Positions 1-42,608 of a stretch of 42,608 nt of DNA are shown in pieces. The DNA lies in the NCBI GenBank assembly GCA_030065025.1, contig JASJDY010000001.1, positions 1-42,608 on the forward strand, in the 5' to 3' direction. The stretch's first letter is position 1. Each line of letters begins with the position of its first letter. The notes under the pieces are model-generated. The model saw only the letters and a program-made list of their open reading frames with translations. It did no database searches and was not told where the DNA came from. Source of the DNA: Planctomycetota bacterium. Its GTDB lineage: Bacteria > Planctomycetota > PLA2 > JAEUHO01. A program made the translations under genes and the position numbers.

Positions 1-1
1 G

Positions 2-697
2 CTCGTGATCGGGCGTGCGGGCGCATGGACCCGCGGCTACGAGCCGCTCCGCGCCCGCATCGAGCAGGCCGGCAGTGACCCCGCAGCACGCATGCGCGCC
101 GCGTTCGACCGCTCGAGCGACCTGCAGGGCGTGCTGGATCCCTCCTTTGCCGCCTCACTCGGCTGGCCCGTCACCGCGCCGCTCCTCACCGATCGCTCCC
201 CGCTGCGCTCCATGCTGTGGGAGGAGCGCAACGGCACGTTGCTCAGCCTGCTGCACGTCGAGGATCGCGTCTCGATGGCGCACGGTCTCGAGGGCCGGCC
301 CGTCGGCTGCCTCGGCTCGCTGCCGGCGGTCGCCGCCACGCTGCCCGACGACTGGCTCGTCGGACCGGACGGCGAGGGCAAGCGCGCACTGCGCGCCGCG
401 CTCGACGGCGTGATTCCCGAGGCGGTCCGTACCGACACCCGCAAGCGCGGCTTCCCGACGCCGTTCGCCCGGGCCGCCCGCGGCGCGGGCCGCGAGCTCG
501 TCGAGTCCTGGCTGGCCGACCGGCGCTTCCGCGAGCGCGGGTGGTGGGACGTCGCCGCCGTGCGGGCGCTCCTCGACGAAGAGCGCCCGTCCCACGACCG
601 CGCCCTGTTCGCCGTGCTCTGCTGGGAGTGGTGGGCGCGCTGGTTCCTGGACGGCGACGCGTTTGCCCGGACCGAAGGGCAGGAGGACGTTCGATGA
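2..697 (+). CDS. Asparagine synthase-like protein, C-terminal part (5' end outside window)
   Basis: This is the C-terminal synthetase half of an AsnB-type glutamine-hydrolysing asparagine synthase or a related amidotransferase, which adenylates a carboxylate and amidates it with ammonia. The reading frame is open to the window edge, so the gene begins upstream. Visible family signatures are 'LLHVEDRVSMAHGLEGR' (family form LLxxDRxSMAxxxExRxPFLD), 'GKRALRAAL' carrying the conserved lysine, and 'RKRGFPTPF' near the end. The segment that normally reads RVPFLD is here 'RPVGCLG', so the family aspartate is lost although the preceding Glu is kept. This may be a divergent homologue rather than a housekeeping AsnB. 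The stop overlaps the next start (ATGA), so it is translationally coupled to the TMTC-like gene. Such homologues are common in surface-polysaccharide clusters. The family call is firm; the substrate is unknown. Confidence 0.85.
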   Translation, partial: LVIGRAGAWTRGYEPLRARIEQAGSDPAARMRAAFDRSSDLQGVLDPSFAASLGWPVTAPLLTDRSPLRSMLWEERNGTLLSLLHVEDRVSMAHGLEGRPVGCLGSLPAVAATLPDDWLVGPDGEGKRALRAALDGVIPEAVRTDTRKRGFPTPFARAARGAGRELVESWLADRRFRERGWWDVAAVRALLDEERPSHDRALFAVLCWEWWARWFLDGDAFARTEGQEDVR

Positions 698-3600
698 GCG
701 GCATGTCGATCGGTCGCATCGCGTGGTGGGTCGCCGCCGCCGCGTTGCTCGCCCACGCCGGCCTCACGGCAGGCGGCGTGTGGTCGTTCGGCCCGATCAA
801 CTACGACGACCCCCAGGTGCTCGCGCTGCTCGAGGACAAGTCGGTCGGCGAGCTCCTCACCACCACCACCTGGTACGCGTACAAGCCGATCTACTTCCTC
901 AGCCTGAAGATCGACACCATCTTCGGCGACGCGGCCGTGCACGTGGGCCACGTGGTCAACCTGCTGCTGCACGCGCTCGGCGCGCTCCTCTTGGTGCGCC
1001 TGCTGTACGACCTGTTCGGCTCGCGCTGGATCGCGGGCGCCGCCGGCCTGCTGTTCGCTGTGCACCCGGTGCACGTGGAGAACGTCGCGTGGTTCTCGGA
1101 GCGCAAGGACGTGCTGTCCTTCGTGCTCGTGCTGCTCGCGCACGGGGCCTACCGGCGCGGTCGCGCGTCGGGGCGCTCGCTGTTGCTCGCACCTGCGATC
1201 CTGCTCCTGCTCGGCGGTCTCAGCAAGGGCACCGTCTGGTCGTACGTCGGCATCCTCGCCGTCGACGAGTGGCTGCACCTGCGGCGCACGCGTACCGAGG
1301 GCGGTACCGCCACGGCCGGTCAGGCGTTCGCGCGCCTGCTGCCCGTCCTCATCGTGGGCGTCGGCGGCGTACTGCTCGACGTGCTCGTGGCGCAGGCCAG
1401 CGGCGCGGCCGGCATCGAGCACGGTGTCACGACGATCGAGCTGATGGCCGCCATGGCCGGCGTGCACCTGCGCTACCTGCTGAGCCTCCTCGCGCCGGTC
1501 GGCTTGGCGCTCGACTACGCGATCGATCCCGCCGGCTCGTGGGGGCTGCTCGCGATCGGCGGCCTGCTGCTCGCCGTGTTCGCGGTAGCGGGTCTCGTGG
1601 CCGGTATACGGCGTGGCAGCGCGCTGCTCGCCTGGGCATCCGCGTTCTGGATCTTCGGCCTCGCGCCGGTCAACAACGTCTGGCCGCGCACCGCCGCGCT
1701 CATGGCCGACCGCTACCTCTACATCCCTGCGATCGGGCTGTACATCCTGCTGGCCGTGCTGCTGCGCAAGGCGGGCGCGGCCAAGGGTGGCGCGCTCGGC
1801 GTCGTCGCGATCGTGCTGCTCGTGCTGTGCGAGGCGCGCACCGGTCTCTTTGCCAGCTCCGAGCGCCTCTGGAGCGACACGATCGAGAAGGTGCCGCAGA
1901 GCGCGCTCGCCCACGTGAACCGCGGCCTCGATGCCACCTCGCGCAGCGCGTGGGCGCGCGCGCTCGAGGACGCCGACAAGGCACTCGCCCTCGAGCCTCG
2001 CCCCGAGTTCCAGCTGCGCGCGCACCTGCTGCGCAGCGGCGCGCTCTTCGGCCTGCAGCGCTGGGACGATCTCCTCGAGGAGGCGAACCGAGCGGCCGCC
2101 GTTGCGCGGGAGCTCGAGCGCAACCCACTCGTGCGCGAGGATCCGCGCCAGCTACACGCGCAGGCGGAGATCTTCCGCGGCAACGCGCTCGAAGCGCAGG
2201 GCTGGCGCACGGCCGCGACCGACGCCTACCTGCGCGCGACGCAGGTCTACGACCGGAGTGCCTCGGCCTGGTTCAACTACGGCACGATGCTCGCCGGCTC
2301 GCGCGATGAAGACGGCCTGGGCGAGGCCGTCGATGCGCTGCGCCGCGCGCGCGACCTCGATCCCGGTCGGCTCGACATCGAGCTGCAGCTCGCGACCGTG
2401 CACGGCCGCCGCGGCGACAAGAAGCGCGCGCTGTCGGTCCTCGATCGCGCCGAGCAGCGGCACGGCACGCGCAACCCCGAGGTGCTGTACACCCGCGCCA
2501 CGGTGATGCTGTCCGTCGCCAACGACTGGGCCGCCGCGCGCAAGCTCCTACGCACGCTGCGCGACGTGGATCCCAACCACCCGAAGGGCAAGCAACTCGA
2601 GGCCGACATCGAGATCGCCATCGGCCGTGCGAGCCTGCGCAAGGGACGCGCCGAGCGGGATCGCAAGCTGTTCAAGCAGGCCATCGAGCACTTCGACCAG
2701 GCGCTCGTGATCCTGCCCTCGCACTGGCAGGCCCACGTGTTCGCCGGCGACGCGTTCGCCGAGCAGGGCCGCTACCGCGCTGCGCGCAAGCGCTACCGGG
2801 AGGCGCGCACCGAGGCGCCGGACCAGCGCTGGATCGCCGGCCTGACGGCGCGTACCGCCGCGCTCGAAGCGGCGCTCGTCGCGCTCCGCGACGTCGAAGG
2901 GCAGACCGAGCGGGCGGCCCGCGTCATGGGCGGCGCCATCGCGCTTCCGGACGTCACGCGCATCGACCTGGGCTTCGCGCCCCTGCAGGACGAGCTGGGC
3001 ATGCTGCGCGAGCTGCTGCCGCTCGTGGAGAAGGGCGAGCAGCCGGAGGCCGCGTACGCCTCCGACTTGCTCGCAGCGACCGCCCTGCTCGTCACCGGTG
3101 ACGAGCGCTCCGCGCTCGAGAAGCTGCAGGCCACGATGGGGCGGCTGGGCGGTAGCGAACGCTCGCGCAGCCTGCTCGACGCGGCTCTCGTGCTGCGCGC
3201 CACGTTGTACGAGCGGCAGACCGAGTTCGATCTCGCACTCCGCGACTACCGCCTGCTCGCACAGCGGCGTCCCGACGACATCCTGCCGCCGCTGCGCGAG
3301 CTGCAGATCGACCTGCGCATTGCCGAGGCGCGCCGCCGCACGGCAGCCGGACACGGCGACGACCCGGAGCGGCTCGCGAACGCACGGCGCACGGTTCAGG
3401 AGCGCGCGGAGAAGGTCCGTGCATTCGCCGACGAGCATCCCGGTTCCAGCTCCGCAGGCATGCTCGCCGTGCAGGCGGAGATCAACCTCCAGCGTTGGAT
3501 CCAGGCGGTGCGGCGTCTCAACGGCCTGGCCGAGCGCTTCCAGCGCACCCCGTCGGTCTACCGCGGCTTCAATGCGGTGTACGTCGCCTGGTACACGCAG

Positions 3601-4773
3601 ACGCGCGATCGCATGCACATCGAAGAAGCCACGCGCAATCTGCGCATCGCGACGGATCTCGACCCGCGCGACGCACGCACGGCGATGGACGCGTCGCAGC
3701 TCGCGCGCGTCGCCGGCGACCTGAGCTCGGCGCTCAAGCACGCGGAGCGTGCGCGCGCGCTCGAGAGCTACGGCGGCGGTCCGGCCTCGCGCATGCTCGC
3801 CGACCTGCACGTCGAGCTCGGCCACAAGGCGCTCGAGGGCGGGCAGATGGACGAGGCTCGCGCCGCGGCCGATGCGGCCCGTCGCGTCGACCCGAATCGC
3901 GCCGGCTCCTGGGTCCTCGAGGGCGAGATCGCGCTGAAGTCGCCCACGCGCGATCGCTTCCTGCGCGCGTACGACCTCGCCAAGAAGGCCAAGGAGCTCG
4001 AGCCCTACCACCCGAACGTCAACGGGTTGCTGGCGCGCTGCCACAAGGGCAGCGCGACGACGGCGCTCCTGATGATGGGGCGATACCGCGAGCCGCCGCC
4101 CGACACCCCTGGCTGGGACGAGAAGCGACGCAAGCAGGTGCGCCAGTACCGCGAGCGCTATCGCCAGCAGGCGATCAACGACCTCAATCTCGCGCTGATC
4201 CTCGACCCCGGCGCCGAGGACGCGAAGGAGACCGAGCGCACGGTGCGGCGCCTCGAGGAGGCGAGCGCCACCACGCAGGCCGAGCGCCAGGCGAAGGCGC
4301 GCGAGCACTACGAGCGGGGGATCCGCTTCCAGATCGACGGCAAGCGCGTCGATGCGCTCTACGCGTTCCACGAGGCCATCCAGCTCTCGCCGCGCTTCGC
4401 GCGTGCACACGGACGCCTCGTCCAGATGGTGGTCCTGCTCCTGGAGGTCCTGCCGGTGGAGGATCCGGAGGGCTTGAAGACCGCGCGCAAGTACGAGGAG
4501 ATGGCGTGGCGCTCGCTGCACGCCCTCGAAGCGCTCGACATCGACCGGTCCATCGCGCAGCTCTGGTACTTCCGCGGTGAGCTCAACCACTTCAAGTTCC
4601 GGACGACGCCGGACACGCAGCCGGAGGCGCGTGAGGTCGCACGGCTCGCCGCGCTCGCCGGCTTCGAGCACTTCGTGCTGCGCCTGCGCGCCGCCGGCGC
4701 CAAGGATGGCGAGTCCCAGCCCTTGCGCATCGCGCTCGCGCGCCTCGCCACCCTCCGCAAGGGAGACGACTGA
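694..4773 (+). CDS. TMTC-like GT-C membrane protein with long TPR region
   Basis: This 1,359-residue protein has about ten or eleven hydrophobic helices in residues 1-390, followed by a TPR solenoid running almost to the C-terminus. The membrane part resembles the O-mannosyltransferase-like TMTC group: an early acidic loop 'NYDDPQVL' after the first helix, and the motif 'HPVHVENVAWFSERKDVLS', the usual hallmark of these proteins. The acidic loop is where GT-C enzymes bind metal and a lipid-linked sugar. TPR-like helices begin near 'LWSDTIEKVPQSALAHVNRG' and recur as 'ALxLxP' and 'DLDPRDA' units. The ATG at 694 overlaps the upstream stop; a second ATG at 703 is possible. Inferred role: membrane glycosyl transfer to exported proteins, with the TPR part as acceptor or partner platform. 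At this length, well beyond most bacterial TMTC proteins, the TPR part may have an additional scaffold role. Confidence 0.8.
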   Translation: MSGMSIGRIAWWVAAAALLAHAGLTAGGVWSFGPINYDDPQVLALLEDKSVGELLTTTTWYAYKPIYFLSLKIDTIFGDAAVHVGHVVNLLLHALGALLLVRLLYDLFGSRWIAGAAGLLFAVHPVHVENVAWFSERKDVLSFVLVLLAHGAYRRGRASGRSLLLAPAILLLLGGLSKGTVWSYVGILAVDEWLHLRRTRTEGGTATAGQAFARLLPVLIVGVGGVLLDVLVAQASGAAGIEHGVTTIELMAAMAGVHLRYLLSLLAPVGLALDYAIDPAGSWGLLAIGGLLLAVFAVAGLVAGIRRGSALLAWASAFWIFGLAPVNNVWPRTAALMADRYLYIPAIGLYILLAVLLRKAGAAKGGALGVVAIVLLVLCEARTGLFASSERLWSDTIEKVPQSALAHVNRGLDATSRSAWARALEDADKALALEPRPEFQLRAHLLRSGALFGLQRWDDLLEEANRAAAVARELERNPLVREDPRQLHAQAEIFRGNALEAQGWRTAATDAYLRATQVYDRSASAWFNYGTMLAGSRDEDGLGEAVDALRRARDLDPGRLDIELQLATVHGRRGDKKRALSVLDRAEQRHGTRNPEVLYTRATVMLSVANDWAAARKLLRTLRDVDPNHPKGKQLEADIEIAIGRASLRKGRAERDRKLFKQAIEHFDQALVILPSHWQAHVFAGDAFAEQGRYRAARKRYREARTEAPDQRWIAGLTARTAALEAALVALRDVEGQTERAARVMGGAIALPDVTRIDLGFAPLQDELGMLRELLPLVEKGEQPEAAYASDLLAATALLVTGDERSALEKLQATMGRLGGSERSRSLLDAALVLRATLYERQTEFDLALRDYRLLAQRRPDDILPPLRELQIDLRIAEARRRTAAGHGDDPERLANARRTVQERAEKVRAFADEHPGSSSAGMLAVQAEINLQRWIQAVRRLNGLAERFQRTPSVYRGFNAVYVAWYTQTRDRMHIEEATRNLRIATDLDPRDARTAMDASQLARVAGDLSSALKHAERARALESYGGGPASRMLADLHVELGHKALEGGQMDEARAAADAARRVDPNRAGSWVLEGEIALKSPTRDRFLRAYDLAKKAKELEPYHPNVNGLLARCHKGSATTALLMMGRYREPPPDTPGWDEKRRKQVRQYRERYRQQAINDLNLALILDPGAEDAKETERTVRRLEEASATTQAERQAKAREHYERGIRFQIDGKRVDALYAFHEAIQLSPRFARAHGRLVQMVVLLLEVLPVEDPEGLKTARKYEEMAWRSLHALEALDIDRSIAQLWYFRGELNHFKFRTTPDTQPEAREVARLAALAGFEHFVLRLRAAGAKDGESQPLRIALARLATLRKGDD

Positions 4774-4775
4774 GC

Positions 4776-5501
4776 GTGGCGACCGCCGGCGCCTCGCGCG
4801 GCAGCGGACCCGAGCGCGCCTGGGCGCCGGCACTGCCCAAAGGCGGCGAGGTCGTGCTGGACGCCGAGGAGTCGAGCCACCTCGTGCGCTCGCGGCGCGT
4901 CGCCGTCGGCGATGCGGTCGTGCTCTTCGACGGCCGCGGCACCTGTCGGGCCGGCGTCCTCGTCGGCGGCGATCCACGAGCCGCCCGCGTGGCGCTCGAG
5001 GGCGACTACCCCGACCGCACGCCGGCGCGCACGGTGCGGCTGGCGGTCTCCCTCCCGGAGATGGGACGTGCCGACCGCATGGTGCAGGCCCTTGCCGAGC
5101 TGGGGGTGGCGGAGGTGGGCCACCTCGTGTGCGCTCGCTCGGAGCCCAAGCGCGCCGGGCAGGCCGAGCGGCGCGCCGCGCGTTGGGAGAAGCTCGCACG
5201 CGAGGCGTGCAAGGTGAACGGCTGTGCACGGGCGCTGCGAATCGCCCCGCCGGTCCTGTTCGACGCGGCGCTGGCGGGCACCGCCTTGCTGCTGGATCCG
5301 GATCCCGCGGCCCCGAGTCTCGCCACGGCTGGCTCGGGCAGCGAAGACCTCACGCTGCTGATCGGTCCGGAGGGCGGCTTCACGGAGAGCGAGGTCGAGG
5401 CGGCCCGGGCGGCCGGCGCGGGCGTGGCGCGTGTCGGCCAGGCGGCGCTGCGCGTGGAGACGGCGGCGATCGCGGCGGCGGCGGTGGTGTTGGGGGGGTA
5501 G
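4776..5501 (+). CDS. rsmE: 16S rRNA (uracil-1498-N3)-methyltransferase
   Basis: RsmE methylates N3 of U1498 in helix 44 of 16S rRNA with S-adenosylmethionine; it is a SPOUT (trefoil-knot) enzyme acting in the cytosol. The 241-residue length matches the family. Visible signatures are the N-terminal PUA-like 'HLVRSRRVAVGDAVVLFDGRG', the 'EMGRADRMVQALAELGV' helix, and the SAM-binding knot 'LLIGPEGGFTESEVEAA' followed by 'ALRVETAAIAAAAVV'. The segment 'SEPKRAGQAERRAARW' corresponds to the family's R/S-rich stretch. The GTG at 4776 lies 2 nt after the upstream stop and has a GGGAGACGA Shine-Dalgarno-like stretch before it, so it is the last gene of the asparagine synthase/TMTC operon. The stop is followed immediately by palindromic elements that could end the transcript. 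Confidence 0.93.
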   Translation: MATAGASRGSGPERAWAPALPKGGEVVLDAEESSHLVRSRRVAVGDAVVLFDGRGTCRAGVLVGGDPRAARVALEGDYPDRTPARTVRLAVSLPEMGRADRMVQALAELGVAEVGHLVCARSEPKRAGQAERRAARWEKLAREACKVNGCARALRIAPPVLFDAALAGTALLLDPDPAAPSLATAGSGSEDLTLLIGPEGGFTESEVEAARAAGAGVARVGQAALRVETAAIAAAAVVLGG

Positions 5502-5586
5502 CTCGCGCTCTCGCTCGCTTACGCGCTCGCGCGTCGGTGGATCGCTCCATTGCGCCCGAAGGTCGAGCGCGAGCGGGAGCGCGAGC
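5501..5586. repeat. Hexamer-based inverted repeat, element 1
   Basis: Arms 5501-5518 (GCTCGCGCTCTCGCTCGC) and 5569-5586 pair at 17 of 18 positions, the exception being a possible G-U pair, around a 50-nt loop. Both arms are runs of degenerate hexamers (GCTCGC; GAGCGC/GAGCGG). The element starts on the last base of the rsmE stop codon. It could act as a rho-independent-like structure, but there is no T-tract. It has the same architecture as the elements in the pseudopilin leaders. Confidence 0.8.
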
Positions 5587-5614
5587 GCGACGACCCACCA
5601 TGTGCCGCGTCCGC

Positions 5615-5679
5615 GTCCGGGACCCCGATCCCGTCCCAGACGGACACCTCTCGATTGGGACGGGGGCGCGGTCGGGGAC
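5615..5679. repeat. Hexamer-based inverted repeat, element 2
   Basis: Arms 5615-5637 and 5657-5679 are complementary at 18 of 23 positions around a 19-nt loop. The innermost 8 bp (CCCGTCCC/GGGACGGG) are perfect. The arms are degenerate GTCCGC/GTCCCG and GGGACG/GGGGCG hexamers. It directly follows element 1, so the rsmE to sigma54-activator gap (5502-5760) is almost entirely palindromic sequence apart from the downstream -10 site. Confidence 0.65.
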
Positions 5680-5743
5680 GCGGGCGAGGCAATCACGAGG
5701 TAGCCCGACCAGATTCCCGAAGCCGGCGTCCTCCCCCCCGGCC

Positions 5744-5749
5744 TAGCAT
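5744..5749 (+). promoter_or_regulatory. -10-like hexamer TAGCAT
   Basis: TAGCAT ends 11 nt before the ATG at 5761, and no Shine-Dalgarno sequence lies between. Initiation 6-8 nt downstream would give a leader of only a few bases. No clear -35 is seen. Confidence 0.5.
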
Positions 5750-5760
5750 TTGCACCCGCC

Positions 5761-7776
5761 ATGGCCATGCACGGACCCCTGCGCCTGTTCATCAAGAGCC
5801 CCGGCATGGACGAGCGCGTCTACGACATGGACGCCGGTGAGGTCACCATCGGCCGTGACGCGGCCGTCGAGATCCCCGTCGAGGACCGCACCCTCAGCCG
5901 CCGCCACTGCCGCGTGTACGTCGGCGCCGACGGCTGGCGCGTGACCGACCTCGGGTCCCGCAACGGCACCTTCCTCAACGGCAATCCCATCCTCGACGAC
6001 CGCCTCGAGGAGGGGGATCGCATCGAGCTCGGCGAGACGAAGATCACCGCCTATCTACCCAAGGGCGAGATGACGACGGCCGCCCAGGAGGCCGACCTCG
6101 AGGCCATCCTCCAGCGCGCCATGAAGTCGCCCAAGGCGCGCAGCGCCAGCGTCGTCGGCCGGCGCCGCGAGATCCGCGCGCTGACCCACCTCATGGAGCT
6201 CAACGAGAAGATCAACGCCCTGCGCGACGAGGACCAGCTCCTCGAGGGCGTGCTCGACGCGGCCATCGAGCTCACCGACGCCGGCCGCGGCTTCCTCCTG
6301 CTCAAGGAGGAGGATCACTTCATCGTTCGGCGCGCCCGTCTTCCGCATCACCGTGACCTCACGGATCCCGACGGCTCGTTCTCCGTGAGCGTCGCCGCGG
6401 AGGTGATCCGCGAGGGGAAGAGCGTCCTGTCCGAAGACATGCAGATGGACGACCGCTTCGAGGGCACCGCGAGCGTCGCCAACCTCAAGCTGCGCTCTCT
6501 CGTCTGTGTTCCCGTCCACGCGCGCGACAGCGTGCTGGGCGCGATCTACCTCGACAACGCGTTCGAGAAGGGCACGTTCGACGGCTGGGACGTGCGCATG
6601 CTCGAGAGCTTCGCCAGCCTCGCCTCCATCGCGATTCGCAACGCGCGCGAGCGACGCGAGATCGCGATGCGCCGGCGCGAAGCCGTGCGTCAGTCGCGAC
6701 GCATCGAGCGCCTGAACGAGCGACTCAAGAAGGCGCTGCGAATTCGCACGAATGCCCTCCGAAGGGCCCGTGAGGACCTCGCCAAGCAGGCTGACGAGCT
6801 CGGGCTGAAGTACAGCTACGGCCAGATCGTCGGCCGCAGTCCGGCCATGAAGCGCGTGCTCCGACTCGTCGACCGCGTGACCGACCTGATGATCCCGGTG
6901 CTCATCGTCGGGGAGTCCGGCACGGGCAAGGAGCTGATCGCCCGCGCGATCCACTTCAACGGTCCGCGACGTCGCGCGCGCATCGTCGGCGAGAACTGCG
7001 CGGCCGTACCCGAGACGCTCATGGAGAGCGAGTTCTTCGGCTACGAACGCGGCGCGTTCACCGGTGCGCACCGCGATCACGCGGGCCTCTTCGAGCAGGC
7101 GCACGAGGGCACCCTCTTCCTCGACGAGGTGGGGGAGATGTCGCTCGACATGCAGAAGAAGTTCCTGCGCGTGCTCGAGGAGGGCGAGGTGCGCCGCATC
7201 GGCGCGAAGGCCCCGGTCAGCGCGGACTTCCGGCTCGTCTCCGCGACGAACCGCGACCTCGGTGAGATGCTGCGCGCCGCGCACTTCCGCGAGGACCTCT
7301 ACTACCGGATCGCGGGCGTCGTCATCGAGCTGCCGCCGCTACGCGAGCGCAAGGACGACGTGCCGGCGCTCGTGGCGCACTTCATGGAGGAGAGCGCAGC
7401 GCAGAACGGCGGCCTCCGGCTCGACCCCGCCGCGATGGACCTGCTGGTGGCGTACGAGTGGCCGGGCAACGTGCGGGAGCTCCGCAACGAGGTGCTGCGC
7501 CTGCGCGCCCTGCAGACGGGCGGCGTCATCCACGCCGAGCACCTGAGCTCCCGCATCCTGGCCTACCGTCCGCCCGATCCGGAGGAGCCCGTCGAGCAGG
7601 GACTCAAGGCGATGGTCGAGGACCTCGAGCGTCGCGTGATCCGTGCCGCCCTCCTGCGGCACGGCTGGAACAAGAGCCGCACCGCCGCCGAGCTGGGGCT
7701 CAGTCGCCTGGGTTTGCGCAAGAAGCTCGAGCGCTACGGACTCGACTCCGAGCAGCCGCCCAAGGCCGGAATCTGA
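5761..7776 (+). CDS. Sigma54-dependent activator with FHA and GAF sensor domains
   Basis: A 671-residue cytosolic bacterial enhancer-binding protein. The N-terminal FHA domain (about 1-100) has the core residues GRD, SRRHC and SRNGTFLNG, so it should bind a phosphothreonine partner. A GAF domain (about 145-290) and a helical linker follow. The AAA+ domain (about 350-585) has Walker A GESGTGKE at 384-391, an intact sigma54-contacting GAFTGA loop at 431-436, Walker B 'LFLDEVGE' and the usual arginine-rich 'SATNRDL' region. A Fis-type helix-turn-helix (about 638-662, 'NKSRTAAELGLSRLGLRKKL') ends the protein. There is no receiver domain, so control is by FHA/GAF input, plausibly from the Ser/Thr kinases common in these organisms. 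It precedes the pseudopilus genes on the same strand, and a sigma54-like site lies about 175 nt past its stop, so it may activate that locus. That link is inferred. Confidence 0.92.
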   Translation: MAMHGPLRLFIKSPGMDERVYDMDAGEVTIGRDAAVEIPVEDRTLSRRHCRVYVGADGWRVTDLGSRNGTFLNGNPILDDRLEEGDRIELGETKITAYLPKGEMTTAAQEADLEAILQRAMKSPKARSASVVGRRREIRALTHLMELNEKINALRDEDQLLEGVLDAAIELTDAGRGFLLLKEEDHFIVRRARLPHHRDLTDPDGSFSVSVAAEVIREGKSVLSEDMQMDDRFEGTASVANLKLRSLVCVPVHARDSVLGAIYLDNAFEKGTFDGWDVRMLESFASLASIAIRNARERREIAMRRREAVRQSRRIERLNERLKKALRIRTNALRRAREDLAKQADELGLKYSYGQIVGRSPAMKRVLRLVDRVTDLMIPVLIVGESGTGKELIARAIHFNGPRRRARIVGENCAAVPETLMESEFFGYERGAFTGAHRDHAGLFEQAHEGTLFLDEVGEMSLDMQKKFLRVLEEGEVRRIGAKAPVSADFRLVSATNRDLGEMLRAAHFREDLYYRIAGVVIELPPLRERKDDVPALVAHFMEESAAQNGGLRLDPAAMDLLVAYEWPGNVRELRNEVLRLRALQTGGVIHAEHLSSRILAYRPPDPEEPVEQGLKAMVEDLERRVIRAALLRHGWNKSRTAAELGLSRLGLRKKLERYGLDSEQPPKAGI

Positions 7777-7851
7777 CGGGGGCTACTGGCAACGTGGTTA
7801 GCATCCCCTGCAAAGTCTCTTACCATCGCTGCCGGCGGTCGCCGCAGCACT

Positions 7852-7877
7852 GGTCACGTCGTGACCACCGGGGCTTT
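7852..7877 (+). terminator. Possible terminator hairpin after the sigma54 activator
   Basis: GGTCAC-GTC-GTGACC (7852-7866) is a perfect 6-bp stem, followed after 8 nt by TTTT (7875-7878). The stem is short and the T-tract is weak and displaced, so it could equally be an operator palindrome. Confidence 0.3.
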
Positions 7878-7950
7878 TCGCCAGACTTCGCCGTTGACGT
7901 AAGGCCATGCAGGGCAGTACGTTCCGCGGATCGGCGCCTGTCTCGAAATG

Positions 7951-7966
7951 AGGAATGGGCGTTGCA
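7951..7966 (+). promoter_or_regulatory. Weak sigma54-type -24/-12 site
   Basis: AGGAATGGGCGTTGCA has GG and GC separated by exactly 10 nt and a perfect TTGCA -12 box. The -24 box (consensus TGGCAC) matches only the GG dinucleotide. Its position downstream of a sigma54 activator gene and upstream of the pseudopilus operon makes it worth noting; the leader to the ATG at 8149 would be about 170 nt. Confidence 0.3.
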
Positions 7967-8062
7967 AAGGACCCAGCCGAACGAAATGCCGGCGGACGCG
8001 CGTGGGAGGCGCTCGCTCCGGCCGCGGCGGAGCACGCAGCAACCCTCCCGCACCACACCCAT

Positions 8063-8122
8063 GACCAGTCATCCCGTGACTAGTCTTCCGGCAGGACCGG
8101 GTCTCGCGCAGGCCCGGGTCCT
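8063..8122 (+). promoter_or_regulatory. Double hairpin in the leader of the twin-FHA gene
   Basis: Hairpin A (8063-8085) pairs GACCAGTCA with TGACTAGTC, 8 of 9 positions, around TCCCG. Hairpin B (8093-8122) pairs AGGACC-GGG with CCCGGGTCCT with one bulged base. The Shine-Dalgarno site follows 12 nt later. They may form a structured mRNA leader; no known riboswitch class is recognised. Confidence 0.35.
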
Positions 8123-8148
8123 CGTCCCCTGATCAGGAGAGCAGCCGC

Positions 8149-10668
8149 ATGGCACGCCTCATCGTGAAGACCGACGCCGGCACCGAGACCATCGAGCTCC
8201 GTCCGACCGACGCCGTCGGGATCGGCCGCGACGCCGACAACCAGATCCCCCTGCCCGACGCGCGCGGCGCATCCCGCAAGCACTGCCGCGTGGCGGCCAC
8301 GCCTTCGGGCGGCGGCCTCGCGTGGGAGCTGACCGATCTCGGCGCGACCAACAAGACCCGGGTCAACGGCAAGCCGGTCGACAAGGTCGTGCTCGCGACG
8401 GGTGACGTCATCTCCGTCGGCACCGCGGAGATCACGTTCGAGGATCCGGACGAGGAGGCCCACCTCAAGGAGGCGGGCAGCAAGGGCGTCTGCTACCTGG
8501 AGTGGGTCAAGGGCGACCGCAAGGGCGAGAAGATCTGGCTCGAGGCGACCCGCGTCACGCTCGGCCGTCGCCCGTCCAACACGATCCCGCTCGACGACCG
8601 CATGTCCTCTGGCCACCACGCCGAGATCACGAAGGACCTCAACGGCTACACGATTCGCGACCTCGGCTCGACCAACGGCACGCTCCTGAACGGCGAGCCC
8701 ACGACCGAGGCTGCCCTGAACCACGGCAGCCGCATTCGCATCGGCAACAGTCTGCTCGTCTTCAAGGACCCCTCGATGAAGGACATCGAGGTCGAGCTGT
8801 CGCAGTTCGACGAGGACGAGGGCTGGGGGATGATGGGGGACATCGATCTCTCCCGCGCCCGCGGCTCCTACGCCGGGCTCCTCATCGGCCTGCTCATCGT
8901 TGGCCTGGCCGCGGCCGGTGGCTTCTTCCTCATGCAGGAGGCCGAGAAGGACAGCGGCGTGCAGGTCGCCGGCGGCGACGGCAACCTCGTCGAGAACGGC
9001 GACATGGAGGAGGAGGACGCCCTCGAGTTCCTCTGGGTCGCGACGGACGACGAGGCGCCCGTACGCGTCGGGGCCACGAAGAAGGGCAAGGGCTTCGCCC
9101 TCCGCGTCCAGCACACGGGCGGGGACGACGCGCCCCAGCCGGTGCTCGTCAGCTACACGGACGAGTTCCCCGCGCTCTCCAAGGAGCCGCTGCGCGTGCG
9201 CGCGAAGGTGCGCGCGTCAGGGGATGCCGCGCTCGTGCTCGTGTGGCGTAACTGGCGCAACCCCGCCGAGGCCGAGGAGGCCGCTGCGCCCACCGGTCCC
9301 GCGACGCGTCTGACGCACACCGTGCCGCTCGGAACGGGCAACGTGGACATCGTCGCCGTCAAGCCCGTCTGGGCCGAGAGCATGCTGCTCGGCGTACGCC
9401 TGGGCAAGGGCGGCAATGCGTCGATCGACGACGTCAGCGTCACGCGCGAGCCCGAGGGCGGCGTGCAGCCGGTCGAGATCGAGACGCCCGGCAATGCGCG
9501 TGCGTTCGTCAACGGCTCCGGCGGCATGGACGTCGTCACGGGCCTGACGGTGCTCGGCGTCGGCGCCGCGCCCGTCGCCCGCCTCGCGGACGGCACGGTC
9601 CTCACCGACTTCGTCGCCGACGGCGCGCCGCAGGGCTCGGGCAGCGGTCCCGTCTCCGTCGCCGGCCACTTCCGCCACGGCGACGAGCAGGTCCCGGCGA
9701 GCATCACCTGGCGCCGCATGGAGAACGACGAGGGTCTGCACGCCGACATCGCCTGTGAGCAGGCCGACGCGGTCGGCCTCGCTGCACGCCTCGTGCGCGC
9801 GCACGTCGGCGCGGGCATGAACATCCTGACTGCCGACGGGCCCCGCAGCATCCAGGCCGCACCGGGCGAGATGCTGCCGGGCGTCCGCAAGACGCTCAGC
9901 GGCAACCCCAACCCCGAGCCGGGCAAGCCGCGCACGTTGTTCACGTTCGCGGTCGGCGGCGAGGCCACGGGCAACAGTCTCGAGATCCACGCGGCGACGG
10001 ACGCCGCACTGCTCGACGTGCGCCACCTGAGCAAGGGCACGAGCGCCTCCGTCGACGTGATCACGAACTACGAGGTGCAGCGCGATGCCGCGGCGGAGGC
10101 CCTGGCCACCGCCGAGCGCACGGTGCGCCAGCAGCCCGGACGTGGCATCGAGCTACTGCGCGAGGTCGCGATCCTCTACCCGTTCAACGAGCGCGTGCGC
10201 AACCGGGCGCAGACGCTCGCGCGCAGCGCCGAGCAGGAGGCCCGCACCGAGATCGCGGCCTACCGCGCGGCGCTCGACGCGTTCCGCATCTTCCGCTCCG
10301 CGGACACCCTGGCGGTGCTCGAGGAGAAGGGCCAGGCGATGACGGAGCGCTTCCCCTCGCGCGGTGCCGGCAACGGTCCGCTCGAGAACGGCGTCGCCGA
10401 GATCGCGGCCGCCGCGAAGGACGCCCGCACCGCCTGGTACACGGAGCGCGCGGGCAACGTCCTGAGCCGCCTGGAGCGCATCGCAGACATGCTGGCCAAC
10501 GTGGCGGGCTACGAGCCCATGGCGGCCATCTACTACCGCACGATCGTGGAACGCTTCGGTCACCTGGAGGGGGACGACTCCTTCGGGCGCCGCGTGAAGC
10601 GCGCGCGGGAGCAATACGACGTCTTGAGGAAGGACAACGCCGAGGCGATCCCGGACCGGCCCCGCTAG
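8149..10668 (+). CDS. Membrane protein with two cytoplasmic FHA domains
   Basis: An 839-residue single-pass membrane protein opening the pseudopilus operon. FHA1 (about 1-100) has GRD, SRKHC and a variant NKTRVNG in place of NGT. FHA2 (about 120-205) has the standard GRRPSNT, SSGHHA and STNGTLLNG. A linker leads to one transmembrane helix (about 244-266, 'GLLIGLLIVGLAAAGGFFLM'). The remaining ~570 residues should lie in the periplasm: a beta-rich 'NLVENGDMEEEDALEFLWV' segment like carbohydrate-binding jelly-roll domains, a second beta region, and a helical C-terminus. The domain order suggests a receptor coupling cytoplasmic phosphothreonine signals to the envelope machine encoded downstream. 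The ATG has a clear AGGAGA site 10 nt upstream. The function of the periplasmic part is not recognised. Confidence 0.85.
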   Translation: MARLIVKTDAGTETIELRPTDAVGIGRDADNQIPLPDARGASRKHCRVAATPSGGGLAWELTDLGATNKTRVNGKPVDKVVLATGDVISVGTAEITFEDPDEEAHLKEAGSKGVCYLEWVKGDRKGEKIWLEATRVTLGRRPSNTIPLDDRMSSGHHAEITKDLNGYTIRDLGSTNGTLLNGEPTTEAALNHGSRIRIGNSLLVFKDPSMKDIEVELSQFDEDEGWGMMGDIDLSRARGSYAGLLIGLLIVGLAAAGGFFLMQEAEKDSGVQVAGGDGNLVENGDMEEEDALEFLWVATDDEAPVRVGATKKGKGFALRVQHTGGDDAPQPVLVSYTDEFPALSKEPLRVRAKVRASGDAALVLVWRNWRNPAEAEEAAAPTGPATRLTHTVPLGTGNVDIVAVKPVWAESMLLGVRLGKGGNASIDDVSVTREPEGGVQPVEIETPGNARAFVNGSGGMDVVTGLTVLGVGAAPVARLADGTVLTDFVADGAPQGSGSGPVSVAGHFRHGDEQVPASITWRRMENDEGLHADIACEQADAVGLAARLVRAHVGAGMNILTADGPRSIQAAPGEMLPGVRKTLSGNPNPEPGKPRTLFTFAVGGEATGNSLEIHAATDAALLDVRHLSKGTSASVDVITNYEVQRDAAAEALATAERTVRQQPGRGIELLREVAILYPFNERVRNRAQTLARSAEQEARTEIAAYRAALDAFRIFRSADTLAVLEEKGQAMTERFPSRGAGNGPLENGVAEIAAAAKDARTAWYTERAGNVLSRLERIADMLANVAGYEPMAAIYYRTIVERFGHLEGDDSFGRRVKRAREQYDVLRKDNAEAIPDRPR

Positions 10669-10717
10669 GGCGGACTGGGCGCATCGACGAAACGAACGCG
10701 AAGGAGCACGAGAAGCC

Positions 10718-12598
10718 ATGGCGAACGTCGGACTGGGCGTCACCATCGGACGCCACTCGCTGCGAGCGGTGAAGCTGCGCAAGAAGGGCGATCAGTACGT
10801 CGTCACACGCGTCTTCGCCGACCGTCTCGACGACTCGACCCGCGGCGTCGCGGGCCGTGCGCTGGATGCGCGCGGCTTCCGCGGCTCGCCGGCGGTCGTC
10901 GGCCTGACGGGCCGCGACGTGATCATCCGTTACACGCAGGTTCCTCCGGTGCCGGACTGGCGCCTCAGGACCCTGATGAAGTTCGAGGTCGAGGAGGTGA
11001 GCCAGCAGTCGGGCGGCGATGTGTCGGCCGACTACCGCGCGCTCAACCTGCCGGACCCGGAGGGCATCCGCGACGACGACACGATCCTCGTCGCGCTGGC
11101 CCGCAACAAGTACCTCAGCGAGATCACCCGCTCGCTGGAGTCGGGTGGGATCAAGCTCGGTGAGGGCGTGCCGAACAGCGTCGCGTTGTTCAACGCGTTC
11201 GCGGCGAACGCCACCTACACCGAGGACGAGACCGCGCTGCTTGTCAACGTCGGCTCGGAGAACGTCGACATCGCCGTCCAGCAGGGCGGCGAGCTCATCT
11301 TCGCGCGCAACGCGACCCCCGGCGGTCAGGCCTTCACCGACGCCATCGCCCAGGCGTTCAACACGAGCGAGGGCAAGGCCGAGAAGATGAAGAAGACCAA
11401 GGGCGACGTCACGCCCAAGGGTCAGGCCAAGTACCCCGATCCGACCTCCGAGAAGGTCGCCAACGCGATCATGGGCGTCGCGGGCCAGATGGCCTCGATG
11501 ATCCAGTCCACCCTGATGATCGCGCGTGCCCAGACGCGTCTGCCGGACCTCAAGATCGACCGCGTGCTGCTGGCGGGCGGCGGGGCGTCGCTCAAGGGTC
11601 TCGACCTCTACCTGAAGCAGGCGCTCGACGTCCCCGTCGAGCACTTCGATCCGTTCCAGCTGTGCGACACGTCGGGCCTCCAGCCCGACGAGCTCGAGAT
11701 GATCGAGAAGAATCCGCACGAGTTCACCGTCGCCGTCGGCCTCGCGCAGAACCGCGTCGCCGCCGAGGCCATGGCGCTCTCCGTGCTGCCCGCCGCCCTC
11801 AAGCGTGCGCGTGACTTCGCGACCAAGGGCGTGTTCAGCGTCATCGCGGCCGCCGTGATGGTGGGCGTGCTGTTCGTGATCTACAACGGCCGCACCAACG
11901 CAGCCGCCGAGTTCCGCGATCGCGGCGGTGCGGTGACCACGAAGGAGCGCAAGGCCAAGAACGACGACAAGAAGATGCGCAAGGCCCTCGCGATGGCCCA
12001 GGAGCAGGAGGTCAAGCACCGCCTGCTCGCCGAGCTGGTGCAGCCGGGCGTGCTGCTCAGCGAGGTCTGGGCCGAGGTCGAGGGCAACATCTCGCCGTAC
12101 ATCTACATCGACACGGTGCAGCTCAACGTCTCGTCGCCGACGCACACCTTCACGTACTACAAGCCGAAGAACGCGACGAAGCCGGCCAGCGGCTACGCCG
12201 ACACGACGCGCAGCCGCTACCGCCTGCGCGAGTGCAACGTGCGCGTGAAGGGCCGCATCTCGCACGGCCAGAACGCCTCCCGCATCGCCGGGCAGTTCAT
12301 CAACGCGTGCATCGCCAACAAGCGCGGTCTCCTCGTCGAGACCGTCAAGCCGCCTCGCGAGGGCAAGGGCGGGCGCGACGGCACCTTCGAGATCGACTTC
12401 TTCCCGGGCATCACGCTCGAGTCGGCGATCGAGAAGGGCATGCCGATCACGCTGCGCTCCATCTCGCTCGACGACCCGCAAGAGCCCACGGCCTTCCTGG
12501 GCTTCCGCGCGGACGGCGTGCGCGTCCGCGTGCCGGTGGAAGAGGTCAAGACACGCCAGCGCAAGGAGCTGATCAAGCAGCTCCAGCAGGGCCAGTAG
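10718..12598 (+). CDS. PilM-PilN fusion, cytoplasmic/inner-membrane assembly protein
   Basis: A 626-residue protein joining two subunits that are usually separate in type IV pilus and type II secretion systems. Residues 1-345 are PilM/GspL-cytoplasmic-like, an actin/FtsA fold: 'VGLGVTIGRHSLRAVKLRKKG' at the start, 'AVVGLTGRDVIIRYTQVPPV', 'ALLVNVGSENVDIAV' and 'IDRVLLAGGGASLKGLDLYL'. A transmembrane helix (about 367-388, 'GVFSVIAAAVMVGVLFVIYNG') is followed by a predicted coiled coil and a PilN-like periplasmic ferredoxin-fold domain. In other systems PilM binds the PilN N-terminus, so the fusion makes that contact permanent; overall it resembles GspL. The ATG has an AAGGAG site about 12 nt upstream. 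The PilO-like gene follows after 20 nt. Confidence 0.85.
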   Translation: MANVGLGVTIGRHSLRAVKLRKKGDQYVVTRVFADRLDDSTRGVAGRALDARGFRGSPAVVGLTGRDVIIRYTQVPPVPDWRLRTLMKFEVEEVSQQSGGDVSADYRALNLPDPEGIRDDDTILVALARNKYLSEITRSLESGGIKLGEGVPNSVALFNAFAANATYTEDETALLVNVGSENVDIAVQQGGELIFARNATPGGQAFTDAIAQAFNTSEGKAEKMKKTKGDVTPKGQAKYPDPTSEKVANAIMGVAGQMASMIQSTLMIARAQTRLPDLKIDRVLLAGGGASLKGLDLYLKQALDVPVEHFDPFQLCDTSGLQPDELEMIEKNPHEFTVAVGLAQNRVAAEAMALSVLPAALKRARDFATKGVFSVIAAAVMVGVLFVIYNGRTNAAAEFRDRGGAVTTKERKAKNDDKKMRKALAMAQEQEVKHRLLAELVQPGVLLSEVWAEVEGNISPYIYIDTVQLNVSSPTHTFTYYKPKNATKPASGYADTTRSRYRLRECNVRVKGRISHGQNASRIAGQFINACIANKRGLLVETVKPPREGKGGRDGTFEIDFFPGITLESAIEKGMPITLRSISLDDPQEPTAFLGFRADGVRVRVPVEEVKTRQRKELIKQLQQGQ

Positions 12599-12618
12599 AG
12601 GAACGAGAGGAAGTACCT

Positions 12619-13602
12619 GTGGACGAGCTCTGGCAGAGATACCGAACGTTCTGGACGCCGGTCCTGATCGGCCTCGGCGTGTTCCTCGTCGGCGTGATCG
12701 CGGTGCACGTGATCAGCGACGACCCCGACAAGGCGTCGAGCAGCATGAGTCGCAAGGAGTCGCGGCTGCGCAAGATGAAGCAGCCGGACTCGCGCAAGAC
12801 CTCGCTCCTGCGCACGCGCGGCGAGGCGCTCAAGGCCAACGTGATGGGGGCGGCGGACAGCGCCGCGCTCGGCTGGGCCCAGCGCGTGAACCAGTCCGGT
12901 GCCGAGGTGGACGACATCGTCGCCCAGGCTGCGGACCAGGCGCTCCGGGCCGCCATCCTGCGCGGCGCACCCGAGGACGTGGCGAGCAACGCCAATTCGC
13001 TCGGCGCGCGCTTCGACGGCGACGCGGTCGCCGCCGGCAAGGCCTACCGCCGCTTCCAGCAGACGCTGGCCGGCCACCAGGACACGCTGCGCACCGGCGA
13101 CCCGAACGTCGCGTGGAGCCGGCTCCTCAGTGACGTCTGGTCCGACCTGCGCATCCGCGCCAACCGGGCGGACGTCGAGATCAGCCCGATCGCCGACCAG
13201 CTCGGCTTCAGCACGATCGGCTCGGTGAGCCGCGCCACCCTGCCCGCGCGCGTGCTCAACCTCGCGCTCGTTGCGCGCGTCATCGACGTGGCCATCCGCG
13301 AAGGCGCCGAGTCCATCGAGAGCATCCAGATCCCGACGAACGTGGACCCGGGCCAGCCGGACGACTTCCTCGTCCTCTGGCCGGTCGACATCGTGCTCGT
13401 CGGTGACGTCACCACCGTGCGCTACCTCCTCGACGTCCTGACGGATCCGGCCAACCCGGTCCCGCTCGAGTTCGCGCGCCTCACCCAGCCGAAGGCCAGC
13501 CGTACGGCCGGCCGCTCCGGTCTGGTGCAGCTCTCCCTCAAGGCCTCCAGTGCCCTCGTCCGTCCCGCGGCCGACCTCAAGCTCGACGCGGAGGAGGAAT
13601 GA
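12619..13602 (+). CDS. PilO/GspM-like inner-membrane protein
   Basis: A 327-residue protein with a short cytoplasmic start, one transmembrane helix (about 12-34, 'WTPVLIGLGVFLVGVIAVHVI'), a charged helical stretch and a C-terminal alpha/beta region ending in 'LVLWPVDIVLVGDVTTVRYLLDVLTDP'. That last motif resembles the PilO ferredoxin-like domain, which has a long beta strand followed by a helix. Position directly after PilM-PilN is the usual place for PilO, its heterodimer partner. The GTG start at 12619 is chosen because it gives the membrane helix close to the N-terminus and has a GAGAGGAAG site before it. The stop overlaps the next ATG (ATGA). It is longer than typical PilO (about 200 residues). 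Sequence resemblance alone is weak; context carries much of the call. Confidence 0.65.
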   Translation: MDELWQRYRTFWTPVLIGLGVFLVGVIAVHVISDDPDKASSSMSRKESRLRKMKQPDSRKTSLLRTRGEALKANVMGAADSAALGWAQRVNQSGAEVDDIVAQAADQALRAAILRGAPEDVASNANSLGARFDGDAVAAGKAYRRFQQTLAGHQDTLRTGDPNVAWSRLLSDVWSDLRIRANRADVEISPIADQLGFSTIGSVSRATLPARVLNLALVARVIDVAIREGAESIESIQIPTNVDPGQPDDFLVLWPVDIVLVGDVTTVRYLLDVLTDPANPVPLEFARLTQPKASRTAGRSGLVQLSLKASSALVRPAADLKLDAEEE

Positions 13603-16600
13603 TGCCCATCCTCGACGCCATCCTGACCGGCTCGCTCGTCCTCGCGGGCGCGTTCGGCACGTTCGTCATCTTCCTGTTCCTGGGGCTCATCGCCCTGCCG
13701 GTGACCGCCGCCCTGGACAAGAGCCTCGGCAAGGAGAAGGCGCTGCTGCTCTACGCGGTCGCCCTGCTCGCCTTCACGCTCTTCGTGCTCGCGCCGGAAG
13801 GACCCACGGGCAAGCCCGGACGCGCGGGCAGGGAGAACGACGTCCGGGTCGAAGAGCTCGTGATGGAAGGCAACCCCTTCCTGCGAGCGGACTTCGATCA
13901 CGACGCGGCGCGCAACTCGTTCCGCCCGTTCAGCGACACGCGCCCCTTGCCGCCCGTCGTGCTCGAGACGCCGCCGTGGGTCGCGCTGGACTTCGCGCTG
14001 CCGCCGACGGTGCCGGGCCCGGCGCCGGGCAGCCGCCAGGTGCTCCGCGGCACCCTGCCCAAGCTCGCCGCGGGTGACGGCTCGGCCATCGCCGAGATCC
14101 CGGACGCTGTCTTCAGCGACTACCAGCGCAAGCCCGAGGACGTCTACGACTGGGTCATCGGCCCGGACGGCAGGCCGTACTACGTCTACATCCTCGCCAT
14201 CGGCGATGCCGCCGGCATGCACCGCGAGGGCACGCCCAAGTACGACGAGCTGAAGTGGGTACTCAAGGACCAGACCGAGGGCTTCGACGACTTGCGCGTC
14301 AACTACGCGATGGTCGGTCCCGAGGGCACGGCGTCGAAGTACCTGGAGGACCTGCAGATCCTCGATCGCAAGCTCAAGGGCCGCACCGACAAGCTGGCTC
14401 GCGAGGAGAGCGAGCGCGGCTGGCACCTCCGGCGCAGCGTCGCCAACCTCTACAGCGAGGCGTTGAAGCGCCAGGGCTACCGCCCGACGGCCGAGGTCGA
14501 GGCAGTCCGCCCGATCAACCCCGAGAAGCTGCGGCGTGCCGCCAAGGAGATGGCCGAGGTCGGCGCGACGGGCAAGGAGGCTCGTGGCGGCTGGCGTCGC
14601 GCGATCCACCTGCTCGAGGTCGCGCTCGAAGAGGTCCGCGCGAACCGCGGCGACGAGGAACGCGCCGAGGTGCTGCTCGAGGTGCTGGACGCGCAGCGCG
14701 CGCTCCGCGACGAGCAGGCCGTGCTGCGCACCCTGTCCGAGTACATGCGCACCGCGCCGCGCAGCGCGCAGGCGCGCACGTGGCTCGGCCAGCTGCACCT
14801 CCAGGGCATGAACCTGCCCACCGAGGCGCTGCACTACTTCGACGCCGCCATCGACCGCGACGCGCGCTACGGCCCGGCGCTGGTCGGTAAGGGCGACGCG
14901 CTCACGTTCATGGGCGACCACCGCGAGGCGCTCAAGTCCTACAGCCGGGGCTCGGACGACGAGGCGCGCCTGCGCACTGCCCACGCGCAGCTGCGGCTCG
15001 GCAAGCTGAGCGAGGCCCGCGGCAACGCGGAGTCGATCCTCACCCGCGACCCGACGAACATGGGCGCTACGCATCTACGTGCGTGCGTGCTCTACACGAC
15101 CGGCGATCTCGAGACGGCTCGCGCCGCGTTCGAGCAGGTCGCCGTCTCGCCCGACGCGCATGAGCTCCGTGCACAGGCCTGCTACAACCTCGGGCTCACC
15201 TGCATCCGGCTCGGTCAGCAGGACGCCGCGCTCGCCGCGTTCGACGCGTGCGCGAAGGCACTGCAGCAGGGCAGCACGACGGGACCGACCCCCGACGAGA
15301 CGGTCTCGCCCTCCTTCGGGCGCGCCCTGGTCGCGTTCGCCGGCGGCGACGAAGCCAACCTGCGTGAGCAGCTCGACCGCGGGCGCCGCGAGGCGCCGGG
15401 GGCGGCCTACATCGAGCTCTTCGCGGGCATGCTCGCGAGCCTCGAGCGCAACGACGCCTCCGCCATCCGCGCGCTCGACGGCGCGCTGCGCCGCGCTCCC
15501 GGCTACGCGGAGCTCGACGGCTGGCTCGGCAAGACCTACCTGCGCCTCGGCGAGCTCGAGGCCGAGACGGCCGCCTCGCCCGAGGAGACGGCCGAGACGT
15601 TCGAGCGCGCCGTCGCCTTCGCGAACCGCGCGGCCGACCGCGAGAGCAGCGCCGACCGCAGGGCGTACGCCGCGCGGCTGCGCGAGGTCCTGGTGCGCAT
15701 CGGCGCGCAGCACCTCCCGAAGAAGCAGCGCTACGGCCGCGCGCTCACCGCGGTCAACAAGATCCTCGACAACAGCCTGCTGCGCGAGCAGCCGGCCGCG
15801 CTGACGCTGGCGGGCTACTGCTACTTCCAGCTCGAGGACTACGAGGAGTGCATCCGCAAGCTCCAGCAGGTGCTCGACGTCGTCCCGGACGAGGACGAGA
15901 ACGAGTGGAAGCTGTGGCGCGACTACGCCGAGCAGGCCCTCACGTCCGTCAAGCACTGGCGCAGCCTCGAGGAGAAGCTCGTCTCCTTCAAGGGTGCCAA
16001 GCTCGGCCGCGAGTGGGAGACCGACCAGAGCCACGCCGTCCGCGTCGTGGTCGAGGAAGGCGATCTCCTCTTCAAGGGAGAGTCGAACCACGACGGCCGG
16101 CGCGACAACCCGACCGTGCTCGTCTCGACGGGCTCGCTGTTCGCGCGCGAGACGTTCGAGAGCGTGACGCTCACGCTCAAGATCCCGCGCTCCGTGCGCG
16201 GCCGCGCCACGAACAACATCACGTTCGGCATCGAGGTCATCGCGGCCAGCCGCAGCGGCTCCAAGAAGAAGCGTCCCGGCCTCGGCATCTTCTATGACAA
16301 GAACAAGGTGGCCGTGCGCGTGCAGGGCGGCCAGGAGAAGAAGTGGAAGGAAGGCAACGTCACGCGGCTCGATCCCGAGCAGGCGTGGCCCGAGGGTGAG
16401 GAGGTCGTCGTCCGCTTCGTGCGCGAGGACGCCCAGCGCGGCACGATGGCCGTCTACCTCAACGACAACCTCGTCCTCCGGGACAACGTCTCCACCTTCA
16501 AGCTCACGCGCGGCAAGGCCGCCCTGTGGATCGGCGGCTACTCGACCGACACCGAGCCCTTCGACGTCATCGTGAGCGACATTCGCGTCGTGCGCAGGAA

Positions 16601-16610
16601 GGCACGCTGA
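13599..16610 (+). CDS. Membrane-anchored TPR protein with C-terminal concanavalin-like domain
   Basis: A 1,003-residue protein with two N-terminal membrane helices (about 7-33 and 48-66), a Pro-rich linker, a TPR region (about 310-760, units such as 'TEALHYFDAAIDRDARYGPALVGKGDAL' cut at family spacing), and a beta-sandwich (about 775-1003) resembling LamG/concanavalin or DUF1080-like folds: 'LYLNDN'-type 'VYLNDNLVLRDN' and 'LWIGGYSTDTEPFDVIVSDIRVV'. It overlaps both neighbours by one to four bases, so it is an integral member of the pseudopilus operon. A role like that of TPR pilotins or scaffolds (PilF/TadD) is inferred; the lectin-like end suggests contact with polysaccharide or with the similar domain in the GspH-like pseudopilin. 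Confidence 0.8.
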   Translation: MMPILDAILTGSLVLAGAFGTFVIFLFLGLIALPVTAALDKSLGKEKALLLYAVALLAFTLFVLAPEGPTGKPGRAGRENDVRVEELVMEGNPFLRADFDHDAARNSFRPFSDTRPLPPVVLETPPWVALDFALPPTVPGPAPGSRQVLRGTLPKLAAGDGSAIAEIPDAVFSDYQRKPEDVYDWVIGPDGRPYYVYILAIGDAAGMHREGTPKYDELKWVLKDQTEGFDDLRVNYAMVGPEGTASKYLEDLQILDRKLKGRTDKLAREESERGWHLRRSVANLYSEALKRQGYRPTAEVEAVRPINPEKLRRAAKEMAEVGATGKEARGGWRRAIHLLEVALEEVRANRGDEERAEVLLEVLDAQRALRDEQAVLRTLSEYMRTAPRSAQARTWLGQLHLQGMNLPTEALHYFDAAIDRDARYGPALVGKGDALTFMGDHREALKSYSRGSDDEARLRTAHAQLRLGKLSEARGNAESILTRDPTNMGATHLRACVLYTTGDLETARAAFEQVAVSPDAHELRAQACYNLGLTCIRLGQQDAALAAFDACAKALQQGSTTGPTPDETVSPSFGRALVAFAGGDEANLREQLDRGRREAPGAAYIELFAGMLASLERNDASAIRALDGALRRAPGYAELDGWLGKTYLRLGELEAETAASPEETAETFERAVAFANRAADRESSADRRAYAARLREVLVRIGAQHLPKKQRYGRALTAVNKILDNSLLREQPAALTLAGYCYFQLEDYEECIRKLQQVLDVVPDEDENEWKLWRDYAEQALTSVKHWRSLEEKLVSFKGAKLGREWETDQSHAVRVVVEEGDLLFKGESNHDGRRDNPTVLVSTGSLFARETFESVTLTLKIPRSVRGRATNNITFGIEVIAASRSGSKKKRPGLGIFYDKNKVAVRVQGGQEKKWKEGNVTRLDPEQAWPEGEEVVVRFVREDAQRGTMAVYLNDNLVLRDNVSTFKLTRGKAALWIGGYSTDTEPFDVIVSDIRVVRRKAR

Positions 16611-17272
16611 TGAGCAACCGCAACCGGCAACGCGGCTTCTCGTTCATCGAGATCCTGATCGTGATGGGCATCATCTCGGTGCTCGTCGGCGGCGTGATCG
16701 TGGCGATCAACATGTGGACCGAGAAGGGTCCCGAGTTCGCGACCAAGAACACGATCACGAAGGTCAAGGCGTTCGTGGAGAACTGGAAGCAGACGTACGA
16801 GATGTACCCGCCCGGGGACGTCACCCGCATCGCCGCAGTGGCCGGGGCGGGCAAGAAGGCCCAGGCTCCAGGCAACGACGTGAATGCCGGCATCGAAGCC
16901 CTCTACCAGGCGCTCTACTGGCCTGGCTTCAAGGGCACGGAGCTCACGCAGGACGAGATCAGCAACAACGACGACGACAAGCTGCGCAAGAAGATCGGCA
17001 AGGCGAGCGTGGAGCTCATGGAGATCCGCGACGCCTGGGAGAACCCGCTCGTGTACTTCAGCCGCGACGACTACGGCAAGTACCAGGACGGCGCCAGCTA
17101 CTACAACGGCCTGGGCGACTCCGTCTCGCCGAAGCCCTGGAAGAACAAGGACGGCACGTTCGTGAACCCGGACACGTTCCAGATCTTCAGCATGGGCCCG
17201 GACGGCGAGCCGAACACGGCCGACGACATCACGCCCTGGCCGCGGAGTGATGAAGACGAGGCAGAGGAGTAG
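16610..17272 (+). CDS. Major pseudopilin, GspG-like
   Basis: A 220-residue type II secretion major pseudopilin. A very short leader (MSNRNRQRG) precedes the cleavage site G|FSFIEILIVMGIISVLVGG, with Glu at mature position 5 and a hydrophobic alpha-helix. The C-terminal half has the GspG hallmark: 'WENPLVYFSRDD' followed by the calcium loop 'SMGPDGEPNTADDITPW'. Prepilin peptidase should cleave after the Gly and N-methylate Phe1; the protein then assembles into the pseudopilus that pushes substrates through a secretin. The ATG overlaps the previous stop (TGATG). Unlike the next three pseudopilin genes, its leader has no repeat element. It is larger than classical GspG (about 140 residues), with an insertion between helix and calcium loop. 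Confidence 0.92.
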   Translation: MSNRNRQRGFSFIEILIVMGIISVLVGGVIVAINMWTEKGPEFATKNTITKVKAFVENWKQTYEMYPPGDVTRIAAVAGAGKKAQAPGNDVNAGIEALYQALYWPGFKGTELTQDEISNNDDDKLRKKIGKASVELMEIRDAWENPLVYFSRDDYGKYQDGASYYNGLGDSVSPKPWKNKDGTFVNPDTFQIFSMGPDGEPNTADDITPWPRSDEDEAEE

Positions 17273-17276
17273 AGCC

Positions 17277-18587
17277 GTGCGCCACCCTGCCACTTCCACC
17301 TGCACTTCCACTTCCACCTCCACTTCGCTCGTCACTGGACGCGCGAGTGGAAGTGGACGTGGAAGTGACCGTGATACTGGGAGTGGCCGCCTCCGGCGGC
17401 AGCTGGGCTTCTCCTTCATCGAGCTCGTCGTCGTGATGGGGGCGATGGGGGTCCTGCTGGGTCTCGCCGTCGGCTACATCGGCAACATCGGCCAGGCCAC
17501 GTTCGTGGTGCAGGCCAAGGGCATGCTCTCCGAGACCGCCTACCGCTGTCTCAGCGCCAGCGTCGGCGACCGCCGCGCGATCTTCACGCTGCGCCGGGCC
17601 GAGGACAAGGACGGCGACCTCGTGCTGCGCATCGGCGCCGCCGTGGCGCGTCCCGTGCTCACGCACCAGTTCGAGACGCTCGACTTCGCGAGCGAGGCAC
17701 GCGCGCCGAACGTCTCGGGTGAGGTCGAGCTCGTGAAGGACGGCGGCCGCGTGGGCAACTGCGCGAAGTTCGGCGCCAACGCCCACCTCGCGTTCACGCC
17801 CTCGAGTGTGTTCGCCATGACCGAGGGCATCGAGCTCGACGTGTGGGTGAAGCCCGAGCCCGGTGTGCGCCAGATGGCGCTCGTCGAGGGCGCCGAGAGC
17901 TACGGCGTCTACCTCGTGCAGGCCGGCGAGAGCGACGCGTACGACGTCAAGCTGCGCCTCAAGCTGCGCAAGATCAGCGAAGGCGAGCGCACGGCGCCCT
18001 TCGACAAGCCGTTCGAGACCAAGGGTGCGCCCGTCGTCGCCGACGGCCGCTGGAGTCGCATCCAGGTCGCCTTCGACGGCCTCGACGCCACGATCCGTGT
18101 GAACGGCCTCGAGGCCTACGAGCCCGACGGCAAGCGGCGCGGTCCCGGCGGCGCCATCCAGGGCAACGAGCTGGTCGAGCAGGTACAGCGCATCGTCGTG
18201 CCGCCGAGTGGCCTCGCGGGCGTGACGATCTCCTCGCCGACCGCGCCCTACCGCGGTCACATGGACAGCTTCCGGCTCATGGGCGTCTTCCGCTCGGAGG
18301 AACTGGAGCGCGACCTGCCCGGCCCGCTCGAGGTCATCTACCCGACCATCCCGCTGCGCGTGGTCTTCCGCAACGGCGGCCTCGATCCGGACGAGCACAG
18401 CGGCGACCAGATCATCCGCCTGCTCGACACGCGCAATCCGGACGACCCGCCGCTGCGCCTGACGATGGGCATGTACGGGACGGTCAGCTCCGTGTTCGAG
18501 CAGCCCGGCGAAGGCGGCCCCGACGCGCGCAATCCGCGAACCAGGCAGAGCACGGATGCGTCAGAGGGTGAAGGGGGTAAGAAGTGA
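17277..18587 (+). CDS. Minor pseudopilin (GspH-like) with LamG-type domain
   Basis: A 436-residue prepilin with the cleavage motif G|FSFIELVVVMGAMGVLLGLAVG, Glu5 present. The mature part has a GspH-like start ('VQAKGMLSETAYRCLSASV'), then a LamG/concanavalin-like sandwich (about 160-350: 'GVRQMALVEGAESYGVYLVQ', 'DGRWSRIQVAFDGLDATIRVNG'). The start is GTG 17277, placed 7 nt after a strong GCAGAGGAG site; an upstream in-frame ATG (17250) lacks this and lies inside the previous gene. No ATG, GTG or TTG occurs in frame between 17277 and the cleavage site, so the 45-residue leader, largely encoded by hairpin element 3 as (Thr-Ser)n then (Gly-Ser)n, must be translated. Prepilin peptidase would discard it. 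The LamG fusion suggests the pseudopilus tip binds glycan or a partner protein. Confidence 0.85.
   Translation: MRHPATSTCTSTSTSTSLVTGRASGSGRGSDRDTGSGRLRRQLGFSFIELVVVMGAMGVLLGLAVGYIGNIGQATFVVQAKGMLSETAYRCLSASVGDRRAIFTLRRAEDKDGDLVLRIGAAVARPVLTHQFETLDFASEARAPNVSGEVELVKDGGRVGNCAKFGANAHLAFTPSSVFAMTEGIELDVWVKPEPGVRQMALVEGAESYGVYLVQAGESDAYDVKLRLKLRKISEGERTAPFDKPFETKGAPVVADGRWSRIQVAFDGLDATIRVNGLEAYEPDGKRRGPGGAIQGNELVEQVQRIVVPPSGLAGVTISSPTAPYRGHMDSFRLMGVFRSEELERDLPGPLEVIYPTIPLRVVFRNGGLDPDEHSGDQIIRLLDTRNPDDPPLRLTMGMYGTVSSVFEQPGEGGPDARNPRTRQSTDASEGEGGKK
17291..17367. repeat. Hexamer inverted repeat in GspH-like leader, element 3
   Basis: Arms 17291-17313 and 17345-17367 are complementary at 20 of 23 positions. 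Units are CACTTC/CACCTG/CACCTC on the left and GTGGAA/GTGGAC on the right. The left array extends to 17326. It lies 14 nt after the GTG start and is read in frame as Thr-Ser/Thr-Cys and then Ser-Gly. Confidence 0.88.
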
Positions 18588-19972
18588 TGCCCCGCAGTAA
18601 CACCTGCACTTGCACGTGCACCTGCACTCCGACTGCATCTTGCCGTTCGAGTGCAAGTGCACGTGCAAGTGCAAGTGCAAGTGCAAGTGCACGCCGGCAC
18701 AGCCGGCGTCAGGGCTTCACGCTCCTCGAGATCCTCGTCGCGATGGCCATCTTCACCGTGCTCGGTTCGATGGTCGTCTACTTCATGCGCCAGAGCCTCG
18801 ACATCTTCTATCGGGGCACGCGTGAGTCCGGTCAGCTCGATCGCATGGACGCGGTCCTGCCGCAGGTGCGCGGCGACCTCGCCAGCCTCACGATCCCCTC
18901 CGACTTCACGCCGCCGCCGCCGCCGCCCACGGAGGACGAGCTGCAGCGCAGCGGCAAGACCGCGCCGCCGCCGCCCCGGCCTGTGCGCATCCGGCTCCGC
19001 TCCGGCCACGTCAAGCTCCGCAACGTCGGTGACGCGGCCTTCAAGGACTACCCCTGCGCCTACCTCGCGTTCGTGACGACCGATGCCAGCGAGTGGTCCG
19101 ACAAGTTCAAGCGCCGCGCCGGCGACAGCCCCAAGGGCGACGGCGAACTGAAGGACCTCACGCCCGAGACCGTCGTTGGCGGTGATCGCGAGACGCGCTA
19201 CCGGCCCACGGGCGGTCTCATGGAGGTGCTCTGGATCGCCGTCCCGAGCGACCTCATGAACCCGCCGGAGAAGGACCAGGTCTCCTACCCGGGCATCCTC
19301 ACGCTCTACCGCGGCTTCCGCACGCCCATCGGCGACCCCGAGAAGAGCCTGCTGGTGCCGGAGAACTTCGACGAGCGCGACGAGATCCTCAAGGCGTGCC
19401 GCCCCGTCGCGACGGGTCTGATCCACTTCGGCGCTCGCTGGCGCCGGACGTTCGCGACGGACTGGGAGTCCGAGCTCGGCGTCGGCCTGGGCGAGTCCGC
19501 GCCGTACGTCGGCCCCGTCTGGGACTCCACCCGCGCGCTGGAGAAGGGCTGGCCGCTCCACCGCGGTCCGCAGAGCCTGCCGGATCCGAGCGACGACATC
19601 TTCCCCGCCTTCGTCCAGCTCGAGGCGACGTTCGCCGCCACGACGCAGTTCGGCGCCGGCCGCGGCGAGATGCGTCTCACGGAGCTGGCGGCGGTCGAGG
19701 GGCCGCGCATCAAGGTGAGCGATCCCGACAAGCTGATGCAGCCCGGCCTCGGGCGGCAGCGCTTCCTCAAGGTGAACGGCGAGTGGATGTCGTACACCCT
19801 GCGGGACGTGGACTGGGAGAAGAGCGAGGTGCGTGTGCGCCGCGGCGCGCGCGGCACGAAGAAGGCCGCGCATGCGAGCGGGTCGTGGGTCTACGTCGGC
19901 ACGCCGTCGAGCCTGCAGATGCGCCTGCCCGTCTACCGCGACAAGTACGTGCTGCGGGAGGAGCGGCGATGA
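18587..19972 (+). CDS. Minor pseudopilin, GspJ-like
   Basis: A 461-residue prepilin with G|FTLLEILVAMAIFTVLGSMVVYF, Glu5 present, followed by the GspJ-type 'RQSLDIFYRGTRESGQLDRMDAVLPQVRGDLASL' pattern shown here only in outline (long helix, then Asp-rich register). A Pro-rich insert (about 110-135) and two beta-rich regions follow; the protein is about twice normal GspJ length. The ATG at 18587 overlaps the previous stop and has AGGGGG about 10 nt upstream; GTG 18584 directly before it is an alternative. No other start exists before the cleavage site, so the leader encoded by hairpin element 4, (Thr-Cys)n then (Ser-Ala)n, is necessarily made. It is part of the pseudopilus tip complex by family role. 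Confidence 0.85.
   Translation: MPRSNTCTCTCTCTPTASCRSSASARASASASASARRHSRRQGFTLLEILVAMAIFTVLGSMVVYFMRQSLDIFYRGTRESGQLDRMDAVLPQVRGDLASLTIPSDFTPPPPPPTEDELQRSGKTAPPPPRPVRIRLRSGHVKLRNVGDAAFKDYPCAYLAFVTTDASEWSDKFKRRAGDSPKGDGELKDLTPETVVGGDRETRYRPTGGLMEVLWIAVPSDLMNPPEKDQVSYPGILTLYRGFRTPIGDPEKSLLVPENFDERDEILKACRPVATGLIHFGARWRRTFATDWESELGVGLGESAPYVGPVWDSTRALEKGWPLHRGPQSLPDPSDDIFPAFVQLEATFAATTQFGAGRGEMRLTELAAVEGPRIKVSDPDKLMQPGLGRQRFLKVNGEWMSYTLRDVDWEKSEVRVRRGARGTKKAAHASGSWVYVGTPSSLQMRLPVYRDKYVLREERR
18601..18693. repeat. Hexamer inverted repeat in GspJ-like leader, element 4
   Basis: The clearest copy. Arms 18601-18628 and 18650-18677 match at 26 of 28 positions. The right array of AGTGCA-type units continues to 18693. 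Inside the loop/right arm it shares the 19-mer CCGTTCGAGTGCAAGTGCA (18643-18661) with element 5. A second perfect hairpin, ACGCCGGC-ACA-GCCGGCGT (18691-18709), abuts it before the cleavage-site codons. Confidence 0.92.
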
Positions 19973-20505
19973 CGAGCTTGCTTCTCACCTGCGCTCGCAC
20001 CTGCACCTGCACTGGGATGGCGGACGACCGTTCGAGTGCAAGTGCAAGTGGAAGTGGAAGTGCAAGTGGCGCACGGCTGCGCCGCGCGCAGCAAGGCTTC
20101 TCCTTCATCGAGGTCCTCATGGCGATGAGCGTGCTCATCGTCGGCAGCGTCAGCGTCCTCGGGCTCTTCGCCATCGGTGTGAACCGCATGGTGGAGCGCC
20201 GCGTCGAGGCGCGCCTCGCCGAGGTGCGCCCCGAGATCGACAGCATCCTGCAGACCCGGGTGGACCTGGCCCGCCCGGGCGACATGCCGAAGGGCATCAC
20301 CCGGGAGGAGCCCGTGCTGCTCTCGCGGCGCGGCTACAGCCTCGCCGTCGAGTGGCGCGGCAACCCCTTCAAGAACGCCCCCGGCTATCTGGCGAACGCC
20401 GAGCTGCTCTTCCGCGGGCAGCCCGTCAGGCGCCTCATGATCCCCATCCGCCGCTCCTTCCTGCACCTGAAGGAGCTGGAGGGCAAGGCCGCACCGCCGC
20501 GGTGA
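19969..20505 (+). CDS. Minor pseudopilin, GspI-like
   Basis: A 178-residue prepilin with G|FSFIEVLMAMSVLIVGSVSVLG, Glu5 present, and the small size and early Met-rich helix typical of GspI/PilV. The C-terminus is short and basic with no extra domain. The ATG at 19969 overlaps the previous stop (ATGA) and has GGGAGGAG upstream. An internal ATG at 20017, in the loop of element 5, could give a shorter leader but has no good ribosome site. In both cases the right arm of the repeat is translated as (Ser-Ala)n/(Ser-Gly)n within the removed leader. In classical systems GspI nucleates the GspI-J-K tip; no GspK is seen in this window. Confidence 0.85.
   Translation: MTSLLLTCARTCTCTGMADDRSSASASGSGSASGARLRRAQQGFSFIEVLMAMSVLIVGSVSVLGLFAIGVNRMVERRVEARLAEVRPEIDSILQTRVDLARPGDMPKGITREEPVLLSRRGYSLAVEWRGNPFKNAPGYLANAELLFRGQPVRRLMIPIRRSFLHLKELEGKAAPPR
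19986..20068. repeat. Hexamer inverted repeat in GspI-like leader, element 5
   Basis: Arms 19986-20013 and 20035-20062 are complementary at 21 of 28 positions, the innermost ten bases perfectly apart from one position. Left units are CACCTG/CACTGG-like, right units AGTGCA/AGTGGA. It shares the 19-mer CCGTTCGAGTGCAAGTGCA (20028-20046) with element 4. Confidence 0.85.
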
Positions 20506-20530
20506 CGGTTCCAGAGAGAAGGTGAATCCC

Positions 20531-21991
20531 ATGAACGCAAGCAACCGACCGAGCCTCGGGCTGGTGACCGTTCTCGTCCTGCTCGCCCTGCTGTTCTTCG
20601 TGGACGCAGGCGCGGTAGCCGACGTCATCCACCTGCGTACCGGCGAGACCGTCAAGGGCCGGCCCCTGCGCGACCGCAGCGACAAGGACGTCCTCGTGAT
20701 GGAGGACTACCTCAGCGGCGCCGTGCGGTCCCTGGCGTGGGCCGTCGTGGAAGAGGCGGACAAGCTGCGGCTCCAGCGCGAATGGGGTTGGATGAACCGG
20801 GCGCTGGAGGCCGTGAAGGGCCACCGCCTCGTGCAGCAGCTCGCCGGTGGTGCGACCCAGGATGTACGCGGCATCATCGTCAAGGAAGACGATGTCAACT
20901 ACCACGTGCAGCTTGGCGGTCGCGTCGTGAAGGTGCGCAAGGACCAGGTCCTCGAGCGGGTCGATGAGGACATGGACCCGCGCGACATCTGGAGCCCCGA
21001 GCAGCTCGTCGAACGTTTCCGTGCGGAGCTCGCCAAGGAAGAGGGCGTCGATCTCGACAACCCTGACGGCCACGTCCACTGGCGCATCGCCGAGTACGCG
21101 CGCCAGGCCGGCGACTTCGCCACCGCGAAGACCCACTACGAGGCCTGCGCGAGCGACGAGACGTACCAGAACGCCACGGTCGCGAAGCAGCGCCTGGCCG
21201 ACGTCGAGGCGATCCTGCGCGATGCGGCCGCTCTGCGCTCGCTCCGCGACATCCGTATGGCGCTCAGCCTGAAGAGCTTCGAGAAGGTTCGCGAGGGCAT
21301 CGAGGGCTTCGGCGAGAAGCACCCGGATGCGGGTGAGCAGATCCAGCAGCGGCTGGAGAAGACCAAGGCCGACTTCGTGAAGCGGCGCGCCGAGTTCTTC
21401 CAGCTCGAGGCCAAGATCAACTTCCCGAAGATCGTCCTGAAGGAGATCAAGACGAAGGTCCAGGAGAAGGAGATCGGCCTCAGCGACGTGACGGCGTGGA
21501 CGCGGCGCGAGCTGCCCGACGGCGCCTTCGAGGCGCTTGCTGTCCGTCTGCAGCGCCGGGACGAGGCGGTCACGCCCGAGGAGGCGCGCGCGTTCTGGGA
21601 GAACCGCCGCAAGTCCGGCTGGCGCATGGCCAGCTACGGCGCGGGCACGTTCATCGTCGAGCCGCCGAAGATCAAGCCGCCGAAGCGCCGCGCTCCGCGC
21701 AAGCGCCGCAGCGGCTCCGGGGGCGCGGCCCCGCAGGTGAAGATCCCCAAGCCGCCGACGCGCGACCAGTGGTGGGCCGCGGCGGCGACCAAGGAACGCC
21801 AGCAGTGGGTGATGGCGTTCTTCGTCGAGAACTCGGGCCTCTTCGAGCTCGGCAAGCCGAAGTACAGCCTCTGCCCCAAGTGCAATGGCGCCGGTCTCGA
21901 GTCCAAGGCCCTGCAGACGGGCGGAACGATGTCCTATCTGTGCACCCGCTGCGGCGGGGCACAGCGCGACAAGCGGGTCCGATTCCGGTAG
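20531..21991 (+). CDS. Secreted protein with C-terminal zinc ribbon, function unknown
   Basis: A 486-residue protein with an N-terminal signal or anchor ('LGLVTVLVLLALLFFVDAGAVA'). Two small beta repeats follow: 'DVIHLRTGETVKGRPLRDRS' and 'DVRGIIVKEDDVNYHVQLGGRVVKVRKDQV', the 'x-L-x-T-G-E-x-x-x-G' units common in planctomycete exported proteins. The middle is helical and charged, TPR-like around 180-230. A basic Pro-rich linker (about 385-410) leads to a four-cysteine zinc ribbon 'CPKCNGAG...CTRCGG' near the end. The ATG at 20531 is preferred over GTG 20522 because GAGAAGG lies about 8 nt before it. It is 25 nt after the GspI-like gene, so it is probably the last gene of the pseudopilus operon, either an accessory part or a substrate. 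A zinc ribbon on an exported protein is unusual. Confidence 0.75.
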   Translation: MNASNRPSLGLVTVLVLLALLFFVDAGAVADVIHLRTGETVKGRPLRDRSDKDVLVMEDYLSGAVRSLAWAVVEEADKLRLQREWGWMNRALEAVKGHRLVQQLAGGATQDVRGIIVKEDDVNYHVQLGGRVVKVRKDQVLERVDEDMDPRDIWSPEQLVERFRAELAKEEGVDLDNPDGHVHWRIAEYARQAGDFATAKTHYEACASDETYQNATVAKQRLADVEAILRDAAALRSLRDIRMALSLKSFEKVREGIEGFGEKHPDAGEQIQQRLEKTKADFVKRRAEFFQLEAKINFPKIVLKEIKTKVQEKEIGLSDVTAWTRRELPDGAFEALAVRLQRRDEAVTPEEARAFWENRRKSGWRMASYGAGTFIVEPPKIKPPKRRAPRKRRSGSGGAAPQVKIPKPPTRDQWWAAAATKERQQWVMAFFVENSGLFELGKPKYSLCPKCNGAGLESKALQTGGTMSYLCTRCGGAQRDKRVRFR

Positions 21992-22201
21992 CGGCCCGCA
22001 GGATGCTCGACGGCGCTGCCCCGCCTTTCGCGGGCTGCGACATCTCGCCCGCTCATGGAACCGGCGGCGAAGGTCGTCGTCCTCGCGTGGGTCAACCACG
22101 CCACGTCCTAGCCTCCTTGCGGCGCCTTCGCCCCTGCGACCCGCTGGGGCGGCATATGGAGATCGGGCGACTCGGTTCGGGGTCCGCGCTACCATGCCGC
22201 C
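21992..22201 (+). other. Intergenic gap, 210 nt
   Basis: No gene is seen. The only recognisable element is the -10-like hexamer at its right end. GC-rich inverted stretches are present, but none is followed by a T-tract. Confidence 0.5.
22190..22195 (+). promoter_or_regulatory. -10-like TACCAT, 6 nt before start
   Basis: TACCAT ends 6 nt before the ATG at 22202, with no Shine-Dalgarno sequence. It is consistent with a leaderless transcript. No obvious -35. Confidence 0.6.
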
Positions 22202-22789
22202 ATGCGTCGTGCCCTGCCCACGCTGCTGATTCTGGCCGTCGTCGCGGTGTCCTTCCAGGCGAGCGCGGCGCCCAGTAGGGCCGCTCCCAAGAACCTCCGT
22301 GAGCTCGGCCAGCGCCTCGACGACGTGGCGGTCCGCATCCAGAACATCGTCGAGGAGGCGAGCAAGGACCCCGACGCCGCGCGCATCAAGCTCTACAGCT
22401 CCTACACGCCCGACCAGATGAAGCGCACCCGCGGCCGCGTGCGCGCCGAGGATCTGGTCGAGTGGATGCTCGATCCGAAGAAGAACTTCGTCACGGTGCG
22501 GCAGGCGGCTGCCAAGGCCCTCCAGGAGGGTGCACAGTTCCGCGGCGATCCCGAGCTCTCGCGCACGGAGAAACAGGGCTCCAAGAGCCGTCGCGCCTGG
22601 TTCTGCGAGAAGCACCTGATCAAGCAGCTGGCCCACGAGGACCGCATATCCCGGGCACTGGTCAGCGACCTCCTGAAGAAGCTCTGGGGCTCCACGGGGC
22701 TGGTGGAGATCACGCGCTACAACCCCAGCAACGAGAAGACGTGGAAGCCCGCCATCAAGGCGTGGCGCCGCTATCTGAAGCGCCAGTAA
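22202..22789 (+). CDS. Exported protein, tandem paralogue A
   Basis: A 195-residue protein with a signal peptide ('TLLILAVVAVSFQASAAP'). The mature part is helical: 'LRELGQRLDDVAVRIQNIVEEASKDPDAARIKLY', 'VRAEDLVEWMLDP', 'RRAWFCEKHLIKQLAHED' and a basic end 'KTWKPAIKAWRRYLKRQ'. The next gene shares this pattern over its full length (near 45 % identity by eye), so the two are tandem duplicates. The alternating helices look HEAT-like, but no family is recognised. No ribosome site; a -10-like hexamer lies 6 nt upstream. Function unknown. Confidence 0.75.
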   Translation: MRRALPTLLILAVVAVSFQASAAPSRAAPKNLRELGQRLDDVAVRIQNIVEEASKDPDAARIKLYSSYTPDQMKRTRGRVRAEDLVEWMLDPKKNFVTVRQAAAKALQEGAQFRGDPELSRTEKQGSKSRRAWFCEKHLIKQLAHEDRISRALVSDLLKKLWGSTGLVEITRYNPSNEKTWKPAIKAWRRYLKRQ

Positions 22790-22830
22790 CCCCGCGCGGG
22801 CCGTCGATACCACCCAGCCAGCGGCGGCGG

Positions 22831-22836
22831 TACGAT
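22831..22836 (+). promoter_or_regulatory. -10-like TACGAT, 6 nt before start
   Basis: TACGAT ends 6 nt before the ATG at 22843, the same spacing as for the upstream paralogue. This suggests each duplicate carries its own leaderless promoter. Confidence 0.55.
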
Positions 22837-22842
22837 GCACCC

Positions 22843-23499
22843 ATGCGCTCGGCGTCCATCCTCGTCCTGGTCCTCCTGTTGGGCGTGTTCCTCGCGGCCG
22901 CACCGGCGCTGGCGGAGAGCGGCGACGAGGCAGCGCCCAAGGCCAATGCCGACGCCGGCACCCGCTCCGCGCCCAAGCCGCCTACGGGGCCCGCGCGCGC
23001 CGGCAGTCTGCGCGCCCTGGGCCAGCGCATGCAGGACATCGCCCTGCGCATCGCCAAGGTCGTCGAGCAGGCCGCCCGCGATCCGGATGAGGCCCTCATC
23101 GAGGTATACCTTCGCTACTCGGTCAAGGAGCTCAAGAACCGCAGGCGGCAGGTCCGTGCGAAGGACCTCGTGGCGATCATGGTCGACCCCAGCAACAGCC
23201 CCGAGCTGCGGGAGAAGGCGCGGGCGGTCGTGCAAGGCGGCAGCCTGCGCGGCGACATCGACCTCAGCCCGACGAACAAGAAGCGCGGCATGACGGAGCG
23301 AGCGTGGTTCTGCCGCTCCGAGGTCATCGAGCACCTGAAGCACGACGACAAGGAGGCGCGACGCCTCGCGAACACGCTCCTGCGCGAGTGGTACCGGCGC
23401 GTCAACACCGTGCCGGCGATCCTCGCGTACAAGGTGGGCGACAAGAAGACGTGGTCCCGCGCGCACTCGGCGTGGAACAAGGAGCTGAAGAAGCGCTGA
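22843..23499 (+). CDS. Exported protein, tandem paralogue B
   Basis: A 218-residue protein with a signal peptide ('SILVLVLLLGVFLAAAPALA', SPase I-like ALA site) and an Ala/Pro-rich linker. It then has the same core as paralogue A: 'LRALGQRMQDIALRIAKVVEQAARDPDEALIEVY', 'VRAKDLVAIMVDP', 'ERAWFCRSEVIEHLKHDD' and 'KKTWSRAHSAWNKELKKR'. The single Cys in the W-F-C motif is conserved between the two and could mediate a disulfide or dimer. Two bases separate its stop from the PPIase lipoprotein start. Function unknown. Confidence 0.75.
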   Translation: MRSASILVLVLLLGVFLAAAPALAESGDEAAPKANADAGTRSAPKPPTGPARAGSLRALGQRMQDIALRIAKVVEQAARDPDEALIEVYLRYSVKELKNRRRQVRAKDLVAIMVDPSNSPELREKARAVVQGGSLRGDIDLSPTNKKRGMTERAWFCRSEVIEHLKHDDKEARRLANTLLREWYRRVNTVPAILAYKVGDKKTWSRAHSAWNKELKKR

Positions 23500-23501
23500 C
23501 C

Positions 23502-24458
23502 ATGCGGCGATCGCCGACGCTTCGCGTGCTTCTCGCCGTCTGTCTGCTTCTCCCGCTCGTGGCCTGCAGCTCGCAGCAGGAAGACGCGGTGGCCACCTTC
23601 GGCAACGACCGCGGAGCAGACAAGCCCGGCCCCGTGGCGGTGGTGGATGGCAAGCGGCTCTCGAAGGCCGAGCTCGCCGACTGGTGGTTCGATCGCTATC
23701 CGGAGGAGTACGGGCGCACGCTCGGGGCGCTCGTCGACGAACGTCTGGCCATCCGCGCGGCCCACGCGCAGGGCATCCGCGTGCCGCGGGCGGTGCTCGA
23801 GAAGGCCGTGGCGGCCGAGGTCGAGGCACGGCGCAAGCAGCTGAGCTCGCTCTACGGCAAGGAGGCCGACCTCGCCGCCGAGGTCCGGCGTGCCTACGGC
23901 GTGGACGTCGAGGCATGGCGCACGCGCGTGCTCGCTCCACGGCTGCACGCGCGGCTGCTGATGGAGCGCGTCATCCGCTGGGACACGCGGCGCCGTGAAC
24001 GCGTGCACGCACGGGTCATCGTCCTCACGAACGAGACGCGGGCGCAGGATCTGATCGGCCGCCTGCGCAAGGGTGCCGACTTCAGCCTGCTGGCCGCGCG
24101 CGAGTCCCTGGATCCGTCGGGCAAGCGAGGCGGCGACCTGCCCTGGATCGGACGTGGCGACCTCGCGTTCCCGGGCGTGGAGGAACGCCTCTTCTCCGCC
24201 CAGGCCGGCGGCCTCGTCGGGCCGCTGCGCGTCAACGTAGAGGGCCGCGAGCAGTTCCACGTCTACAAGGTCATCCAGCGCCGTCCGCCTTGGACCGGGA
24301 CGGCGGACGCGAACTGGCAACGCCTCGAGAAGGACTTGGCCGACCGCCCGGTCGGCCAGGGTGAGTTCGAGCGCTGGCGCGCCCGTACGCGACGAGACGC
24401 CGGGGTGCGCTTCTACCGTCCGGACGGCCGCGTCTGGCAGCCGCCGGCGGGACGCTGA
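23502..24458 (+). CDS. Parvulin-type peptidyl-prolyl isomerase lipoprotein
   Basis: A 318-residue PrsA/SurA-like folding factor. The signal peptide ends in a lipobox (LVAC|S), so the protein should be anchored by its N-terminal Cys. Residues about 45-165 form a SurA_N-like helical chaperone region starting 'VAVVDGKRLSKAELADWWF'. Residues about 170-265 are the parvulin domain: 'RVHARVIVLTNETRAQDLIGRLRKGADFSLLA', 'DPSGKRGGDLPWIGRGDL', 'FSAQAGGLVGPL' and 'QFHVYKVIQR'. It catalyses prolyl cis-trans isomerisation in exported proteins. It is probably cotranscribed with the preceding paralogue. Together with the large SurA/PpiD-like gene downstream, it forms a small envelope-folding group around scpB. 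Confidence 0.88.
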   Translation: MRRSPTLRVLLAVCLLLPLVACSSQQEDAVATFGNDRGADKPGPVAVVDGKRLSKAELADWWFDRYPEEYGRTLGALVDERLAIRAAHAQGIRVPRAVLEKAVAAEVEARRKQLSSLYGKEADLAAEVRRAYGVDVEAWRTRVLAPRLHARLLMERVIRWDTRRRERVHARVIVLTNETRAQDLIGRLRKGADFSLLAARESLDPSGKRGGDLPWIGRGDLAFPGVEERLFSAQAGGLVGPLRVNVEGREQFHVYKVIQRRPPWTGTADANWQRLEKDLADRPVGQGEFERWRARTRRDAGVRFYRPDGRVWQPPAGR

Positions 24459-24468
24459 GACGCGGTAC

Positions 24469-24496
24469 TTGGTCCGTCGCGGGGGCCGCGTACCCT
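24469..24496 (+). promoter_or_regulatory. Promoter of scpB (TTGGTC-16-TACCCT)
   Basis: A -35-like TTGGTC (24469-24474) and a -10-like TACCCT (24491-24496) are separated by 16 bp. The -10 ends 8 nt before the GTG at 24505. No Shine-Dalgarno sequence. Confidence 0.5.
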
Positions 24497-24504
24497 TGGC
24501 GCCC

Positions 24505-25206
24505 GTGAGCGAGAACGACCCGCGACCCGAGGACGAGCCCCAGGAGGTCGAGCAGCCCGTCGACGACGCTGTCGGGCAGCCCGAGGAGGCCGCCGACCAG
24601 CCCGAGGCCGCCGACCAGCCCGAGGACGCCACCGCCGAGCCGGAGGCGAAGCCCGAGCCCAAGAAGCCTGAGTGGAAGCCGCCGCCGCCCGAGCGGCTGC
24701 AGGGGGCGATCGAGGCCCTGTTGCTGGTATCGGGCGACGTCGTGCGGGTCGAGCGCCTGCGTGACCTGCTGGGCCTGCAGTCGGTCGTCCCGGTCCGCGA
24801 GGCGCTGGCTTCCATCCAGGAGCGCTGGACGGAGGCCGGATTGGCCTTCGAGGTCGAGCAGGTCGGCGGGGGCGTGCGTGTCGTCACGCGGCCCGAGTAC
24901 GCCGAGTACGTCGGCCGGCTGAGCCGGCGCCCGGCCTCGGACAAGCTGAGCCGGGCCCAGCTCGAGACCCTCTGCATCGTGGCGTACAAGCAGCCGGTGG
25001 GGCGGGCCGAGGTCGAGCGCATCCGCGGCGTGCAGGCCGGAGAGCCGCTGCGCGCGCTGCTGGAGCGCCGCCTGCTCAAGATCGCGGGCCGCAGCGACCA
25101 GCCGGGCCGGCCGCTGCTCTACGGCACGACCCAGCTGTTCCTGACCGCGTTCGGGCTGAACGACCTCAAGGATCTTCCGGCACCGAAGGATCTGCAGCGC
25201 CTCTGA
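24505..25206 (+). CDS. scpB: Segregation and condensation protein B
   Basis: ScpB (233 residues here) is the winged-helix kite subunit that, with ScpA, closes the SMC ring for chromosome compaction and segregation. The two winged-helix units are visible: 'AIEALLLVSGDVVRVERLRDLLGL...VREALASIQERWTEAGLAFEVEQVGGGVRVVT', and the hallmark 'KLSRAQLETLCIVAYKQPVGRAEVERIRGV' with 'LLERRLLKIAGRSDQPGRPLLYGTT'. An acidic, Pro-rich N-terminal extension of about 65 residues with repeated QPEAA/DQPED units precedes the domain and looks disordered. GTG 24505 is chosen for its promoter spacing. scpA and smc are not in the window. Confidence 0.92.
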   Translation: MSENDPRPEDEPQEVEQPVDDAVGQPEEAADQPEAADQPEDATAEPEAKPEPKKPEWKPPPPERLQGAIEALLLVSGDVVRVERLRDLLGLQSVVPVREALASIQERWTEAGLAFEVEQVGGGVRVVTRPEYAEYVGRLSRRPASDKLSRAQLETLCIVAYKQPVGRAEVERIRGVQAGEPLRALLERRLLKIAGRSDQPGRPLLYGTTQLFLTAFGLNDLKDLPAPKDLQRL

Positions 25207-25284
25207 GCCGCCGCCGGCCCGCTGGGCCAGCAAGACCGAGGAATGGGGCTCTGGAACCGGCGTTCCTTCCCTGAGGTCCCCGCT

Positions 25285-25312
25285 TTGGGGCCCCGGGGGG
25301 CGCCGGTATCCT
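25285..25312 (+). promoter_or_regulatory. Promoter-like TTGGGG-16-TATCCT
   Basis: A -35-like TTGGGG (25285-25290) and TATCCT (25307-25312) with 16 bp between. The start codon is 40 nt further, with a CGGAG site, so this transcript would have a leader, in contrast to the leaderless genes nearby. Part of the scpB downstream gap (25207-25352). Confidence 0.45.
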
Positions 25313-25352
25313 CGGCCGCTTCCGCATCGAATTCCGCCTCGGAGCGCAGCGC

Positions 25353-28300
25353 ATGGCCCGAATCAGAAAGCTCTACAAGAAGTACGAGCGCCACTTCCTG
25401 CTGGGCATCGTCATCCTGCTGCTTGCCAGCTTCTCGATCACCGGGGCCTTCTCGTGCCAGCCCACCGGCCCCTCCGGCTCCTACAAGCTCGGCGGCTCGT
25501 ACACCGTCGCGCCTGGTGAGCGTGACGAGATCAGCGACGAGGAGTTCGATCGACTCTTCGCGAAGCACTACAACTTCCAGTACGCGATCCGCATGCCGTC
25601 TCGCGAGTTCCGTCTCTTCCTCGAGGGGCTGCAGCCGCCGGACAACTTCAAGGCTGCATGGGGCCACCTCATCACGCTCGCCGCGGCGCGCGAGGCCGGC
25701 TATGACGCCGGCGACCACCAGGTGCGCGGCGCTGTCGAGGACATGGTCGGCTTCGCGCTGCTCTACCGCGCGCGCATGGCGTTCTCCGACGTCAACTACC
25801 AGCAGTTCCTGCGTCAGAACTTCTCGCGTGGCAGCCAGGCCGAGTTCCAGGAGGGCGTCCGCGAGGTCGTCATCAAGGACCAGTTCCTGTACCCGCTGGT
25901 CACGAGCGCCCGCTACCAGGTGCCCTACGCGCAGGCCTACGAGGCCTGGCGCGCCGAGCGCGAGCGCGTGGACCTGCAGTACGTCGCCCTGCCGGCCGAG
26001 CCGTTCGCCGAGGTGGTGAAGCAGGAAGAGTCGACGCGCATGACCATCGGGGAGCAGACCGACCAGCTTGCGAAGGTCGTCAACGCCTCGGCCCAGGTGC
26101 GCCGCGTCCGGTCGAAGATCGACAACCACAAGAACGCCAAGGGTGCGCTGCCCGCCAAGCTCGAGGAGCTCGGCACGCCTGCCCAGCCGTTCGACGTTCG
26201 CGACGACGAGTGGGGCAACGCGCTCCGCTACGCGGTCGACGGGGAGACGTACGACGTGCGGAGCGCCGGCCCGGACGGCGAGTTCGACACCGCCGACGAC
26301 GTGAACGCCGAGACGCAGAAGCAGCTCGACACGCACAGCGCCCTCCATGAGCTCGCCGAGAAGATCGGCCAGCGCCGCACGGCTACGGGCTCGTGGCCGA
26401 AGTCGCTCGAAGAGCTCAAGGCCGGTGGCGACGACCGTCTGCCCGGTCTTGTGCGCGACGTGAAGGACGGCTGGGAGCGCGAGTTCACCTACACGCCCGG
26501 CGAGGGCGACGCCGCGCCCACCCTCGTCTCGCTCGGCCCGGACGGCGAGGCGGGGACCGCCGACGACATCTCACTGACGCTGCAGGCGGACCTCGTGCGC
26601 GTCGTGCCGGGGCCGGCCCTGCAGTCCTACGTGAGCGCCGAGGCGAAGGACAGCTGGGGCCGTCCGCTCGTCGTGCGGCTCAGCCGCGCGCAGCCCCCGA
26701 CGTGGCAGGTCTCGAGCGCCGGCGCCGACGGGGAAGACGGCAACGAGGACGACCTGACCACGGGCAACGCCCAGGAGGTCCGGCTCTTCTTCAACTCGGT
26801 CCGCGGCGACTACGCGCTGCCCGCGCGCACGCGCTTCGAGACGCTCTTCACGCACCTGCCGCTGATCACGGACGAGGCGCTGAAGCGGCTCTGGGACAAG
26901 TACCCCCAGCACCGCCCGACCGACGAGGAGAAGGTCTACGAGTGGTGGCGCTCGTACAAGGGCGAGAACTTCTTCTATCGCGCCGAAGATCCGCGCGATC
27001 CCGAGGCGGGGCACGGCGCCGAGCTCGCCAAGAAGGTCGCACCGGAAGCCCGCGTGACGCTCGTGCCTGCGAAGGACATCTTCCCGGATCCGCTCTCGGG
27101 CGCCGGTGAGAAGAAGGACGAGCCGAAGAAGGACGACGCGAAGAAGGACGCGCCCAAGGACGGCGAAAAGAAGGACGAGCCTGCGAAGGACGCCGAGGCG
27201 GAAGAAGCCGACGCCGAGGACCGCAAGACTTTCCGCGACCAGGGCTGGCGCGAGATCGTCATCCGCGAGCTCTTCATGGAGAGCCTGCTCAACGACATCC
27301 TGACGCGTTGCCGCGACAGCCGCGTCAAGGTCAACGCGGCCGAGGCCAAGCTCGCCGCATGGACGCGTGAGCGTGAGGCGTACGAGAAGGCGCTCGCCGC
27401 GTGGGAGCAGGCCAACGCGGACAAGCCCGAGGATCAGCGCGCGCCGAAGCCCGCCGAGCCGAAGGCCGAGAAGCCCGTCGTTCCCGAGGAACTCACGCTG
27501 GAGTCCGTCCTCGCCGCGGAGCTGGCCGAGCTCGTCGACTCGGGTGACGCCAACACGCCCGCCGCCGTCCAGTACTGGCGCACGCCCGAGCTGATGAGCC
27601 GCGAGGAGTGGGAGAAGAACGAGAACTTCGGGCAGGGCCTGCAGTTCGAGCTGTCCCGACTCAAGGAGGACGGCGACTACAACGGCATCCCCGCGCAGCT
27701 CAACAGCCGCCTCACGAAGGTGCTCGTCCGTCGTCTCGAGTTCAAGGAGCGCGAGCCGCAGGAGTACGAGGCCGTCCAGGACAAGGTCTTCGAGCGCTTC
27801 ATCGAGCGCAAGCGCATGGACAAGGCCGCCGCCGAGCTGCGCACGCTTCGTGACGCCGTGCAGAAGGCGGTCGACGCACTGCCTGCCGACGCCGACGACG
27901 CGGCCCGCAAGGCCGCGTGGGACGGTGCGTACGGGCCGTGGTCCGAGCGCATCGGCGGTCATGCCCTGGTCGAGAACACCGGGCTCTTCATCGGCAACGT
28001 CCCGCCCCCGGCCATCGAGGTCGAGGACGACATGGAGGACGCGGAGAAGGCCGCGATCGGCCGCCGAAACTTCGTCTGGCGCGCCGGTTACTCGACCGTG
28101 CGCCCCGTGGCGTCCCGCCAGGACACCGTGACGGCCGAGCCGGGCACGTTCGGTCGCCGCGTGCTGCGCGATCCGAAGATCGAGGAGCGCGGTACCGGCG
28201 CCGCCTACCTCATCCGCGTCGCAGAGCGCGTCTACCCGTCCAAGGCCGAGTTCTCGCCCAACCGCTACGTCGAGTACCTGCAGAAGCGCGTTCTCGGCGA

Positions 28301-28460
28301 CCGTCGCCGTCTCGGTTCGACGAAGCGCCTGCGGGATCGCGAGGGTTCGCTCTTCCAAGCGCTTTCGCGCTACCTGGACGACATGGACTGGATGCAGGCG
28401 ACCTTCGACGTGCAGACCAACTCGGAGTGGGACACGCTCGACGAGCGCCGCCGTCGCTGA
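25353..28460 (+). CDS. Large SurA/PpiD-like membrane protein with GspG-like modules
   Basis: A 1,035-residue protein with one N-terminal membrane helix (about 14-33). Residues about 55-235 resemble the SurA/PpiD N-terminal chaperone helices ('AAREAGYDAGDHQVRGAVEDM', 'FLRQNFSRGSQAEFQEGVREVVIKDQFL'). Next come two and a half GspG-like modules: residues ~240-316 ('DEWGNALRYAVDG', 'SAGPDGEFDTADDV'), ~331-407 ('GWEREFTYTPG', 'SLGPDGEAGTADDI') and a partial one ~428-472 ('SWGRPLVVRLS', 'SAGADGEDGNEDDL'). Each ends in the calcium-loop pattern seen in the GspG-like pseudopilin. A Lys/Asp-rich linker (about 583-630) and a long helical charged C-terminus follow. No parvulin signature is obvious. Likely a periplasmic chaperone or scaffold tied to the secretion pseudopilus; this is inference. 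Confidence 0.75.
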   Translation: MARIRKLYKKYERHFLLGIVILLLASFSITGAFSCQPTGPSGSYKLGGSYTVAPGERDEISDEEFDRLFAKHYNFQYAIRMPSREFRLFLEGLQPPDNFKAAWGHLITLAAAREAGYDAGDHQVRGAVEDMVGFALLYRARMAFSDVNYQQFLRQNFSRGSQAEFQEGVREVVIKDQFLYPLVTSARYQVPYAQAYEAWRAERERVDLQYVALPAEPFAEVVKQEESTRMTIGEQTDQLAKVVNASAQVRRVRSKIDNHKNAKGALPAKLEELGTPAQPFDVRDDEWGNALRYAVDGETYDVRSAGPDGEFDTADDVNAETQKQLDTHSALHELAEKIGQRRTATGSWPKSLEELKAGGDDRLPGLVRDVKDGWEREFTYTPGEGDAAPTLVSLGPDGEAGTADDISLTLQADLVRVVPGPALQSYVSAEAKDSWGRPLVVRLSRAQPPTWQVSSAGADGEDGNEDDLTTGNAQEVRLFFNSVRGDYALPARTRFETLFTHLPLITDEALKRLWDKYPQHRPTDEEKVYEWWRSYKGENFFYRAEDPRDPEAGHGAELAKKVAPEARVTLVPAKDIFPDPLSGAGEKKDEPKKDDAKKDAPKDGEKKDEPAKDAEAEEADAEDRKTFRDQGWREIVIRELFMESLLNDILTRCRDSRVKVNAAEAKLAAWTREREAYEKALAAWEQANADKPEDQRAPKPAEPKAEKPVVPEELTLESVLAAELAELVDSGDANTPAAVQYWRTPELMSREEWEKNENFGQGLQFELSRLKEDGDYNGIPAQLNSRLTKVLVRRLEFKEREPQEYEAVQDKVFERFIERKRMDKAAAELRTLRDAVQKAVDALPADADDAARKAAWDGAYGPWSERIGGHALVENTGLFIGNVPPPAIEVEDDMEDAEKAAIGRRNFVWRAGYSTVRPVASRQDTVTAEPGTFGRRVLRDPKIEERGTGAAYLIRVAERVYPSKAEFSPNRYVEYLQKRVLGDRRRLGSTKRLRDREGSLFQALSRYLDDMDWMQATFDVQTNSEWDTLDERRRR

Positions 28461-28464
28461 TCGC

Positions 28465-28482
28465 TAGGGGACAGGACCCCTA
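28465..28482. terminator. Possible bidirectional terminator hairpin between convergent genes
   Basis: TAGGGG-ACAGGA-CCCCTA forms a 6-bp stem between the stop of the large plus-strand gene and the yidD stop, which it overlaps. No T-tract on either strand, so termination here is only suggested by position. Confidence 0.3.
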
Positions 28483-28692
28483 CGGGACTGGATCGTGGCC
28501 GCCGCCGCCCCCCGGGCGGCAGCGGCCCAGTCGCTGCACCGCCAGCCACAGTCCCTTGATCGGTCCGTGGCGCTGGACCGCCTCGACGGCATAGGCCGAG
28601 CACGTCGGCTCGAAGCGACAGGCCGCCGGCATGAGCGGCGAGAGGATCGCCTGGTAGATCCGCAGCAGCAGGACGAGGCCGGCGCGGATCAC
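28480..28692 (-). CDS. yidD: Membrane protein insertion efficiency factor
   Basis: A 70-residue YidD. The signature '[22 protein letters not shown]' in outline (Cys-Arg-Phe-x-Pro-Thr-Cys-Ser-x-Tyr) and '[14 protein letters not shown]' are complete, with a short amphipathic N-terminal helix '[20 protein letters not shown]'. YidD assists YidC in inserting inner-membrane proteins. Its start overlaps the rnpA stop by 4 nt, the usual rnpA-yidD arrangement. yidC does not follow; the next gene is convergent. Confidence 0.95.
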
Positions 28693-29060
28693 CGTCGCCT
28701 CGACGGTGGACGCGGCCGCGACTTGCGCGCTCGCTGCGGCGCCGTCGCCAGGTCGGCGGCGATGCCCTCCAGGGTCGGCTCGCGCAGCCCGCGGCGCGGC
28801 GCGACGAACACGTCGACGCCATCGAGCTGCTCTTGCTGCTCGCGGAACGCGGCGCGCACAAGCCGGCGAAAGCGATTACGACGAACGGCGTTGCCGTACT
28901 GCCGGGGCGCGGCCATGCCCAGGCGTGCGAAGCCCAGTTCGTTGGCGAGGATCCGCACGACGCACTCCCGCCCCGGATAGACGAGGCCCTCACGCAGGAC
29001 GCGCTGGAACTGCGCGCGGCGGCGGAGGCGTACGTGCCGGGGGTAGCCGGTAAGGCCCAT
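28689..29060 (-). CDS. rnpA: Ribonuclease P protein component
   Basis: A 123-residue RnpA, the basic protein subunit that helps RNase P RNA bind and cleave the 5' leader of pre-tRNA. The start '[20 protein letters not shown]' and the RNR motif region '[20 protein letters not shown]' are diagnostic. The C-terminus has an Arg-rich tail beyond the domain. The ATG at 29060 has a -10-like TACCAT 6 nt upstream. rpmH, normally just upstream, is absent from this locus; upstream lies a divergent lipoprotein gene. Confidence 0.93.
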
Positions 29061-29066
29061 GTCCGG

Positions 29067-29072
29067 ATGGTA
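29067..29072 (-). promoter_or_regulatory. -10-like TACCAT, 6 nt before rnpA start
   Basis: On the minus strand TACCAT is followed by CCGGAC and then the ATG. Same geometry as other monocistron or first genes in the window. No clear -35 at 15-18 nt. Confidence 0.55.
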
Positions 29073-29124
29073 CGGGCGTCTTCACCGTGACCCTGAAGGC
29101 GCCCGGGACGCTTGCCGATCCTAG

Positions 29125-29130
29125 TAGGAT
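29125..29130 (+). promoter_or_regulatory. -10-like TAGGAT
   Basis: TAGGAT lies 21 nt before the ATG at 29152. It would give a short leader of about 15 nt without a Shine-Dalgarno site. Weak, no -35. Confidence 0.3.
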
Positions 29131-29151
29131 GCCGGTTCCGGCCGACTTGCC

Positions 29152-29832
29152 ATGAGCCGAACGAACGCCTATCGCCAATCCAGTCGCGCGCGCCTCACGT
29201 TCCTGGCGTGTGCTTGCCTGCTGCTCGCCGCGTGCACGAGCGACGAGCCCGCGCCGCCGGACCTCAGCCTGCCGGGCGCAGCCCAGATGCCCGTGCCGAG
29301 CGTCACGGACGACGTGCATGGTCGCGCGGTGCGCGGTCTCGCGAGTCACGACTTCGAGGTGCGCACGCGTGCTGCGCGCGAGCTCGTTGCTGCCGGCGAC
29401 GCGGCGGTGCCGGCCCTCGGTCGCGCCGGGGACCTGAGTGTTCCCGTTGCGGGCGGCATGCGCGTGAGTGCGACGCGTAGCGTGCTGCTGTCGATCCTCG
29501 CGCGATCGGACGAGGGAGCACTCGAGCGCCACCTGGGCAGCCCGTGGCCGAACGTGCGGCGCACGGCGGCGGAGGAACTGGGGCGCCGCGAGCGCTGGAG
29601 CGCGATCCCGCGCTTGATCGAGCGTCTCGACGACACCGACCTCGAGGTTCGCGCGGCGTCGGCCGTCTCGCTGCGCCGCGTGACGAACCAGTTCCTCGGT
29701 TACGACCCCGACGACTCGCTCGGCGATCGGCGCGAGGCCGCCGACCGTTGGCGCGCCTGGTGGGCGCGGGACGGACGCTCGCGACTGCCGGACCGGCCCA
29801 CAGCGCCGGGCCTGACGGCGCACGCCCGGTAG
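29152..29832 (+). CDS. HEAT-repeat-like lipoprotein
   Basis: A 226-residue predicted lipoprotein: signal peptide with lipobox LLAAC|T. The mature part has HEAT/PBS-lyase-like units: 'AVRGLASHDFEVRTRAARELVAAGDAAVPALG', 'RHLGSPWPNVRRTAAEELGRRERWSAIPRLIERLDDTDLEVRAASAVSLRRVT' in outline. A C-terminal 'DRREAADRWRAWWARDG' motif is typical of planctomycete HEAT proteins. Its role is unknown; such repeats usually mediate protein binding. It ends 42 nt before the histidine kinase, which has its own promoter-like hexamer. Confidence 0.8.
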   Translation: MSRTNAYRQSSRARLTFLACACLLLAACTSDEPAPPDLSLPGAAQMPVPSVTDDVHGRAVRGLASHDFEVRTRAARELVAAGDAAVPALGRAGDLSVPVAGGMRVSATRSVLLSILARSDEGALERHLGSPWPNVRRTAAEELGRRERWSAIPRLIERLDDTDLEVRAASAVSLRRVTNQFLGYDPDDSLGDRREAADRWRAWWARDGRSRLPDRPTAPGLTAHAR

Positions 29833-29862
29833 AAGGCCGGCTCGGACCGTCTTCCTCCCGAA

Positions 29863-29868
29863 TACCAT
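29863..29868 (+). promoter_or_regulatory. -10-like TACCAT, 6 nt before start
   Basis: TACCAT ends 6 nt before the GTG at 29875, with no Shine-Dalgarno sequence between. Predicted leaderless start of the two-component operon. Confidence 0.6.
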
Positions 29869-29874
29869 CTGCTC

Positions 29875-31020
29875 GTGCCCGGACGATTCCTCTACTACAC
29901 CAAGGTGCTCGTACGCCTGCTGCCGGAGGAGGACTACGCCCTCTACCTGGAGGCGCTGGCCGAGGCGCTCCCCATCGAGGTCGCGGCGACGGACGCGACC
30001 GGCCGTGTGATCGTCTGGAACCACGCGCTGGCCGAGGTCGCGGGTCCGCGCGACGACGCCGTCGGCAGGCCTCTGCTCGAGGCTCTGCCGTGGCTCGCGC
30101 AGGACCCGAATCTCGACTGGGCGCGCGTCGTCGCCGACGTGCTCCACGGCGGCGAGGCCCGGACGTTCGCGCGACATCCGCTGGGTCCGCGCGTGGTGCG
30201 TGCGACGCTGGCTCCGATGCGCGGCGATGCGGGCCGGCACCTCGGCTGCGTGCTGGCCCTCGAAGACATCACGAGCGGCGCGCGGGAAGAGGAGCAGCGG
30301 CGCATGCGCGAGCGGGTGGACGCCGTCCACGACCTCGGCGAGTCGCTCGCGCACGAGATCCGCAATCCGCTCAATGCGTTGTCCCTCAACCTGCAGCTGC
30401 TCCGTGAGTGTCTCGACGACGACGAGATCACGCGCGAAGACATCCGGGGGCGCACGGACAAGATGCTCTCCGAGTCCAAGCGCCTCGAGCGGTTGGTCGG
30501 TCACCTGCTGGAGGTGAGCCGCGGCGGCGCGCTCGAGCTCGGTCGCGAGCGGATCGATCCGATCGTGCGCGGCGTCGTGGACCGTCTGGAAGGACTCGCG
30601 AGCGCTGCCTCCTGCCGCGTTGCGTTCGAGCCGGGTTCGCTGCGCGTGCTGCAGCTGGACCGCGTGCGCATCGACCGGGCGGTGGAGAACGTGGTTCGCA
30701 ACGCGATCGAGGCGGCGGCGGAGGGCGGGCATCGCGTGTGGATCACCACACGGGACGATCCGCACAGCACCGTCATCGTGGTGGACGACGACGGCCCCGG
30801 CATCCGGGCCGAGGACCGCTCGAGCGTCTTCGTGGTCTACACGACGGGGAAGCGCGGCGGAACGGGGCTCGGCCTGCCGCTTGCGCGTGAGGACGTGCGG
30901 CGCCACGGCGGACAGATCGAGGCCCTGCCGAGACCCGGTGGCGGCGCCCGCTTCGTGATCCATCTCCCGCCCGTGGCGCGGATCGACGAACAGGACGGCC
31001 CGGGGGTGATCGAGGTCTGA
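29875..31020 (+). CDS. NtrB-like cytosolic sensor histidine kinase
   Basis: A 381-residue kinase without membrane helices. A PAS domain (about 25-140, 'LPIEVAATDATGRVIVWNHALAEVAG') is followed by HisKA with the phospho-accepting His160 in 'SLAHEIRNPLNALSLNLQLL' and a HATPase_c domain with N box 'VENVVRNAIEAA', G1 'DDDGPGI' and G2 'KRGGTGLGLPLA'. It autophosphorylates and passes phosphate to a response regulator. The stop overlaps the start of the NtrC-like gene by one base, so the pair is cotranslated. GTG is chosen for the -10-like hexamer 6 nt upstream and because nothing further upstream fits. The signal sensed is unknown. Confidence 0.93.
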   Translation: MPGRFLYYTKVLVRLLPEEDYALYLEALAEALPIEVAATDATGRVIVWNHALAEVAGPRDDAVGRPLLEALPWLAQDPNLDWARVVADVLHGGEARTFARHPLGPRVVRATLAPMRGDAGRHLGCVLALEDITSGAREEEQRRMRERVDAVHDLGESLAHEIRNPLNALSLNLQLLRECLDDDEITREDIRGRTDKMLSESKRLERLVGHLLEVSRGGALELGRERIDPIVRGVVDRLEGLASAASCRVAFEPGSLRVLQLDRVRIDRAVENVVRNAIEAAAEGGHRVWITTRDDPHSTVIVVDDDGPGIRAEDRSSVFVVYTTGKRGGTGLGLPLAREDVRRHGGQIEALPRPGGGARFVIHLPPVARIDEQDGPGVIEV

Positions 31021-32417
31021 TGGCCAGAACGCGCATCCTGATCGTGGAAGACGAGCGCAACGCCCGCGAGGCGCTCGGCGAGGTCTTCGGTGGTCGTCAC
31101 GACGTCGACCTGACGGCGGACGTGGACGAGGCGCTTGCCGCCCTCGAGGCGAACACCCCGGACCTCGTGTTGACGGACGTCGTGCTCCCGGGTGACCGCG
31201 ACGGTCTCGATCTGCTGCGCCAGCTGCGGACGACGCATCCCGACACACCGGTCATCGTCATGACCGCGTACGGCAGCGTCGAGAAGGCGGTCCGGGCCAT
31301 GCGCGACGGCGCGCACGACTTCCTCGAGAAGCCGCTCGACCTCGCGCGTCTGCGCCAGCTCGTGGCCTCCGCTCTCGAGTCCCGAGCCCAGGCGCCGGCG
31401 ACGGCCGAGGTCCGCGCCGGGATGGCGCGCGGCGAGGTCCCCGAGGGGTTCGTCGGGAGCGCCCCCTCGGTGCTCGAGATCTTCCGCAAGGTGTCGAAGG
31501 TCGCGCCCACCAACGCGACCGTGCTGATCCTCGGCGAGTCGGGTACCGGCAAGGAGCTCGTGGCGGAGGCGATCCACCGGGCGAGCCCGCGTGCGGCGAA
31601 GCCGTTCGTGAAGGTCAACTGCGCGGCTCTGCCGGAGGGGTTGCTCGAGAGCGAACTCTTCGGCCACGTGAAGGGCTCGTTCACCGGAGCGGTGTCCGAT
31701 CGTCCCGGTCGCTTCGAGGCGGCGGACGGAGGCACGATCTTCCTGGACGAGGTCGGCGAGGTGCCGGCGCATACGCAGGTGAAGCTCCTGCGCGTGCTAC
31801 AGGCCCGGGAGATCGAGCGCGTCGGCGACAACCGCTCGCGTCCGGTCGACGTGCGCATGGTCGCCGCCACGAACGCCGATCTGGAAGCGGCCGTGCGCAA
31901 GGGCAGCTTCCGCGAGGACTTCTACTTCCGGCTGAAGGTCATCACGCTCGACATGCCAGCGCTGCGCGCTCGTCGGGGCGACATCCAGGCCCTCGCGGAG
32001 CACTTCCGGGCGATGTACGGAGAGCGGCACGCACGCGACGTGCGCGCCTTCTCCCCCGAGGCTCTCGAGCTGCTGCGCGAGTACGAGTGGCCGGGCAACG
32101 TGCGCGAGCTCGAGAACATGGTCGAGGCCGCGGTCGTGCTCAGCGAGGGCGACACGATCCAGCCCGAGGATCTACCGCAGGAGGTGGGCGGCGGTCATCG
32201 TGACGAGGACCTGCCGGAGGGCGACACGATCCGGATCGCGGCCGGCACGCCGCTGCCCGAGGCCGAGAAGACGATCATCCTCGACACGCTGCGACGTACG
32301 GACGGCAACAAGACGGCAGCCGCGCGGATCCTGGGGATCGGCCTACGCACCCTCTACCGCAAGCTGGAGCTGTACGAGAACGAGGACGGCGAAGCCTCCG
32401 GCGCAGACTCGCCCTGA
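31020..32417 (+). CDS. NtrC-family sigma54-dependent response regulator
   Basis: A 465-residue regulator. The receiver domain (1-120) has the acidic pair E10/D11, phospho-acceptor D53, the Thr of 'VMTAYGS' and Lys of 'EKPLD'. The AAA+ domain has Walker A GESGTGKE at 172-179, a sigma54 loop with the variant GSFTGA at 219-224 (usually GAFTGA), Walker B 'IFLDEVGE' and '[10 protein letters not shown]'. A Fis-type helix-turn-helix ('[23 protein letters not shown]') is at the C-terminus. Phosphorylated by the adjacent kinase, it should drive sigma54 promoters. Targets are not evident in the window. It converges on lexA across a long inverted repeat. Confidence 0.95.
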
Positions 32418-32421
32418 AGGG

Positions 32422-32553
32422 AACCACAGAGAACACGGAGCGGTCCCCGGACGCCGCCGCGGGCTTCGTGCCTCTTGTCTTGCTCACAGGCCCAAAACGA
32501 ACAACACGGAGCGCTCACCGTCCGCCGGCGTGCGCTCCGTGTTCTCTGTGGTT
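32422..32553. repeat. 21-bp perfect inverted repeat between ntrC-like gene and lexA
   Basis: Arms 32422-32442 and 32533-32553 are perfect reverse complements over 21 bp (core ACCACAGAGAACACGGAG), with a 90-nt loop. A nested 12-bp pair, AACACGGAGCGC at 32503-32514 with 32532-32543, offers an alternative short hairpin using the same right arm. It fills the 150-nt gap between convergent genes and could stop transcription from both sides. The ACCACAGAG...ACGGAG word resembles a repeat widely seen in planctomycete-type genomes (recollection, not checked). Confidence 0.85.
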
Positions 32554-32567
32554 GCTCTGCTGCGGAG

Positions 32568-33173
32568 TCAGAAGGTGCGGAGTACGCCGCGCACCACCCC
32601 ACGGATGTCGAGATGCTGCGGCGGGCGCACGAAGATGGGCTCCATGCTCGAGTTGGCCGGCTGCAGGCGGATCGTGTCGTCCGCCTCGCGGTAGAACCGC
32701 TTGAGCGTGGCCTCACCGTCCACGATGGCCACGACGATCTCGCCGTCGCGCGGATGCTGCGAGCGGTCGACCATGACCAGGTCGCCGTCGGTGATGTGGT
32801 CCTCGATCATCGACTGGCCGACCACCCGGAGGAGGTAGCTCTCCTGGCCCGGCTCGATCGGCAGCAGCTCGTTGACGGTGTAGGGTTCGGGGTGCTCGAC
32901 CGCCTCGATGGGGCGGCCGGCGGCGATCTTGCCGAGGACCTTCACGGTCGGATCCGGCAGGTAGTCGCGATCGAGGATCTCGATCGAGCGCGAGCGCTGG
33001 GGCAGCTTGCGGATGGCGCCCTTCTTCACGAGCGCGGCGACGTGCTGGTGCACGGTCACCCGGTGGACGCCGAGGGACGTGCCGATCTCCTCGAGCGTGG
33101 GTGACGTGCGATTGGCCGCCCGGTAGTCCCGGATGAAGGCCATGATTTGCAGCTGCTTCGGCGTGTAGTTCAT
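32568..33173 (-). CDS. lexA: LexA repressor
   Basis: A 201-residue LexA, the SOS repressor with self-cleavage stimulated by RecA. The N-terminal winged helix-turn-helix starts 'YTPKQLQIMAFIRDY' with 'TPTLEEIG'-type 'TSPTLEEIGTSLGVHRVTVHQHV'. The cleavage bond is Ala85-Gly86, and the catalytic dyad is Ser121 ('VVGQSMIEDHI') and Lys158 ('EATLKRF'). Length and spacing are standard. The ATG at 33173 has GGGAGGCAGGAAG immediately upstream. No other SOS gene is in the window, and a palindrome 124 nt upstream is a candidate operator. Confidence 0.95.
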   Translation of the reverse strand: MNYTPKQLQIMAFIRDYRAANRTSPTLEEIGTSLGVHRVTVHQHVAALVKKGAIRKLPQRSRSIEILDRDYLPDPTVKVLGKIAAGRPIEAVEHPEPYTVNELLPIEPGQESYLLRVVGQSMIEDHITDGDLVMVDRSQHPRDGEIVVAIVDGEATLKRFYREADDTIRLQPANSSMEPIFVRPPQHLDIRGVVRGVLRTF

Positions 33174-33364
33174 CTTCCTGCCTCCCGAGGCCGGTCCCGC
33201 GAGCGGGGCCTTGACCCTGATCGTGTCCCTCCGTATCGAGCTATCGGTTGCGGGGGGAGTTGCCTTTGCAGGTTGTTCGTTACCGGTTTGACAGCCTTCC
33301 TACACACTAGGAAAGCCCTTGAAATGGGGGGTGAGAGGCTGGGGCCGCTCTTCACACATGCGGA
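33174..33364 (-). promoter_or_regulatory. lexA upstream region
   Basis: 191 nt without a gene, locally more AT-rich than the surroundings. It holds the TTCCTA-N5-TAGGAA palindrome and, on the plus strand, an isolated TTGACA (33288-33293) with no suitable -10 or downstream gene. No definite lexA promoter is assigned. Confidence 0.4.
33297..33313. promoter_or_regulatory. Palindrome TTCCTA-N5-TAGGAA, possible operator
   Basis: A perfect 6-bp dyad with a 5-nt spacer (CACAC), 124 nt upstream of lexA. Size and symmetry suit a dimeric winged-helix repressor. It does not match the SOS boxes I know from Proteobacteria or Firmicutes. It may be a LexA box or the site of another regulator. Confidence 0.35.
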
Positions 33365-33652
33365 TCAGACCAGTGCCGCCAGGGCGATTGCGGCCAGCGT
33401 GACCGCAAATCCGAGGCTCTCTCCCGAGCGGAGCGCCTCCGTGGGTGATGCGGAGGAGGGGGATCGGGACGCCGGATCCTCCCGGTAAGCAGGGGCGCCG
33501 GCGCCGACCCACGGGAAGGGTCGTTTCTTGGGGCCGGCAGCCGACGCCCCTCCAAAGGGACTGCGCCTCCCGAGTGATCGGGCTCGTCCCGTGCGGTTGC
33601 GGGTCGTGCGCTCAGCCAGGATCTGGAAGACGACGCGGTTCGTGATCTCCAT
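33365..33652 (-). CDS. Possible small tail-anchored membrane protein
   Basis: A 95-residue reading frame: a polar start 'MEITNRVVFQILAERTTRNRTG', an Arg/Pro/Ser-rich middle, and a C-terminal hydrophobic helix 'LGFAVTLAAIALAALV' ending at the stop. The first ~20 codons and the last ~20 have the G/C third-position preference of real genes here; the middle is weaker. The main support is a promoter of exactly the window's pattern: TTGCGT-16-TAGGCT-6 nt-ATG. It lies 85 nt downstream of the methyltransferase on the same strand. No homologue is recognised; it might be non-coding. Confidence 0.4.
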   Translation of the reverse strand: MEITNRVVFQILAERTTRNRTGRARSLGRRSPFGGASAAGPKKRPFPWVGAGAPAYREDPASRSPSSASPTEALRSGESLGFAVTLAAIALAALV

Positions 33653-33658
33653 AACGCG

Positions 33659-33686
33659 AGCCTAACCTAACGATCGGCGAACGCAA
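33659..33686 (-). promoter_or_regulatory. Promoter TTGCGT-16-TAGGCT, 6 nt before small ORF
   Basis: On the minus strand a -35-like TTGCGT (33686-33681) and TAGGCT (33664-33659) are 16 bp apart, and TAGGCT ends 6 nt before the ATG at 33652. This is the best -35/-10 pair in the window that also has the 6-nt rule. Confidence 0.5.
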
Positions 33687-33737
33687 GGCGATCGTAGCAA
33701 TTTGTTAAGTGTGCCGATCTTGCGCGGGGCAGGCGGG

Positions 33738-34613
33738 CTAGCGCGCGGCGCGGCGCGCCACGACGCGGAGCTTGTTGCCGATCTTGAGGCCGTCGCGCAC
33801 GCTCGTCCGTGCGCGCTGGAAGAGCGACGGCTTCTTGCGGTACTTGCCGTACGTCTCCCACGTCACGATCTCGAAGCCCTCCGCGGCGAGCAGGCGACGC
33901 AGCGAGTCGATCGTGAAGTAGTAGATGTGCTCCGGGAGGTTGAGGCCCTCCCAGAACGGCCGCGAGACCCGCAGCGACGTGCGCAGGCGACCGAGCTGGT
34001 ACTTGGCGCCGCCGAAGTTCGGCACCTCGATCAGGAGGAAGCCGTCCGGTGCCAGCACGCGTCCGGCCTCCTGCAGCTCCTCACGCACCTCGAAGACGTG
34101 CTCCATCACCTGACGCCACGAGATGACCTCGGCGCAGCCGTCGGGGAAGGCGGCGTCGCGCAGCGTGCCGTGGTGGACGTCGATGCCGTGGACGTCCTTG
34201 CAGACCTCGACCTGGACGCGGCCTAGCTCTGCGCCGCCGACCTCGTAGCCGGCGTTGCGTGCGGCCAGCAGTAGCGAGCCGGTTGCCGCGCCGATGTCGA
34301 GCCAGAGCCCCTTTGGCTTGTCCTTGGGACGGACGGCTTCGATGGCCTCCACGCACACGGCATACGCCTCGAGAGGCTTGGGTTGCCACGCGGGCAGGTC
34401 CTCGTTGCCGGCCTGGTGCCCGAGGTGCATCTCGTCGGGCTGCTCGTCCGGATCGTAGGTGAGCTTGCGCATCGCGTCGGCCGTCAGCCGGGTGCTCTGG
34501 CGCACGAAGCCGCAGCCCCGACAGCGGCTCATCGTGTAGAGCTCGTGCTCGTACAGCACCTTGATCTGCTCGCTCTCGCAGATTGGGCAGGCGACGGTCT
34601 CCATCTCCGGCAT
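33738..34613 (-). CDS. Class I SAM-dependent methyltransferase with N-terminal zinc ribbon
   Basis: A 291-residue protein. An N-terminal zinc finger 'CPICES...SRCRGCGFVRQ' of the type found in sugar or lipid methyltransferases is followed by a Rossmann fold: motif I 'LWLDIGAATGSLLLAARNAGYEVGGAEL', motif II 'HHGTLRDAAFPDGCAEVISWRQVMEHV' and post-motif 'RVLAPDGFLLIEVPNFGG'. The C-terminus has 'LPEHIYYFTIDSLRRLLAAEGFEIV', usual in the family acting on small molecules or sugars. The substrate is unknown. The ATG at 34613 has CATACT 6 nt upstream and TTGCAC 16 bp before that; M at 34604 is an alternative. It is divergent from the kinase gene at 34683. Confidence 0.88.
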   Translation of the reverse strand: MPEMETVACPICESEQIKVLYEHELYTMSRCRGCGFVRQSTRLTADAMRKLTYDPDEQPDEMHLGHQAGNEDLPAWQPKPLEAYAVCVEAIEAVRPKDKPKGLWLDIGAATGSLLLAARNAGYEVGGAELGRVQVEVCKDVHGIDVHHGTLRDAAFPDGCAEVISWRQVMEHVFEVREELQEAGRVLAPDGFLLIEVPNFGGAKYQLGRLRTSLRVSRPFWEGLNLPEHIYYFTIDSLRRLLAAEGFEIVTWETYGKYRKKPSLFQRARTSVRDGLKIGNKLRVVARRAAR

Positions 34614-34619
34614 CACGCG

Positions 34620-34647
34620 AGTATGGGCTTGCTCAGCGCAGGTGCAA
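34620..34647 (-). promoter_or_regulatory. Promoter TTGCAC-16-CATACT of methyltransferase
   Basis: On the minus strand TTGCAC (34647-34642) and CATACT (34625-34620) are 16 bp apart; the -10 ends 6 nt before the start. It is back to back with the promoter of the divergent kinase gene. Confidence 0.5.
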
Positions 34648-34670
34648 AAACCATCGGAGCGCGGCCGCGG

Positions 34671-34676
34671 TACCCT
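34671..34676 (+). promoter_or_regulatory. -10-like TACCCT, 6 nt before kinase start
   Basis: TACCCT ends 6 nt before the GTG at 34683. No Shine-Dalgarno sequence and no clear -35. It supports the chosen start. Confidence 0.55.
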
Positions 34677-34682
34677 TCCGCC

Positions 34683-35708
34683 GTGGATCCCCAACGCTGG
34701 CAGCGCGTCTGTGACCTCTTCGAAGCCGCGCGCGAGCTGCGCGGCGCTGCACGTGAGGCCGTGCTCGCGAGCGCGCCCGAAGTCCGCGCCGACGTGGAGG
34801 AGCTGCTCGAGCACCACGAGGCCGAGCGCGGCGCGCTCTCCACGGATGAGATGGCCTCCGACATCGGCAAGCAGATCGGTCCATACCGCATCGACGCGCT
34901 TCTCGGTGAGGGCGGCATGGCGCATGTCTACCGCGCTGAAGGCCCCGACGGTCCCGTGGCGCTCAAGCGCCTCAGGCCCGAGCTGTGTCGTGAGGCCGTC
35001 GTGGTCGAACGCTTCCGCCGCGAAGCCGAGATCGGACGCGGCATCCGGCACGCCAACGTCGTGCGCACGCTGGATCTGATCGGTGCCGACACGCTCGTGC
35101 TCGAGTACGTCGCAGGGCGAACGCTCGCGCAGCGCATCGAGGGCAGCGGCCCGGTGGGGGAGGACGAGTGCCGGCACGTCGCCCGCGAGATCCTGCGCGC
35201 ACTCGTCGCCATCCACGACGCCGGCGCCGTGCATCGGGACCTCAAGCCGTCCAACGTCATGCTCACGCTGGGCGGCGGCGTACGGCTCATGGACCTCGGC
35301 ATCGCCCTGCCGCTCGAGGACCTGCTCCGCCTCTCACGCACCGGGCAGTTCGTCGGGACGGTGCGCTACGCCGCGCCCGAGCAGCTCACCGGCGCGAAGG
35401 CGCCGCCGGATCCGCGTACGGATCTCTACGCACTCGGGCTCCTGATCTACGAGCTTGCCGCGGGTCGCCATCCGATCCCGGACGGGGGCATGGTCTCGAT
35501 CATGCGAGCGCACCTCGACGAGGATCCCGAGCCGCTCGGCAGCGTGAACCCCGAGGTCACGCCCTTCCTCGCGACGCTCACCCACGCGCTCCTCGCCAAG
35601 GAGCCGGCGGGCCGGCCGGCCTCCGCAGCCGCGGTGCTCGCGATCCTCGAGCAGGGTGAGGACGCCGCCTGGTGGCGCGAGCAGCAGCTCAGTCACCCTG
35701 GACCGTGA
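34683..35708 (+). CDS. Soluble Hanks-type Ser/Thr protein kinase
   Basis: A 341-residue kinase. The N-terminal ~60 residues ('DPQRWQRVCDLFEAARELRG') are the helical extension typical of kinases from planctomycetes, acidobacteria and myxobacteria. The catalytic domain (about 66-325) has the P-loop GEGGMAHV (75-82), Lys95, the catalytic loop 'AVHRDLKPSNVML', DLG in place of DFG, and 'GTVRYAAPEQLTG' at the end of the activation segment. No membrane helix or sensor domain follows, unlike the WD40 kinase it converges on. The two stop ends overlap by 20 bp. It could phosphorylate threonines read by the FHA proteins of this window; this is untested. Confidence 0.92.
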   Translation: MDPQRWQRVCDLFEAARELRGAAREAVLASAPEVRADVEELLEHHEAERGALSTDEMASDIGKQIGPYRIDALLGEGGMAHVYRAEGPDGPVALKRLRPELCREAVVVERFRREAEIGRGIRHANVVRTLDLIGADTLVLEYVAGRTLAQRIEGSGPVGEDECRHVAREILRALVAIHDAGAVHRDLKPSNVMLTLGGGVRLMDLGIALPLEDLLRLSRTGQFVGTVRYAAPEQLTGAKAPPDPRTDLYALGLLIYELAAGRHPIPDGGMVSIMRAHLDEDPEPLGSVNPEVTPFLATLTHALLAKEPAGRPASAAAVLAILEQGEDAAWWREQQLSHPGP

Positions 35709-37755
35709 ACGCGCTCACGTCCCACAGGCGGATGGTCTCGTCCCCGGCGCCCGAGATGAGCACCTTGTCGTCCAGGCTGAAGGTGAGCGCGCCCACGGTG
35801 AACTCGTGCCCGCGCAGCACGGCGAGCTCCTCGCCGGTTTCGATGTTCCAGATGCTCACCGACTGGTCCTCGCTGCCGGAGGCGACGATCGCTGGCTTCG
35901 TGCGCGACGCTGCGAGCGAGAAGACCCAGTTCTCGTGGCCCATGAGCAGGCGGATCTCGCGGGCGCCGTCGCCGCTCCGCACCAGGAGAGGACCTCGCCC
36001 GTAGTCCTGCAGGAGGTAGCTCCCGTCGCCGTTGAAGGCGATCGTGGCCAGGTCCTCCTTCTGCGGGCCGAAGGTGGCCTGCACCTCGAAGTTCGTCGTA
36101 TCCCACACGCGCACCGTGCGGTCGAAGCCGACGGTCGCCAGCGTGCTTCCGGTCGGGTGGACCACGGCCGCCATGAGGCCTTCGGTGCTCCCTACCCACG
36201 GGCCGTGCTCGCGGCGCACGAGGCGCTCGGTGCCCGCCGGCAGGTCGTAGATGCGCAGCGTGCCGTCCTTGCCGGCCGAGGCGAACCACGACTCGTCCTT
36301 CGCCAGGGCCAGTCGGCGCACCTTGTTCTCGTTGCCCGTGATCACCTTCGTGGTCGTGCCGCGGGCAAGGTCCCAGATGCGGATCGTCTTGTCGTCCGAC
36401 GAGCTGATCACCGTGTTCCCGTCCCGGAGGCACAGGACGCTGCGCACGGAAGCCGTGTGTCCCGCGAGCCGCCGGAGCATCGTGCCCTTGGTGAGGTCCC
36501 ACACGCCGATCGTGTCGTCCCCTGACGCGCTGAGCAGCCGCTTGCCGTCAGGATGCGGCGTCACGGCGTGCACCGCACCGTCATGACCGCGCAGCACCGC
36601 CAGGAGGGGCGCCGGCTCCTGTTCAGGTTCGGACTCCGTCTGGTCACCCTCCTGCCCCAGCAACTGCCACAGGACGGCGGCCAACAGCACCGCCGCGGCC
36701 GTGGGCCACATCCAGCGCGGCGCACCTCGTCGGCGTGTTCGTGCCCGCGGGACCTCGGGCCGCTCTCCACCGCGTACTGCGCGGATGCCCTCCAGCACGG
36801 CCGTCATGCTCGGCAGGCGGTCGTCGCGCTGCTTCTGCACCATGGACGTGAACAGCGCCTCGAGCTCAGGCGAGGCGTCGGGGCACGCTTCGCGCAGAGG
36901 AGGGATGGGGTTCCGCGCGTGGGCGAGCAGCATGTGCAGCGCAGACTCGCCCTCGTACATGTGCTTGCCGGTGAGCAGGTAGTAGAGCGTGCAGCCCAGG
37001 CCGTACACGTCGCTGCGCTCGTCGACGAGGCTCGTGTCGTCGCCCTGCTCGGGGGCCATCGTCGTGGCCGTGCCGATGATGTCGCCCGTCGTGGTCAGGC
37101 CTTCGGAGGACTCGAGCCGGGCGAGACCCATGTCGAGCACCTTGACCGTGCCCGCGTCGTCGATCAGGAGGTTGGCCGGCTTCACGTCGCGGTGCAGTAC
37201 GCCCTCGCCGTGGGCATACGCCAGTCCCCGAGCAGCCTGCTCGATGCAGGCGAGCGCGCGGTCGACCGGCAGCGGCCCCTCGTCGGCCACGACGGCGCCC
37301 AGATCCCGCCCGTCGACGTACTCCATTACGAGGAAGTGCACGCCGTCGGCCTCGTCGGCGTCGTAGGCGGTGACCACGTTCGGGTGGTGCAGCTTCGCGG
37401 CCACCTCGACCTCCCGCCGGAAGCGCGCGACCAGACCCGGGTCCAGTGCGGCGGTCGGCGGCAGCACCTTCAGCGCCACGACCCGGTTCATCCTGGCGTG
37501 CACGGCCTTGTGCACCTGCCCCATGCCGCCGCTGCCGACGCGGTCGAGCAGGAGGTAGCGTCCGAGGCGCAGCGGTGGACCGGACTCCGCGAGCAGCACT
37601 TCCGCCTGGAACGGCGTCAGGCGCTCGGCTTCGACGAGCGCGCGCGCCAGCGCGCTGGGATCGTCGTCAGCGACCTCGAACGACGACAGCTCGTCGAGCG
37701 TGATGATGCCGCTGTCGGCGAGACGCGACTCGAACTGGGCACGGCTCACGGGCAT
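35689..37755 (-). CDS. Transmembrane Ser/Thr kinase with WD40 sensor
   Basis: A 688-residue protein. After a helical lead ('RAQFESRLADSGIITLDEL'), the kinase domain (about 67-325) shows P-loop GSGGMGQV (74-81), Lys96, 'VLHRDVKPANLLID', DMG for DFG and 'TMAPEQ'. A transmembrane helix (about 342-360, 'MWPTAAAVLLAAVLWQLL') leads to a WD40 propeller (about 380-688) with repeats such as 'VLRGHDGAVHAVTPHPDGKRLLSASGDDTIGVWDL', seven by eye. The propeller should face the periplasm and sense ligands. The ATG (37755) is 5 nt from the ECF sigma stop, so the pair forms one operon, a common planctomycete arrangement in which the kinase modulates its sigma factor. Confidence 0.93.
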   Translation of the reverse strand: MPVSRAQFESRLADSGIITLDELSSFEVADDDPSALARALVEAERLTPFQAEVLLAESGPPLRLGRYLLLDRVGSGGMGQVHKAVHARMNRVVALKVLPPTAALDPGLVARFRREVEVAAKLHHPNVVTAYDADEADGVHFLVMEYVDGRDLGAVVADEGPLPVDRALACIEQAARGLAYAHGEGVLHRDVKPANLLIDDAGTVKVLDMGLARLESSEGLTTTGDIIGTATTMAPEQGDDTSLVDERSDVYGLGCTLYYLLTGKHMYEGESALHMLLAHARNPIPPLREACPDASPELEALFTSMVQKQRDDRLPSMTAVLEGIRAVRGGERPEVPRARTRRRGAPRWMWPTAAAVLLAAVLWQLLGQEGDQTESEPEQEPAPLLAVLRGHDGAVHAVTPHPDGKRLLSASGDDTIGVWDLTKGTMLRRLAGHTASVRSVLCLRDGNTVISSSDDKTIRIWDLARGTTTKVITGNENKVRRLALAKDESWFASAGKDGTLRIYDLPAGTERLVRREHGPWVGSTEGLMAAVVHPTGSTLATVGFDRTVRVWDTTNFEVQATFGPQKEDLATIAFNGDGSYLLQDYGRGPLLVRSGDGAREIRLLMGHENWVFSLAASRTKPAIVASGSEDQSVSIWNIETGEELAVLRGHEFTVGALTFSLDDKVLISGAGDETIRLWDVSAFTVQGD

Positions 37756-37760
37756 GGGCG

Positions 37761-38327
37761 TCAGTCCGTGAGCGCCTTGCGCAGCCAGGCGCGCGCCATG
37801 TACCAGTCGCCTTCGGCCGTCCGCACGCTGACCCCGAGGACCTCCGCGATCTCGTTCATCGAGAGCCCACCGAAGAAGCGGAGCTCCACGACACGGGCCT
37901 TGCGCGGATCCTGCTGGGCAAGCTGCTGCAGCGTCTCGTCCAGGGCCACGAGGTCGAGCTCGTCCTGCTGGAGCTGGTCGATGGCGATGTCGAGCGTCAC
38001 CTTGTCCCAGCCGCTGCCGCGCTTCTCGGCCTTCTTGCCGCGGGCGTGGTCGACGAGGATCTGGCGCATCGTGCGTGCGGCGATCGCCATGAAGTGGGCA
38101 CGGTCCTGCGGCACGGCGGCGTCGAGGCTGCCCAGCTTCATCCACGCCTCGTGCAGCAGGGCGGTCGCTTGGAGGGTGTGGTTGCGACGCTCACGAGCGA
38201 GCTGCCCGCGCGCGACACCGCGCAGCTCCTCGTAGATCAGCGGCAGGAGCTCCCGCTCGGCCTCGGCTTCGCCCGCGCGTACGCGGGCCAGGATGCGGGT
38301 CACGTCGGCGGGGTGGGGGGGCGGCAC
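37761..38327 (-). CDS. ECF sigma factor (kinase-linked type)
   Basis: A 188-residue ECF sigma factor of the group linked to Ser/Thr kinases in planctomycetes and acidobacteria. Region 2 reads 'ELLPLIYEELRGVARGQLARERRNHTLQATALLHEAWMKL...FMAIAARTMRQILVDHARGKKAEKRG' in outline, and region 4 'ARVVELRFFGGLSMNEIAEVLGVSVRTAEGDWYMARAWLRKAL'. The GTG at 38327 has GGAG 6 nt upstream; GTG 38303 is an alternative. A much longer in-frame extension exists upstream but its codons look non-coding, and it runs through the promoter. No anti-sigma gene is adjacent; the following kinase-WD40 probably controls activity by phosphorylation. Confidence 0.9.
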   Translation of the reverse strand: MPPPHPADVTRILARVRAGEAEAERELLPLIYEELRGVARGQLARERRNHTLQATALLHEAWMKLGSLDAAVPQDRAHFMAIAARTMRQILVDHARGKKAEKRGSGWDKVTLDIAIDQLQQDELDLVALDETLQQLAQQDPRKARVVELRFFGGLSMNEIAEVLGVSVRTAEGDWYMARAWLRKALTD

Positions 38328-38353
38328 GGGGGGCTCCGGGGGGCGCAGAGGCC

Positions 38354-38382
38354 GGTTTATCGGGCCTGCGGCGCGAGCGCAA
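38354..38382 (-). promoter_or_regulatory. Promoter TTGCGC-17-TAAACC of ECF operon
   Basis: On the minus strand TTGCGC (38382-38377) and TAAACC (38359-38354) are 17 bp apart; transcription would start about 20 nt before the GTG at 38327, leaving room for the GGAG site. In the divergent gap 38328-38535, which holds no other recognisable element apart from the ribosome site of the gene at 38536. Confidence 0.4.
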
Positions 38383-38535
38383 TCGGCGCGACGCGCTTCC
38401 GCCGAAGAAATCCCATTTTCCGTTGCGGGGTTGGCGGCCGGACTTCGCAGCCCCTTCCGAGCCGGGAGCGCGAGTGACCGACTCGGCGGCCCTCCGGCGC
38501 CGTCTTCCTCCCAACCCCGAGCAAAGGACTTCCCG

Positions 38536-39015
38536 ATGAACACCGCCACCACGAGCAACCGCACGATCCTCCGCAGCATCTTCTTCCTGGCCGTCGCCGC
38601 CCTGATCGGCTTCGGCAACATGCCCAAGGCCGAGGCCGCCGGCGTCGCCTCGAGCGTTCAGCCCTTCGTCCACGGCAAGTGGACCTGGCCCATCAAGGCC
38701 AAGGACGGCAAGAAGTTCGAAGCCAAGAAGTGGGTGCCCAAGGTCAAGTTCAAGGCCAGCGGCAAGCTCAACAAGACGACCGCCCGCGTGCAGATGTATG
38801 CGCTCGTGACGTTCGCCGGCAAGTCGAAGAAGATCTCGATCTTCAACATGGGCATCAAGAAGAAGGGCAAGTCCGTCAAGGTGCACCGCAAGATCGGCAA
38901 GCTGCGCGTCGCCCTGACCGTGTCGTGGACGGGCAAGCGCTCGATCACGATCAAGGGCACCGCCCGCTACATGAAGTTCAAGGTGCCCGTCCCGAAGATC
39001 ACCATCCGCGTCTGA
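38536..39015 (+). CDS. Lys-rich exported beta protein, function unknown
   Basis: A 159-residue protein with a signal peptide ('ILRSIFFLAVAALIGFGNMPKAEA', AEA|A site). The mature part is extremely basic, with many Lys-Ser/Lys-Phe alternations ('KVKFKASGKLNKTTARVQMYALVTFAGKSKKISIFNMGIKKKGKSVKVHRKIGKLRVALTV' in outline) and predicted beta strands. The ATG is preceded by AAAGGA at 38522-38527. A strong terminator follows, so the gene is monocistronic and probably well expressed. A basic beta protein at the surface could bind polyanions such as DNA or acidic polysaccharide, but no family is recognised. The codon bias toward AAG/C-ending codons is strict. Confidence 0.75.
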   Translation: MNTATTSNRTILRSIFFLAVAALIGFGNMPKAEAAGVASSVQPFVHGKWTWPIKAKDGKKFEAKKWVPKVKFKASGKLNKTTARVQMYALVTFAGKSKKISIFNMGIKKKGKSVKVHRKIGKLRVALTVSWTGKRSITIKGTARYMKFKVPVPKITIRV

Positions 39016-39035
39016 TCCCGCCACGATCCATCCCC

Positions 39036-39073
39036 GAGCCGCGCCTCCCCGAGGCGCGGCTCGGTCTCGTTTT
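39036..39073 (+). terminator. Rho-independent terminator
   Basis: GAGCCGCGCCTC (39036-39047), CCC loop, GAGGCGCGGCTC (39051-39062), a perfect 12-bp stem, then GGTCTCGTTTT. This is the clearest intrinsic terminator in the window. Its T-tract merges with the -35-like element of the next gene. Confidence 0.88.
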
Positions 39074-39098
39074 GCACCGTGGGCGGTCGGCGTAGCAT
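39072..39098 (+). promoter_or_regulatory. Promoter TTGCAC-15-TAGCAT
   Basis: TTGCAC (39072-39077) overlaps the terminator T-tract; TAGCAT (39093-39098) ends 6 nt before the ATG at 39105. No Shine-Dalgarno site. Confidence 0.55.
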
Positions 39099-39104
39099 GG
39101 GCCG

Positions 39105-39524
39105 ATGAACACACGCCTCGTAGGGTCCCTGAGCTTCATCTGCCTCCTTCTCCTGTCGGCCTGTGGTGCCGGCGACAGCAAGGACGCGCGGGCGCGCGCC
39201 GCGCTGGAAGAGCTGTTCGCCGCCGCGCGGGCGGAGGACTACGCCAAGGCCGCCCCGCGTGTCGTCTACCGCGGACGCGACAAGGACCGGAAGTGGAAGG
39301 ACACGTACGATGCCGAGAAGCCCGAGGACCGCGAGCTGCTCGAGCGCGCGCTCCGCGAGGTCAAGGCGAAGGTGGGTGAGGGGACGCCCGAGTGGCTCGA
39401 GTTCCGTAGCGAGAAGGAGTCCGAGGGTGAGTGGCTCGCCTGGAAGGTCAAGACCAGCCAGGGCACCTTCTGGTTCGCCTGCCTCGAGATCGACGGCCGC
39501 GTTGCGCTGGGCGACATCGACTGA
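39105..39524 (+). CDS. Small lipoprotein, function unknown
   Basis: A 139-residue predicted lipoprotein (lipobox LLSAC|G). The mature part reads as an alpha+beta fold: a helix 'ARAALEELFAAARAEDYAKAAPRVVYRG', then 'EWLEFRSEKESEGEWLAWKVKTSQGTFWFACLEIDGRVALGDID'-like strands ending in D-I-D. The layout resembles NTF2/SnoaL-like or DUF4878-type lipoproteins, but no signature is decisive. Start supported by the -10-like hexamer 6 nt upstream. Confidence 0.72.
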   Translation: MNTRLVGSLSFICLLLLSACGAGDSKDARARAALEELFAAARAEDYAKAAPRVVYRGRDKDRKWKDTYDAEKPEDRELLERALREVKAKVGEGTPEWLEFRSEKESEGEWLAWKVKTSQGTFWFACLEIDGRVALGDID

Positions 39525-39553
39525 GTAGACGCCTCCGGCGCCCGTGCGCCTCA

Positions 39554-39973
39554 TCACGTGTGCGTTTCGTACCCGGCGGCCATCCAGACGAATGCCACGA
39601 ATGACGGCACGTACATGGCGAAGGCCGCGCCCTGGAGTCCAGCGAGCAGCACGTTCGCTCGCTCGCGCGTTGGCCCGTTCGTGCGCCAAGCGAGGACGAG
39701 GGCGGGCCCGCCCAGCGCATAGGCGAGCAGCGGGATGTCGCCCTCGGCCGAGAGCGTGCCGAGGGGGTCGAAGCCTGTTCGCCAGGCCAAGGCGGCCCAG
39801 ATCGGCATGAGCACGACGCAGCAGGTCATCAGCGTGAGCACCATGCTCACGGGACGAGGTGGCTGGGGCTCGCGCTTCGCGGGCGGATTCACCGTGCGGT
39901 GCATCACGAACACAGCGGGGCCGAAGAACAGGCAGGCGAGCAGCAATCTGGCCAGGAGGTCCAGCAACGGCAT
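39554..39973 (-). CDS. Four-helix inner-membrane protein, function unknown
   Basis: A 139-residue protein with four hydrophobic helices: about 4-25 ('LLDLLARLLLACLFFGPAVFVM'), 43-65 ('VSMVLTLMTCCVVLMPIWAALAW'), 80-97 and 110-135. The ATG at 39973 is chosen since it puts the first helix at the N-terminus and has CGGAG about 9 nt upstream; ATG 40036 would add 21 residues with no site before it. A -10-like TAGGAT on the minus strand (40016-40011) fits the shorter form. It converges on the small lipoprotein gene. Not recognised. Confidence 0.65.
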   Translation of the reverse strand: MPLLDLLARLLLACLFFGPAVFVMHRTVNPPAKREPQPPRPVSMVLTLMTCCVVLMPIWAALAWRTGFDPLGTLSAEGDIPLLAYALGGPALVLAWRTNGPTRERANVLLAGLQGAAFAMYVPSFVAFVWMAAGYETHT

Positions 39974-40010
39974 CGCCTGATCTCCGTACGCGCGCGGCAA
40001 CTCGAGAGCA

Positions 40011-40016
40011 ATCCTA
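40011..40016 (-). promoter_or_regulatory. -10-like TAGGAT upstream of four-helix protein
   Basis: TAGGAT on the minus strand lies 37 nt before the ATG at 39973. A TTGACT is further upstream, but the 27-nt spacing is too long, so only the -10 is suggested. Confidence 0.3.
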
Positions 40017-40107
40017 GCGCCGCGCAGCATGCGCACACGAGTGAGTCAACGCGCCGTGTCGAGATCGCTCGGCTGAGGCTCGTCGCCGTGGGATGCTCCG
40101 GCCCACG

Positions 40108-42405
40108 ATGTCGCGCCTCGTCTATCGCTTGCTGATCCTGCTGCCGCTGCTTGCAGGCTGCACGGGAACGCCCGAGCCTCCGGCCGGGCCGCCCGCGTCC
40201 GCCGTGCGCGTTGCGATCCCGGCGTACGTCTCCGGCGTCCGGCGTGCGGTGCGCGCGAAGGACCGCGGCGAGGCCTTCCGGCTCCTGCGCATCGCCGAGC
40301 CGCTCGACGTGCGCGATCCCGAGCGCATCTGGCTGCTTGTACGCCTTGCTCCCTCGTGGTGCGCCGCGCACGACCTGAGGCGGCGCGTGCGGTCGCTGCC
40401 GCCGGGCGACGTGGGCGCTGCGATGCGTGCCCTTGCGGCTGAGGACCGTGCAGGCGCCGCCGCCCGCGTGCTCGCTGACTCCGCGACGGGGCCGCGCGAC
40501 TGGCGGCATCTCGTTGCAGCGCACCTGCTCGCGGAGACGGGCGACGGCGACGAAGCCGTCTACTACGCGGACCAAGCGCTGCGCAGTCCGCGTGATCTCG
40601 TTCGCCAGGAAGCCTGGCTGCTCCGTGGACGCACCCGGCTCGGCGACGGTGACCTCGATGCCGCACACCGGGCCGCCGACGAAGCCGCGGTGCTCGATCC
40701 CACGGATGCGCGACCGCCGCGTCTACACGCCGATGCGTTCAAGGCGGCCGGGAGGATCGACGACGCGGCGCTCCAGCTGCTCGCTGCGCTGACCATCGCG
40801 CCCGAGAGCCCGCGCTACGCACACCGACTGGCCGAGACGCTGCGTCTCGGTGTCGAGCCCGACACATGGGCGCGCGTGGACGCCGCGCTTCCGGCGCTGC
40901 GTGATCCCGCCGGCCGCAACGCGGAGCTCATGGCGTTGCGCGCACTCGCCGCGGACCATGCGGGGCGTGCGATAGAAGCCGAGCGGCACTACCGCGCTGC
41001 GCTCGCGGGCGGGGCGATCGCCGTGCCGCTGGATCGCGATCTGCGGCGTCTGCTGGTGGCGCGCGGCGCATGGCGCGAGGCGATGGCGTGGCTGCACCGC
41101 GCCGTGCCACCGGATCTTCTGAGCGATCCGCACAACCTGCTCGTGCCGCGGTGGACGCGTCTGGCGCGCGCCTCCGCCGCTGCGCCGGGGCCTGCCGCGC
41201 CCGCGCCGGCACGCTTCGAGCTCGGACAGGCCCTGGTGGGGGTGGGGGCCCTCGACGAGGCGGTCATCGTCCTGGACACGGTGCCCGCACCCGAGGCGCG
41301 TGCGCTCGCGACGCGCGTGCGCGGGCACCTCGCGTTGGAGGCCGGCCTGCGTGCGTGGATCGAAGCCGGCTACAACGCGGGCAAGCGCAAGGAGGAGCCG
41401 CCCACGTTCGATGCCGGGCTCGACTTGCTCCGCACCCTCGCACGCCGACACCTCACGCCCGACGAGCAGCGTGCGTTCGCCGATCCGCGCGTCGGTCTCC
41501 GGGAGCTTCCCCTCCTCGGTTCGTGGCTCGACCACAGCACGCACACGACGAGCCCCGTGGTCGCGCACTTCCGGCGCTACGGACGCTTCCTGATGTTCGG
41601 ACAGCAAGGCGACGTGCCGGTGGAGGCCATCGTGCTCTCGCTGGCCGCGCTCAGCGCGGACCGTCCCATCACGTCCGTCGGCAAGCAGTACCGCCACGAC
41701 CTCGCGATCGGCTATGACCGCGCGCTCCGCTCCAACATCGCCGCGCAGGGCGGCATGCTCGGCGGCGCTTGTCTCGCGGACGGCATCTGGATCGACGCCG
41801 ATTCGGCGCGACGCACGGAGTTCGAGCTGCGCCAGGCGCTGCTGGGCGACCACGGCTTCCTCCGGCAGGTCGACCGCTCCGGTCCCCTGCCGGCGGACAC
41901 GCTGGACGGCGCCGAGGCCCTCACGGATCCGGACTGCGTGGCCGCACGCCTCGTTGCACGGTACGCGCGCCGCAAGCCGAACGATCCGTGGGGTAGCTAC
42001 GGCACGCTTGTCGTCCACGAGTACGGCCACCTCGTCGACCTCGATCGGCACCTGCCGATCCTGCCCAAGCTGCCCAACACCGCCGCTCTGCTCGTGCGCG
42101 GCGGGCTCGACTTCGACGTGATCCAGATCGAGCTCGAGATGCGCGCACAGCTCGGTGCGTGCGTCGACGCACCGGACCCGGATCTCGCCCTGGCGGAGAT
42201 GCTGCTCGCTCTGCCGGTCGTCCAGCGTCGCCCTGACGTGCACGACGGCGGCTACCGCGAGGGCCTGGGCGCCATGATCCGCCACATCCTCCAGCGGCCG
42301 GATCTCTATCCGCAGATCGACCGACGCAAGCGCGTGCTGACCCAGCTCGACCGCCTCACGAACGCACAGATCCGCCAGGCGGCTCGCGCCGTGCTCGTTC
42401 GGTAG
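40108..42405 (+). CDS. TPR lipoprotein with HEYGH metallopeptidase-like motif
   Basis: A 765-residue predicted lipoprotein (lipobox LLAGC|T). Residues about 60-400 are TPR-like helical repeats ('EAVYYADQALRSPRDLVRQEAWLLRGRTRL', 'HRAADEAAVLDPTDARPPRLHADAFKAAGRIDDAALQLL' in outline). The C-terminal domain has 'LVVHEYGHLVDLDRH', HExxH with His at 637 and 641, and a following 'ELEMRAQLGA' helix whose Glu could be the third zinc ligand of a gluzincin. It may hydrolyse or bind peptide or glycan-linked substrates in the envelope. ATG 40108 gives the cleaner signal peptide; ATG 40093 adds five residues. No promoter of the 6-nt type is seen. Only the zinc motif supports peptidase activity. Confidence 0.75.
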   Translation: MSRLVYRLLILLPLLAGCTGTPEPPAGPPASAVRVAIPAYVSGVRRAVRAKDRGEAFRLLRIAEPLDVRDPERIWLLVRLAPSWCAAHDLRRRVRSLPPGDVGAAMRALAAEDRAGAAARVLADSATGPRDWRHLVAAHLLAETGDGDEAVYYADQALRSPRDLVRQEAWLLRGRTRLGDGDLDAAHRAADEAAVLDPTDARPPRLHADAFKAAGRIDDAALQLLAALTIAPESPRYAHRLAETLRLGVEPDTWARVDAALPALRDPAGRNAELMALRALAADHAGRAIEAERHYRAALAGGAIAVPLDRDLRRLLVARGAWREAMAWLHRAVPPDLLSDPHNLLVPRWTRLARASAAAPGPAAPAPARFELGQALVGVGALDEAVIVLDTVPAPEARALATRVRGHLALEAGLRAWIEAGYNAGKRKEEPPTFDAGLDLLRTLARRHLTPDEQRAFADPRVGLRELPLLGSWLDHSTHTTSPVVAHFRRYGRFLMFGQQGDVPVEAIVLSLAALSADRPITSVGKQYRHDLAIGYDRALRSNIAAQGGMLGGACLADGIWIDADSARRTEFELRQALLGDHGFLRQVDRSGPLPADTLDGAEALTDPDCVAARLVARYARRKPNDPWGSYGTLVVHEYGHLVDLDRHLPILPKLPNTAALLVRGGLDFDVIQIELEMRAQLGACVDAPDPDLALAEMLLALPVVQRRPDVHDGGYREGLGAMIRHILQRPDLYPQIDRRKRVLTQLDRLTNAQIRQAARAVLVR

Positions 42406-42414
42406 AACCGCGCC

Positions 42415-42420
42415 TACAAT
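42415..42420 (+). promoter_or_regulatory. -10-like TACAAT, 6 nt before start
   Basis: TACAAT, the closest match to the sigma70 consensus in the window, ends 6 nt before the GTG at 42427. Confidence 0.6.
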
Positions 42421-42426
42421 CTGCCG

Positions 42427-42608
42427 GTGCGCCGCCCGCTCCTCGCAGCCCTGCTGATCGCTCTCCTTGCGGGGGGCTCGCTGCGCGCCGAGGACGAGCC
42501 GCCCGGCCCCGCGCCTGCTCCCAAGGAAGAAGTGCTGCTCGGGACGGTGGTGAGCGATCCCGGCGGCCAGGCCACGCGCCTCGCCGGCGAGGCCCGGGCG
42601 GCCATCGA
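42427..42608 (+). CDS. Exported protein, N-terminus only (runs off window)
   Basis: Sixty codons are visible before the window ends. The start 'MRRPLLAALLIALLAGGSLRA' is a signal peptide with a plausible SPase I site (LRA|ED), followed by an acidic Pro/Ala-rich linker and 'EEVLLGTVVSDPGGQATRLAG'. The frame stays open to the end. The GTG is supported by a TACAAT hexamer exactly 6 nt upstream. The product is unknown. Confidence 0.65.
   Translation, partial: MRRPLLAALLIALLAGGSLRAEDEPPGPAPAPKEEVLLGTVVSDPGGQATRLAGEARAAI

Follow-up and report, generated by a model that had tools for sequence, protein, structure and literature searches.

A degenerate hexamer repeat occupies the leaders of three consecutive minor pseudopilin genes in a 42,608-nt stretch of a Planctomycetota genome (contig JASJDY010000001.1, positions 1 to 42,608; hereafter the window). 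The evidence points to a lineage-specific junction repeat that has expanded in one lineage and is tolerated in pseudopilin leaders that are cleaved off, a reading with a probability of about two in three.

Hexamer palindromes in three prepilin leaders

The pseudopilin genes lie on the + strand in the order G, H, J and I, and consecutive genes abut or overlap by a few bases. The G-like gene, which encodes the major pseudopilin (16610..17272, ATG start at 16610; PF07963 N_methyl, E 4.5e-8), is followed by the H-like gene (17277..18587; PF07963, 23.4 bits over the cut-off), the J-like gene (18587..19972, an open frame with an ATG start at 18587; PF07963, E 2.6e-8) and the I-like gene (19969..20505, ATG start at 19969; PF07963, E 1e-4). 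All four show the pattern of a type III (prepilin) signal peptide, in which a hydrophilic leader ending in Gly precedes a hydrophobic stretch with Glu at position 5, and all four have N_methyl over the cut-off. Prepilin leaders are hydrophilic, variable in length and removed on the cytoplasmic side (review, PMC10191384). The G-like leader, read from the window sequence, has 9 residues and carries no element, as the initial annotation had stated. The H-like leader has 44 residues (17277-17408, from a GTG start at 17277, with an alternative ATG at 17250, to the cleavage Gly at 17406-17408), and the J-like and I-like leaders have 43 each (18587-18715, with the cleavage Gly at 18713-18715, and 19969-20097, with the cleavage Gly at 20095-20097).

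Each of these three leaders holds a hexamer palindrome between start codon and cleavage site, with the sequence and frames that the initial annotation had described. Element 3 (17291..17367) is built of a CAC-array of five units (17291-17323), a core and a GTG-array of three units (17347-17367), element 4 (18601..18693) of a CAC-array (18601-18627), a core and a GTG-array (18651-18689), and element 5 (about 19986..20068) of a degenerate CAC-array (19986-20012), a core and a GTG-array (20036-20068); none is assigned a strand. Their left arms start 18 nt behind the G stop codon (element 3), 13 nt behind the H stop codon (element 4) and 13-25 nt behind the J stop codon (element 5; 25 nt in the count of distances to stops). 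With up to two mismatches, GTGSAAGTGSAAGTG has 23 matches in the window against 0.11 expected by chance, and all 23 fall inside elements 3, 4 and 5. RNA fold z-scores are -7.6 for the H and J leaders and only -2.4 for the I leader, which makes the I palindrome a weak one. Element 4 is the second-longest inverted repeat of the window, with 44-nt arms that are 82% complementary; the longest, at 32422-32553, is intergenic, has 49-nt arms (78% complementary), starts AACCACAGAGAACACGGAGCG and ends GCTCCGTGTTCTCTGTGGTT.

The leader copies read Thr-Ser/Cys and then Ser-Ala/Gly, in the same frame in all three genes. The open frames confirm that no start codon lies between element and cleavage site in the H-like and J-like genes, and translation has to run through the element in both. 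In the I-like gene a second in-frame ATG lies between the arms ('GGG ATG GCG', in the 19969 frame) and could serve as the start in place of 19969. A codon-usage gene caller sets the H, J and I starts past the elements and within the pilin helix, which is too far downstream because the arrays look noncoding to such a caller. Gene callers tend to misplace the starts of such genes in this direction, and automatic annotation may truncate all three.

Elements 4 and 5 had been taken as copies of each other. They do share an identical 19-mer, CCGTTCGAGTGCAAGTGCA, found nowhere else in the DNA examined; its core, CGTTCGAGTGCA, is also common to two unrelated copies (L016 and L031), which leaves direct copying as a possibility only.

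A dispersed family that follows stop codons

The elements belong to a family, (GTGSAA / CACTTS)n, that occupies about 50 or more places, mostly intergenic, in the 3.9 Mb genome of the window (G000), a fragmented metagenome assembly that is 89% complete. The strict pattern GTGSAAGTGSAAGTG has 109 matches there, at more than 35 places, against three in total in 39 other Planctomycetota genomes and none in each of 11 other genomes of the bacterial family. The catalogue of copies draws on the flanks of 34 targeted places, picked by the strict pattern, together with an arbitrary 432-kb sample and the window (475 kb sampled in all), and genes were called with a simple home-made codon-based caller trained on the sample (90.5% coding). 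Array places are those among the matches listed; two C10 stretches, which belong to the targeted set as well as to the sampled one, are counted twice in the count of one- and two-armed clusters and once in the count of distances to stops and starts. Literature searches on hexamer arrays of this kind found none.

Outside called genes, the 5' neighbour of an array on the CAC strand is a stop codon in 33 of 48 cases and a start in 15. CAC-strand arrays no more than 25 nt from a stop or a start, the window excluded, number 18 at stops versus one at a start, and the nearest neighbour on the 3' side is never less than 42 nt from the array. A terminator-like hairpin stands behind the stop at 14 of 20 arrays compared with 59 of 169 control gene ends (p = 0.003), the position and hairpin tests having been framed after inspection of the data. 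The left arms in the pseudopilin operon, 13-25 nt behind the G, H and J stops, obey this genome-wide rule, and since these genes overlap or abut, the post-stop site is here the leader of the following gene. No convincing terminator hairpin was found ahead of the left arms in this operon, and no intrinsic terminators at the three elements. The initial annotation had proposed a dispersed repeat that settles where its product is discarded. This proposal is supported, with the amendment that the genome-wide repeat mainly follows stop codons and that leaders are not its specific site.

Other hexamers also occur at gene junctions. At four places in the nearest congener (G002 L197, L203, L209 and L211) a different hexamer family, GTGAACGTGAACGTG, lies 16-37 nt behind stops, often just past a terminator-like hairpin. 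A six-base GTGAAC array is found in intergenic places of both G002 and the window's genome, several of those in G002 again 16-37 nt behind stops. Post-stop hexamers seem to differ between sister species, and the placement of arrays flush behind stops, with other hexamers in sister species, is a separate and testable regularity. Further intergenic period-6 arrays in the window's genome, such as (GAGCGC/GAGCGG)n, (GGCCGT)n and (CGTTTC)n, occur at 5560-5590 of the window and in L110, L111, L122, L129, L130 and L140, with 16 noncoding arrays in 475 kb.

Elsewhere in the genome, translated copies form (Ser-Thr)n linkers in L017, L023, L025 and L039 and an (Ala-Pro)n linker in L112, and in four of the five the reading frame is that of the leader left arms. 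Leaders and low-complexity linkers, both disposable segments, are the only places where translated copies are kept. In-frame copies probably survive only where extra hydrophilic residues are harmless, and cleavage would make the leader such a place.

The leader copies are unusual in their two-armed form. Among the matches listed, only one arm is seen within 100 nt in 45 of 50 clusters; of the five two-armed clusters three are the leader copies, so that two of the 47 other clusters are two-armed (P 5e-4 for the excess in leaders, a post hoc test chosen after the data had been seen). Occupation of three adjacent junctions has a P of about 0.01-0.03 under random placement of 50-70 clusters on an assumed 3,500 junctions. 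Both the two-armed form and the adjacent occupancy could stem from selection or from local copying between leaders, as hinted by the 19-mer common to elements 4 and 5.

The preferred reading of a tolerated junction repeat can be put as a sequence of steps. A degenerate hexamer, CACTTS on one strand and GTGSAA on the other, has spread to gene junctions, where it typically lies flush behind stops and in many cases follows a terminator-like hairpin. As the pseudopilin genes overlap or abut, a post-stop copy in their operon falls in the leader of the next gene. Because the arrays are whole hexamers the reading frame is kept; their translation gives runs of Thr-Ser/Cys and Ser-Ala/Gly, which are neutral and hydrophilic, and leaves the basic residues by the cleavage site in place. 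Prepilin peptidase would then remove this product, so that selection would not have purged the leader copies. The distribution of copies, their place behind stops, the frames, the confinement to one lineage and the absence of arm covariation are shown directly; tolerance through peptidase cleavage, neutrality and the order of events are inferred.

Relatives and the question of a conserved hairpin

Orthologous leaders in the family vary freely in sequence and in length, from roughly 8 to 45 residues, with fold z-scores spread about zero. The palindrome is absent from all of them except the H leader of G002, a congener about 78-81% identical to the window's genome in J and H. There it is shorter (53 nt, -27 kcal/mol) and in the same frame. 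In the 4.2 Mb of G002, an assembly of 620 contigs that is 70% complete and in which absence elsewhere is not proof, GTGCANGTGCANGTG has only two matches, which are both arms of this palindrome. The G002 J leader lacks the element and shares the basic end by the cleavage site (ARRHSRRQ and ARRQSRRR, each followed by G); the contig ends in J, and the I gene of G002 was not found. The single (GTGSAN)4 match in G002 and a copy in the window's genome (L115) precede the same FNR-like gene. As the copies in the H leader and at the FNR-like gene are common to both, no fewer than two places are older than the split, whereas most copies have been found in the window's genome alone. The H-leader copy would be the oldest of the three, since the nearest congener has one too, and the J copy, perhaps also the I copy, probably came later.

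Another congener, G004, has expanded a different leader of the same operon with a different repeat: in the major, G-like gene the leader contains a tandem repeat of 21 nt that reads Arg-x-Val-Ala-Ala-x-Thr (L073, 2010-2098). This repeat was considered as a dispersed element and set aside: its core 14-mer, with 14 hits in G004, 10 in G002 and 8 in G000, shows no clear excess in G004, which suggests a local tandem repeat.

Could the palindromes form a conserved mRNA hairpin that lowers minor relative to major pseudopilin synthesis, as had also been suggested? When the left arms were compared with a pool of 41 arrays, their own partner was equalled or beaten by 30 (H), 8 (J) and 35 (I) of them. 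The arms of one element match no better than the arms of unrelated copies and show no covariation; their complementarity therefore stems from the shared hexamer family. The relatives' leaders are not specially structured, as those of a structured cis-regulatory RNA would be, and an Rfam search returned only sub-threshold eukaryotic microRNA-like hairpins, dismissed because any long hairpin gives them. The conserved hairpin was rejected as the leading reading on the absence of the palindrome from relatives' leaders, G002 H excepted, and on the lack of arm covariation; the presence of an element in only three of the 20 N_methyl genes of the genome and the expanded major leader of G004 also speak against it.

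A broader role in mRNA is unlikely. Hairpins at the G/H, H/J and J/I junctions would protect the upstream major message or slow minor translation, giving a high major to minor ratio, and REP sequences between genes can act on mRNA in such a way. The stable predicted H and J hairpins (z -7.6), the two-armed form special to leader copies and the sharing of the H copy with G002 are consistent with this role. However, nearly all relatives with the same operon lack the hairpin in the orthologous leaders, the arms do not covary, the I hairpin is weak, G004 expands the leader of the major gene, and the elements lie within translated sequence, where ribosomes would melt hairpins. Distinctly improbable is the more specific proposal that selection favoured compact two-armed junction repeats at three pseudopilin junctions in a row because they tune minor against major subunit amounts. 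In it the cleaved leader would be a site for an RNA signal that leaves the mature protein unaltered, and the H copy would be ancestral, being shared with the nearest congener, which otherwise has almost none of the repeat.

No better placed is the proposal that the CAC arm, which lies right behind a stop and on the coding strand is rich in C and poor in G, is a putative Rho-loading (rut-like) or 3'-end signal that would bring about partial termination between pseudopilin genes. Strand-specific arrays behind stops and hairpins would suit such a signal, but the post-stop hexamer GTGAAC of G002 is not C-rich and G-poor, and the arm in the operon is translated and so hidden from Rho. A role of the extra residues in the protein, such as binding a chaperone, targeting the membrane or setting when cleavage occurs, is very unlikely: the basic end is kept and all leader copies share the Thr-Ser/Cys, Ser-Ala/Gly frame, yet relatives' leaders vary freely in sequence and length, and the identical peptide frame is used in unrelated linkers. 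Errors of assembly or binning in a fragmented, incomplete metagenome-assembled genome are a hardly credible source of the elements, which lie inside intact orthologous operons; the H-leader palindrome also recurs in a related species that was assembled independently (L074).

Comparison with known repeats

Among known repeats the closest kind is the Rickettsia palindromic element (RPE), a dispersed palindromic repeat kept in frame within protein-coding genes (PMC10969869). The three leader elements resemble it as in-frame palindromic repeats inside open reading frames, but in build and placement they are not members. RPEs are ~150-bp sequences found in many unrelated genes, whereas the repeats described here are degenerate hexamer arrays, mostly intergenic and one-armed, with genic copies confined to cleaved leaders or linkers and without a long family-specific sequence. 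Palindromic repeats in coding sequence are thus already known; several adjacent leaders removed by a peptidase offer a clean case of a repeat kept where its product is thrown away. Simple-sequence (hexanucleotide) arrays share the head-to-tail hexamers and the kept frame when translated, but the present arrays are degenerate, strand-specific behind stops and paired as inverted copies in five clusters. Long prepilin leaders, as in T4bP and Streptococcus sanguinis pilins, likewise vary widely in length (PMC10191384) but are not described as made of a dispersed DNA repeat.

Neither an empty site nor a target duplication was found for the elements, which counts against a proven insertion. An origin from mobile elements on phages or plasmids was rejected, element 4 with its flanks having no match in a phage or a plasmid collection.

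REPs are palindromes of 20-50 nt preceded by GTAG (PMC8266576). Together with BIMEs and the TnpA-REP (RAYT) system they resemble the present repeat in being short inverted repeats that are dispersed over many transcripts and sit where genes end, and most of the about 50 clusters do lie between genes, dispersed and in high copy. However, the arrays carry no GTAG-type tetranucleotide, none stands directly ahead of the three palindromes, and most copies are one-armed and so not self-contained palindromes. An assignment to REPs was rejected on these grounds, and one with a RAYT was also set aside, the only candidate gene in the genome being a single weak Y1_Tnp match (E 3e-5; G002 has three). A second dispersed repeat, GTAGGGGCGGCCGGAGG...CGAACGCCCGCCC, often adjoins the hexamer arrays (L009, L011, L013, L020, L027, L028 and others). 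It is REP-like, with a GTAG start followed by a G+C-rich imperfect palindrome, and is also fused in frame in the linkers of L017 and L025.
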